DNA from: Sphingomonadales bacterium
GTDB taxonomy: Bacteria; Bacteroidota; Bacteroidia; UBA7662
Assembly: GCA_016872215.1 (NCBI GenBank)
Contig: VHAX01000018.1
Location: forward strand, 1 to 43,391
Reading direction: 5' to 3'
Length of the DNA: 43,391 bases
Below are positions 1 to 43,391 of this stretch, piece after piece. A model generated the notes under the pieces. That model had not been told where the DNA came from, made no database searches, and worked only from the letters and a program-made list of their open reading frames with translations. The position numbers were made by a program, and so were the translations under genes. Positions within the stretch are counted from its first letter, which is position 1. The number at the start of each line of letters is the position of its first letter.

Positions 1-350
1 ATATGAAACCAGAAGTCAAAGAGGAATACATGAAAAAACTCAGTGCGTTCGGCATTTCAGAGGAAACGCTCATGTCGACCTGGATCGATGGCGAGGCCGA
101 AGGGGAGTATAAGGGGTTTATGAAAGGCATGAAAAAGGGCAGAACTGAAGGCAGGGCGGAGGGCAGGGAACAAGGTCGAGTAGAAGGCCGGGAGGAGGGA
201 CTTATGACAGGTGCCCGGATTCAGGTGGAGTCTACCGTGCAGAGCATGTACAAACACGGAATGAGCGTTGAAAGCATCGCTGAAATACTTGGCATGGAAC
301 CCTCAGAAGTGGAAGCGATTTTGAAGAAAGTGGGGGAAATTACGAATTGA
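1..350 (+). CDS. C-terminal part of Rpn-family recombination-promoting nuclease/putative transposase (5' end outside window)
   Basis: The frame is open from the window edge to the stop at 348-350; the first ATG is at base 3, but the protein most likely starts upstream because only the tail of the family is present. The visible part has a helical, highly charged stretch of repeated E-G-R/K units (about residues 30-67), followed by a short helix-turn-helix-like end (GMSVESIAEILGMEPSEVEAI). This layout is typical of the C-terminus of Rpn/PD-(D/E)XK family transposase-like proteins, common in Bacteroidota. The nuclease domain itself is not visible. The function of the tail is unknown; the family is linked to RecA-independent recombination. 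The identification rests on the repeat style and the terminal motif. Confidence 0.6.
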   Translation, partial: MKPEVKEEYMKKLSAFGISEETLMSTWIDGEAEGEYKGFMKGMKKGRTEGRAEGREQGRVEGREEGLMTGARIQVESTVQSMYKHGMSVESIAEILGMEPSEVEAILKKVGEITN

Positions 351-498
351 AGCTAAACCTTTTGGGCTTAGGTTACGGAGATTTACATTTTTCCTGTAGA
401 ATTCAGGTTGATTTTGATCGACTTAATTCTGGAATGACATAAGTTTCAATGTGACTAGCCTCTCGTTTTGAAAACCCCTGATTTTTGAGAGTTTTTAC

Positions 499-1584
499 CT
501 AATCGGTCTCGGGCAAGGGGGGAGGTGGCAATATGTGGGGGTTTGCCTTCAGGAAAACTGCCGTTCGGGGGGCCGATAGTCCATCACTCCGGTGCAACAC
601 ACCACGTTCTCTGGCCAATTCCAGAGCTTGGGGTAGGGTGTTCACCCGCCCCGCTGGAATTTGTCGACCCTGGCACCCATCTAGCAAGGCCTCTGACGGT
701 TGCTCGCCCACGGCTTGGCTGAGTACCAACTCAATTGCTGATCTGTTTTGGATGCGGCCTGCTGTATGGTGCCATTCCGCAGGGGCATCGATGCGGAGCT
801 GCTGCATCAGCAGTGCGAATTGTTTGTCGCTGCCCACGGCAAGCACCACCTGAACGCCGTCGCTGCAGGTGTAGGTTTGTCCGTAGGGTACAATATTGGG
901 ATGCCCCGAGCCCATGGCCTGAGGCTCGTAACCCGCCACCAGGTAGTTGGTGGCCTGGTTGGCGAGTGTACTGAGGGCGGCGTCGATGAGCGACACCCGG
1001 ATCCACTGTCCGGCACCGCTTTTCTCCCGTTCAAGCAGCGCCAGTAGGATTCCTTCTTTTAGTTGGTGTGCGGCCAGCAGGTCGATCAGAGCCACGGGCA
1101 TTTTGTGGCCTTCACCGTTGCGCATGCCGTTGAGGTGAATGAAACCGGATTCTGCCTGTATTATGGCGTCGTAGCCGGTTCGGGGGTCGTCTTCGCCGTA
1201 CCCGGTAAGGCTGCCGATGATGAGTCGCGGGTATTCGCTGCGCAGTTGCCCCGGGTCCAGTCCGAATTTCCGGGCGTCGCCTGGCTTGAAGCTCATCAAC
1301 AGTATATCGGTGGTCGGCAACAGCGCACGCAATTCGGATTGATTGCGGCTTTGCGCGAGGTCCATCACCCTGCTTTTTTTCCCCCAGTTGGCGGCGCAAA
1401 AGTAGGCGCTGCGATGCTGTTTGGGGTGTTCTCCGGGGGCGAGCCAGCTGCGGGTGATGTCGCCGCCGGGGGGTTCAATTTTAGTAACGGAGGCTCCGGC
1501 CTCGGCCAGAAACTGACCAGTGGCAGGTCCTGCGAGTACGGTGGCGAGTTCTACTACCCGTATTCCGTGTAAGGGCGTGTTCAT
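499..1584 (-). CDS. CaiB/BaiF family CoA-transferase
   Basis: 361-residue family III CoA-transferase, which moves CoA between carboxylic acids; the substrate cannot be told from sequence. It opens with the family signature (GIRVVELATVLAGP, residues 7-20), then ASVTKIEPPGGD, and has GYDAIIQAESGF near residues 137-148. Asp168 in VALIDLL sits at the position of the catalytic aspartate of formyl-CoA transferase (inferred by position). The open frame extends further upstream to about 1833, but that part lies inside queA in another frame and is low-complexity, so the ATG at 1584 is preferred. It begins 37 bases after the queA stop on the same strand and is probably co-transcribed with it. The length is near the short end for the family. 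The C-terminus ends in a proline run. Confidence 0.88.
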   Translation of the reverse strand: MNTPLHGIRVVELATVLAGPATGQFLAEAGASVTKIEPPGGDITRSWLAPGEHPKQHRSAYFCAANWGKKSRVMDLAQSRNQSELRALLPTTDILLMSFKPGDARKFGLDPGQLRSEYPRLIIGSLTGYGEDDPRTGYDAIIQAESGFIHLNGMRNGEGHKMPVALIDLLAAHQLKEGILLALLEREKSGAGQWIRVSLIDAALSTLANQATNYLVAGYEPQAMGSGHPNIVPYGQTYTCSDGVQVVLAVGSDKQFALLMQQLRIDAPAEWHHTAGRIQNRSAIELVLSQAVGEQPSEALLDGCQGRQIPAGRVNTLPQALELARERGVLHRSDGLSAPRTAVFLKANPHILPPPPLPETD

Positions 1585-1621
1585 TGGGAAAGGTATTTTC
1601 GATTTGGGTGCATATCGTCGT

Positions 1622-2884
1622 TTATCCTCTCTTCCACTTGTGGTTGGGGTGTATGCGCAGAAGCGAGCTGTCGCCATAGCTGAGGAAGCGGTATTCTTGT
1701 TGCAGCGCATGGGTGTAGAGGTCACGCCAGCGATCACCCACCACAGCGGCCACCAGCAGCAGTAGGGTACTGCCGGGCTGGTGGAAGTTGGTGATGAGCT
1801 GGTCGGCGAGGCGAAAGCGGTAGCTGGGTGCAATCATCAGCGAGGTATAGGCCTGGGAGGCGATCAGATTGCGCGTTTCAAGCCACTGGAGGATGCGGTT
1901 TAAGGCTTCTTTTGGTTCTGGAAGGCTGTCGACTTGGGTTTTTTCATTTTGGTATGGGGTAAATGCGGTGGGTGACGGAAGGTTTTCGTCGTTTTCCTGA
2001 AGCATTGCGCCAATCCAGTAGAGGCTTTCGAGGCTACGCAGACTGGTGGTGCCCACGCAGATGAGGGGCGACTGTTCGCGATTGGGCTTTTGGAGGTGGT
2101 CTATAAGCCGTTGGAGGAGATCTTGGTCAACCCGCAGTTCCTCACTGTGCATATCGTGGCCGCCCATGGTGGCGGCGGTGACGGGCCAGAATGTTCCGGC
2201 CCCGACATGTAGGGTCAGCTCCATGTACCCGATGCCGGCTGTGTCGAGCTTCGACCTTAATTCGGGGGTGAAGTGTAGCCCTGCGGTGGGTGCGGCCACC
2301 GATCCGGCGTTTCGGGCGTAGTGGGTCTGGTAGCGCTGCTGGTCGATCGCCTCAGCCTCGCGGCGCAGATAGGGCGGAATGGGCATTTGTCCCACCCGAT
2401 TCAGCACTTCTGAGAAGCTGAGTTCGGGGGGTTCCCATTGGAATTGTACCGCGATCCGCTCATCTTCCGACAGAATCTTCCGGGCGGTTAACCTCAATCC
2501 GGGTGCCTCGAGTGTGAGCGGCTCGTCGCGCCACCGACGGGCGTTACCAGCCATACAGTTCCACCGACTACTGCCGGTCTGATTGAGCGCTTCGTTCCAC
2601 CCCTGCTGCCCGCCTGCTGGGTTCAGGCAGAGCAGTTCCACCCGCGCCCCGGTGGGTCGGTGGAGGTACAAACGTGCGGGCACCACTTTGGTGATGTTGT
2701 AAAGAAGTACGCTGCCGGACTCCAGGAGCTGGGGCAGATCCGAGAAGGCCTGGTCGTGGATGGTGTCGTCCTCGAAATAAAGGAGACGTGATGCACCTCG
2801 GTCAGCCAGGGGATAGGCAGCAATGCGCGCTTCGGGAAGCTCGTAGGTGTAATCGTTTATTTTTAATTGGCTCGGGTGCTGCAT
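1622..2884 (-). CDS. queA: tRNA preQ1(34) S-adenosylmethionine ribosyltransferase-isomerase QueA
   Basis: 420-residue QueA, which transfers and isomerises the ribosyl group of S-adenosylmethionine onto 7-aminomethyl-7-deazaguanine at the wobble position of tRNA, giving epoxyqueuosine. Visible landmarks are the N-terminal substrate region (YELPEARIAAYPLADRGASR), the central VGQMPIPPYLRR motif, SVAAPTAGLHFTPEL, and LHVGAGTFWPV; the C-terminus carries LITNFHQPGSTLLLLVAAVVG. The length fits the longer Bacteroidota form of the family. It is transcribed away from the IscA-like gene, sharing a 38-base divergent spacer, and is followed by a CoA-transferase gene. Epoxyqueuosine is normally reduced by QueG or QueH; no such gene is in the window. 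Confidence 0.95.
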   Translation of the reverse strand: MQHPSQLKINDYTYELPEARIAAYPLADRGASRLLYFEDDTIHDQAFSDLPQLLESGSVLLYNITKVVPARLYLHRPTGARVELLCLNPAGGQQGWNEALNQTGSSRWNCMAGNARRWRDEPLTLEAPGLRLTARKILSEDERIAVQFQWEPPELSFSEVLNRVGQMPIPPYLRREAEAIDQQRYQTHYARNAGSVAAPTAGLHFTPELRSKLDTAGIGYMELTLHVGAGTFWPVTAATMGGHDMHSEELRVDQDLLQRLIDHLQKPNREQSPLICVGTTSLRSLESLYWIGAMLQENDENLPSPTAFTPYQNEKTQVDSLPEPKEALNRILQWLETRNLIASQAYTSLMIAPSYRFRLADQLITNFHQPGSTLLLLVAAVVGDRWRDLYTHALQQEYRFLSYGDSSLLRIHPNHKWKRG

Positions 2885-2922
2885 GCCGCAAAATTAAGGG
2901 CATACGCTTATTTTTGCAGGAT

Positions 2923-3249
2923 ATGATAAGCATCAGCGAACGAGCGGCCGAACGGGTCCGCAGCATGCTCCAGGAGCCCGACTACCTCCACACGCCGGTG
3001 GTGCGCGTGGTGGTAGAGAGCGGGGGCTGTTCGGGACTATCCTACCGGATGTCGTTTGTGGCCGCACCGGAGTCGGGCGATGAGCAGTTCAGCGACAAAG
3101 GCCTGCTGCTGGCGTGCGATAAGCGGAGCTTTTTCTACCTGATTGGTACCGAGCTCGACTATTCCGACGGTTTGCAGGGCAAGGGTTTCCATTTCCATAA
3201 CCCCAATGCAACACGCACCTGCGCCTGTGGCGAGAGCTTTTCGCTTTAG
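2923..3249 (+). CDS. HesB/IscA/SufA-type iron-sulfur cluster assembly protein
   Basis: 108-residue A-type Fe-S carrier that receives clusters from a scaffold and passes them to apo-enzymes. The three conserved cysteines are present: Cys36 in ESGGCSGLSY, and Cys100 and Cys102 in RTCACGESF, almost the same numbering as E. coli IscA (35, 99, 101). The ATG at 2923 is chosen because the family starts just before I-S-I-S-E-R-A-A; the upstream extension overlaps queA. No isc/suf operon neighbours are in the window, so it is a stand-alone carrier here. It is divergent from queA. The Fe-S-type Rrf2 regulator lies 4 kb away and is not an obvious partner. Confidence 0.9.
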   Translation: MISISERAAERVRSMLQEPDYLHTPVVRVVVESGGCSGLSYRMSFVAAPESGDEQFSDKGLLLACDKRSFFYLIGTELDYSDGLQGKGFHFHNPNATRTCACGESFSL

Positions 3250-3318
3250 TCGCGTCCGTACCTGTGCCATTTTTCATCCCTTTTGCCCGTCCACCGTCCC
3301 ACTTCCCGTTCCATATTT

Positions 3319-3456
3319 CCATCCCTTTTCCCCGCCCACCTTCCCTCTTCCTCGTCTCTTTTCCAGTCCCACTTTCCATCCCGCTTTCCATCCCTTTTCC
3401 CCGCCCACCTTCCCTCTTCCTCGTCTCTTTTCCAGTCCCACTTTCCATCCCGTTTT
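3319..3456. repeat. Two tandem 69-bp pyrimidine-rich repeat copies
   Basis: Copies at 3319-3387 and 3388-3456 are almost identical and begin CCATCCCTTTTCC. They sit in a longer spacer (3250-3532) that is strongly C/T-rich on this strand throughout, so it is a purine-rich tract on the other. ORFs seen here on either strand are low-complexity products of the repeat and are not taken as genes. Nothing else was found in the spacer. Confidence 0.85.
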
Positions 3457-3532
3457 CTCGTCCCTCTAATCCCCCCTGATTCTTCCCCCTTTTTCCTCAC
3501 ATTCCCCGTATCCCTCCCCCTTTTCCATTCCG

Positions 3533-4420
3533 ATGCCCTACTGGTTTCACTATTTCGACATTTTACCTCTGCGCTTGTGGCTGGTGATCCTGATGTTTTT
3601 CCTTTTTGCGTGGGTTGGACGGGTAGCTTTTGGGCGGTGGCAGCGGGCGGGACTCATAGCAGCGAGTTATAATATACGGTACGATAATCCTGCAGATGGA
3701 GAACATCTATGGCCGCTACGCAAGGAGCGACTGGTACGGGAATTGATGGCCCAGCAACCAGGGGTCATCGGGATGCAGGAAGTACTCCACAGCCAACTGC
3801 TCGATCTGCGGCAGCTCATGCCGGCCCGCTACCAGTGGGTGGGTGTAGGCCGCGACGATGGTCGTGAAGCGGGCGAATACGCTCCGATTAGTTTCGACAG
3901 TCTGCAGTATAGGCTGCTCCAACAGGGGGTTTTCTGGTTGTCGGAAACACCCGAAAAGCCATCGAAGGGCTGGGATGCCGCCCTGCCGCGTATCTGCACG
4001 TGGGTACAACTCGAATCGGTTAGGGGCAAGCGCCGTTTTTGGGTGTTCAATGCCCACCTCGATCACCGAGGGGTGCGGGCGCGCGCCGAATCGGTGTTGC
4101 TGATTATGGCCATGGTCGACCGGGTAACGCATTCGGATCCGGTTTTGGTGATGGGCGACTTCAACGACGGACCGGAGGCGGCATCCATCCGCTCTTTGTC
4201 GACCGCCGGCTGGCTCGATGCCTGTGTGCAGGCGGAAAAAAAGGGGGGCAGTGCAGGCAGCTTTTTCGGGTTTATGGGCGATCAATCGGGTGAGCGCATC
4301 GATTATATATGGTATCGAAACCTGCCCGCTCCCCGTTGGTATGAGGTCGATGGCCCACCCGGCCGACTGCCGCCCTACGCGTCCGACCATTGTCCGGTCT
4401 ATGCCCACTTCGCGTTCTGA
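3533..4420 (+). CDS. Membrane-anchored endonuclease/exonuclease/phosphatase (EEP) family protein
   Basis: 295 residues. An N-terminal hydrophobic segment (about residues 12-29) is a membrane anchor or uncleaved signal. The rest is an EEP (DNase I-like) metal-dependent hydrolase domain, with Asn47 in ASYNIRYDN, Glu83 in GMQEV, His175 and Asp177 in FNAHLDH, GDFND (Asp209, Asn211), and the C-terminal YASDHCPVY histidine. All catalytic positions seem intact. The fold serves nucleases, sphingomyelinases and phosphoinositide phosphatases, so the substrate is open; short secreted or membrane forms such as this are common in Bacteroidota and mostly unassigned. It ends 76 bases before the helicase start and may share a transcript. 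Confidence 0.85.
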   Translation: MPYWFHYFDILPLRLWLVILMFFLFAWVGRVAFGRWQRAGLIAASYNIRYDNPADGEHLWPLRKERLVRELMAQQPGVIGMQEVLHSQLLDLRQLMPARYQWVGVGRDDGREAGEYAPISFDSLQYRLLQQGVFWLSETPEKPSKGWDAALPRICTWVQLESVRGKRRFWVFNAHLDHRGVRARAESVLLIMAMVDRVTHSDPVLVMGDFNDGPEAASIRSLSTAGWLDACVQAEKKGGSAGSFFGFMGDQSGERIDYIWYRNLPAPRWYEVDGPPGRLPPYASDHCPVYAHFAF

Positions 4421-4496
4421 TTGCGGCTTACGTTTGCTTTCGTTTGCAGACGTCTGCTTTCCGACTATTGGGCTTGGGTGTTGCGAGCTTTGGGGC

Positions 4497-6698
4497 ATGT
4501 TGAATTTATCTGTCGAACAAGCCGCGATTGTGATGTCGCGCGGCCCTATTCGGGTCAATGCAGTGGCCGGGTCGGGCAAGACCTCCACCCTTGTGGAATA
4601 TGCGAAGTCGCGCAAAGGCCGGCCGCGTATTTTATATCTCGCCTTCAACCGATCGATCCGCAATGAGGCTGCTGATCGGTTCTGGCGGGCTGGTGTGCGG
4701 AATGTGCGCACCGAAACGGCCCATTCGCTAGCCTTTAAGTCGGTATCGGCGCATGGAACTTTGCGGGTTGTAGCCCGCTATCGTCCGCCCGAAGTGGCGG
4801 GCATCGTGCGGATCCGGGCGCGCGACGAGCAATTACGCAGTTTGCTGGCGGTTCACACTATGGGTTTTCTGCAGTACTATTGGAACAGTGGCGTGGAGCA
4901 CCTACATTCGGTCAACTACGCCGCCACACTTTCGGAGCCGGAGGCACGGCAGTTTGCCGACCGGCATGCCGAGGATCTCATCGGCTATTCCATGAGAATG
5001 TTGGAGGCCATGAACAGCGGTCGGGTTCCCTGTCTCCACGACCATTATCTAAAGCAATATCAACTGCAGCGGTCGATGCTTCCCTACGATTATCTTCTGT
5101 TTGATGAGGGACAAGACGCCAGTGCTGTTATGCTCGATGTGGTGGCGAGGCAGCGGGCCGTGCAGGTCATTGTGGGCGACGAGCATCAGCAGATTTATGG
5201 CTGGCGCCATGCCTGCAATGCACTTCAGCAATGCGAATACCCTGCCTACACGCTGAGCACCAGTTATCGTTTTCATGAGCAAATCGCCCGCCTGGCCCGG
5301 GCTGTTTTGTCATGGAAAAGGCTGCTTAATTCCGAACATCATCCTGTGTGGATAAGCGCGGGCAGGTCGCCGGGGGGTTTCGTGCAGTCACGGGCCGTGG
5401 TGGCCCGCAGCCACGTGGGGCTGTTGGCCAAAGCGATCGACTGGCTGGAGCAGGGGAGGGAGGGTAATATTCGGTTTGAAGGCGGACTACCATTCGCGGT
5501 GGATGGGCCGACCTACGCCACTATCCGCGATTTGCTGGCCTTGAAGGAGGGAAATCGATCGGGGGTTCAGGATGCTTTTCTCAGTGGTTTTGGTCACCTC
5601 GATGAATTGGAGGCCTACCTGAAAAAGGGCGATTATGCGGAGCTGAAAACGCTCACCGAATTGGTTAGCCTCTATGGAGGCAGTCTCATTGGCCACCTGC
5701 AGTCACTCGCTCGGGCTGCACGCCCAGTCGATGCTGCACGCCCTGTTGATTGTGTTTTTGGTACGGTCCATCGGTGTAAGGGACTAGAATTCGATCAGGT
5801 GGATCTTGCCGGGGATTTTGTGACGGTATCGCGCCTCAAGCATCAGGCCGCCTCTAATATGTTATCGTCCCAGGAGCGAAGCCGATGGCTGGAGGAGGTG
5901 AATCTGCTCTATGTGGCCCTAACACGCGCTCGGATTGAGGTACGGGTTCCCAAATACATCTGGCGCGACATATTGTCGCCACTCGAATCCGCTTCTGTGC
6001 CCTCGGTGGCTCAAGGGCTTAGGCTTCCTAAGGAGGAACGGTCTGAGTCCGACATGGATTTTCCGGAATACGTTGCCGGTTCTTTTCGGAATAATACCAC
6101 AGATGCGGTTTGTGAGGATCCTGAGATACCATATTCCGTGGGTTGGGTGGCGCATTCAGGTTTGCGGACCCGGACAAAAAAGCCCGTATTTTTGGCCTCA
6201 TATGAGTGTCCGCCTCAGCGTCAACATCAACAAGGCTGCAACCCTGCGCAACAGTCGCGGCGGCAACAATCCCGATGTGTTTCAGGTAGCGCTCGACTGT
6301 ATTCGATTTGGTGCGGAAAGCATAACGGTACACCCGAGGCCCGACGAGCGTCATATTCGTCGATCAGATGTGCAGGCATTGGCCCCGGCGCTTTCGGTGG
6401 AGTTCAATATGGAGGGCAATCCGAAGGAGAGGTCGTTTACCGAACTGGTGTTGTTGGTGAAGCCAGCTCAGGTTACTTTGGTTCCGGATGGTTCGCAGCA
6501 GCTAACGAGCGACCACGGATGGGATGTGGTGCGCGAGCACGCTTATCTGACCGATACAGTGGCAATGTTTCGGGAGGCGGGCATTCGAACCTCCCTATTC
6601 GTAGATCCAAACCCGGTGATGGTGGAGGCGGCCATACGCACGGGCACCCACCGGATCGAGCTGTATACCGAATCCTACGCTCGTTTGTACCCCCATAA
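4497..6698 (+). CDS. UvrD-like superfamily 1 DNA helicase (frame runs into pdxJ; probable -1 shift at 6176-6182)
   Basis: Superfamily 1 helicase with Walker A NAVAGSGKTS (Lys28), Walker B FDEGQD (Asp203/Glu204), motif III VGDEHQQIYGWRHA, motif IV LSTSYRF, motif V GTVHRCKGLEFDQV, and motif VI NLLYVALTRAR near residue 470. The N-terminus (LYLAFNRSIRNEA) recalls the compact FBH1-like group rather than full UvrD/PcrA. The ATG at 4497 starts just before the conserved region; longer starts overlap the EEP gene. The helicase part ends near residue 560. After that the zero frame stays open for 497 bases inside pdxJ, giving a Gly/Arg/Ser-rich tail that looks like an out-of-frame read. A -1 shift at the heptamer 6176-6182 would give a 569-residue protein stopping at TGA 6203-6205, overlapping the pdxJ ATG. 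The 3' end is therefore uncertain; the domain call is firm. Confidence 0.82.
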   Translation: MLNLSVEQAAIVMSRGPIRVNAVAGSGKTSTLVEYAKSRKGRPRILYLAFNRSIRNEAADRFWRAGVRNVRTETAHSLAFKSVSAHGTLRVVARYRPPEVAGIVRIRARDEQLRSLLAVHTMGFLQYYWNSGVEHLHSVNYAATLSEPEARQFADRHAEDLIGYSMRMLEAMNSGRVPCLHDHYLKQYQLQRSMLPYDYLLFDEGQDASAVMLDVVARQRAVQVIVGDEHQQIYGWRHACNALQQCEYPAYTLSTSYRFHEQIARLARAVLSWKRLLNSEHHPVWISAGRSPGGFVQSRAVVARSHVGLLAKAIDWLEQGREGNIRFEGGLPFAVDGPTYATIRDLLALKEGNRSGVQDAFLSGFGHLDELEAYLKKGDYAELKTLTELVSLYGGSLIGHLQSLARAARPVDAARPVDCVFGTVHRCKGLEFDQVDLAGDFVTVSRLKHQAASNMLSSQERSRWLEEVNLLYVALTRARIEVRVPKYIWRDILSPLESASVPSVAQGLRLPKEERSESDMDFPEYVAGSFRNNTTDAVCEDPEIPYSVGWVAHSGLRTRTKKPVFLASYECPPQRQHQQGCNPAQQSRRQQSRCVSGSARLYSIWCGKHNGTPEARRASYSSIRCAGIGPGAFGGVQYGGQSEGEVVYRTGVVGEASSGYFGSGWFAAANERPRMGCGARARLSDRYSGNVSGGGHSNLPIRRSKPGDGGGGHTHGHPPDRAVYRILRSFVPP
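6176..6182 (+). promoter_or_regulatory. A-AAA-AAG heptamer: candidate -1 frameshift site (or homopolymer indel)
   Basis: The helicase codons here are ACA AAA AAG, so the heptamer A AAA AAG lies in the exact phase of the classic bacterial -1 slippery site. Re-reading by one base gives Ala-Arg-Ile-Phe-Gly-Leu-Ile-stop, with the TGA at 6203-6205 overlapping the pdxJ start codon (ATGA). A missing A in the run (sequence error or real mutation) would give the same product. No clear downstream pseudoknot or upstream Shine-Dalgarno-like enhancer was recognised. Confidence 0.5.
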
Positions 6699-6939
6699 CC
6701 CCGAAATGGCCCTAAAACCTTATGTTGAGGCGGCTGAGGTGGCGGTTGCGGGTCAACTCGGACTCAATGCGGGGCATGATTTGTCGCTGCAGAACTTATC
6801 GACCTTGGTGGAGCGAGTGCCCGGACTCCTTGAAGTTTCGATCGGGCACGCCTTGTTTTGCGATGCCCTCTATTTTGGGCTGGAAAACACCATCCATATG
6901 TACCTCAGGGCTATTCTGCGCGCTACATCCGCTTCCTGA
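6202..6939 (+). CDS. pdxJ: Pyridoxine 5'-phosphate synthase PdxJ
   Basis: 245-residue PdxJ, which condenses 1-deoxy-D-xylulose 5-phosphate with 3-amino-2-oxopropyl phosphate to give pyridoxine 5'-phosphate (DXP-dependent vitamin B6 pathway). Visible family blocks are SVNINKAATLRNSRGG at the start, ESITVHPRPDERHI, VEFNMEGNP, VTLVPD, SLFVDPNPVMVEAA, IELYTESYA, LGLNAGHDLSLQNL and VSIGHALFCDALYFGL. The ATG at 6202 matches the family N-terminus; the longer open frame upstream is inside the helicase gene. It starts at the point where a -1-shifted helicase would stop (ATGA), suggesting translational coupling. Length is normal for the family. Confidence 0.96.
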   Translation: MSVRLSVNINKAATLRNSRGGNNPDVFQVALDCIRFGAESITVHPRPDERHIRRSDVQALAPALSVEFNMEGNPKERSFTELVLLVKPAQVTLVPDGSQQLTSDHGWDVVREHAYLTDTVAMFREAGIRTSLFVDPNPVMVEAAIRTGTHRIELYTESYARLYPHNPEMALKPYVEAAEVAVAGQLGLNAGHDLSLQNLSTLVERVPGLLEVSIGHALFCDALYFGLENTIHMYLRAILRATSAS

Positions 6940-7082
6940 TTCGCTCCACAGGGTGATTTCTGCCCTAGGTTAACCCAGTATTGTAGCATTGAAATTGCGG
7001 GCCTACAGAGAATAACCGAATTACGGATAATTTACTATAATTGTTCTCTAAATTAGTTCTTCTTCCGTTTTTAGCCCGGTGT

Positions 7083-7526
7083 ATGTTTTCCAAATCATGT
7101 GAATATGGCCTGCAGGCCATGTTGTACATCGCCATGAATGCTTCGGAGGATCGAAATGTTGGACTGCGTGAAATCGCTGCTAACCAAGGCATTCCGGTGC
7201 ATTTTCTGAGCAAAATTCTGCAAATGCTGGTGAAGAGTAAGTTGCTGAACTCGGTTAAGGGGCCCAATGGTGGCTTTACGCTGCGGAAAAAGCCGGAGGA
7301 GACCAACCTGCTAAATGTGGTGGCGTCGATTGATGGACTCGACTTGTTTGAGCGGTGCGGAATAGGTCTGAAGTTATGCGCCGACCACCATCCCTGCCCG
7401 GTTCACCATAAATTTAAATTCCTCCGTGAGAGCATTCGCGAAACACTCTGCAACGAAAACCTATCGGATCTGGTGTTTGATATGCAGGAAGGAAAATCCT
7501 ACCTAGCTCTGAAGATAAAACCCTAG
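7083..7526 (+). CDS. Rrf2 family transcriptional regulator (IscR-like, with three cysteines)
   Basis: 147-residue winged-helix regulator. It starts MFSKSCEYGLQAMLYIA, the usual Rrf2 opening, has the recognition region GIPVHFLSKILQMLVKSKLL and the wing SVKGPNGGFTL. Cys92, Cys99 and Cys105 match in place and nearly in spacing the three cluster ligands of E. coli IscR (92, 98, 104), so Fe-S binding is likely though not proven. A longer in-frame start exists 42 bases upstream, but 7083 matches the family. trmB starts 6 bases after its stop. The 143-base spacer upstream (6940-7082) is AT-rich and may hold its own operator; no isc or suf genes are nearby, so the target is unknown. Confidence 0.87.
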   Translation: MFSKSCEYGLQAMLYIAMNASEDRNVGLREIAANQGIPVHFLSKILQMLVKSKLLNSVKGPNGGFTLRKKPEETNLLNVVASIDGLDLFERCGIGLKLCADHHPCPVHHKFKFLRESIRETLCNENLSDLVFDMQEGKSYLALKIKP

Positions 7527-7532
7527 CGGATC

Positions 7533-8219
7533 TTGTCACGTCGCAAACTCCTTCATTTCGATGAAATGGACAAGATGCCGCATGTCCTGCAGCATCCGGT
7601 CGATATGCCCGGCAAGTGGGCAAATTTCTGGGGCAATGATCATCCGATGGTATTGGAGGTTGGCTGTGGAACGGGTAACTATGTGTTGGGACTAGCCTCA
7701 CAGTTGCCGGAGTGGAACGTGGTGGGGGTCGATATCAAAGGGGCGCGTATGTGGCACGGTGCTTCGAAAAGTCGCGACCTGAATCTGGCGAATGTGGCTT
7801 TCCTGCGTTGCCGTCTCGAACAGCTGCCCGATTATTTTAACCGGGGCGAGGTTTCTGAGCTTTGGATCACCTTTCCGGACCCGCAGCCTCGGGCCTCTCG
7901 GGAACGCAAAAGGCTCACCTCTCTGTGGTTTTTGCAGATTTACCACCGAATACTTAGTGGCGGAGCACGCATTCATCTTAAAACCGACGATCCGAACCTG
8001 TTTGCGTTTAGCGTGGATACCTGGAACAACGCACGAATGAAGATTTCTGTGGTTACGTCCGACCTCTATGCGGGTTCAATCAGGGGCCCCGCCGTTGATA
8101 TTCAAACGACCTATGAGTCGAGGTTCCTAGCCGAGGGTCGGAAAATTCATTATTTGTGTGCCGAATTCACCGATGAATTTCCGGTCAGCGCAGCCCGGCC
8201 TTTTCCAGTTGATCCGTGA
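7533..8219 (+). CDS. trmB: tRNA (guanine-N7-)-methyltransferase TrmB
   Basis: 228-residue class I SAM-dependent methyltransferase that makes m7G46 in the tRNA variable loop. The SAM-binding motif is VLEVGCGTGNYVLGLA, followed by NVVGVDIKGARMW and the TrmB signature ELWITFPDPQPRASRERKRLT; HLKTDDPNLFAFS follows. The start is a TTG at 7533, preferred over the ATG at 7566 because the resulting S-R-R-K-L-L-H-F-D-E segment is conserved in Bacteroidota TrmB. It lies 6 bases after the Rrf2 gene and probably shares its transcript. Its last 35 bases overlap the convergent TrpF-like gene. Confidence 0.93.
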   Translation: MSRRKLLHFDEMDKMPHVLQHPVDMPGKWANFWGNDHPMVLEVGCGTGNYVLGLASQLPEWNVVGVDIKGARMWHGASKSRDLNLANVAFLRCRLEQLPDYFNRGEVSELWITFPDPQPRASRERKRLTSLWFLQIYHRILSGGARIHLKTDDPNLFAFSVDTWNNARMKISVVTSDLYAGSIRGPAVDIQTTYESRFLAEGRKIHYLCAEFTDEFPVSAARPFPVDP

Positions 8220-8928
8220 GATCCTGCCAGACGGAGTAATCTCGTTTGCCGACTGCCGATTCTGGTTGGCCCGATAAGCTGATTCCATACGGTTTTAGCG
8301 CGCCCACCCACTCCAAAGGATTTCGGATGAGGGTAGGGATTTCCAAAAAACAGCGATGTCGCCTGCAGAGGTCAACCCAGATTTTTGACAGATTTGCCAG
8401 GATCAGGTGATCCGATGAATCGGGGAGCAATCCACCCGGGTCGAGCAGCAGGTAGTCGTAATCCCTTCGAAACAAGACCGGCAATCGGGGGTCTTTGGGA
8501 TCGGGTTTCCACAGGATCGGGCAATCGGGTCGCAATCTGAGGGGACAGGTATCAACGGCCGACAATGACACTTCAAGTGCCTCCGGAACGATCTCAGGAG
8601 CTGTGTCGGAGGTAATTGACCCCGGAGAGAGACTGGAAGGGGTAGACTTCGGTGAGAAAAAGGAGGTGGCAGACTCCGAAGAGGGATTGAGGGGAGCAGA
8701 TTCAGGAAAGGAGGGTGTTGATGCGTATCGCGCCAGGTCGCGGGCGTGGATTTGCAGTACCGGTACAGGACCACTGATCCACTGCCAAATGTCGAGGTAG
8801 TCGACCCGGGTTAATTTCCCCGCGCCCGATGAATGCCATGGAAACCCAAGAAACTCGGCGCCTGCAGCTGAGGCAAAGCGGGCGTCGCTGAGGTGACAAA
8901 CCGAGCGGAAGTAGAGTTGCAGATTCAT
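8185..8928 (-). CDS. TrpF-like (phosphoribosylanthranilate isomerase-like barrel) protein of unknown function
   Basis: 247 residues. The start (SVCHLSDARFASAAGAEFLGF) and the end (GISLSGQPESAVGKRDYSVW) resemble the first and last strands of a TrpF-type TIM barrel seen in a divergent Bacteroidota family. The usual TrpF catalytic cysteine/aspartate context is not convincingly present, and no trp genes are near, so enzymatic tryptophan synthesis is doubtful. Residues about 72-115 form a Ser/Pro-rich low-complexity insert, unusual inside a barrel. Its 3' end overlaps trmB by 35 bases in convergent orientation. Transcription diverges from the ATL gene across a 90-base spacer (8929-9018). The barrel assignment is an inference from two short motifs. 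Confidence 0.6.
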   Translation of the reverse strand: MNLQLYFRSVCHLSDARFASAAGAEFLGFPWHSSGAGKLTRVDYLDIWQWISGPVPVLQIHARDLARYASTPSFPESAPLNPSSESATSFFSPKSTPSSLSPGSITSDTAPEIVPEALEVSLSAVDTCPLRLRPDCPILWKPDPKDPRLPVLFRRDYDYLLLDPGGLLPDSSDHLILANLSKIWVDLCRRHRCFLEIPTLIRNPLEWVGALKPYGISLSGQPESAVGKRDYSVWQDLTDQLEKAGLR

Positions 8929-9018
8929 GGGAATGGGACGTGTGCTTTTCAGTTGAGGGGATTTGATTAGGTTTGCGTTGCTGATGGTGTTTCGCAGAGT
9001 GACAAAAATAATCGAATC

Positions 9019-9363
9019 ATGACTCCAAATCCGACGACCGACTTTTTTGAACAGGTATTTCAGGTTGTGCGGCTGATTCCTGTCGGAAGAATTTCAACCT
9101 ACGGGGCGATTGCCCGTTATTTGGGCAGCGCACAATCGGCACGTATGGTTGGTTGGGCTATGAATGTCTCCCATTGGGTGAGCCCGCCCGTGCCCGCCCA
9201 TAGGGTTTTGAATCGTATGGGCAGGCTGACCGGAAAAATGCATTTTGAGGGGCCCGACGCGATGCAGTCGCGACTCGAAGCGGAAGGGGTGTTGGTGGTC
9301 GACGACCAGGTTCAGAATATGAAGTGTGTTTTCTGGGATCCATCACTGGAACTTACGCTCTGA
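9019..9363 (+). CDS. Alkyltransferase-like (ATL) DNA-lesion binding protein, MGMT family without catalytic cysteine
   Basis: 114 residues, the size of a stand-alone MGMT DNA-binding domain. It has the family start FFEQVFQVVRLIPVGRISTYGAIARYLG, the arginine-finger helix region SARMVGWAMN, and the active-site loop as PAHRVLNRMGRLTGK. In true O6-alkylguanine-DNA alkyltransferases the loop is PCHRV; here position 60 is alanine, so the protein cannot accept an alkyl group. ATL proteins bind O6-alkylguanine and hand the lesion to nucleotide excision repair; most have Trp at this place, so Ala is a less common variant. It is followed by the AlbA_2 gene 96 bases downstream. Confidence 0.88.
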   Translation: MTPNPTTDFFEQVFQVVRLIPVGRISTYGAIARYLGSAQSARMVGWAMNVSHWVSPPVPAHRVLNRMGRLTGKMHFEGPDAMQSRLEAEGVLVVDDQVQNMKCVFWDPSLELTL

Positions 9364-9459
9364 GTTGGGTTGATTTTCATCATATTTGTCGCGCAGGCTA
9401 TTAGATTGAGTCGACCTACCCGATCCATACTTCCCCTCGCTCCCTACAATCGATCGCCA

Positions 9460-10122
9460 ATGAAGCAGCAGAATCAGCAGCCGCCGGCTGGCATACCGAC
9501 AGCCTTATTCTACCAGTGGCTCGACGAAGGGGAGCACGAACAGCAGGATTTTAAGGAGACCATCAGTAGTTCGCGGAAAATTGCGCGAACGCTATGTGCT
9601 TTCGCCAATACGCGGGGTGGACGAATACTCATCGGGGTGCGCGACAACCGCAGTCTCCGCGGAATACAGGTTGAAGAAGAGCAGCAAATGATGGAGGCAG
9701 CCGCGACTTATTTTTGTAGACCAGCGCCCGACATACGGTGCATGCACATCGAGATTGGACAAAAAATCCTCCTGGCGGTAAAGGTGGAGGCCGCAATCGA
9801 GAAGCCGGTATACGCCATGGGCGACGACAACAAATGGTGGGTGCATATAAGAGTAGGTGATAAAACCCTTTTGGCGAGTAAAACAGTAGTGGACGCCCTC
9901 CATCGGTCGGTGTCGGCCGACGGACGTCTTATCCAATTGGGCAGTAAGGAGGAAGGGCTACTGCGCCACCTCGCAGAGCACAGACGGGTGACCCTCAAGG
10001 AATTTGCCCGAATGATGAACATTTCGATCTGGCGGGCCCGAAAGATCGTGGCAGGCCTCATCAGCGCCGGACTCCTGGAGGTGCACACGGGCGGGCATAA
10101 GGAGTACTACACCCTCCTCTGA
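9460..10122 (+). CDS. AlbA_2 (Schlafen-like) domain protein with C-terminal winged helix
   Basis: 220 residues. The first part is an AlbA_2 domain: EQQDFKETIS (residues 27-36), CAFANTRGGRILIGVRDN (46-63), then a region ending in a strand about DNKWWVHIRVGDKTLLAS. The last 60 residues (KEEGLLRHLAEHRRVTLKEF ... ISAGLLEVHT) form a winged-helix DNA-binding end. Such proteins are usually annotated as putative transcriptional regulators or ATP-binding proteins. The ATG at 9460 precedes the conserved region; the frame is open from 9370 but the extra residues look non-conserved. It sits directly upstream of the ribosomal protein operon, but an 80-base spacer with its own promoter-like box separates them. 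Function unknown. Confidence 0.75.
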   Translation: MKQQNQQPPAGIPTALFYQWLDEGEHEQQDFKETISSSRKIARTLCAFANTRGGRILIGVRDNRSLRGIQVEEEQQMMEAAATYFCRPAPDIRCMHIEIGQKILLAVKVEAAIEKPVYAMGDDNKWWVHIRVGDKTLLASKTVVDALHRSVSADGRLIQLGSKEEGLLRHLAEHRRVTLKEFARMMNISIWRARKIVAGLISAGLLEVHTGGHKEYYTLL

Positions 10123-10167
10123 TGGCTCAATTTCTTTTTCTCTCGCATATCGTATTGTTTTTTTTCC

Positions 10168-10175
10168 TACATTTG
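10168..10175 (+). promoter_or_regulatory. Putative Bacteroidota -7 box (TACATTTG) for the rplM operon
   Basis: TACATTTG matches the TAnnTTTG -7 consensus and lies 27 bases before the rplM GTG start. A TTG is present upstream at 10155-10157, but its spacing (10 bases) is too short for a normal -33 element, so the call rests on the -7 box and position. Confidence 0.4.
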
Positions 10176-10202
10176 CGCTCCTTAAAAAAACAGCTGAATT
10201 AA

Positions 10203-10649
10203 GTGGATACGTTAAGTTACAAAACTGTCTCTGTCAACCGCCAAACGGTTGAGAAGCGTTGGTATATTATTGATGCCGAAACAGAGATTGTGGGTCGCCT
10301 TGCGAGCAAGGTAGCCGGCATGCTTCGTGGTAAGCACAAGCCGTCTTTCACCCCACACGTAGACTGCGGCGATCATGTGATTGTGATCAATGCAGACAAG
10401 GTGCGGTTTACAGGCAGCAAACTGACAGACAAAAACTACTTCTTCTACTCGGGTTACCCTGGTGGAAAGCGGTTGGAGTCTGCACGCGACCTGTTGAAGC
10501 GGAGGCCTTCATACGTTGTGGAGAAAGCCATTAAGGGCATGTTGCCCAAAAACCGCCTCGGCAGGGAAATGTTTCGCAGTTTGCACGTTTACGCGGGCAG
10601 CGAGCATCCTCATTCTGCCCAGCAGCCTGAAACCATCACCCTAAAATAA
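10203..10649 (+). CDS. rplM: 50S ribosomal protein L13
   Basis: 148-residue L13 of the large ribosomal subunit. It starts with a GTG at 10203, giving the Bacteroidota form V/M-D-T-L-S-Y-K-T; family blocks include [49 protein letters not shown] and the end [14 protein letters not shown]...[13 protein letters not shown]. First gene of the block rplM-rpsI-rpsB-tsf-(cassette)-pyrH-frr. Start and length agree with the family. Confidence 0.97.
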
Positions 10650-10650
10650 T

Positions 10651-11055
10651 ATGTCAGCAACCCCCAACATCAGCCTCGCCAACACGATCGGCAGGAGGAA
10701 GAATGCAATAGCCCGGGTATATGTGACCCCGGGAAATGGCAAAATTGAGGTAAACGGGCGTTCCTACACGGAATATTTCCCCCTTGCTACCTTGCAGAAA
10801 GTTGTGTTGAAGGCGTTCACCGCCACCCAAACTAATGGGCAATACGATGTGAAAGCCCGTTTGAACGGAGGCGGAGTGAGCGGACAAGCCGAAGCCCTTC
10901 AGCTGGCGCTTGCCCGTGCCCTCGATCAGATTAACGGGGAGTTTCACAGTGTGCTCAAGGCAGAGAAGATGCTGACCCGCGACCCCCGCATGGTGGAGCG
11001 CAAAAAATTCGGTCAGCGTAAAGCCCGTCGTCGTTTCCAGTTCAGCAAGCGTTAA
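10651..11055 (+). CDS. rpsI: 30S ribosomal protein S9
   Basis: 134-residue S9. It has NTIGRRKNAIARVYVTPGNG near the start, GGGVSGQAEALQLALARAL in the middle, and the basic tail that reaches the ribosomal P site (KKFGQRKARRRFQFSKR, ending in the usual S-K-R). It starts one base after the rplM stop, so the two are translated from one message. Confidence 0.98.
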   Translation: MSATPNISLANTIGRRKNAIARVYVTPGNGKIEVNGRSYTEYFPLATLQKVVLKAFTATQTNGQYDVKARLNGGGVSGQAEALQLALARALDQINGEFHSVLKAEKMLTRDPRMVERKKFGQRKARRRFQFSKR

Positions 11056-11069
11056 CCCGGACCTCAATC

Positions 11070-11846
11070 ATGAATCTACCCACCTACCAGGAAATGCTGG
11101 ATGCCGGTGTGCATTTCGGCCACCTCAAGCGTAAATGGCATCCCAAAATGGCCCCATATATTTTTATGGAGAAAAACGACATCCACATCATCGACCTGCA
11201 CCGCACGGCCGAAAAGCTCGAAGTAGCGGCACAAGCAGTGAAGCAGATTGTGAAGTCGGGCCGTAAAATCATGTTTGTGGCCACCAAAAAGCAGGCTAAG
11301 GAAATTATTGAGTCGGAAGCACGCCGTTTGGGCATGCCGTTCGTAACCGAACGCTGGCTCGGGGGTATGCTTACCAACTTCGCTACCGTTCGTCGCTCCA
11401 TCAAGAAGATGACCAACATGGATAAGATGGAGACAACCGCTGATTACCAAAACTTATCGAAGAAGGAGCGCCTGATGATCGGGCGTGAGCGCGACAAGCT
11501 CAAGCGGGTATTGGGTGGAATCGAGGATTTGAATCGTTTGCCTTCGGCTTTGTTCATCATCGACATCAAAAATGAACATATTGCGGTGAGTGAGGCTCAA
11601 AAACTCAATATTCCCACCATCGCGATGGTCGACACCAACAGCGATCCAGGATTGGTTGATTTCCCCATTCCATCGAATGACGATGCCACCAAATCAATCG
11701 CTTTGATTTGTGGAGTGATCATGCAGGCCATCGATGAAGGCATACAGGAACGCAAGTACCTTAAGGAAGAGGATGTCGGCGAAACCGTTGAGGGTGCTGA
11801 GGGCGAAACAGCAGTGGCCGAAGTCGCTGCCGATCCGGCTGAATAA
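11070..11846 (+). CDS. rpsB: 30S ribosomal protein S2
   Basis: 258-residue S2. Landmarks: AGVHFGHLKRKWHPKMAPYI, IHIIDLHRTAEKL, FVATKKQAKEIIESEA, TERWLGGMLTNFATVRRSI, LFIIDIKNEHIAVSEA and the conserved MVDTNSDPGLVDFPIPSNDDA. An acidic C-terminal tail (about residues 232-258) follows. It lies 14 bases after rpsI and 34 bases before tsf, the common rpsB-tsf order. Confidence 0.98.
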   Translation: MNLPTYQEMLDAGVHFGHLKRKWHPKMAPYIFMEKNDIHIIDLHRTAEKLEVAAQAVKQIVKSGRKIMFVATKKQAKEIIESEARRLGMPFVTERWLGGMLTNFATVRRSIKKMTNMDKMETTADYQNLSKKERLMIGRERDKLKRVLGGIEDLNRLPSALFIIDIKNEHIAVSEAQKLNIPTIAMVDTNSDPGLVDFPIPSNDDATKSIALICGVIMQAIDEGIQERKYLKEEDVGETVEGAEGETAVAEVAADPAE

Positions 11847-11880
11847 GCGAATACAACAAACATCTTAGATTTATTAACCC

Positions 11881-12714
11881 ATGAACATTTCAGCTTCAGA
11901 CGTAAACAAATTGCGACAGCAGACCGGTGCCGGAATGATGGATTGCAAAAAAGCCCTCACCGAGGCGAATGGTGACTTTGAGGAGGCGGTGGTCATTCTC
12001 CGCAAAAAGGGTCAGAAGGTTTCTGCTAGTCGTGCCGACCGCGAGGCAAACGAAGGGGTGGTGGTTGCTATGAGCGACGCTACGGGATCCTTCTGTATTC
12101 TTGTGGAGGTTAGATGCGAAACCGATTTTGTCGCCAAAAACGATGATTTTAGTCAACTTGCCCGCCGGGTGGCTCAATTGGCGATCGACAACAAATTCAC
12201 ATCGCTCGATCAATTGCAGTCGGCCGTAATCGATGGCATCTCGGTGGCTGAAAAAATGGTTGAATACACCGGCAAAATCGGCGAGAAAATCAGTGTTAGT
12301 CGCTTTGAAACCATACAGTCGGCGGGTGTGGTGTCCTACATCCACAGCAACGGCAAATTGGGTGTGATGGTGGCCCTGAACCAGTCACTGAACGAAACCA
12401 TCGAATCAGCGGCCCGTGATGCGGCAATGCAGATTGCAGCCATGAATCCGGTGGCGGTCGACAAAGGTGATGTGGATCCATCGGTTGTGGAGCGCGAAAT
12501 CGAAATTGGTAAGGAGCAGGCACGTCAGGAAGGCAAGCCGGAAGCTATATTGGAAAAAATTGCTATGGGCAAACTCAACAAGTTCTACCAAGACAATACG
12601 CTTCTGAACCAGACCTTCGTGAAGGATGGCAGTATGACGGTCGGACAAATGCTGGATAAGGCATCGAAGGGACTGCTTGTAACCCGTTTTGTGCGTCTGG
12701 CCATTGGCGGCTGA
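11881..12714 (+). CDS. tsf: Translation elongation factor Ts
   Basis: 277-residue EF-Ts, the nucleotide-exchange factor of EF-Tu. The N-terminal UBA-like domain is VNKLRQQTGAGMMDCKKALTE plus GDFEEAVVILRKKG; the EF-Tu contact motif ETDFVAKNDDF follows at about residues 80-90; the dimerisation/core region contains GVVSYIHSNGKLGVMVAL. Length is normal. In most relatives pyrH would follow; here about 1.2 kb with an AT-rich gene pair intervenes. Confidence 0.98.
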   Translation: MNISASDVNKLRQQTGAGMMDCKKALTEANGDFEEAVVILRKKGQKVSASRADREANEGVVVAMSDATGSFCILVEVRCETDFVAKNDDFSQLARRVAQLAIDNKFTSLDQLQSAVIDGISVAEKMVEYTGKIGEKISVSRFETIQSAGVVSYIHSNGKLGVMVALNQSLNETIESAARDAAMQIAAMNPVAVDKGDVDPSVVEREIEIGKEQARQEGKPEAILEKIAMGKLNKFYQDNTLLNQTFVKDGSMTVGQMLDKASKGLLVTRFVRLAIGG

Positions 12715-12730
12715 TCCAAGTTTTAACGGC

Positions 12731-12810
12731 AAGATCCTGCGACTAGTCAATAGTTTGCGGTCATTGTGAATGTCGACAAATCAAGAATGAACATTTGACA
12801 ATAGGATCTT
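12731..12810. repeat. Inverted repeat AAGATCCT / AGGATCTT after tsf
   Basis: Perfect 8-base arms at 12731-12738 and 12803-12810 flank 64 bases just downstream of the tsf stop and just before the base composition turns AT-rich. The loop is too long for a simple terminator and there is no T-tract of the usual kind. It may mark the left border of the acquired DUF2975/HTH pair; this is inference. Confidence 0.4.
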
Positions 12811-12850
12811 TAAAATAATAAATATTTAATGTATATCAATAAATATTTAT

Positions 12851-12858
12851 TATATTTG
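12851..12858 (+). promoter_or_regulatory. Putative -7 box (TATATTTG) of the DUF2975/HTH pair
   Basis: TATATTTG fits TAnnTTTG and lies 24 bases before the ATG at 12883. No matching -33 TTG was found at a good distance, and the region is so AT-rich that a chance match is possible. Confidence 0.38.
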
Positions 12859-12882
12859 CATCAATTTATAAATTTTAATTTT

Positions 12883-13419
12883 ATGTCAAAGAAAAATGAT
12901 GCTATTCTAAAAGTGTTACATGTTGTGTCTTGGATCGCCTTTATAGGGCTATGCATTGAGGCTGGAGCCTTGATTTTCAATTTCTTGTACGCCTTGTTCA
13001 AACCTATTGCCAGCCACGATATCTACAAGGGGTTAGACCTATCTGAAATGTATGCAAACCATTTTCCACAATTTTTTGGTGTGATGAGTTTTGTGGTGGT
13101 ACTGGCTTTTCTAAAGGCTTACCTGTTTTACCTTGTAGTGAAAATCTTCCAGAAACTGAGTCTGGTAAAGCCTTTTGATGTTGAAATATCAAAACTGATT
13201 GAAAAAATAAGTTATGAGGCATTTGCTATAGCTATTGTCAGCATTCTTGCTCATCAGTTTACCAAACGGCTTATCCAAAACGGATATGAAGTTAGCCATG
13301 TAGAAAAGTACTGGAATGATACGGCTGCATTTCTGATGATGGCTGCAATCCTTTTCATAATATCCCAGGTATTCAAAAAAGGAATTGAATTACAAAACGA
13401 AAACGATTTAACCGTTTAA
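12883..13419 (+). CDS. DUF2975 domain membrane protein
   Basis: 178 residues with four hydrophobic segments (about residues 9-30, 62-85, 110-125 and 145-162) and a charged tail, matching the DUF2975 family of small membrane proteins. The ATG at 12883 gives the M-S-K-K-N-D start; a longer frame begins at 12829 in AT-rich, promoter-like sequence and is not preferred. It is 3 bases upstream of a small Cro/CI-type regulator. DUF2975 with such a regulator is a recurrent pair in Firmicutes and Bacteroidota and may form a self-regulating unit; the biochemical role is unknown. Both genes are clearly more AT-rich than the surrounding translation genes, a sign of transfer. Confidence 0.82.
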   Translation: MSKKNDAILKVLHVVSWIAFIGLCIEAGALIFNFLYALFKPIASHDIYKGLDLSEMYANHFPQFFGVMSFVVVLAFLKAYLFYLVVKIFQKLSLVKPFDVEISKLIEKISYEAFAIAIVSILAHQFTKRLIQNGYEVSHVEKYWNDTAAFLMMAAILFIISQVFKKGIELQNENDLTV

Positions 13420-13422
13420 GTT

Positions 13423-13653
13423 ATGCCAATCATTGTAAACTTAGATGTGATGATGGCAAAGCGTAAAATCTCTCTCAATGAACTTTCAGAAAGAGTTGAT
13501 CTGACATTATCAAACCTTTCCATTTTAAAGACAGGAAAGGCAAAAGCAATTCGTTTTAGCACATTGGAATCTATATGTAAATCCTTGGACTGCCAACCAG
13601 CTGACATTTTAGAATATAGAAACGATGATGGTAAAACAACAAACCACTATTAA
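13423..13653 (+). CDS. Small Cro/CI-type helix-turn-helix regulator (YozG-like)
   Basis: 76 residues, almost all one helix-turn-helix domain: NLDVMMAKRKISLNELSERV, LTLSNLSILKTGKAKAIRF (recognition region) and STLESICKSLDCQPADILEY. This is the usual form of the YozG-like partner of DUF2975 proteins. It starts 3 bases after the DUF2975 stop, so the two are surely co-transcribed. The AT-rich codon use matches its partner and not the neighbours. Likely role: repressor of its own operon (inference). Confidence 0.88.
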   Translation: MPIIVNLDVMMAKRKISLNELSERVDLTLSNLSILKTGKAKAIRFSTLESICKSLDCQPADILEYRNDDGKTTNHY

Positions 13654-13654
13654 T

Positions 13655-13725
13655 GTGTTGCCAAAGCGGGAATTAAGTGCCTCTGTGACACTTTTGTACC
13701 TAACACGCCCCGCCTTCGGCAATAC
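13655..13725. repeat. Imperfect inverted repeat downstream of the HTH gene
   Basis: The arm at 13655-13670 (GTGTTGCCAAAGCGGG) pairs with 13709-13725 (CCCGCCTTCGGCAATAC), with one bulge and two G-T-type mismatches. A small inner hairpin (AAGTG 13675-13679 / CACTT 13689-13693) lies between them. It starts right after the HTH stop and may be a border or recombination remnant of the inserted pair. It was compared with integron attC sites and does not satisfy them. Confidence 0.5.
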
Positions 13726-13780
13726 CCGAACCATTGATTCGAGAAGCTTACCATACAAGGCCAAAGAATACATCAACTGA

Positions 13781-13813
13781 AATGCCTGCCTCATGAGGGG
13801 TGGGCATTTTTGT
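13781..13813 (+). terminator. Rho-independent terminator closing the DUF2975/HTH pair
   Basis: AATGCCTGCC (13781-13790) pairs over ten positions, two of them G-T, with GGTGGGCATT (13799-13808); a T-run follows to 13811. It would end the cassette transcript before pyrH, which then needs its own promoter. Confidence 0.7.
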
Positions 13814-13892
13814 TTGAGGAGCTAAGCAGTTCGAAGAGCACCCCTATGGCCATTTCTTATCCACAACGCCAACGAAGCAATGCAGGAAATCC

Positions 13893-13900
13893 CTACTTTC
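13893..13900 (+). promoter_or_regulatory. Putative -7 box (TACTTTCG) for pyrH-frr
   Basis: TACTTTCG differs from TAnnTTTG at one base and lies 9 bases before the pyrH ATG at 13910. If used, the message would be almost leaderless for that start. Supported by the terminator just upstream, which separates pyrH from the cassette; weak on sequence alone. Confidence 0.3.
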
Positions 13901-13909
13901 GCATTTGGT

Positions 13910-14629
13910 ATGAAATACAAACGAATCTTGCTCAAATTGAGTGGCGAAGCCCTGATGGGCGACAAAGCCTTCGGAATCGATCAGCAGGTGCTCGATCAAT
14001 ATGCCCGGGAAATTAAAGTAGCCTGGGACGCTGGTGCAGAATTGGCCATCGTGGTGGGTGGTGGCAATATCTTTAGGGGTGTACAAGCCGAAAGTGGGGG
14101 AATGGATCGGGCTCAGGGCGATTATATGGGCATGCTCGCCACCATGATCAACAGTATGGCCCTCCAGTCCGCCCTCGAAAAGATGGGGGTGTCGACCCGA
14201 CTACAATCGGCCATCAAAATGGAGCAGATTGCCGAGCCATTCATCCGTCGCCGGGCCATCCGCCACCTCGAAAAGGGGCGCGTGGTGCTGTTTGGCGCTG
14301 GCACGGGCAATCCTTATTTCACCACCGACACCGCTGCTTCCCTGCGGGCCATCGAAATTCAGGCGGATGTGATTCTTAAAGGCACCCGGGTCGACGGCAT
14401 ATATACTGCAGACCCCGAAATGGATCCGACCGCTACGCGCTACAACCGCATCGGGTTTGACCTTGCAATACGCGACAACCTAAGGGTTATGGATATGACA
14501 GCCTTCACCCTCTGCCAGGAAAATCAGCTGCCCATCATCGTATTTGACATGAACCGGGTGGGCAACCTCCTCCGGGTCGTGCAAGGTGAAGAAGTCGGCA
14601 CACTCGTGACAACAAACCCATCCCAGTAA
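13910..14629 (+). CDS. pyrH: UMP kinase PyrH
   Basis: 239-residue bacterial UMP kinase (amino acid kinase fold, hexameric), which phosphorylates UMP to UDP. Blocks: [17 protein letters not shown] at the start, [20 protein letters not shown]-type [51 protein letters not shown] and the end IIVFDMN. The ATG at 13910 matches the family; an in-frame ATG 30 bases upstream (13880) is possible but adds non-conserved residues. frr starts 3 bases after its stop. The tsf-pyrH-frr order is widely conserved; here pyrH is separated from tsf by the acquired pair and its terminator. Confidence 0.97.
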
Positions 14630-14632
14630 ACC

Positions 14633-15199
14633 ATGATCCACGAGGACATCCAGCTATATCTCGACCAGGCGGAAGAGGATATGAGCAAGGTCATCCATCA
14701 CCTCCAGATTGAGATGGCCAAAATCAGAGCCGGGAAGGCCAATACTGCTGTGCTCGACGGTGTCAAGGTCGATTACTACGGCAACCCAATGCCCCTCAAC
14801 CAGATAGCGGGTTTGTCGACCTCCGACGCGCGCACCATGGTCATACAGCCTTGGGAGAAATCGATGTTGCAACCCATTGAAAAGGCCATCATTTCCGCGA
14901 ATCTGGGGCTCACTCCATCGAACGACGGCACAGTGATCCGCATTCACGTTCCCCCGCTCACCGAAGAGCGCCGCCGCGAATTGGTGAAGCGAACCCGAAA
15001 CGAAGGGGAAACGGCCAAGGTTGCAGTTCGCAATATTCGTCGAGAAGCCAACGAGGTCATCAAAAAACTGCAGAAGGATGGGGTGCCCGAGGATATGGTG
15101 AAAGAGGGGGAGATGCGTGTGCAGAAGTTGACGGATAAGCAGATTGTGTGCATCGATGAGCTGCTTATGGTGAAGGAAAAGGATATTATGACGGTATAG
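14633..15199 (+). CDS. frr: Ribosome recycling factor
   Basis: 188-residue RRF, which with EF-G splits the post-termination ribosome. Landmarks: KVIHHLQIEMAKIRAGKA, VDYYGNPMPLNQIA, SKSML-type WEKSMLQPIEKAI, GLTPSNDGTVIRIHVPPLTEERR and RRELVKRT. It starts 3 bases after pyrH and ends the translation block. The 89 bases up to the convergent crtY gene hold no clear terminator. Confidence 0.98.
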   Translation: MIHEDIQLYLDQAEEDMSKVIHHLQIEMAKIRAGKANTAVLDGVKVDYYGNPMPLNQIAGLSTSDARTMVIQPWEKSMLQPIEKAIISANLGLTPSNDGTVIRIHVPPLTEERRRELVKRTRNEGETAKVAVRNIRREANEVIKKLQKDGVPEDMVKEGEMRVQKLTDKQIVCIDELLMVKEKDIMTV

Positions 15200-15288
15200 G
15201 TACAGCGGCGGCGGGGGCGCGTCATTCGGTTTATCGGGTGTAAGCCATCCCTCTTAGCGGCAACAATCAAATTTCTGGATAAGGGCCA

Positions 15289-16455
15289 TCAGGACTTCCT
15301 AAACCACTCCTGCATGAAGCGGCGGGCAAAGAGACGGCGGGGAACGCTATTCATCACCAGCAACTCCTCACCCAGATGGGCAGCCTCATCGAGAAAGCGT
15401 AGCATGCGGCGTGCGGGATTGCGGGTAAACAGCCGTTCAAACAGCTCGGACCCACTGAAATCGCCGAGGCAGAGGACCGACAACAACGTGTTGTCGTAGA
15501 GCCGATAGCGCTGGCGCCGGAAATCGGGGTTCACGATCGGTGGTTGTGATCGACGAAGCAACGCGACTATGGCATCACTGTGGCGTTGAATGTTGCTGAA
15601 GGTATAGCCAGTTGAGCCTTTGGTTTGTCCACCCGCCGTCCCCAAAAACAGCACGTGCCCGCGGCGCACGGGGAAGGCCGCGCTACTCATGGGTATTTTG
15701 CCCTCTTCCACATGCCCAACCTGCCAGGAGCCCAGCCTGAGGTGAGTCGACAAATACGCGCGGAGTTCATCTTCATAGGCGTAGGTAGGCCACACCTCCG
15801 GAGAAAACACCGTGTATTCTACGAGGGCATGTGTGGTTGTGTAGGGCAGCACATACACAAAGCAGGTACCATCGCGCTGCGGCGTGCGAAAGTCCATAAA
15901 AACCGGGCAATCGGAATTGAAGGCCGCTTGCTCTGTCTGAATTTCCCATCCCAGAAAATGCTGCCAGAGGAAATGCCCCTGCTGGGCCGACTTCAGGACG
16001 TCGTTTTCGAGCAGGCTGGAAAAGACCCAGCGAGCGGTGAAACTGCCGGCGGAGGTGTGCACCTCGGCACCCGTCTCGCCATGCCCGGTGTGGTAGACCT
16101 CGGCCTGGCACCATTCAATATGGCTGCAGGTTGACAATCGATCCTGGGCAAACCGGTAGAAATCAGGCCCACGGAGCATTTTATAACGGTATCCCCCCAA
16201 TTCCAGTCGTCGCGACGCGGAGGGACCAAAAAAATCGAATTGCGACCACTGCCGTAAGCACACCGGGTCGAAAAGTCCATCCCCCTCCTCCCAAAAACAC
16301 CAGGTGCGGTCGTTTTCGGTTTTGGCACTGCGGTCGATCAGCAGAATGCGGCGGTTGTTGAAATCGGGATGGGAGAGGCGGAGCGCGAGACTCAGACCAG
16401 CCGCACCAGCGCCGGCGATGATATAGTCGTAGGCCGTGCCCTTTACCGCTTCCAC
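15289..16455 (-). CDS. crtY: Lycopene beta-cyclase CrtY
   Basis: 388-residue FAD-dependent CrtY-type lycopene cyclase, which forms beta-ionone rings of carotenoids. The N-terminal dinucleotide fold is DYIIAGAGAAGLSLAL, followed by ILLIDR and DRTWCFWEEGDG (a CrtY hallmark); VFMDFRTPQ, FVYVLPY, LVEYTVFS and the late block GTAGGQTKGSTGYTFSNIQRH are also typical. The start is a GTG at 16455, overlapping the preceding membrane protein gene by 13 bases. No other carotenoid genes (crtB, crtI, crtZ) are in the window, so the pathway must be encoded elsewhere. Confidence 0.95.
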   Translation of the reverse strand: MEAVKGTAYDYIIAGAGAAGLSLALRLSHPDFNNRRILLIDRSAKTENDRTWCFWEEGDGLFDPVCLRQWSQFDFFGPSASRRLELGGYRYKMLRGPDFYRFAQDRLSTCSHIEWCQAEVYHTGHGETGAEVHTSAGSFTARWVFSSLLENDVLKSAQQGHFLWQHFLGWEIQTEQAAFNSDCPVFMDFRTPQRDGTCFVYVLPYTTTHALVEYTVFSPEVWPTYAYEDELRAYLSTHLRLGSWQVGHVEEGKIPMSSAAFPVRRGHVLFLGTAGGQTKGSTGYTFSNIQRHSDAIVALLRRSQPPIVNPDFRRQRYRLYDNTLLSVLCLGDFSGSELFERLFTRNPARRMLRFLDEAAHLGEELLVMNSVPRRLFARRFMQEWFRKS

Positions 16456-16808
16456 AGGGAAGGGGGATAAAAACTACACGCCAGCAAAAGGTGACTGGTG
16501 TAGGAAGTGAGTGTTACCGTGATGGCGGTCACCACCACCGTAAGCCCGATCAGTAGGGGGGCGGGGAGTTGACTAACCGCAGTGAGTATGCTGAGTGTCT
16601 CAGCCTCAGGGAATTTGAGCGTCATACAGCACAAGAGTGAGCAGAGCGACAACAACGCGTAGTGCCACCACCGAACGCCCCGAATGGGCAGGCAGCCTAT
16701 CGCTACCGAGGCCCCCACCAGCAGCCAGAAGCTGCCCATATTGAACTGTACATGGATGAGGGTCACCAAAGCCAGGAAATACCAGAAAAATCTTGAAGGA
16801 ATTGGCAT
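16443..16808 (-). CDS. Small hydrophobic membrane protein of unknown function
   Basis: 121 residues, mostly hydrophobic, with about four membrane segments (residues near 8-20, 26-41, 47-62 and 83-110). No family is recognised. It lies 12 bases after the penicillin-acylase gene and overlaps crtY by 13 bases, so the three genes form one operon by spacing. Translational coupling to crtY is likely. Role could be linked to carotenoid membrane function, but this is only from position. Confidence 0.65.
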   Translation of the reverse strand: MPIPSRFFWYFLALVTLIHVQFNMGSFWLLVGASVAIGCLPIRGVRWWHYALLSLCSLLCCMTLKFPEAETLSILTAVSQLPAPLLIGLTVVVTAITVTLTSYTSHLLLACSFYPPSLWKR

Positions 16809-16820
16809 AACAACAAATAA

Positions 16821-19169
16821 TTAGCGGTCGAAGCGATAGGTGGATACGTAGTCGGTGTCTTGGAAGGTGGCTACTGGCCGAAAGGTGTGATAGCCACCCT
16901 CCAGCCAGGTCCGCACCTGATCGGAATAGTTGCGGCTGTTGAACCGGCCACTTTGTCCACCCGTCAGGTGCAGCCACGCCCGGGGTCCGTCGGGCCGCAT
17001 CTCGATAATGGTGCGCATGCTGGCGGCGTGGGTACTGGGAAGGTGACTGGCTACGTTCACGGTGCGGTTGCTGCCGGGTGAGGCGAATTCGGGAATCCCG
17101 AGAGCGGGCAATTTCAGGCGGTGAGTCACCAGAGTGGTATGGAACCGGCCATACAGCCAAGTCGCGGGATCTTTACCCAAACGCGATTTCAAATCAGCCT
17201 GACTGCTGTCCCACGCCTCCCTGGCGAGCTCGAGCGATGAAAGCTGCCGTCCGCCCCCGACTGGTACGCTGTCGTCGGTGGCCACCACTGTAAAGATGTG
17301 CTGCTCCAGGGGGGGTAAACGTTTACCCCCGCCCAAATACGCCACCACCCGATTGCGGAGGTGGTTTTTGAAGCTGTAGAGTAGGGTAGGTGCCACCAGC
17401 GCCGTGTCCATTTGTCCACCCCACCCCTCCAAATAAACGCGCATCGGTCCGCTCACATCCAGCAGAATTTCCCGCAGGATGGGGTAGTCCATATCCACCA
17501 CATCCATGTGCAGTTGTCGCATCCCGTCAAAATCGAGCGGGGGCAGCGTGTCGATGAGTGCCGTGATGCGCCGCCCCCGTCCGGAAGATTCGTAGCGGGT
17601 ACTGATGTGGGCCGCCAGGGGGTGGTCAACCTGCTCCTGGTTGGCGCTGTGCCAGTAATCCGATGGTGGATCGACCGAGTTGAGGTAGCCCTGCATGCGG
17701 GTGAAGCCGATGAGCTGATCGCGGCGGCTACCTTTGCGGATTCCTTTTGCGGGTAGGGGGTGTATGCAGGCCCCACCGGCGGTCACCCCACCGATGTGGC
17801 CGCTTCGGTCGGCTAATACAAAGTTCTGGGGGGGTTGCAAATAATGTTGCAAGGCCGCTTGCGCCTCTGCAAGACTACGGGCTTTTTCAAAACCGAGGAA
17901 GGTCAGTCCCTCATTCGAGGGGTGCTGTCCGATCCAGTTCACGGCCAGGTAGCGTCCTGCGAGGGTGTCGGCGATCCCAAAATGGGTGTGGTAGAAGGTT
18001 TTGCTGACGGGTTTTGCCCCTTTCACGGATATTTCTACGGTGAAGGGATTCAAGGACACCCAGACGCCGTCGAGTCGGTAGTGGGTACCCTCTTGGTTTA
18101 CCTCCAGTGAATAGAAATCGACCAGATCCCAGGTGGCGTTGGTCATCCCCCAGGCCACATCGTTGTTGAAGCCACTGATCACGAAGGGCGATCCGGCGAT
18201 GCTGAATCCGCGGCGGATCTGCCCGCCCACCGATTTATGAATTTCATACCAGGTAGAGGGCAGCGCGATTTCCAGGTGGGTGTCATTGCACAGCAGGGGA
18301 AAGGTAGATGCGGATTGACTTCCCCTTACAACCCAATTGTTGCTGCCCAGTGGGGTATCGTCGAGGTTCACCACACGCGCCTGGGGGTAAAGGTGTCCAC
18401 CGACGAGGTCCATCGACTCATCCACCCGGGGCAATAAGCCCTGCATGATGCTATCATTGAGACTGAAGTTGGGATAGATGGGGTGGGGGGTACGGGTGGT
18501 GTGGGGATACCAAAAAGAGGTGAGTTCGGGTCCGATGCGGGTGTTGACTTCACTCGCGGCCAGGTCGTTTTCATTGTAGGTGAGGATGTGCGACATAAAC
18601 CGGAGCAGGTAGAACATATTCTCTTTTTTCCATTCCGTGGGATGTATGCCGAGCAGGTGGAATTCGAGAGGTAAGGTTGCAGGCGATAATCGGCTGATGT
18701 AGCGGTTCACCCCGGCCGCATAGGCCTCCATTCGTTTGGCGAGTTCGGGCACGCTGTCGGCCATTCCCCGATACCAGGTCACCGCTAAGCTGTCGAATTG
18801 AAATTTCCGCCAGAAGAGGTCGCTCTTCAGCGCTCGTTCACCAGCTACCTCGCTGAGCTGCCCCTTCACCACGCGAACGGCCATTTCCATCTGGAACAAG
18901 CGGTCGCGGGCGTGTACGTAACCGATAGCGTAGTCGGCCGCCTCGTCGTTCTCCGCGAAAATGTGGGGGATGCCCAAGCTGTCGTAGCCCACCGAAACGG
19001 GTCCGTACGGACTCTGCTTAAAGCGTTCGCTTTGGTCGAAACGCTGGTCGATTTTAAGCGGAGAGGTAGGCCAGGTGAAAAATCGGGCCAAAACGGGTAG
19101 GCTACCCCAGTTTTGCTGGGCCGCCCAGAGCCAGGCCATCGTCAGCACAAAGAAAAGGAGTTTCTTCAT
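16821..19169 (-). CDS. Penicillin acylase family protein (Ntn-hydrolase)
   Basis: 782 residues with a signal peptide (KKLLFFVLTMAWLWAAQ). The penicillin-acylase alpha part shows PVSVGYDSLGIPHIFAENDEAADYAIGYVHARDRLFQMEM. The precursor is expected to cleave itself before Ser276 in LGSNNWVVRG, the new N-terminal nucleophile, followed by the beta subunit with ISGFNNDVAWGMTNA and WIGQHP. The end NVASHLPSTHAASMRTIIEM and LTGGQSGRFNSRNY fit the family. Substrates range from beta-lactams to N-acyl homoserine lactones and lipopeptides; the true one is unknown. The ATG at 19169 is preferred over a TTG at 19181. First gene of the group with the small membrane protein and crtY. Confidence 0.92.
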   Translation of the reverse strand: MKKLLFFVLTMAWLWAAQQNWGSLPVLARFFTWPTSPLKIDQRFDQSERFKQSPYGPVSVGYDSLGIPHIFAENDEAADYAIGYVHARDRLFQMEMAVRVVKGQLSEVAGERALKSDLFWRKFQFDSLAVTWYRGMADSVPELAKRMEAYAAGVNRYISRLSPATLPLEFHLLGIHPTEWKKENMFYLLRFMSHILTYNENDLAASEVNTRIGPELTSFWYPHTTRTPHPIYPNFSLNDSIMQGLLPRVDESMDLVGGHLYPQARVVNLDDTPLGSNNWVVRGSQSASTFPLLCNDTHLEIALPSTWYEIHKSVGGQIRRGFSIAGSPFVISGFNNDVAWGMTNATWDLVDFYSLEVNQEGTHYRLDGVWVSLNPFTVEISVKGAKPVSKTFYHTHFGIADTLAGRYLAVNWIGQHPSNEGLTFLGFEKARSLAEAQAALQHYLQPPQNFVLADRSGHIGGVTAGGACIHPLPAKGIRKGSRRDQLIGFTRMQGYLNSVDPPSDYWHSANQEQVDHPLAAHISTRYESSGRGRRITALIDTLPPLDFDGMRQLHMDVVDMDYPILREILLDVSGPMRVYLEGWGGQMDTALVAPTLLYSFKNHLRNRVVAYLGGGKRLPPLEQHIFTVVATDDSVPVGGGRQLSSLELAREAWDSSQADLKSRLGKDPATWLYGRFHTTLVTHRLKLPALGIPEFASPGSNRTVNVASHLPSTHAASMRTIIEMRPDGPRAWLHLTGGQSGRFNSRNYSDQVRTWLEGGYHTFRPVATFQDTDYVSTYRFDR

Positions 19170-19237
19170 AGTTTCTCTCAATCAAAAGTAGTGGGTTTTT
19201 GTGGGAAATTCTAAGGTGCAGATCCATTACATTTGAT

Positions 19238-19271
19238 CAGTTGCGGTCAATTTTCAGTTGCGGGCAATTTG
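19238..19271. repeat. Two adjacent 17-bp direct repeats upstream of the TonB-dependent receptor gene
   Basis: CAGTTGCGGTCAATTTT (19238-19254) is followed directly by CAGTTGCGGGCAATTTG (19255-19271), with two mismatches. They sit in the divergent spacer between the penicillin-acylase gene and the receptor gene, just upstream of or overlapping the putative -33 element. They could be tandem operator half-sites or a simple duplication. Confidence 0.6.
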
Positions 19272-19301
19272 CTATATATTGTCGGTTAGTCTCGTATTTT
19301 G
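19268..19301 (+). promoter_or_regulatory. Putative promoter of the TonB-dependent receptor gene
   Basis: A TTTG at 19268-19271 and TATTTTG at 19295-19301 are separated by 23 bases and resemble the Bacteroidota -33/-7 pair, although the -7 box is one T short of TAnnTTTG. Transcription would begin near 19307, giving a leader of about 20 bases to the ATG at 19326. Confidence 0.38.
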
Positions 19302-19325
19302 CAAACCTATTTCAGCCCGTTTTCT

Positions 19326-22208
19326 ATGAACCTAACGTGTGTTGCTTCGCGTACAGTTTTGTGTGCTCCTTCGCGTACCACTTCAAGTATTGTTTTGAAA
19401 GTGAGTCCGCCCCGCCCGTCACCCTTCATTCTCTTTACATGCCTCCTGATGGCTGTTTTATGGTTTGTACTGCCCAGCGATCTACACGCTCAGGGCGAGC
19501 AATCAGCGGTAACGGGTAGTATCAAGGACCAGGTGAGTGGGGAGCCGTTGATCGGCGCGTCGGTCGTCATTAAGGGATCGTTGACCGGTACCACAACCGA
19601 CGTACAAGGTAAGTTCACCCTCCTTCACAATCGTTCCTACCCCCTCACGTTGTTGGTTTCGTATATCGGATACAGAAATCAGGAGGTGCAGGCCCCGGGC
19701 GATGGCAAGCCACTTAACATTCGCCTGCAGGCCGACAATGTCCTGCTCAATAGTGTGGAGGTGGTCGACAGCCGAATCACCGAAAAGCAACGTGAATCAG
19801 CCCTTACAGTCGAGGCGATGGACGTTCTGGCCATTAAAGAGACCCCGGCTCCGTCCTTCTATCAGGGACTGGGTACCCTTAAGGGGGTCGACCTCACCAC
19901 GGCCAGCCTGGGATTTGTAATCATCAACACCCGTGGGTTCAACAGCACCTCACCAGTGCGCTCCCTCCAGTTGATTGACGGGGTCGATAATCAGTCACCC
20001 GGACTCAATTTCTCGCTGGGTAATTTCCTGGGGGCCTCCGAACTCGATGTGCTCAAGGTCGATCTGGTGGTCGGCGCGAGTTCGGCTTTTTATGGTCCGA
20101 ACGCCTTCAACGGTGTCATCAGCATGCAAACCAAAAGTCCGTTTACACACCCCGGACTAACGGCCAGTGTGAAGGCAGGTGAACGTGCACTGCTGGAGAC
20201 AGCCGTGCGTTATGCGCAGGTCTATAAAGACAAACAGGGTCGGGATAAGTTCGGGTGGAAGGTGAATTTATACCACCTGAGGGCCAACGACTGGGAAGCC
20301 ACCAATCTGGATCCGGTCGATTTTTCGCCCGTAACCCGTAACAATCCGGGGGGCTACGATGCGGTGAACCGGTATGGCGACGAGCAGCTCTCGGGGGGTA
20401 ACGACTACTCAGCACCCTATAGTGCCCGCGATTATCCGGGCTTGGGGATATTCTACCGGACGGGCTACGAGGAGAAGGATCTGGTCGACTACAACACCCG
20501 AAATCTGAAGATGTCGGGGTCCTTGCATTTTATGGTGAAGCCCGATGTGGAACTGATTGCCGCAGCCAATATGGGCAACGGCACCACGGTCTATCAGGGT
20601 GATAATCGTTTTAGTTTACGCGACATTTTCTTCTTTCAAAACCGAGTTGAACTGCGTAAAAAAGACAATTGGTTTATTCGGGCATATTCCACAAGAGAGG
20701 ACGCTGGCTCCTCCTACGACGCGGTCTTCACTGCACTGCGCATGCAGGATGCTGCCAAGGGCAACGGCAACTGGAACCTCGATTATGCCCGTTATTGGGG
20801 CAGCATCAACCGCGCCCGGGTTTATGCCCTCCCAGGAATGCCCATCTACCCCAATTTCCTGAGTCAGTTTGGCGTGGTCGACTCCGTACTGGGTGCCAAC
20901 ATCGATCTGCTGCGTTTGTGGCATCAGGAGGCGCGCAACAATGCTGATGTGCAGGGCAGGCTCACCGAAAGACCATTTTTTGTGCCTGGTACGGCTCAAT
21001 TCGACTCCTTGTACCAGGCGGTTACCGCCCGTACGCCCCGCGAAGGCGGCACCATGTTCTATGATCGTTCGGCGCTCTACCACGCTCAGGCCGAGAAGCG
21101 TTTTCTTTGGGAGCCTACTAAATTCACCTGGGTTGTGGGCGGAAACGTCCGATTGTTCCGTCCCGATAGCAGAGGCAGCATTTTCGTGGATACGCTCCAG
21201 GCCGACTCGACCTACCGGATGATCCGCAACAGTGAATTTGGTCTGTATACGGGGGCGGAGAAGGATTGGGGTGACTTCAAGATCAATGCGACGGTGCGCC
21301 TCGATAAGAACCAGAATTTCCGGTATGTGGTGTCGCCAGCCGCCTCTGTGGTCTACAAGCCCTCCGAAAAGCATGTGTTGCGCACGTCGTTTTCTTCGGC
21401 CCTGCGCAACCCCACCCTGGCCGATCAATACCTCTATTATAACGTAGGCCGGGCCATTTTGTTGGGCAACCTCACCGGATTCGATTCCCTGATCCGCGTT
21501 CCCTCTTTTGTGAAGTACCTCGACAGCCTCGACCGTCGTAGACTCGATTATTTCAACGTGGCACCCATTCAGCCTGAGCAGGTGCGTACCATAGAGTTTG
21601 GCTACCGTGGCATGTACAAGAAGTTGTATGTCGATTTGGGCTACTATTACTCCTGGTACACCAATTTCATCGGCTTCCAGTTGGGACTTGATGCGAACAT
21701 CACCGACTTTGGAATCAGCAGTCTTCAGGCCTATCGGGTGGCGGCGAACGCTGAGAGTAGAGTCGCCACTCAGGGGCTCGCGGTGGGGGGTAACTACTAC
21801 TACAACCGCTGGCTCTCGTTCAATTTCAACTACAGCTGGAACCGCCTGAATGTGGAGGGCACAGACGATCCCATTATCCCGGCCTTCAACACCCCCGAGC
21901 ATAAGTTCAACATGGGCCTGAGCGGACGGGAGATGGTGACCGAGTTTATGGGCATTACCCTGGCCGATTGGGGTTTCAACATCAACTACAAGTGGATAGA
22001 GGGATTCCTTTTTGAGGGTTCGCCGCAGTTTACCGGCCGCATTCCTACTTATGATATGGTCGATGCCCAGGTCAACAAGAACATCCCGTCCCTCAAAATG
22101 AATGTGAAGTTGGGGGCCTCCAATCTTCTGAACAAAAAGGTATTCCAGGTCTATGGCGGACCCCGCGTGGGCCGTCTCGCCTACCTGATGCTCACCCTCG
22201 ATTTATAA
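19326..22208 (+). CDS. TonB-dependent outer membrane receptor with CarboxypepD_reg-like N-terminus
   Basis: 960 residues from the ATG at 19326. A long n-region precedes the signal hydrophobic core (FILFTCLLMAVLWFVLPSDLHAQ). Next is a carboxypeptidase-like beta-sandwich (VTGSIKDQVSGEPLIGASVV ... GTTTDVQGKFTL ... VSYIGYRNQEV), then a plug domain (NTRGFNSTSPVRSLQLIDGV, GASSAFYGPNAFNGVISM) and a 22-strand barrel to the C-terminus (VYGGPRVGRLAYLMLTLDL). A TonB-dependent importer for an unknown ligand; there is no SusD partner downstream, so a siderophore, vitamin or other small ligand is as likely as a glycan. The next gene, DinB-like, is 13 bases away. Confidence 0.92.
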   Translation: MNLTCVASRTVLCAPSRTTSSIVLKVSPPRPSPFILFTCLLMAVLWFVLPSDLHAQGEQSAVTGSIKDQVSGEPLIGASVVIKGSLTGTTTDVQGKFTLLHNRSYPLTLLVSYIGYRNQEVQAPGDGKPLNIRLQADNVLLNSVEVVDSRITEKQRESALTVEAMDVLAIKETPAPSFYQGLGTLKGVDLTTASLGFVIINTRGFNSTSPVRSLQLIDGVDNQSPGLNFSLGNFLGASELDVLKVDLVVGASSAFYGPNAFNGVISMQTKSPFTHPGLTASVKAGERALLETAVRYAQVYKDKQGRDKFGWKVNLYHLRANDWEATNLDPVDFSPVTRNNPGGYDAVNRYGDEQLSGGNDYSAPYSARDYPGLGIFYRTGYEEKDLVDYNTRNLKMSGSLHFMVKPDVELIAAANMGNGTTVYQGDNRFSLRDIFFFQNRVELRKKDNWFIRAYSTREDAGSSYDAVFTALRMQDAAKGNGNWNLDYARYWGSINRARVYALPGMPIYPNFLSQFGVVDSVLGANIDLLRLWHQEARNNADVQGRLTERPFFVPGTAQFDSLYQAVTARTPREGGTMFYDRSALYHAQAEKRFLWEPTKFTWVVGGNVRLFRPDSRGSIFVDTLQADSTYRMIRNSEFGLYTGAEKDWGDFKINATVRLDKNQNFRYVVSPAASVVYKPSEKHVLRTSFSSALRNPTLADQYLYYNVGRAILLGNLTGFDSLIRVPSFVKYLDSLDRRRLDYFNVAPIQPEQVRTIEFGYRGMYKKLYVDLGYYYSWYTNFIGFQLGLDANITDFGISSLQAYRVAANAESRVATQGLAVGGNYYYNRWLSFNFNYSWNRLNVEGTDDPIIPAFNTPEHKFNMGLSGREMVTEFMGITLADWGFNINYKWIEGFLFEGSPQFTGRIPTYDMVDAQVNKNIPSLKMNVKLGASNLLNKKVFQVYGGPRVGRLAYLMLTLDL

Positions 22209-22221
22209 GCGACAGGCTACC

Positions 22222-22782
22222 GTGACACAGGCAGGGGTTGGTGCCCAGAAGGAATGGGAACTTCGGATTCAAACGGCTCACGCCGATTTTCTAAAAACCT
22301 TACGGTCGATCGACCCGTTGCAGGCGGAACGTCAACCCGCTACTGGCAAATGGAGTGCAGTTGGTCACGCCCAACATCTGGTTTTGTCGATCCTACTGGT
22401 GTGGGTCACTACATTCCTTCCGGTTTGGATGCATGCCCGGATTTTTGGGCGCTCAAATCGGGTGGCGCGGAACTACGATCAGGTTTCAGAAGCCTATCTG
22501 TGCAAGCTAGAGGGAAGTAAAGTTGAGGCACCTCCCATGTTGCGGCCAGCCCGGCAGTCGGCCATATCCGTCGACACGGTCGACGCCCGCCTCAAGGGTA
22601 TGCTGGGCCGCTACTGCAGTTCGCTGCATCGTTATAGCGAATCGGATCTCGATTCTTTACTGTTGCCACACCCTTTGATGGGCAAATGCACCCTTCGGGA
22701 GATGGCGTATTTTCTAGCCTGGCACGCCGCCTTCCACGGGCAATTGATCAGGCGAGATTACCAGACAGCATTTTTTCAATAG
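22222..22782 (+). CDS. DinB-like (DUF664/YfiT superfamily) four-helix protein
   Basis: 186 residues, starting with a GTG at 22222. The pattern fits the DinB four-helix metalloprotein fold: the first-helix region RIQTAHADFLKTLRSI, the SAVGHAQHLVLSILL block with His49/His52, and the C-terminal FLAWHAAFHGQLIRR with two further histidines spaced like the metal ligands of the family. Residues about 54-72 are unusually hydrophobic for a soluble DinB protein and could touch the membrane. DinB-like proteins include thiol-dependent transferases and many of unknown function. It starts 13 bases after the receptor gene and is probably co-transcribed. Confidence 0.72.
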   Translation: MTQAGVGAQKEWELRIQTAHADFLKTLRSIDPLQAERQPATGKWSAVGHAQHLVLSILLVWVTTFLPVWMHARIFGRSNRVARNYDQVSEAYLCKLEGSKVEAPPMLRPARQSAISVDTVDARLKGMLGRYCSSLHRYSESDLDSLLLPHPLMGKCTLREMAYFLAWHAAFHGQLIRRDYQTAFFQ

Positions 22783-22985
22783 AATTCTTCAAAGATCTTA
22801 TTGCTAACGCACTTAACCGATAGATTTTTGAATTTACGGAGATTGCTTGAGAAGGCTACAATTATTGAATCCAAACGGATGACAGAATGGTTTTAAGGAT
22901 CAAAAAAAGCCAGATCCAATCAAAAGGGGTTATAGGTTACCTGTCCCGGGAAAAGATGCGATCGAAAACAAAGGAGTAAAACCAA

Positions 22986-23020
22986 CAACGCCCGTCGGTG
23001 TGGAGTCCGAACGGGCGTTG
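22986..23020 (-). terminator. Strong GC hairpin downstream of metK (possibly bidirectional)
   Basis: CAACGCCCGT (22986-22995) pairs perfectly with ACGGGCGTTG (23011-23020), and an inner CGG/CCG adds three pairs with one bulge. On the minus strand it is followed by a short T-run, and it lies 103 bases after the metK stop; it could also end the DinB-like transcript from the other side. The rest of the 340-base spacer 22783-23122 is AT-rich and shows no gene. Confidence 0.5.
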
Positions 23021-23122
23021 AAGGGTTGTATATGATGATTGTGTAAAGAAGGTTGCGTAAAGAAAATTTTACAATACCAAAAAAAGAGTAATTTTTTGTT
23101 TACTCCTATATTAGAACATCAA

Positions 23123-24421
23123 TCAGTTATTGAAGGCCTTGCGGATCTCCCCGATGAAGTCGAGCTTCTCCCAGGTAAACAACTCAACCTGTATGGTTTT
23201 TTGATCATCCGGCTGGTTGCCCCATGAAATTGTTTTTTTCACCACCTGGGAGCGGCGTCCCATATGACCATAGGCGGCCGTTTCGGCATAGATGGGCTGC
23301 TGCAGTTTGAGTCGCCTGATGAGCATACCTGGTCGCATATCAAAAATTCCGGAAATCCGGCGGGCGATTTCGCTGTCTGATAATTTGCGGCCTTCCACAT
23401 CCCGAACCTTGGCCGTTCCGTAGGTGTTCACATAAAGTCCGACGGGTTCGGCCACGCCGATGGCGTAGGCCACCTGAACCAAAACCTGAGAGGCAACATC
23501 GGAGGCCACCATGTTTTTGGCGATGTGGCGTGCGGCATAGGCAGCCGAACGGTCGACTTTGGAGGGGTCCTTGCCCGAAAATGCACCGCCGCCGTGGGCA
23601 CCCTTACCACCGTAGGTGTCAACAATAATCTTGCGGCCCGTGAGGCCGGTATCGCCGTGGGGACCGCCAATCACGAAGTTGCCGGTCGGGTTGATGAAGT
23701 ACTTCACTTCTTCGGTAAACAGGCGGCGAACCTTCACAGGCAGGCGCTTGAGCACGCGGGGTATGAGGTAGCGGTGAATATCGGCCGTGATTTGTTCCTG
23801 CATAGCCTTCTGATTGCGCGATTCATCACCCGTTTGGATGAAGGGGTCATGTTGGGTCGAAATAACGATGGTATCGATGGCCTCAGGCTTGTGTTTCTCG
23901 CTGTAACGCACCGTTACCTGACTCTTGGCATCGGGGCGCAAATAGCGCATGGGTCGACTTTCGCGGCGCAGTATGGCCAGTTCGCGCAGGATGATGTGGC
24001 TGATTTCCAATGGCAGGGGCATAAAGCTATCGGTTTCGTTGGTGGCGTATCCAAACATCATCCCCTGATCGCCTGCACCTTGCTCCTCGGGCCGGGCCTT
24101 TTCCACACCCTGGTTGATATCGGGCGACTGTTCATGAATGGCTGAGATGACTCCGCAGCTGTCGGCATCGAACATGTATTCGGAGCGGGTATAGCCGATT
24201 CTGCGGATGGTATCGCGTGCTATTTTTTGAACGTCGACGTAGGCGGTCGACTTCACCTCCCCGCTCAGAACGGCGAGTCCAGTGGTCACCAGCGTTTCAC
24301 ACGCCACTTTGGATGCGGAATCCTGGGCTAAAAAGGCATCGAGCAGGGCGTCTGAAATCTGGTCGGCTACTTTGTCGGGATGCCCTTCAGAAACGGATTC
24401 AGAGGTGAATAGGTAAGACAT
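23123..24421 (-). CDS. metK: S-adenosylmethionine synthetase MetK
   Basis: 432-residue methionine adenosyltransferase, forming SAM from methionine and ATP. Signature blocks: [20 protein letters not shown] at the start, [15 protein letters not shown] (methionine/ATP loop), [20 protein letters not shown], and the phosphate loop [19 protein letters not shown]. Length is slightly above the E. coli enzyme (384) and normal for Bacteroidota. The 162-base upstream spacer shows no recognisable SAM riboswitch. It follows the E1 gene on the same strand with a hairpin between them. Confidence 0.98.
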
Positions 24422-24482
24422 GTCTAATTGTTTTGGTATTTAGTGTTAATTGTATATGATAAATCATAGGTAATTGAAAAAT

Positions 24483-24497
24483 CGGATTAAAAATCCG
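24483..24497 (-). terminator. Weak hairpin-plus-T-run terminator between the E1 gene and metK
   Basis: CGGATT (24483-24488) and AATCCG (24492-24497) form a 6-bp stem with a 3-base loop. On the minus strand five Ts follow close behind (24477-24481). It lies about 85 bases downstream of the E1 stop. The stem is short, so efficiency may be low. Confidence 0.4.
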
Positions 24498-24583
24498 TCG
24501 AATGACCATGTTTCGGGGCACAAATAACAAGATTTGTTCCGACAAACTCAAATTATTGCTCGCCGATGAAGAGGAAAATATAA

Positions 24584-26671
24584 TTATTCTGCCAAGAGCG
24601 ACAAAATCCGGGTTCTCACCTGTTCGACCGATGGTAGCATCACCTGCTCGAGGTGTTCATTGAGGGGAACGGCAGGCATCGGAACGGCGCCCAAAGTGTC
24701 GACCGGCGCATCAAGCGATTGAAAGCTCTGCTTTGAAATACGGTGCGCCAGCGACTCGGCGAAGGAGTTGAGCAGTGGCTCTTCGGTGAGAACCAATACC
24801 TTGCCGTGACGGCGGGCCTGTTCGAAACAGAGCCGCTCATCGGCGGGGTACAAACTCCTGAGGTCGACCACCTCCACTTTGCCTTTGAGCGAAGGATGCT
24901 CTGCGGCGGCCATGGCCCAGTGCACACCCATGCCGTAGGTGACCACCACGCAGCTGTCGCCCTCCTCCACCCGATCCGAATGGGCCTCCAATACCACCCG
25001 TCCCACTCCGATGGGCACACGGTAGTGCTCATCGGGCTCCACGGTTTTGGCTGCTTCCGTGCCAGGTACCTTGCTCCAGTAAAGACCCTTATGCTCGAAT
25101 ACCACCACAGGGTTGGGGTCGTAGTAGGCCGATTTCAGGAGACCCTTGAGGTCGGCGGCATTGGAGGGGTACACCACTTTGATGCCGCGGATGCACAGGA
25201 TTGCCGATTCAATACAACCCGAATGATAGGGTCCGCCACCGCCGTAGGCACCACAGGGCACGCGTATGACACTGGATATTGGAAATTGTCCGTTACTCAG
25301 GTAACAGCTTTTTGAGAGCTCCACCACCAGCTGGTTGACCCCGCTCCATATATAATCGGCAAATTGTATTTCCACGATGGCCCGGGCACCGACGGCCGAC
25401 ATCCCCGCGGTAGATCCAATTAAATATGCCTCCTGTATGGGGGTATTGAACACGCGCTCATCCCCGAATTTCTCGGCGAGCGTGGCCGCTTCACGGAAAA
25501 CACCGCCCAAACGTCGACCTACATCTTGTCCGTAGAACAGAGCTTCGGGGTGCCTCCTTAAAATTTCTTCGACGGCGTGAAGGGAGGCGTCCACCATAAC
25601 TACTTTGTCGCGCCCGGCGGGACTGCGTTCACCTACTTCCTGAGTGATGGGTGTTGGGGCAAATTCATGCAGGGTCAGACTGTCGTCGGAGGGAATGGGA
25701 GCCTCAACGGCGGCCTGAAAGTCGGCCAGTACCTGCTGCCTGCATTCTTCGTGTATACTTTCCAGCTCTTCCTCCCAAAATCCACCCTTGAGCAGGGTCT
25801 TTTTGAGGTGGGGCAGGGGGTCGTGACGCTGGTGATCGACCAAATCCTGCTCGCTGCGGTACCATTCTCGGCGCACACCGGATGTATGGTGGCCGAGTAG
25901 GGGTACGATAGCGTGCACCAGCACGGGCCCCTGACGGTTGCGTACATGCCGGAACGCATCGTGCAGGACTTTATAGCTGTCGTCAAAATCGGAGCCGTTC
26001 ACACGCAGGCGCTTCATCCCCTTGAATCCTTCAGCATATTCATAGGCATCCATCGCGCGCATCTCGCTCGCATGTGCCGAGATGCCCCACTGGTTGTCCT
26101 GCACCAGGTATACGATCGGCAATCGGTGTAGTACGGCCATTTGGAAGGCCTCGGCCACTTCCCCCTCGGTGACCGAGCCGTCGCCCAGCGAACAAAGTAC
26201 CAGTGGACGAGCATTGTTGGGGTTGTTTTCCCCTTTCGCATTCATGAGCAGACCTTGTTTCTCAAGATAGGCGAGCCCCTGCGCCATACCAGTGGCGGGA
26301 ATGGCCTGCATTCCAGTGGCGCTGCTTTGGTGGGGAATGGTGGGCATGCCCGGCCGACGCACGGAGGGGTGTGCATAATAGGTCCTCCCACCCGAGAAGG
26401 GGTCGTCGGACTTGGCGAGCAGCTGTAGCATGAGATCGAGTGGACGAAACCCCAGGGCGAGGAGGATCGACTCATCGCGGTAGTAGAGGCTGGCGTAATC
26501 CCATTCAGTGAGCTGCATCCCGCAGGCGATCTGTATGGCCTCATGCCCCCTCGAGGTGGAGTGTACATATCGTGTGATGCTTCGTTGCTCATCATATAAA
26601 TCGGCCATAGCACGGGCGGTGCCCATAAGCTGCCAGGCGCTGCGCAGGAGTTCTTTGTTGCGGGATGCCAT
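24584..26671 (-). CDS. 2-oxoacid dehydrogenase E1, fused alpha and beta subunits
   Basis: 695 residues: thiamine-diphosphate-dependent E1 of a branched-chain or pyruvate-type dehydrogenase complex, with both chains in one protein. The alpha part (about 1-330) has the cofactor loop GDGSVTEGEVAEAF ... VQDNQWGIS and the phosphorylation-loop-like HHTSGVRREW. The beta part (about 360-695) has LFYGQDVGRRLGGVFREA, TPIQEAYLIGSTAGMSAVGARAIVEIQFADY and VVVTYGMGVHWA. This fusion is common in Bacteroidota. It starts at an ATG at 26671, divergent from the oxygenase gene. E2 and E3 are not in the window. Confidence 0.93.
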   Translation of the reverse strand: MASRNKELLRSAWQLMGTARAMADLYDEQRSITRYVHSTSRGHEAIQIACGMQLTEWDYASLYYRDESILLALGFRPLDLMLQLLAKSDDPFSGGRTYYAHPSVRRPGMPTIPHQSSATGMQAIPATGMAQGLAYLEKQGLLMNAKGENNPNNARPLVLCSLGDGSVTEGEVAEAFQMAVLHRLPIVYLVQDNQWGISAHASEMRAMDAYEYAEGFKGMKRLRVNGSDFDDSYKVLHDAFRHVRNRQGPVLVHAIVPLLGHHTSGVRREWYRSEQDLVDHQRHDPLPHLKKTLLKGGFWEEELESIHEECRQQVLADFQAAVEAPIPSDDSLTLHEFAPTPITQEVGERSPAGRDKVVMVDASLHAVEEILRRHPEALFYGQDVGRRLGGVFREAATLAEKFGDERVFNTPIQEAYLIGSTAGMSAVGARAIVEIQFADYIWSGVNQLVVELSKSCYLSNGQFPISSVIRVPCGAYGGGGPYHSGCIESAILCIRGIKVVYPSNAADLKGLLKSAYYDPNPVVVFEHKGLYWSKVPGTEAAKTVEPDEHYRVPIGVGRVVLEAHSDRVEEGDSCVVVTYGMGVHWAMAAAEHPSLKGKVEVVDLRSLYPADERLCFEQARRHGKVLVLTEEPLLNSFAESLAHRISKQSFQSLDAPVDTLGAVPMPAVPLNEHLEQVMLPSVEQVRTRILSLLAE

Positions 26672-26675
26672 AAGA

Positions 26676-26708
26676 TTGCAAAACTACAAGCGGATTTTTA
26701 TAATTTTG
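26676..26708 (+). promoter_or_regulatory. Putative promoter of the oxygenase-chrA pair
   Basis: TTG at 26676-26678 and TAATTTTG at 26701-26708 are separated by 22 bases. The -7 box matches TAnnTTTG exactly and the spacing is in the accepted range. Transcription would start near 26714, about 24 bases before the ATG at 26738. Confidence 0.5.
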
Positions 26709-26737
26709 AAGGTTTGAACTTCAGAACCTGTTTGTTT

Positions 26738-27685
26738 ATGTCGGCCATACCTTCCCTCAACCTTTACGATTTTACCCGCGGCGATGCTACCCGGCGCGCC
26801 TCTTTTGTTCGTTCACTCGGTCATGCCTATGAAGATGTAGGTTTTGTGGCGGTGTCGGGCCATACCCTTTCTGATGCCCTTTCTGATGCCCTTTATGCCG
26901 AAGTTCGGCGCTTTTTTGCGCTGGAAACAAGGGTGAAGTTGCAGTATGAGGTAGTTGGACTAGCAGGGCAGCGGGGTTATACTTCGTTTGGTCGCGAACA
27001 TGCAAAAGGCCGCACCGCGGGCGATCTCAAGGAATTCTTTCAATTCGGTCAGGAGCCGGATCCGTCCGACCCCGTTTTTGGGGAGTACCCACAAAATGTT
27101 AGGGTACCAATACTGCCGGATTTTCATCGGCTCGCCATGGAGGCGTACCGTGCTCTGGAATCTTCGGGCCGCTCGATTCTTCAAGCCATTGCGCTCTTCC
27201 TGAGTTTGCCCGAGGGGTATTTCGACGCGCACATTGAGGCGGGTAACAGCATTTTAAGGGCGATCCACTACGGGCCCATCACAGAGGAGCCCCGCGATGC
27301 GGTTCGGGCGGCGGAGCATGAAGACATCAACCTGATCACCCTGCTGATGGGAGCCTCCGCCGATGGATTGGAGGTGCTCTCCCGCGAGGGTGACTGGGTT
27401 CCCGTAACGGCCCTGCCCAATCAGGTGGTGGTAAATGTAGGCGATATGCTGCAGCGGCTCACCAACAACCAGTTGAAATCGACCACCCACCGCGTGGTGA
27501 ATCCCCAACGGGAGCTGTGGGGAACTTCGCGCTTTTCCATTCCTTTTTTCCTCCACCCGCGTTCGGCCATGCCCCTCGATTGTCTTCCGGAGTGCATAGA
27601 TGAGGCGCATCCCCTAGCCTATCCACCCATTACAGCGGGCGATTATCTGGATGAGCGTCTGCGGGAAATCGGACTCAAGGCATAA
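26738..27685 (+). CDS. Isopenicillin N synthase-like 2-oxoglutarate/Fe(II) oxygenase
   Basis: 315 residues. The N-terminal DIOX_N domain begins IPSLNLYDFT and has HAYEDVGFVAVSGH. The C-terminal jelly-roll has the Fe(II) ligands His and Asp in AAEHEDINLITLLMG and the distal His in STTHRVVNP; the co-substrate-binding Arg-x-Ser is in SRFSIPFFLHP. All four are intact. The family covers flavone synthases, ethylene-forming enzyme, isopenicillin N synthase and many uncharacterised bacterial oxidases, so the substrate is not known. The ATG at 26738 is preferred to a TTG at 26714. chrA begins 6 bases downstream of the stop. Confidence 0.9.
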   Translation: MSAIPSLNLYDFTRGDATRRASFVRSLGHAYEDVGFVAVSGHTLSDALSDALYAEVRRFFALETRVKLQYEVVGLAGQRGYTSFGREHAKGRTAGDLKEFFQFGQEPDPSDPVFGEYPQNVRVPILPDFHRLAMEAYRALESSGRSILQAIALFLSLPEGYFDAHIEAGNSILRAIHYGPITEEPRDAVRAAEHEDINLITLLMGASADGLEVLSREGDWVPVTALPNQVVVNVGDMLQRLTNNQLKSTTHRVVNPQRELWGTSRFSIPFFLHPRSAMPLDCLPECIDEAHPLAYPPITAGDYLDERLREIGLKA

Positions 27686-27691
27686 ACCCAT

Positions 27692-28879
27692 ATGGGCCGC
27701 GTTAGTCAACTCCGTGCCCGTGTTTTTCTGCAGGACGTGCTTCTGTTGAGTCTATCGGCTTTTGGAGGGCCTCAGGCTCACATTGCCCTGATGCTCGACC
27801 AATTGGTGGAACGCCGCAAGTATTTGACGGCTGAGGAGTTGATGGAACTAAACGCCCTTTGTCAGTTGTTGCCAGGGCCCACCAGCACGCAGACGATTAC
27901 GGCCATCGGCTTTAAACTTGGAGGCTACTCCCTGGCTTGGCTTACATTATTAGTTTGGGCCTTTCCTGCCTGCCTGATGATGAGCATGATTGCCCTGATG
28001 ATGGGTTATGTTCAGAGTTTTGGCTTTGAACTGCGCCTGTTGCGCTTCCTCGGGCCCATTGCCGTGGGCTTTACCCTGGTTGCGGCCGTTCGGCTGTTCC
28101 GCGCCTCGGTCCACAGCCTCACTGAATGGGGGGTGGCTTTAAGTTCGCTGACTGCCTGTATTGTGTTGACCAACTCCATCACGTTCCCGGCTGTCTTACT
28201 CATGGGGGGATTGGTGAGTATGATTTTAGACCGCAAGCCCTTGGAAAAGCAGGAATATGGATTGGGGGGCATTCAATGGCAGTATTTTATAATATATGGG
28301 GTCATTCTTTTGCTGGCAGTTGTTCTGGGAAATGTGTACCGCGACCATTGGGTACTTCTGTTTGAAAACCTGTACCGTTACGGCAGCCTCGTTTTCGGCG
28401 GGGGTCACTCTTTATTCCCCATGATGTTTGAGCAGTTTGTAGATGTGAAGAAGTATTTATCGCCCGCGGAGTTTTTGTCGGGACTCGGACTGGCACAGGC
28501 CATACCAGGACCAGTATTTTCGTTTGCGGCGTTCGTTGGGGCCGGGGCCTTTTCCGACTCGGGTTTCCCTTCGATGCTTTTAGGAGCTCTGGTGGGCTCC
28601 GTGGCCATTTTCCTTCCGGGTACCCTGCTGATTTTCTTTATCTACCCAGGATGGGATGATCTGAAAAAGAACCGCGGCGTGCGCCGCTCCCTGGCGGGGG
28701 TGCACGCAGCTGCGGCGGGACTCATCGCAGCGTCGGCAGTGATTTTGTTGCGCCCATTGGGTTTTCAATCCCTGAATTTGATGGTGGTTGCACTTAGTTT
28801 TCTGGGGATGTATGCACTACACATTCCGCCTATTCTGCTGGTGAGCATGGGCATTGTGGCTGGCGTGGTTTGGTCATAG
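27692..28879 (+). CDS. chrA: Chromate transporter, long-chain ChrA (CHR) family
   Basis: 395-residue polytopic membrane protein with two homologous CHR domains. Each half shows the family motifs: SLSAFGGPQAHIALM and CQLLPGPTSTQTITAIG in the first, and VFGGGHSLFPMM and GLGLAQAIPGPVFSFAAFVGA in the second. About ten hydrophobic segments. ChrA proteins export chromate; many Bacteroidota members are annotated only by homology. It lies 6 bases after the oxygenase, so the two are co-transcribed; the link between them is not obvious. Confidence 0.93.
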   Translation: MGRVSQLRARVFLQDVLLLSLSAFGGPQAHIALMLDQLVERRKYLTAEELMELNALCQLLPGPTSTQTITAIGFKLGGYSLAWLTLLVWAFPACLMMSMIALMMGYVQSFGFELRLLRFLGPIAVGFTLVAAVRLFRASVHSLTEWGVALSSLTACIVLTNSITFPAVLLMGGLVSMILDRKPLEKQEYGLGGIQWQYFIIYGVILLLAVVLGNVYRDHWVLLFENLYRYGSLVFGGGHSLFPMMFEQFVDVKKYLSPAEFLSGLGLAQAIPGPVFSFAAFVGAGAFSDSGFPSMLLGALVGSVAIFLPGTLLIFFIYPGWDDLKKNRGVRRSLAGVHAAAAGLIAASAVILLRPLGFQSLNLMVVALSFLGMYALHIPPILLVSMGIVAGVVWS

Positions 28880-28901
28880 TGCCACTACATATCCCATATT
28901 T

Positions 28902-28948
28902 ATTGCCATTATTTTGTAACATATATTGAAAAATTGCCCTTATTTTGT
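28902..28948. repeat. Direct repeat ATTGCC(A/C)TTATTTTGT in an AT-rich spacer
   Basis: Two copies at 28902-28917 and 28933-28948 differ at one base, with a 31-base period. They lie between chrA and the ATPase remnant, in a spacer (28880-29034) that is much more AT-rich than its surroundings. They may be the old promoter/operator region of the decayed ATPase gene. Confidence 0.5.
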
Positions 28949-29034
28949 GTAATAAAATAGAAAAAACAGGCATTTTCTGATGTAGCAAATTTTCTTTTCG
29001 AGAAACAATCGCTGACACTGATCAACGAATGTAG

Positions 29035-29539
29035 TTTGCGAAATCCGGTCAATCTACCTATGGTTCACGCGAAATGGGCGAGGCACTCCGTACTCTGGAA
29101 AAGGGCTGGCTCTTGCAGTTCATATGTCTAACGAGCTTAGCAACTTTGCCCCTCATCCCCGACATTCGAAAGTCACCACGACTACAAATCCTCGACACAG
29201 GGCTCCTCAATCATTTTGTGGGCCTGCAAAAAGAGATTCTGATGACTAAGGACCTCAGCAGTGTCTACCGGGGAATCATGATGGAGCATTTGAGTGGACA
29301 AGAATTACTGGCTCATCGATAAGAGGCTATGAGCCGCCTGTCATTTTGTCATGCGATAAAAACTCATCTTCGATGGAAATCGCCCCCACCACTTAGTGGT
29401 TCGTCTCTATGCGGGGCGCAACGACATATCCGAAGTCCGCACACCCAGTGGTAGGTCCTTTCTACTGTTGAGCTTGCCTTATTATCTGGCCACTAGGGTG
29501 CGCGACTGCCTGGCGTGGTTGGTGAAGCAAAAGGGGTGA
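29035..29539 (+). pseudogene. Decayed DUF4143 AAA+ ATPase (C-terminal remnants in two frames)
   Basis: Two pieces of a Bacteroidota P-loop ATPase with a DUF4143 tail are visible. The first (about 29035-29322) reads QSTYGSREMGEALRTLEKG, then SPRLQILDTGLLNHFVGLQ and YRGIMMEHLSGQELLAHR before a stop at 29320. The second, in a different frame (about 29369-29539), reads RPHHLVVRLYAGRNDISEV, then TPSGRSFLLLSLPYYLATRV and a stop. The family normally has about 60 residues between them, mostly deleted here, and the whole N-terminal AAA+ half is missing. A stop codon (29032-29034) closes the frame upstream. A single-ORF call for the first piece would be misleading. Confidence 0.75.
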
Positions 29540-29619
29540 TCCTGAGTGATAAGTTGCAAATAATATCTGATTGTAGATGGATTTCAGATTTCCGCTAAGG
29601 GGGTCCTACCCAAAACCGT

Positions 29620-30054
29620 CTAATTTGTGATTCTTAAGGTGTTGGCCGAGGGCGAATAGTAGGTACGGTAGGATTTCAGCGCGTAGGTGGCCGGACCCCG
29701 GGCGGGGAATCCATCGGCACTGAAGAGAGAACTGCAACAGGGGCACTGCAAAAGGAGAATTGCGGTATCGATGCCCAAGGTGTGGCAGGGCTCGGATGGT
29801 TGTTGGGTACAAGCCAAATCGAATGCCTTGAATTCCTGAAATGCTGATTGGTGGATGAATATTCCACGGTACCCTGCCTGTGGATAAATGAGCATCCCGT
29901 TCACGAGCGTCAATGCCTGGTAGGTGGGGAGATTTAGATTGAGGGTCACATCCACAAACACATTGGGCACCACATCGCGCCGGTCATCGCTGCAACTTCC
30001 TGCTGATAGAACGAGGAAAAACAACACAAGTATGGAACGAAATCCTGTATCCAT
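29620..30054 (-). CDS. Lipoprotein with Rieske-like, histidine-less cysteine motif
   Basis: 144 residues. A lipoprotein signal ends in LSAGSC (Cys21), so it should be membrane-anchored. The body resembles Rieske-type folds of Bacteroidota lipoproteins: AFDLACTQQPSEPC (Cys82, Cys90), then LLLQCPCCSSLFSADG (Cys104, 106, 107) and GPATYALKSY. The Rieske histidines are missing from both motifs, so a normal [2Fe-2S] Rieske cluster is not expected; the cysteines could hold another metal or disulfides. It lies 30 bases after the 3-hydroxyacyl-CoA dehydrogenase gene, at the end of the guaB-pheS operon by spacing. Function unknown. Confidence 0.65.
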   Translation of the reverse strand: MDTGFRSILVLFFLVLSAGSCSDDRRDVVPNVFVDVTLNLNLPTYQALTLVNGMLIYPQAGYRGIFIHQSAFQEFKAFDLACTQQPSEPCHTLGIDTAILLLQCPCCSSLFSADGFPARGPATYALKSYRTYYSPSANTLRITN

Positions 30055-30084
30055 GGTGTATGAATAGTGTTATAAGCAGATGGA

Positions 30085-30978
30085 TTAAGGGGATGGTGGG
30101 GGATCATATCGATAAAATCCGACTCCTGTTTTTCGGCCATGTTGACCAGCAGCCACTTTTCGGGCCTGCAATCGACTCGGACGAAAACGTGGTTCGCCAT
30201 AGAATCGTTCGTGCAAACTGGAGGTTACGGAAAAATTCACATCAACCCCAATCAGATCCATCAGTCGGAATGGACCCATACGAAAGCCGCGCGACTCCAG
30301 AAGTCGGTCGACTTGCTCAAGCGATGCTGTTTGTTCTTCTACCAGTAACAGACTTTCGGTGTAGTAGGGGCGCGCCACGCGGTTCACCAAAAACCCCGGT
30401 TCGTCGCGCACCATCACCGGGCATTTGCCGATTTGCTGGACGAGGTTGAAGATGCTTTGGGCCACATCGGGGTGGGTGGCCTCGCCACTAATCACCTCCA
30501 CTAAGGGCATCAGGAGCGCCGGGTTAAAGAAATGCATACCCACAAGTCGATCAGGATGGCGGAGGGTGTGGGCTAAGGCGGTCACAGGCAGCGATGAAGT
30601 GTTGGTGGCCAAAATGGCATTCCCCCCGGCTAATTCCTCGAGTCGACCAAACAGCTGTTGTTTCACGTCAGGAAGCTCCACAATGGCCTCGATATACAAT
30701 TGGGCCACGGGTAACGTATCGGGTGTGCAGGTCAACAAGCGATCCTTCCATTCCGCGGCCTGCGAAGCAGAAATTTTCCCCTTTTCTGCATCCTTTTTAA
30801 GCCGCGTTTTCCATGTTTCAACGGCGCGGTCCACAGTTGTTTGGGATGCATCGCATAGGTGCGTTGTGTAGCCAGCGCGCACGAAAACGTCGGCAATACC
30901 AGCGCCCATTGTGCCGGCCCCGATGACGGCAATCCGGCTTCTTTTGGGGTCAAAATGGAGATCATCGGTACCGGTCAT
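30085..30978 (-). CDS. 3-hydroxyacyl-CoA dehydrogenase (3-hydroxybutyryl-CoA dehydrogenase type)
   Basis: 297 residues, NAD-dependent oxidation of 3-hydroxyacyl-CoA to 3-oxoacyl-CoA, or the reverse in butyryl-CoA synthesis. The Rossmann motif is IAVIGAGTMGAGIADVFVRAGY; then AIVELPDVKQQLF, ILATNTSSLPVTALA, RLVGMHFFNPALLMPLVEVI (catalytic His), and PVMVRDEPGFLVNRVARPYY. The C-terminal domain has RGFRMGPFRLMDLIGVDV. It starts 2 bases after the pheS stop, so it is in the same operon although metabolically unrelated. Confidence 0.93.
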   Translation of the reverse strand: MTGTDDLHFDPKRSRIAVIGAGTMGAGIADVFVRAGYTTHLCDASQTTVDRAVETWKTRLKKDAEKGKISASQAAEWKDRLLTCTPDTLPVAQLYIEAIVELPDVKQQLFGRLEELAGGNAILATNTSSLPVTALAHTLRHPDRLVGMHFFNPALLMPLVEVISGEATHPDVAQSIFNLVQQIGKCPVMVRDEPGFLVNRVARPYYTESLLLVEEQTASLEQVDRLLESRGFRMGPFRLMDLIGVDVNFSVTSSLHERFYGEPRFRPSRLQARKVAAGQHGRKTGVGFYRYDPPPSP

Positions 30979-30980
30979 AG

Positions 30981-32036
30981 CTATTCACCTGAAAATTGAC
31001 GAAGAAACTGAAGGTCGTTTTCGAAAAAATGACGGATATCGCGGATTTGGTAGCGGAGCATCGTGAGTCGTTCGATTCCCATGCCAAAGGCAAAGCCAGA
31101 ATATCGTTGGCTGTCTATGCCACAGTGCTCCAATACTTGGGGGTCGACCATACCGCAGCCCAATATTTCGACCCAACCGGTGTGCTTACACACGGTGCAT
31201 CCTTCTTGTTTGCACAAAAAGCAGCTCACGTCCATCTCAGCACTGGGTTCCGTGAAGGGGAAATAAGAAGGCCGGAAGCGGATTTTGGCATCGGAACCAA
31301 AAAAGTGCTCAGCAAACAGGTTCAGGGTAAGGCGGAGGTCACCAAACGACACCTGTTCATCGATATACAAGCCTTCGATTTGGTGGAATTGCATATGGGA
31401 CCGGGCGGATACGGTTTCGTTGCGGTAGACCCTGCCCGGGGAAAGGGTGCGGATCGGCAAATTGCCGAGCTGCATTTCTTTGACCTGTACGGACGATGTG
31501 TGGGTGCGCAGCAGAATATCGGGGTTTGTTTGAACGAAAAAAGTGTCCTGCATTTCGCGTGCGGGGTGATCCTCTGCAAAATTAAGGGCACCGAAGTTGT
31601 GCCAGTCGTCAACCATCTCCATTCCTTCGCTTAGGGTGAAACCGAGTGTAGCGAAGAAGCTCACAACATCGCGGCGCACCAAGCTAATTGGGTGTAGTCC
31701 ACCTCTTGGCATGGGAGCTGCCGGCAGACTGAGATCCTCCTCGTCGATTCCCTTCTTTCGGCTCGTTCTGGTTGCGCTGTTATCCGCTGTCGAATTTGCA
31801 TCCAGAAACTTTTTGGCATCATCCCATTTCTGTTCTAGTTCGTTTTTCAATTGGTTGATGGCGGGACCAACGGTGCGTTTTTCTTTGCCGTAAAGGCCGC
31901 GAAATGCCTCAAAAAGGCCGTTAAGTGCGCCTTTCTTGCTTAAATAACGCAAGCGGAAATCTTCCAACGCTGCTGCATCATCAAGCTTGAAAGCTTCTGC
32001 CTCGCGGCGGATTTCATCGATTTGTGCCTGCATCAT
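30981..32036 (-). CDS. pheS: Phenylalanyl-tRNA synthetase alpha subunit
   Basis: 351 residues. N-terminal coiled region (about 1-90, [20 protein letters not shown]) binds tRNA; the catalytic class II core has [60 protein letters not shown] (motif 2), [16 protein letters not shown] and [13 protein letters not shown] (motif 3). A CxxC-type pair, [20 protein letters not shown], is a metal-binding-like insert found in some PheS proteins. The start overlaps the guaB stop by 4 bases (ATGA), so translation is coupled; pheT is not adjacent. Confidence 0.97.
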
Positions 32037-33502
32037 CGGGTGTAGTTAGGGGCCTCATGGGTAATGGTGACGCCATGGGGGTGGCTCTCCCGCAGTCCGG
32101 CGTTGGTTATCCGTACAAAACGTGCGTTCAGCAGCTCAGGTATGGTGCGGGCACCGCAATAGCCCATCCCCGCCCTGAGTCCACCTACATATTGGTACAA
32201 TACCTCATCCAAACGACCTTTATAGGGCACGCGGCCCACGATTCCTTCGGGTACCAATTTACTAATCGAATCTTCTGCATCCTGGAAGTAGCGGTCGCCC
32301 GAACCTTCTTTCATCGCTTCTATTGATCCCATTCCCCGGTAGATCTTGAATTTTCGTCCCTCAAAAATTACGGTTTGTCCGGGCGACTCCTCCACTCCTG
32401 CAAACAGGGAACCGCCCATGATGCTCTCAGCCCCTGCGGCCAGGGCTTTCACCATATCGCCCGTGTATCGTATGCCGCCATCGGCTATGATGGGAACGCC
32501 GGTGCCTTTGAGTGCTTCCGCAGCTTCCATAATAGCGGTGAGTTGGGGTACGCCTACGCCGGCCACGACCCTCGTGGTGCAGATGGAACCCGGACCAACG
32601 CCAACTTTAACAGCATCGGCGCCTGCTTCTGCCAAAGTTCGTGCTGCGGATCCGGTAGCGATATTGCCCACAATCAGTTGAACGTCGGGGAATTCGCCCC
32701 GGATCTTACGAAAATGCTCGATCACGCCCATGGAATGCCCGTGTGCCGTGTCGATGGTCACCACGTCGACCCCGGCCTGCACCAAAGCTTGTACGCGATC
32801 GAGTACTTCGGGCGTTACCCCAACAGCGGCCCCCACCCGAAGTCGACCCAGATTGTCTTTGCAGGCGTTGGGATGAGCCTTCAGTTTAAGGATGTCCTTA
32901 TAGGTGATGAGTCCCACCAACACCCCTTTCTCGTTTACCACAGGGAGTTTTTCGATCTTGTTTGCCTGTAAAATGCGCTCGGCCTGCTGCAGCGATGTAC
33001 CCTCGGCGGCGGTAACGAGTCGATCATGAGTCATCACCTCTGCTACGGGCCTGTTTCTGTCATACTCAAAGCGTAGGTCTCGGTTCGTGACGATTCCTGT
33101 GAGTTTTCCTTGCTTATCGGTAACGGGAATGCCTCCGATTCGGTTTTCCTGCATCAGGTCTAGTGCTTCGCCCAGCCTGGCCTCTTCGTGCAGAGTTATG
33201 GGATCCACGATCAAACCACTTTCTGAACGCTTCACCTTCCTTACTTCCTGCGCCTGACGCTCGATCGACATATTCTTGTGGAGCATACCCATGCCTCCGC
33301 TCTGTGCAATGGCGATGGCCAATGCAGATTCGGTGACTGTATCCATGGCGGCCGACACCAATGGCACATGGAGACGGATGTCGCGGGTTAATCGCGTAGA
33401 AATATCGGTGTCGCGCGGGAGTACTTCAGAGAAGGCTGGTATAAGAAGTACATCGTCGTAGGTAAGACCCTCTCCGGCGACTTTTTGTGTGAAATCGAGC
33501 AT
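32033..33502 (-). CDS. guaB: IMP dehydrogenase
   Basis: 489 residues, NAD-dependent oxidation of IMP to XMP, the committed step to GMP. The start [21 protein letters not shown] is typical; a pair of CBS domains occupies about residues 97-208; the catalytic cysteine is Cys308 in [37 protein letters not shown] and the flap region [15 protein letters not shown] follow. The ATG at 33502 is chosen over a longer frame from 33577 because the family starts right there. First gene of guaB-pheS-dehydrogenase-lipoprotein. Confidence 0.97.
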
Positions 33503-33529
33503 GGCAAATAACGGCTTGTATTTGCGGTG

Positions 33530-33537
33530 TAAAGGTA
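33530..33537 (-). promoter_or_regulatory. Putative -7 box (TACCTTTA) of guaB
   Basis: On the minus strand TACCTTTA differs from TAnnTTTG at the last base and lies 27 bases upstream of the guaB ATG. No convincing -33 TTG at the right distance was found. Confidence 0.28.
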
Positions 33538-33609
33538 GTTGATTTTGATGAAATGAGGTAAAAATAACAACATGCACTTAAAACAATATGTCCAAAAAAA
33601 ACTTCCCCT

Positions 33610-33645
33610 AAAAAAAAACATCCCCGGATCAGAAACCCGGGGATG
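33610..33645 (-). terminator. Strong rho-independent terminator of the six-module secreted protein gene
   Basis: CATCCCCGG (33619-33627) and CCGGGGATG (33637-33645) form a perfect 9-bp stem with a 9-base loop. On the minus strand nine consecutive Ts follow (33618-33610). It lies about 30 bases after the stop of the large gene and insulates it from guaB. Confidence 0.9.
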
Positions 33646-33677
33646 CACCACAAAACCCTGAATCCAGGATTTGTCAA

Positions 33678-36600
33678 TTACGGCAAGCGCGTGATGCGAA
33701 GCGTTTTGGACTCGCTTCCAGCCGTGTTGCGGCTTTCGATGTTTAAAAGATACTGCCCGGCAGAAGGCATATCGATGCTGAGGTTATGCTTGCCAGCGGC
33801 TAAGGCCGTCCAATCGCTCGAAGTGATGGTTCTTCCCATCAGATCCGAAAGAACATAACGAACGTCAGAATTCTGCGCCATTGAAATGGAAATGGTTGAT
33901 GCGCCACGGCTTGGATTCGGGTAAACTACAGCCGAGAAATGGGCCAAATCGGCATTCCCCACCAAGCGTAGCACTGCATTTTGAATGGGCTCTGCTTGTA
34001 GGTCGGCTATCTCGCTGTTCTCTGTCAACTGAATCGATGAGAAATCGGCTTGTTTCGGTGCGTTTTCAAAGCTGATGTAACCTAAGGTGCTGCCGGCTGA
34101 TACCCGCACACCTTTTAGATCATACCATGAAATGTGCAGTACCCCTTGTTCTTGATTCCAAATCAGGTTGCCGCCTAATATATCAGATGAGAAGCGTGCT
34201 TCTCCCAAATGAGTGGGAATTGGGATATGAAGGGTTACAGCACCCAAGTGCATCAACTCCGGGGCCACAATCGCAAGCGTTCCGGATGGAAGTGTGCTGC
34301 TGGTTTCATGGCGGGAATCAAAAGCAACGCCAGACATGGTGCGTGCGCCTGGATTGAAGCTGCCATTTACATCGCCAATGCAGATGCCTTTGATAGCGCT
34401 TTGCTGCAGTACCCCACCACTAAGCGTAACTGTTGGAGATTGGAAGAACCAATTTCCAGCGGTGAAAGAGGTAATTTGACTGACCGTACGGCGCGAGATT
34501 TGGAGGGCATCGGTCGCATTGATGCTGTTGCTTGCATTCACATCGGCTGCATTGATCCGAATGCCTGAGAGCAATTGGGTATTGGAGAAATGACGGGCTA
34601 CGTTTAAGGCATCCGTCGAGTTAACCCCTCCCCAGGTGCGGTTGGTGGTGGTTTGCAGGGTGTAGGTTCCGGAAGGCACTTGGGTGAACTGGTATTGTCC
34701 TGCTGCGTTGGTTGTGGCAGACATAAACGATGCGCCTTGGGCGTTAACGAGACTAACTACGCAGTTCGACAAAGTGGCTTGCGCGCTGTTGTCGTAGACG
34801 ATGGTCCCAGACAAATTGGTGCCGCTTGGGCAAACACTGCAACTCTGCCAGCAAACTGCGGGTAGGATGGTGTCGCGCGTTGGAACAAGGTAGCGGTTCG
34901 TGTAAGGACCAGTGGTGAGCACACACGAGCTTCCAGGTGTCATGGCTTCGGCCACTGCCCAGCCATTTACAGTAAATAGATATTCCACACCTGTGGTTGG
35001 AACATTCACCGTAAGTGCATAGATGCCATCGTTGTCTGGGTCGGTCATCACCGCACAAGAGCCACACCATCCATTGAAGTTTCCGTTGAGGTTCACCTGA
35101 CCTATGCTTCCTGTGTAGTTGTTCATATTGACACGGAATGTTACGTTGGCTGAAACAGGAATTCCCGTACAAGGAGCGCAGGTGCCGTAGCATACAGGGT
35201 CTAATGTTGTGGCGCCTGTGAAGGTCAATACCCGGTTTGTGAAGCCGAAATTGGTTTGAGTGCAAGAGCTGCCGGGTGTCAGGCTTTCTTGACCGTTCCA
35301 TCCATCTAAGGTGAACTTGTACTCAATGGTACCAGGCAAGAGTGGAAGCGTTACTTCCCAAATGCTGTCGTTGTTGGCATCGGTCATGGGGTTACATGCA
35401 CCACACCATCCGTTGAATGTGCCATTAACGAAAACGCCTGTGAAGGCGGCGCCGTTGTAGTCAGACATATCAACCTTAAATGTAACGTTGACTGGTGTGG
35501 GCGCAGCGGTGGTACAAACCGCGCAGCTGTTCCAACACACGGCGTCTAATGTGGAAGCGGCAGCGATGGTGTATACCCGATTGGTGAAACCGCCTGTAGT
35601 GAGCACACATGAGCCACCAGGAGTGAGGTTCTCCTGACCCGTCCACCCATCAACCGTAAACTTGTACTCAATCAAACCAGCAGGAAGCGGTAGCGTCACC
35701 TCCCAAATGGAGTCGTTATTGGCGTCGGATAATGGGTTACACGATCCACACCAACCGTTGAAGGTGCCGTTGACGTTCACCGTAGTGTAGGCTGCTCCTG
35801 TGTATCCACGCATATTCACCTTAAAGGTAGTGGCAAAGGTTGGGGGCGCGAAAACGCATGCCGAACAAGATTCCCAACAAACGGCATCGAGGGTTGTGGC
35901 TCCACCCACATTGAATGAACGATTGGTAAAGCCTCCCGTCGTGATCACACATGTGCCGCCTGGAGTCAAATTCTCAGAAATATTCCAACCGTCGAGAGTG
36001 AACTTATACTCTATAGCACCAGTAGGTAAGGGAAGGGTAACCTCCCAGATGCTGTCGTTGTTGGCATCGGTCATGGGATTGCAACTTCCGCACCATCCAT
36101 TGAAGGTGCCGTTCACAAAAACACCTGAGTAGGCTGCTCCCGTATACCGACGCATGTCGACTTTGAAAGTGACGGGAAAAGTTGGGGGCGCACAAACGTT
36201 GCAGCTGTTCCAGCATACTGCAGGAAGGGTGGCCGTACCGGCCACGGCGTACACACGGTTGGTGTTTGGTCCGGTGGTGAGCACGCACGATGTACCAGCT
36301 GTCAGGTTCTCCTGTCCGTTCCATCCATCCACGGTAAACTTATACTCGATGGTCATGGCCTGCAAGGGTAGGGTAATTTCGTAGATGCTGTCGTTGTTGG
36401 CGTCGGTCATCACATTACATCCACCGCACCATCCATTGAAGGTGCCGTTGATGTTTACGGTGCTGTAGGCCGGACCGGTATAGCCCCGCATATTAACCTG
36501 AAATGTTACATTATAGGTGGGCGGAGGTGGAGCAGTGCAGGTATTACAGCTGTTCCAACAAACTGCATCGAGTGTGGCCGTCGCAGCAACTGTATAGACA

Positions 36601-36926
36601 CGATTGGTGAATCCGCCTGTGGTAAGCACACATGAGCCACCGGGAGTGAGGTTCTCTTGGCCCGTCCACCCATCAACTGTAAATTTATATTCTATGGTTC
36701 CTGCTTGAAGGGGTAGCGTCACCTCCCAAATGGAGTCGTTATTGACGTCGGTCATCGGATTACATCCGCCACACCAACCATTGAATGTTCCATTCACATT
36801 CACAGTGGTGTAGGCCGCGCCCGAATAACCCCGCATATTCACCCGGAAGGTGATATCGGATGTTTGGGCCATCGCGCCGAAAGACATCAGCAACGAAAGG
36901 CAGATTAAGAAAAAATGTTTAAACAT
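33678..36926 (-). CDS. T9SS-exported protein with six glycogen/starch-binding-like modules and a dockerin-like segment
   Basis: 1082 residues. Signal peptide MFKHFFLICLSLLMSFGAMA. Residues about 22-695 are six tandem copies of a module of 113-115 residues: VNMRGYTGAAY, VNGTFNGWCG-C, NDSIWEVTLPL, IEYKFTVDGW, ENLTPGGSCVLTTG and AVCWNSC. The VNGTFNGW ... EYKFTVDG core matches CBM20/CBM48-type E-set modules that bind alpha-glucans; the paired cysteines look like disulfides. Next comes a Cna_B-like/dockerin-like part (TDALNVARHF, DVNASNSINATDALQISRR), and the last 82 residues are a type A sorting domain (VYPNPSRGASTISI ... to RITRLP). No catalytic domain is seen. It ends at a strong terminator and is separated from the GH16 gene by a minisatellite. 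Confidence 0.9.
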   Translation of the reverse strand: MFKHFFLICLSLLMSFGAMAQTSDITFRVNMRGYSGAAYTTVNVNGTFNGWCGGCNPMTDVNNDSIWEVTLPLQAGTIEYKFTVDGWTGQENLTPGGSCVLTTGGFTNRVYTVAATATLDAVCWNSCNTCTAPPPPTYNVTFQVNMRGYTGPAYSTVNINGTFNGWCGGCNVMTDANNDSIYEITLPLQAMTIEYKFTVDGWNGQENLTAGTSCVLTTGPNTNRVYAVAGTATLPAVCWNSCNVCAPPTFPVTFKVDMRRYTGAAYSGVFVNGTFNGWCGSCNPMTDANNDSIWEVTLPLPTGAIEYKFTLDGWNISENLTPGGTCVITTGGFTNRSFNVGGATTLDAVCWESCSACVFAPPTFATTFKVNMRGYTGAAYTTVNVNGTFNGWCGSCNPLSDANNDSIWEVTLPLPAGLIEYKFTVDGWTGQENLTPGGSCVLTTGGFTNRVYTIAAASTLDAVCWNSCAVCTTAAPTPVNVTFKVDMSDYNGAAFTGVFVNGTFNGWCGACNPMTDANNDSIWEVTLPLLPGTIEYKFTLDGWNGQESLTPGSSCTQTNFGFTNRVLTFTGATTLDPVCYGTCAPCTGIPVSANVTFRVNMNNYTGSIGQVNLNGNFNGWCGSCAVMTDPDNDGIYALTVNVPTTGVEYLFTVNGWAVAEAMTPGSSCVLTTGPYTNRYLVPTRDTILPAVCWQSCSVCPSGTNLSGTIVYDNSAQATLSNCVVSLVNAQGASFMSATTNAAGQYQFTQVPSGTYTLQTTTNRTWGGVNSTDALNVARHFSNTQLLSGIRINAADVNASNSINATDALQISRRTVSQITSFTAGNWFFQSPTVTLSGGVLQQSAIKGICIGDVNGSFNPGARTMSGVAFDSRHETSSTLPSGTLAIVAPELMHLGAVTLHIPIPTHLGEARFSSDILGGNLIWNQEQGVLHISWYDLKGVRVSAGSTLGYISFENAPKQADFSSIQLTENSEIADLQAEPIQNAVLRLVGNADLAHFSAVVYPNPSRGASTISISMAQNSDVRYVLSDLMGRTITSSDWTALAAGKHNLSIDMPSAGQYLLNIESRNTAGSESKTLRITRLP
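34835..36863. repeat. Six tandem ~340-bp coding repeats
   Basis: The DNA of the large secreted protein gene is itself repetitive here, with six copies of about 340 bases encoding the binding-like modules. Copies 1-5 are close in sequence, the last is the most diverged. Such arrays can gain or lose units by recombination, and they are a risk for assembly collapse. Confidence 0.85.
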
Positions 36927-36961
36927 AAATGATGATTTAGGAAGGGGTTTTGGTTGATAAA

Positions 36962-36980
36962 AAGTGTATATTTTACACTT
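36962..36980. promoter_or_regulatory. Palindrome AAGTGTA-N5-TACACTT upstream of the six-module gene
   Basis: Perfect 7-base arms (36962-36968 and 36974-36980) lie about 35 bases upstream of the ATG at 36926, followed by another AAGTGT at 36988-36993. The position fits an operator, but a hairpin in the leader is equally possible; no -7 box was found with confidence. Confidence 0.4.
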
Positions 36981-37081
36981 GCTAAATAAGTGTTTTTTTT
37001 ACAATTATCCAAATGCAATGGGGCGATTAATTTTTATAATGTTTTTGCGTGGGTAGATTTGGGTTTGATGGGTTTTGCTTT

Positions 37082-37457
37082 GGTTCGAAAGGGTTCGCCA
37101 GGGTTTGATGCATTTTGTTAAGGTTCGCCAGGGTTAGATGCAGCTTGCTAAGGTTCGAAAGAATTTGATGGGTTTTGCTTTGGTTCGAAAGGGCTCGCCA
37201 GGGTTTGATGCATTTTGCTAAGGTTCGCCAGGGTTAGATGCAGCTTGCTAAGGTTCGAAAGAATTTGATGCAGTTTGCTTTGGTTCGAAAGGGCTCGCCA
37301 GGGTTTGATGCATTTTGCTAAGGTTCGCCAGGGTTTGATGCATTTTGCTAAGGTTCGAAAGAATTTGATGCAGTTTGCTTTGGTTCGAAAGGGCTCGCCA
37401 GGGTTTGATGCATTTCACAAAGATTCGATGGGGTTCGAAAGGGCTCGATGGGGCTTG
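37082..37457. repeat. Minisatellite with 100-bp higher-order period
   Basis: GGTTCGAAAGGG-type units begin at exactly 37082, 37182, 37282 and 37382. Each 100-base block is built of one 40-base and two 30-base sub-units (GGTTCGCCAGGGTTTGATGC-type and GGTTCGAAAGAATTTGATGC-type), so there are three full blocks and a partial one. Shorter fragments extend left to about 37050. On the right the degenerate end runs to the GH16 stop codon and its last bases code for the protein's final residues. The spacer 36927-37457 has no gene; ORFs on the plus strand here are repeat products. Confidence 0.88.
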
Positions 37458-38327
37458 CTAAGGCTCGATGGGGATGTAGGTGAAGGACCGAATCACCACC
37501 TCATGTTCTTTGCCATCTGATGGGCCAGCGCCCCCCAAAAGCCAGTAATTCATGCGGGTACGGGTGTTGTTTTCGGGCGCAGGGATCACAATGGGTACCG
37601 ATTGTTGTCCACCTTCATTTTTAATGCGGGCAGGGTTATTCGAATTGAATTTCCACTTTCCAATCACCCGGCCGCCTGTGCCTTCGCCGGCCCAACTCGT
37701 CCATTCAATCAAGGTGTCGCGCCAAACAAACTCATGGGTGGTCACCCCGATGAGGTCGCCGGGGTAGGTGGCTACTCCACGGACACGCTCGGGGTAATAT
37801 GGACCAAAATTAACAGGTTGAACGGCGTAGTTGAGGGTAGGCGCGTTGTTCTCCCCCCATTTGGCGAACTCAATATCAACCTCACTGTTGGCCTGGCTTC
37901 GAAAAGAACTATCGTTCCAAGTGAAGAGGCCCACCACCGTATTGTTGGCGATGTTCTGTAGGTCACCCTCAATTACCCAGCGGTAGGTGCCATAGCCGCA
38001 GGTATCGCGGCCGACCAGTTCCGTTGAATACCAACGACCATCGTGCTCGGCAATACGCAAATGCAAATAGCCTTTTCCATCCAGAAAAAGATCCTCGGCC
38101 CGACCCGAAAAGTAATTGGGACCAGGGCCAACGCTTCCGAGGCTCGTTTTCACATCCCATACCTTACCTGAAAAGCGCACCACATTGCCCACGCGTCCAT
38201 AATCCGGCGGGCGCTCCAGTTCGCAAGACTGAATAAAAATCAGAACGAAAGCGAACCCCACCAAGGGGAATTGAAACATCCGCTGTCGAAGGGCGGCGCA
38301 TACATCACGAATAATCACTAAAGACAT
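37458..38327 (-). CDS. Glycoside hydrolase family 16 lipoprotein (beta-glucanase type)
   Basis: 289 residues from the ATG at 38327. The signal ends in IFIQSC (Cys35), a lipobox, so the enzyme should be membrane-anchored. The GH16 active-site motif is SEVDIEF: Glu149 (nucleophile), Asp151 and Glu153 (acid/base), intact. GTYRWVIEGDL before it and HEFVWRDTLIEWTSW after it fit the jelly-roll fold. GH16 enzymes cleave beta-1,3/1,4-glucans, agar, carrageenan and xyloglucan; with the adjacent GH3 the most likely target is a laminarin-like beta-glucan (inference). An ATG at 38279 would give a shorter signal without positive charges. It starts 16 bases after the GH3 stop. Confidence 0.85.
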   Translation of the reverse strand: MSLVIIRDVCAALRQRMFQFPLVGFAFVLIFIQSCELERPPDYGRVGNVVRFSGKVWDVKTSLGSVGPGPNYFSGRAEDLFLDGKGYLHLRIAEHDGRWYSTELVGRDTCGYGTYRWVIEGDLQNIANNTVVGLFTWNDSSFRSQANSEVDIEFAKWGENNAPTLNYAVQPVNFGPYYPERVRGVATYPGDLIGVTTHEFVWRDTLIEWTSWAGEGTGGRVIGKWKFNSNNPARIKNEGGQQSVPIVIPAPENNTRTRMNYWLLGGAGPSDGKEHEVVIRSFTYIPIEP

Positions 38328-38343
38328 GTTATAAAATTGAAAA

Positions 38344-40668
38344 TCATGGAATCCATTCCCATCGTGTCTGTAGCGAGCCAACCTGAAGCGTAAACCATCC
38401 TGGCTCGAGGGTATGCTTGAGGTCACGCCCCACAAAGCCCAATGATGCCAAGGGAAACACCAAATCAACCTCCGCAGAGGCACCGGATTGAAGCACAACA
38501 GGTTTGATTGCCCTCAATCGCTTCGCAGGGGGGGTAATACTCGCCACGGAATCACTTACAAATGCCATAACGGTCTCCTTTTGGGTATAGCCACCCTCAT
38601 TGCGGAGACGAACACGCACGCGCAAACTGTCCGTTGCACGGGCAGGCAGGGGCTGCAGCAGTTCCAAGGTTTCATAGCGGATGGGAGCGTAGCCGAGTCC
38701 GTGGCCAAACGCATATGCCGGTTGGAAGGCATTCATAGAGAAATCGGTATGAAGCCGCTCCGTATGCTTGTGGTCGTAGGTCATCAAACTATGTTCGTGG
38801 GCAGGGTATGTATAGGGCAAACGGCCGGATGGACTATACCTACCGCAAAGGAGTTCCGCTAGGCTGCGCGTACCTGCCGCCCCCGGTTGGTTGGAGAGGA
38901 GGATTGCATCGAATAATGAGTCGATACTGGATATGATCCGCGGGCGGTTCTGCACGAGTACCAGAATTTTTGGGCCCGCGTGGGCCGCACAAAGACGCCG
39001 AATCCACGCAATTTCATCAGCGGGCAGGCTTAATTGCTCAATATCGCCCGGTTTTTCTGTGGATGGTTTTTCACCGAGTACCAGGATCAGGGGTGGTTGT
39101 TCTTTATCTGTTCGCATCGATTGAAGGGTGTTGGCCTCTACCCTCGCTTCGGGTGCGAACGCACGGGGTGCGGGAATGGTCAGACCCAATTGAAAATACT
39201 CCTTAAGCGCCTCGATTAAAGAAATACCCGCATTAATGGTGTCCCACTTCGGATCGACGCCCTGCCAAGTACGCGACCAAGCACCATTCCAACAAAAAGG
39301 CTCATCCAAGGCTTGGCCAGCCAAAACCACCGGGCTGCCTTTGGTCAAAGGCAGCAGCTGTCGGCGGTTTTTCAGCAGAATCCAAGAACTCCGGGCCGAT
39401 TCCATATTGAGTTTTTGAAAGGTATCGGTCTGCATCAGAGGAAATTGGCTCAAAGGCTCCGGAAGTTGTCGGTTATAGAGGCCCAAGCTGTATTTCACAT
39501 GAAGAATTCGGTAGACCGCTTCATCGATTCGCTTCATAGGAACTTCTCCCGACCCGGCCAATTCTATCAAGGCATCCGTAAATCGGTAGTCATTGGGCAC
39601 CATAGCCAGATCGACCCCGGCCATCACGGCCATTCGCGTGGCTTCCTTGTAGTTTGCCGCCACACGGTGAACGGTCACCAGCTTCTCAATGTCTTCCCAA
39701 TCGGACACCACCAAGCCCTGAAATCCCAATTCCTTCCGCAGTAGGTTGGTCAATATTTCAGGATCTGCATGGACCGGAATGCCGTTGAGTTCGCCTGAAT
39801 TGACCATCACACTGAGGGCTCCGGCCCGGATGCCGGCTACAAAAGGAGGTAATATCCATTCCCTTAATTGTCTTGGGTGGATGTAGGTCGGCGTTCGGTC
39901 CTTTCCTGTGCGGGGCATACCATAACCCAGAAAATGCTTCATGGTTGCGGCCACCTGGTTCGGCCGAGAGGGGTCTGATCCCTGATAACCTCTGATGCAA
40001 GCGGCGCCCAGCTGCGAAACGAGCTGGGGGTCCTCACCATAGGTTTCAAAGAAGCGCGACCACAACGGATGTCGGGCTACATCGAGTACGGGTGAAAAAT
40101 TCCATGGGATGCCTGAGGCAGCGGTTTGATAAGCGGCTGCCATGGCCACACGCCGCACGAGTGCCGAATCAAAGGAGGCCGCCTGAGCCAATGGCTGTGG
40201 AAAAAGCAGACCTTCATGCAGATAATTTGCGCCGTGTATGGCATCGATCCCATAAAGAAGCGGGATAAAGCTGCCGGGTGCTTGCTTAGCGAGCTTGTTG
40301 AGGGTGGATTGTATGGAGCGCCAGTGCTCAAGCGAATAAGCGTGTCCGCCGCAATTCAAAATGGAACCCACTTTCCGGGTATGGAGGGCCTCCTTCAATT
40401 TTACGGTATCAAGCTTGTGCGGCTCTTTCAGATTGTAGATTTCACCAACCGATACGACATCGAGATTCAGCTGGGTCATTTGCCCTACTTTTTCTTTTAG
40501 CGTCAGGGATTGGAGCGCTGCTTGGATTTCGCGGTGATAGGGACTCCGGGTACTGGTTTTTTGGGCCGAAACAGAGAAAGCGCTTAAGCAAAACAAAGCG
40601 TTTAAGCAAAACAGAGCGCTTAAGCAATATAAAGCAAAAATACCGCGTATGATCGTTCTGATTTGCAT
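38344..40668 (-). CDS. Glycoside hydrolase family 3 beta-glucosidase
   Basis: 774 residues with a signal peptide ending in SVSA-Q (about residue 35). The GH3 N-terminal barrel has TLKEKVGQMTQLN, YGIDAIHGANYL, ETYGEDPQLVSQLG, MKHFLGYGMPRTGKDRTP and the nucleophile Asp323 in LVVSDWEDIEKL. The C-terminal half has the GH3_C sandwich and fibronectin-like end (LRAIKPVVLQSGASAEVDLV). It releases glucose from oligosaccharides made by endo-enzymes such as the adjacent GH16, in the periplasm. The signal-peptide hydrophobic core is built of three hexapeptide repeats (see repeat at 40577). GH16 is 16 bases downstream. Confidence 0.94.
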   Translation of the reverse strand: MQIRTIIRGIFALYCLSALFCLNALFCLSAFSVSAQKTSTRSPYHREIQAALQSLTLKEKVGQMTQLNLDVVSVGEIYNLKEPHKLDTVKLKEALHTRKVGSILNCGGHAYSLEHWRSIQSTLNKLAKQAPGSFIPLLYGIDAIHGANYLHEGLLFPQPLAQAASFDSALVRRVAMAAAYQTAASGIPWNFSPVLDVARHPLWSRFFETYGEDPQLVSQLGAACIRGYQGSDPSRPNQVAATMKHFLGYGMPRTGKDRTPTYIHPRQLREWILPPFVAGIRAGALSVMVNSGELNGIPVHADPEILTNLLRKELGFQGLVVSDWEDIEKLVTVHRVAANYKEATRMAVMAGVDLAMVPNDYRFTDALIELAGSGEVPMKRIDEAVYRILHVKYSLGLYNRQLPEPLSQFPLMQTDTFQKLNMESARSSWILLKNRRQLLPLTKGSPVVLAGQALDEPFCWNGAWSRTWQGVDPKWDTINAGISLIEALKEYFQLGLTIPAPRAFAPEARVEANTLQSMRTDKEQPPLILVLGEKPSTEKPGDIEQLSLPADEIAWIRRLCAAHAGPKILVLVQNRPRIISSIDSLFDAILLSNQPGAAGTRSLAELLCGRYSPSGRLPYTYPAHEHSLMTYDHKHTERLHTDFSMNAFQPAYAFGHGLGYAPIRYETLELLQPLPARATDSLRVRVRLRNEGGYTQKETVMAFVSDSVASITPPAKRLRAIKPVVLQSGASAEVDLVFPLASLGFVGRDLKHTLEPGWFTLQVGSLQTRWEWIP
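40577..40630. repeat. Three 18-bp repeats inside the GH3 signal-peptide coding region
   Basis: Copies at 40577-40594, 40595-40612 and 40613-40630 (AAAGCGCTTAAGCAAAAC type) encode the hydrophobic LFCLSA/LFCLNA hexapeptides of the signal peptide. In-frame unit change would lengthen or shorten the h-region without a frameshift. Confidence 0.8.
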
Positions 40669-40757
40669 GGAGGGTGGATTATTGCTTCGGGGAATGAACT
40701 ATTTCTGATGCATTTGACGCTGACCGTTGACCGGAATAATTTTGAAAAAGTTGACCA

Positions 40758-41831
40758 TTAACGAGCAAACTCTTCCGCTTGGAGGGCACCCCAAATCAAT
40801 GGGCGAGTAGGTTTTTGAGTATTTGCTTGAAAAGAGAGGTAATAAGGTTGATTTTTGAGGATACCTGGGTGTCGGTCAGGGGGAAGGTCAATGCGCAAAC
40901 AGGGAATCCCAGGAGTAAAACCGTCATCAACGGTCGTAACACTCCTTTTAACGAAAGAAGATTCGGACAGAAAGACGAAATCACTGAGTTTGCCTGCGCG
41001 TCTCATTCTAGCCTGTTCGGGTAGAGCAGAAAGGGTAAAGGTACCAGTAGGTAGCGTATCAAACGGACTGAAAAGCACTATTTCCTTCCCATTTTTCCAT
41101 AAGCCTTTCCACGTATGGGGGGGATTGCCTGAATGCGGTACCCATGTAATTTCATCAATCGCCATATTTCCCCGCGCCTCAAATTGGATGATGAGTTGTT
41201 TAATCTGGGCAGGTTGGGCCAGGCTGCGTTCCCATTCGAAATCTTCTAAAGGCAAGCGCAGTTCATTCCACTCTGTGCTGTTTAGTCCGGCTTTGTTCAG
41301 GTATTTGGCCTGAAATCCAAGCCAGCACTGGGCTCCGCTGTAATCTTCAAGCGCAAAAGCCACAGGTATGTTCTTTGGCTGACCCTCTAAAGCCTTGAGG
41401 CGAATATTAAGTGCAGCATGATGGATTACTTGCTCCATATTTTTGGGCGCCCAAGCATCCCATCCCATGCCGAGACCGATCCAGTTTGGGCAACCTTCAG
41501 CGAGCTTATCCCACTCCAAGGCCAATCCTTGAGATCCATCAGGGTCATTGAAGGGCGAAACATTCAAGCAAGGCGTTCTGCTGCTCCAAATTTCACTGCT
41601 CATGCCCCCTTTATACACATCAAGTGCTCGAAAACCAAAAATGTTGGGATCTTCCTCCTCAGAATGATCCGAATAGAGCGATTGACCACTCATTCGATTC
41701 TTGCGGGCAGTCACTTCAACACGATCTAATTGGATCACGGGCTGGGCCTGCAAGGAGACGTCATTGCCAAAGAGCATCCATAGCCCGCAACCAATCGTAT
41801 ACCGGATCAATTTAGGGCTCAAGCGGGGCAT
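40758..41831 (-). CDS. Secreted protein with CBM11/CIA30-like (galactose-binding-like) region, unknown function
   Basis: 357 residues from the ATG at 41831. A signal peptide (IRYTIGCGLWMLFGNDVSLQA) precedes the mature start. The central part (about residues 105-250) has alternating beta-strand segments: AALNIRLKALEGQPKNIPVAFA, GAQCWLGFQAKYL, STEWNELRLPLEDFEWER and NMAIDEITWVPHSG. This pattern is typical of CBM11/CIA30-type jelly-rolls that bind beta-glucans. No catalytic residues are recognised. The 5' end overlaps the upstream lipoprotein gene by 20 bases, so the two are coupled. A longer frame to 41966 exists but is not preferred, since it overlaps more. A binding or structural role in the glycan locus is inferred from position. 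Confidence 0.68.
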   Translation of the reverse strand: MPRLSPKLIRYTIGCGLWMLFGNDVSLQAQPVIQLDRVEVTARKNRMSGQSLYSDHSEEEDPNIFGFRALDVYKGGMSSEIWSSRTPCLNVSPFNDPDGSQGLALEWDKLAEGCPNWIGLGMGWDAWAPKNMEQVIHHAALNIRLKALEGQPKNIPVAFALEDYSGAQCWLGFQAKYLNKAGLNSTEWNELRLPLEDFEWERSLAQPAQIKQLIIQFEARGNMAIDEITWVPHSGNPPHTWKGLWKNGKEIVLFSPFDTLPTGTFTLSALPEQARMRRAGKLSDFVFLSESSFVKRSVTTVDDGFTPGIPCLRIDLPPDRHPGILKNQPYYLSFQANTQKPTRPLIWGALQAEEFAR

Positions 41832-42837
41832 TTTCTGTGAAGATGATATAATCCATATACATTTGAGAATAGCCAGAAGTAGGGTTGGCCAAAAACAAGG
41901 CAGAAATTCTGGATAGTTTGTCGGGGTCATGGCGGCCATTACCCGCTGGTGTAGAGGGTTGGCCATTCACCAAAGAAACCAATTCATTGTAGCGCACACT
42001 GATTTTGTTCCACCCCTTTTGAAGACGTTGATGAGCGCCGTTAACTGTGTAGGCCGCGCATTGGAGCGAGTAGAGGTCTTCGGTTGCCGCTTCAAAGGTG
42101 CCGTTGCCATTGTCGTCCTCACGGAATTGAAACAGCAACAGAGCATTTTCTACTGAATCGGGAAGATAGAGCAGGGTATTGAAGTAGAGCTTTTCGGGAT
42201 TGGAGATCAGCGGAAAGCGCGGTGCTTGGTAGGCCGAGGCAGGAAATTCAATCATTCCAATCAGCCAGTCCCAGTTTACCAAGCCCCCCATATCGTAATA
42301 GCGATTGCCTTGGGCCGCACTGCTGTTTTGGCGGACCACAAAACTCATGTTGGCTCCGCTTTGTACGAAGCTGGTCCATCCCGGACGAATACCCGTTTCG
42401 AAGTCGGCCACCACAAAGCCCTCAATCAAGCGGGTGCTCGTGATCGACACGGTATCGCGCCATAAGACAGAATCTTCTGCGATGATTAACTTCATTTCAA
42501 CCGATTCCTCTTTAAACATGGGGAAAATGGTCGTGCTGCCGTTCCACCGGCAATTGGTAGAATCGAGGAAGCGCGTTTTTCCGGTGATGGATTTCCGGGC
42601 CCCGCTGTTTAGACCCGTACAAACGAGCTCCCAATCGGTGAGCTTATTAAAACGTGCCTGCAAAAACAACAAATCACCCTGTGCAAAATCGGCTTGTTTT
42701 TGGTTGATTTGAACCGGTTGTAAGACCTGAAAATCGCCGAATAGGTCCAGGAGCTCCGGGCCATCAACAGGGATGTCTTTGCTGCAGCCGTAGGTCAGCA
42801 GCAACAACAGGACAGGCAAGCGTAGGAGGTGTTTCAT
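41812..42837 (-). CDS. Lipoprotein of the glycan locus, unknown function
   Basis: 341 residues with a lipoprotein signal ending in LLTYGC (Cys18). The second half (about residues 140-335) has a beta-rich pattern like the neighbour: VVADFETGIRPGWTSF, NRYYDMGGLVNWDWLIGMIE, and SQMYMDYIIFTENAPL at the end, resembling CBM11-like or surface glycan-binding lipoproteins. No SusD features (TPR-like helices) are seen, so it is not a normal SusD. It overlaps the next gene by 20 bases. Its position between a barrel protein and the hydrolases suggests a surface glycan-binding role (inference). Confidence 0.68.
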   Translation of the reverse strand: MKHLLRLPVLLLLLTYGCSKDIPVDGPELLDLFGDFQVLQPVQINQKQADFAQGDLLFLQARFNKLTDWELVCTGLNSGARKSITGKTRFLDSTNCRWNGSTTIFPMFKEESVEMKLIIAEDSVLWRDTVSITSTRLIEGFVVADFETGIRPGWTSFVQSGANMSFVVRQNSSAAQGNRYYDMGGLVNWDWLIGMIEFPASAYQAPRFPLISNPEKLYFNTLLYLPDSVENALLLFQFREDDNGNGTFEAATEDLYSLQCAAYTVNGAHQRLQKGWNKISVRYNELVSLVNGQPSTPAGNGRHDPDKLSRISALFLANPTSGYSQMYMDYIIFTENAPLEP

Positions 42838-42883
42838 GATGAGGCACTTTATATTTCAGAGACGAGATGGATCGAATTGTTTT

Positions 42884-42918
42884 GTGGCGGGCTCAGTTAC
42901 TTGGTGGCGGGCTCAGTT
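42884..42918. repeat. Two copies of GTGGCGGGCTCAGTT with a 20-bp period
   Basis: Copies at 42884-42898 and 42904-42918 lie in the short spacer between the barrel gene and the lipoprotein gene. Too short to call an element; it may be a small relative of the slippage-type repeats elsewhere in this locus. Confidence 0.6.
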
Positions 42919-42927
42919 CCTTCTAGA

Positions 42928-43391
42928 TTATAGTTTCATGACCAACAAGATGGAGGCGGAGTTCCAACGTATTTTGGGTGAAACCGATTCGGAGGGGGGC
43001 ATCCATTGGTAGTTGTATGCCATGCATTGTGCCTGAAACCGGTTCGAAACCCGATAGTTGAGTCCAACGCCTGCCCAGTGTTCGGTGCGGTTCATGCTCA
43101 TCGGGAGATAGTCGATGACTTCGGAATAGGCGTTGCGCACCCCATAGAAATCCTGGCCATGAGACGAGTAATTTCTCCACTCAGCAAAAACCTGCCATTC
43201 GGGCGAGATCTGCCATTCGGTTTGTAGCTGCAGCAGGCGATTGGTCAGATCCACACGCGTATCAATCAGATCCCCTATACCGTCGGCCCGGGACGTATTT
43301 TCTAAACGCGCCGATGCCCTCAACCACCACGATTTATTCCATCCCAGGATCACGTGCAGCGGTGCGGCGCCGTTCCATTCTGCGATGGCGA
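42928..43391 (-). CDS. C-terminal part of an outer-membrane beta-barrel protein (5' end outside window)
   Basis: The frame is open from the window edge to the stop at 42928-42930; the GTG at 43353 is not taken as the start because the coding pattern continues upstream (AIAEWNGAAPLHVILGWNKS). The visible part alternates amphipathic strands with aromatic belts: WWLRASARLENTSR, LLQLQTEWQISPEWQVFAEW, MNRTEHWAGVGLNYRVSNRF and the end WNSASILLVMKL, as in outer-membrane barrels. The family cannot be named: it could be a small porin-like barrel or the end of a larger one. It is the upstream gene of the glycan locus. Confidence 0.7.
   Translation of the reverse strand, partial: AIAEWNGAAPLHVILGWNKSWWLRASARLENTSRADGIGDLIDTRVDLTNRLLQLQTEWQISPEWQVFAEWRNYSSHGQDFYGVRNAYSEVIDYLPMSMNRTEHWAGVGLNYRVSNRFQAQCMAYNYQWMPPSESVSPKIRWNSASILLVMKL

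Follow-up and report, generated by a model that had tools for sequence, protein, structure and literature searches.

Which polysaccharide is held by a secreted protein that strings together six modules of the glycogen-recognition type? The question is raised by a gene in the window, by which we mean the whole stretch of 43,391 nucleotides analysed here. CBM48 modules are usually tied to alpha-glucan binding, and an earlier note had described the product of this gene as a protein with six tandem glycogen/starch-binding-like modules. The gene and the parts of its product are as follows.

33678..36926, minus strand: whole array gene, encoding a T9SS-exported six-module protein of 1082 aa, ATG start (ORF, Pfam, NCBIfam)
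36867..36926, minus strand: predicted signal peptide, aa 1–20 (MFKHFFLICLSLLMSFGAMA), read from the sequence
36537..36854, minus strand: module 1, six-Cys CBM48-like, with predicted structure (Pfam, AF2, Foldseek, VIA)
36192..36509, minus strand: module 2 (Pfam)
35856..36173, minus strand: module 3, with a phmmer match to the AMPK beta-1 glycogen-binding domain (Pfam, phmmer)
35514..35828, minus strand: module 4 (Pfam)
35169..35486, minus strand: module 5 (Pfam)
34830..35144, minus strand: module 6, the most divergent, 47–57% identical to the other modules (Pfam)
34647..34814, minus strand: CarboxypepD_reg / SdrD_B-like domain, aa 705–760 (Pfam)
34491..34631, minus strand: Dockerin type I-like repeat, aa 766–812, first Ca loop incomplete (Pfam)
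33951..34331, minus strand: cohesin-like domain, aa 866–992 (hhalign to the PF00963 cohesins of the same genome)
33681..33926, minus strand: T9SS type A sorting domain, aa 1001–1082 (Pfam, NCBIfam)
33618..33646, minus strand: strong terminator-like hairpin directly 3' of the array gene, 13 pairs with a T-rich tail

The modules belong to CBM48 by profile and fold. In the array protein CBM_48 (PF02922) matches six stretches (E 2e-43, 147 bits, cut-off 22.4) and AMPK1_CBM (PF16561) matches five (9e-39), both above the Pfam cut-off. Of the label CBM20/48-like given earlier, the CBM48 half therefore stands, and the CBM20 half is loose. Export by T9SS, also proposed earlier, is borne out by the type A tail, which exceeds the cut-off in Pfam (Por_Secre_tail, 39 bits versus 27) and in NCBIfam (TIGR04183, 43.8 bits versus 23). 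The genome encodes SprA (SprA_N on contig C27, 6.1e-162), which agrees with a functional T9SS. Neither Pfam nor NCBIfam detected a catalytic domain in the array protein, supporting the description of a tandem non-catalytic binder.

Each module is about 106 aa long (n = 6) and carries six Cys at fixed positions in the pattern CxxC, C, Cx3CxxC, so that the six tandem modules with conserved Cys hold as first described. The six Cys would form three disulfide pairs per module. Among the six modules identity is 47–88% in protein and 53–78% in DNA. The modules contain 36 of the 39 Cys of the protein, and Cys makes up 5.7% of module residues versus 0.5% in the C-terminal part. Since relatives keep the gene, and the Cys count is exactly six in 304 of the 351 full-length modules gathered, the six-Cys array is not a chance feature.

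Such modules are widespread in Bacteroidota. A profile scan of GTDB genomes gave at least 348 confirmed matches; among the matches listed, 78 loci were kept, nearly all from MAGs labelled Bacteroidota, many of them from lakes, ponds and the sea, and the relatives collected have 1 to 11 modules per protein. A plasmid search with one module gave no match. The array of a congener, G003, has seven modules, five of which match window modules 1, 2, 3, 5 and 6 at 88–90% DNA identity; its second module has no close counterpart in the window. Window module 4 is nearly equidistant from G003 modules 1 and 5 (82 and 80%), a pattern compatible with exchange among copies. The module count may be affected by an assembly error.

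The fold and the binding surface were approached through an alignment of 97 modules, taken from the window and from related loci. The AlphaFold2 model of module 1 (mean pLDDT 96.7) displays the CBM20/48 fold, an E-set beta-sandwich. Its top PDB match in Foldseek is the glycogen-binding domain of AMPK beta-1 (E 1.1e-4), closely followed by feruloyl esterase CBM48 domains, and AMPK again comes first in a profile search of PDB sequences with the modules. VIA gives Z 10.8 to the CBM20 of STBD1 (85 residues, rmsd 2.3) and Z 9.7 to AMPK (1z0m; 82 residues, rmsd 2.4), and with scores this close it does not clearly split CBM20 from CBM48. The earlier note had named a non-CBM fold as the outcome against its reading; the model matches AMPK, CBM20 and CBM48.

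Four residues of the putative binding platform are conserved over 351 modules: W27 (97%), K57 (95%), W63 (91%) and N84 (98%). In the profile alignment with AMPK, W27 corresponds to the Trp of FNNW, K57 to the Lys of YKF, W63 to the Trp after VDG, and N84 to the Asn of TVN. We take these to be AMPK W100, K126, W133 and N150. In AMPK it is alpha-glucan that the conserved platform residues bind, a point against a beta-glucan ligand. Judged from conservation and alignment to AMPK beta-1, the binding aromatics W27 and W63 appear to be in place. In window module 6 the platform Lys is replaced by Leu. Two further residues, E67 (98%) and R85 (100%), are near-invariant over the 351 modules and have no obvious AMPK counterpart in the alignment.

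The genes directly upstream of the array, all on the same strand, give the context in which the ligand has to be sought.

37461..38327, minus strand: 289-aa lipoprotein of GH16 fold with invariant ExDxE (alignment, AF model, structure match)
38344..40668, minus strand: GH3, nearest NCBIfam model exo-beta-1,3/1,6-glucosidase, well below the model cut-off (Pfam, NCBIfam)
40758..41966, minus strand: 402-aa CBM30-like conserved locus protein, weak match (Pfam)
41812..42837, minus strand: 341-aa conserved locus lipoprotein (locus comparison)
42928..43389, minus strand: 3' end of the conserved locus protein p596, cut by the contig edge (locus comparison)

The 289-aa lipoprotein has no PF00722 (GH16) match in the Pfam search, and phmmer, a PDB profile search and hhalign against one GH16 gave no match either. 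In its family E149, D151 and E153 are invariant in 18 sequences, and a distant homologue, L183, reaches 23.4 bits for PF00722 (cut-off 22). The model of the window protein (pLDDT 82) is a beta-jelly-roll that matches a GH16 endo-beta-1,3-glucanase and a 1,3-1,4-glucanase at Z 18.2 each. Thus the GH16 fold is settled by structure and the wider family where sequence alone fails, and the protein is named GH16-fold, not GH16, because it is under the Pfam GH16 cut-off.

In G003 (locus L065) the complete locus lies on one contig. It encodes a three-module T9SS protein, a Nudix/NrtR-type regulator, a GH2-like TIM-barrel protein, four conserved proteins, a GH3, a GH16-fold lipoprotein and the seven-module version of the window array gene. 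No SusC/SusD pair was seen among the genes of the window and G003 loci. The GH2-like neighbour had no match in the window's own genome; the part that would lie between contigs C18 and C45 is therefore either unseen or absent.

The linkage extends beyond the congener, and one relative with the locus, Phaeocystidibacter luteus (L149), is in culture. Among the matches listed, 51 of the kept loci have at least 8 kb of flank; these contain GH16 (27 loci), a GH16-fold protein (5), GH3 (19), NrtR (26), SusC/SusD (18), and GH149 together with GH30 (4). At least one beta-1,3-glucan-type enzyme is present in 32 of the 51 and some locus marker in 43; of the 19 without a listed beta-1,3-glucanase, 11 hold other genes of the locus. 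The sampled loci include close relatives, so that these counts are not independent. In the 31 genomes searched from among those of the 51 loci, of 1.7–6.2 Mb, there are 0–4 GH16 genes per genome, from which we estimate a chance co-occurrence in a 20-kb stretch of about 1–2%, a value of our own reckoning over non-independent loci. No GH13 was found in the linked loci once tail matches are set aside; the few GH13 matches obtained there were due to the C-terminal cassette that the query shares, and not to amylase domains.

The strongest single items for a beta-glucan context are two fusions. L128:1477-3165 encodes a GH16 laminarinase that continues into two modules and a T9SS tail, and the closest PDB chain to its GH16 is 6jh5 LamCAT (E 5.7e-74). 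L117:2648-3808 encodes one module followed by a GH16-fold domain. In L093 the module gene lies by genes for NrtR, an MFS-type transporter, GH16, GH30, a GH149 beta-1,3-glucan phosphorylase (1538.8 bits, cut-off 1150) and a GH81-like protein under its cut-off; in L092 and L130 it is beside SusC, SusD, a PKD protein and GH16.

If the modules bound alpha-glucan (starch, glycogen), the beta-glucan locus would reflect mixed use of algal storage glucans. The nearest profiles and folds, those of CBM48, AMPK and CBM20, are all alpha-glucan binders, and the AMPK-type Trp/Lys/Trp/Asn positions are 91–98% conserved. We nevertheless consider this unlikely. The GH13 genes of the window genome sit on other contigs, and a GH13-dockerin protein on contig C15 has no modules. 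A CBM48 fold without starch binding is already known, from the domains of wtsFae1A/B (PMC8040265). The earlier wording "glycogen/starch-binding" finds no support here, as the locus in which the array lies is a conserved beta-glucan one, GH16 domains are fused to homologous modules, and no GH13 was found in the linked loci. It is very unlikely that the array works mainly as a rigid stalk, a spacer or an adhesin and binds glycan weakly or not at all. Tandem disulfide-rich E-set arrays do suit stalks, copy number differs among close relatives (6 versus 7), and in D. mossii esterases two CBM48 domains failed to bind any tested glycan (PMC8040265); yet the platform is conserved to the same high degree over hundreds of copies, and the array tracks glucanase loci.

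A different beta-glycan is improbable as well, be it mixed-linkage glucan, cellulose or fungal beta-1,6-glucan. The equal nearness of the GH16-fold neighbour to 1,3-1,4- and 1,3-glucanases would suit such a ligand, a CBM30-like protein does lie within the locus, and the GH30 of L093-type loci is nearest to an endo-1,6-beta-glucanase model, below its cut-off. Against this stand the GH149 beta-1,3-glucan phosphorylase, which is above its cut-off, and the fused GH16, which is nearest to laminarinases.

A perfect 19-bp palindrome, AAGTGTATATTTTACACTT, lies at 36962..36980 (no strand; motif scan), 35 bp upstream of the array start codon, and is a candidate operator. Allowing at most one mismatch, it is the sole match in the window. 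Similar sites occur upstream of other array genes and of a paralogue on contig C45 of the same genome, and in regulator-array intergenic regions. Counted at 12 of 14 arm positions matched, the palindrome is present at 16 of 95 module genes, 4 of 34 regulator genes and 5 of 496 other genes; the Fisher P for module versus other genes, 6.5e-10, is indicative only, because relatives are included. Permuted arms gave 0.1 module matches on average and at most 1. A Nudix (NrtR-type) regulator, which would bind this site, probably controls the array gene through it.

The C-terminal part of the array protein has a different distribution. Dockerin_1 (PF00404) matches aa 766–812 with 30.9 bits (cut-off 22.9). 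The earlier note had described a dockerin-like segment with two loops; the dockerin holds, and its second Ca loop is canonical (DVNASNSINATD), but the match starts at profile position 8, so that the first loop is incomplete. Residues 866–992 are not listed in the PF00963 search, and hhalign relates them to the cohesins of the genome (97.7%, E 1.9e-12); the cassette thus comprises dockerin-like and cohesin-like domains and a T9SS tail. This cohesin-like domain was overlooked in the earlier note. By hhalign the dockerin part of the array protein gave no match to the genome's cohesins.

About 18 other proteins of the 2.1-Mb genome carry residues 704–1082 in full or in part; this genome has 19 PF00404 dockerins (18 above cut-off) and nine PF00963 cohesins above cut-off, with cohesins on contigs C15 and C16. 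Within the secretome the dockerin-bearing tail is a generic cassette. A role of the array protein as scaffoldin or enzyme organiser was considered and set aside, because a tail found on about 18 other proteins indicates nothing specific to this one. A scan of 17 array proteins belonging to other lineages gave no Dockerin_1 match at E 0.01, and the dockerin thus seems to have been added within the window protein's family. The union of dockerin and E-set array, once noted as unfamiliar, is genuine as to its tail, but its six-Cys modules are widespread and its tail is generic.

Laminarin is a major algal storage polysaccharide. The explanation we favour, and regard as reasonably probable, is that the array serves a regulon for the use of beta-1,3(-1,6)-glucan of the laminarin type, as a multivalent and non-catalytic protein that captures the glucan; the gene context suggests this ligand indirectly. 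From its signal peptide and tail, the protein would be exported via Sec and the type IX system to the cell surface or the medium, and a tandem non-catalytic array with a T9SS tail agrees with the multivalent surface or released binder first envisaged. Six disulfide-stapled CBM48-like modules would hold the glucan by avidity, as weak sites in series, each with the AMPK-type platform of two Trp, Lys and Asn except module 6, which is without the Lys. The adjoining GH16-fold lipoprotein and GH3 beta-glucosidase would cut the captured glucan for uptake, and the products would pass to the uptake proteins of the locus. The Nudix (NrtR-type) regulator may act on the array gene via the upstream palindrome. 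The dockerin and cohesin-like tail may link the array protein to other surface proteins with the same cassette.

The array resembles several known systems in part. It shares with CBM48/AMPK1_CBM (PF02922, PF16561) a profile score above cut-off, the E-set fold and the platform Trp/Lys/Trp/Asn. Unlike these, its modules have six conserved Cys and the near-invariant E67 and R85, and they form tandem non-catalytic arrays in a beta-glucan context rather than accompanying alpha-glucan enzymes. Known surface glycan-binding proteins (SGBPs) have other folds and lipid anchors. In laminarin PULs with such proteins (BfSGBP-B; Maribacter GH16_3) a non-catalytic binder lies beside GH16 and GH3, and SusC/D is present, as in many relatives of the window locus (PMC11345257); the window locus differs in its CBM48-like modules and T9SS tail and in that SusC/D was not seen.

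The CBM48 domains of CE1 feruloyl esterases (wtsFae1A/B, 6RZN, 8BF3; DmCE1B) have the same fold, and their branch is the one reported without starch binding (PMC8040265), but they come singly, each packed against an esterase, and belong to a xylan context, and the accessible part of their description (PMC8040265) has no six-Cys array pattern. CBM92 has multivalent beta-glucan binding as its working principle (PMC11039641), and is a separate CBM family. In the portion of the source available on cellulosome/amylosome dockerin proteins (Sas20, PMC9112005), a dockerin-bearing glucan binder acts in a surface complex; the window protein differs in having a T9SS tail and a cohesin-like domain in one chain.

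The literature searched, which lies mostly outside subscription journals, gave no description of six-Cys CBM48 arrays and no link between CBM48 and laminarin, and beta-1,3-glucan is not reported there as a ligand for the CBM48-type domain family. That a six-Cys branch of CBM48 in aquatic Bacteroidota switched from alpha-1,4- to beta-1,3-glucan and in addition built a cellulosome-like, T9SS-exported surface complex through dockerin and cohesin-like domains is quite doubtful. If laminarin binding by the modules is true, many Bacteroidota genomes would carry a wrong assignment for a widespread group of modules labelled CBM48 or glycogen recognition, and beta-glucan capture would become a testable role for hundreds of T9SS proteins so far uncharacterised. 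The family would then be a direct case of an alpha-glucan platform changing its ligand, and its natural arrays of 1 to 11 modules would be a matched set for the measurement of avidity.

The gap between the GH16-fold gene and the gene for the six-module array contains an intergenic tandem repeat (window 37061–37415) with a 100-bp period, 3.4 copies and 96% matches. This 100-bp-period repeat was not found in the corresponding gap of the congener G003 and of locus L083. C-rich tandem repeats with periods of 33–69 bp are located at window 3267–3465. In the GH3 gene, the part encoding the signal peptide is lengthened by 18-bp repeats of the ALFCLN type (window 40577–40635), and its G003 counterpart (module locus L065, from 12336) carries a different repeat expansion in the same place.

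The three-module paralogue in the genome of the window, G000, is truncated by the edge of contig C45 (C45:1–787, locus L062). Synteny with G003 suggests that C45 is positioned to the right of the window, separated from its end by several kb of unseen sequence. The conserved locus proteins p501, p596 and p341, encoded at L065:6768–11178, have no Pfam match, and they accompany the six-Cys CBM48-like modules across several families. Very large module proteins were also observed, one of 1708 residues with 11 modules (L153:5843–10969) and one of 3268 residues with 7 modules together with MAM, LTD and fn3 domains (L121:2521–12327).

Elsewhere in G000, large T9SS-type proteins harbor two or three cohesin domains (L168 on C16 and L169 on C11); on C11, a 2470-residue dockerin-tailed protein is followed by the cohesin protein. 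Locus L172 (C15:33000–45000) encodes a protein with three cohesins and a dockerin tail, adjoined by two proteins that both bear the same dockerin tail, one GH13 amylase-like and the other protease-like. L172 is possibly a cohesin-dockerin cluster in a T9SS Bacteroidota.
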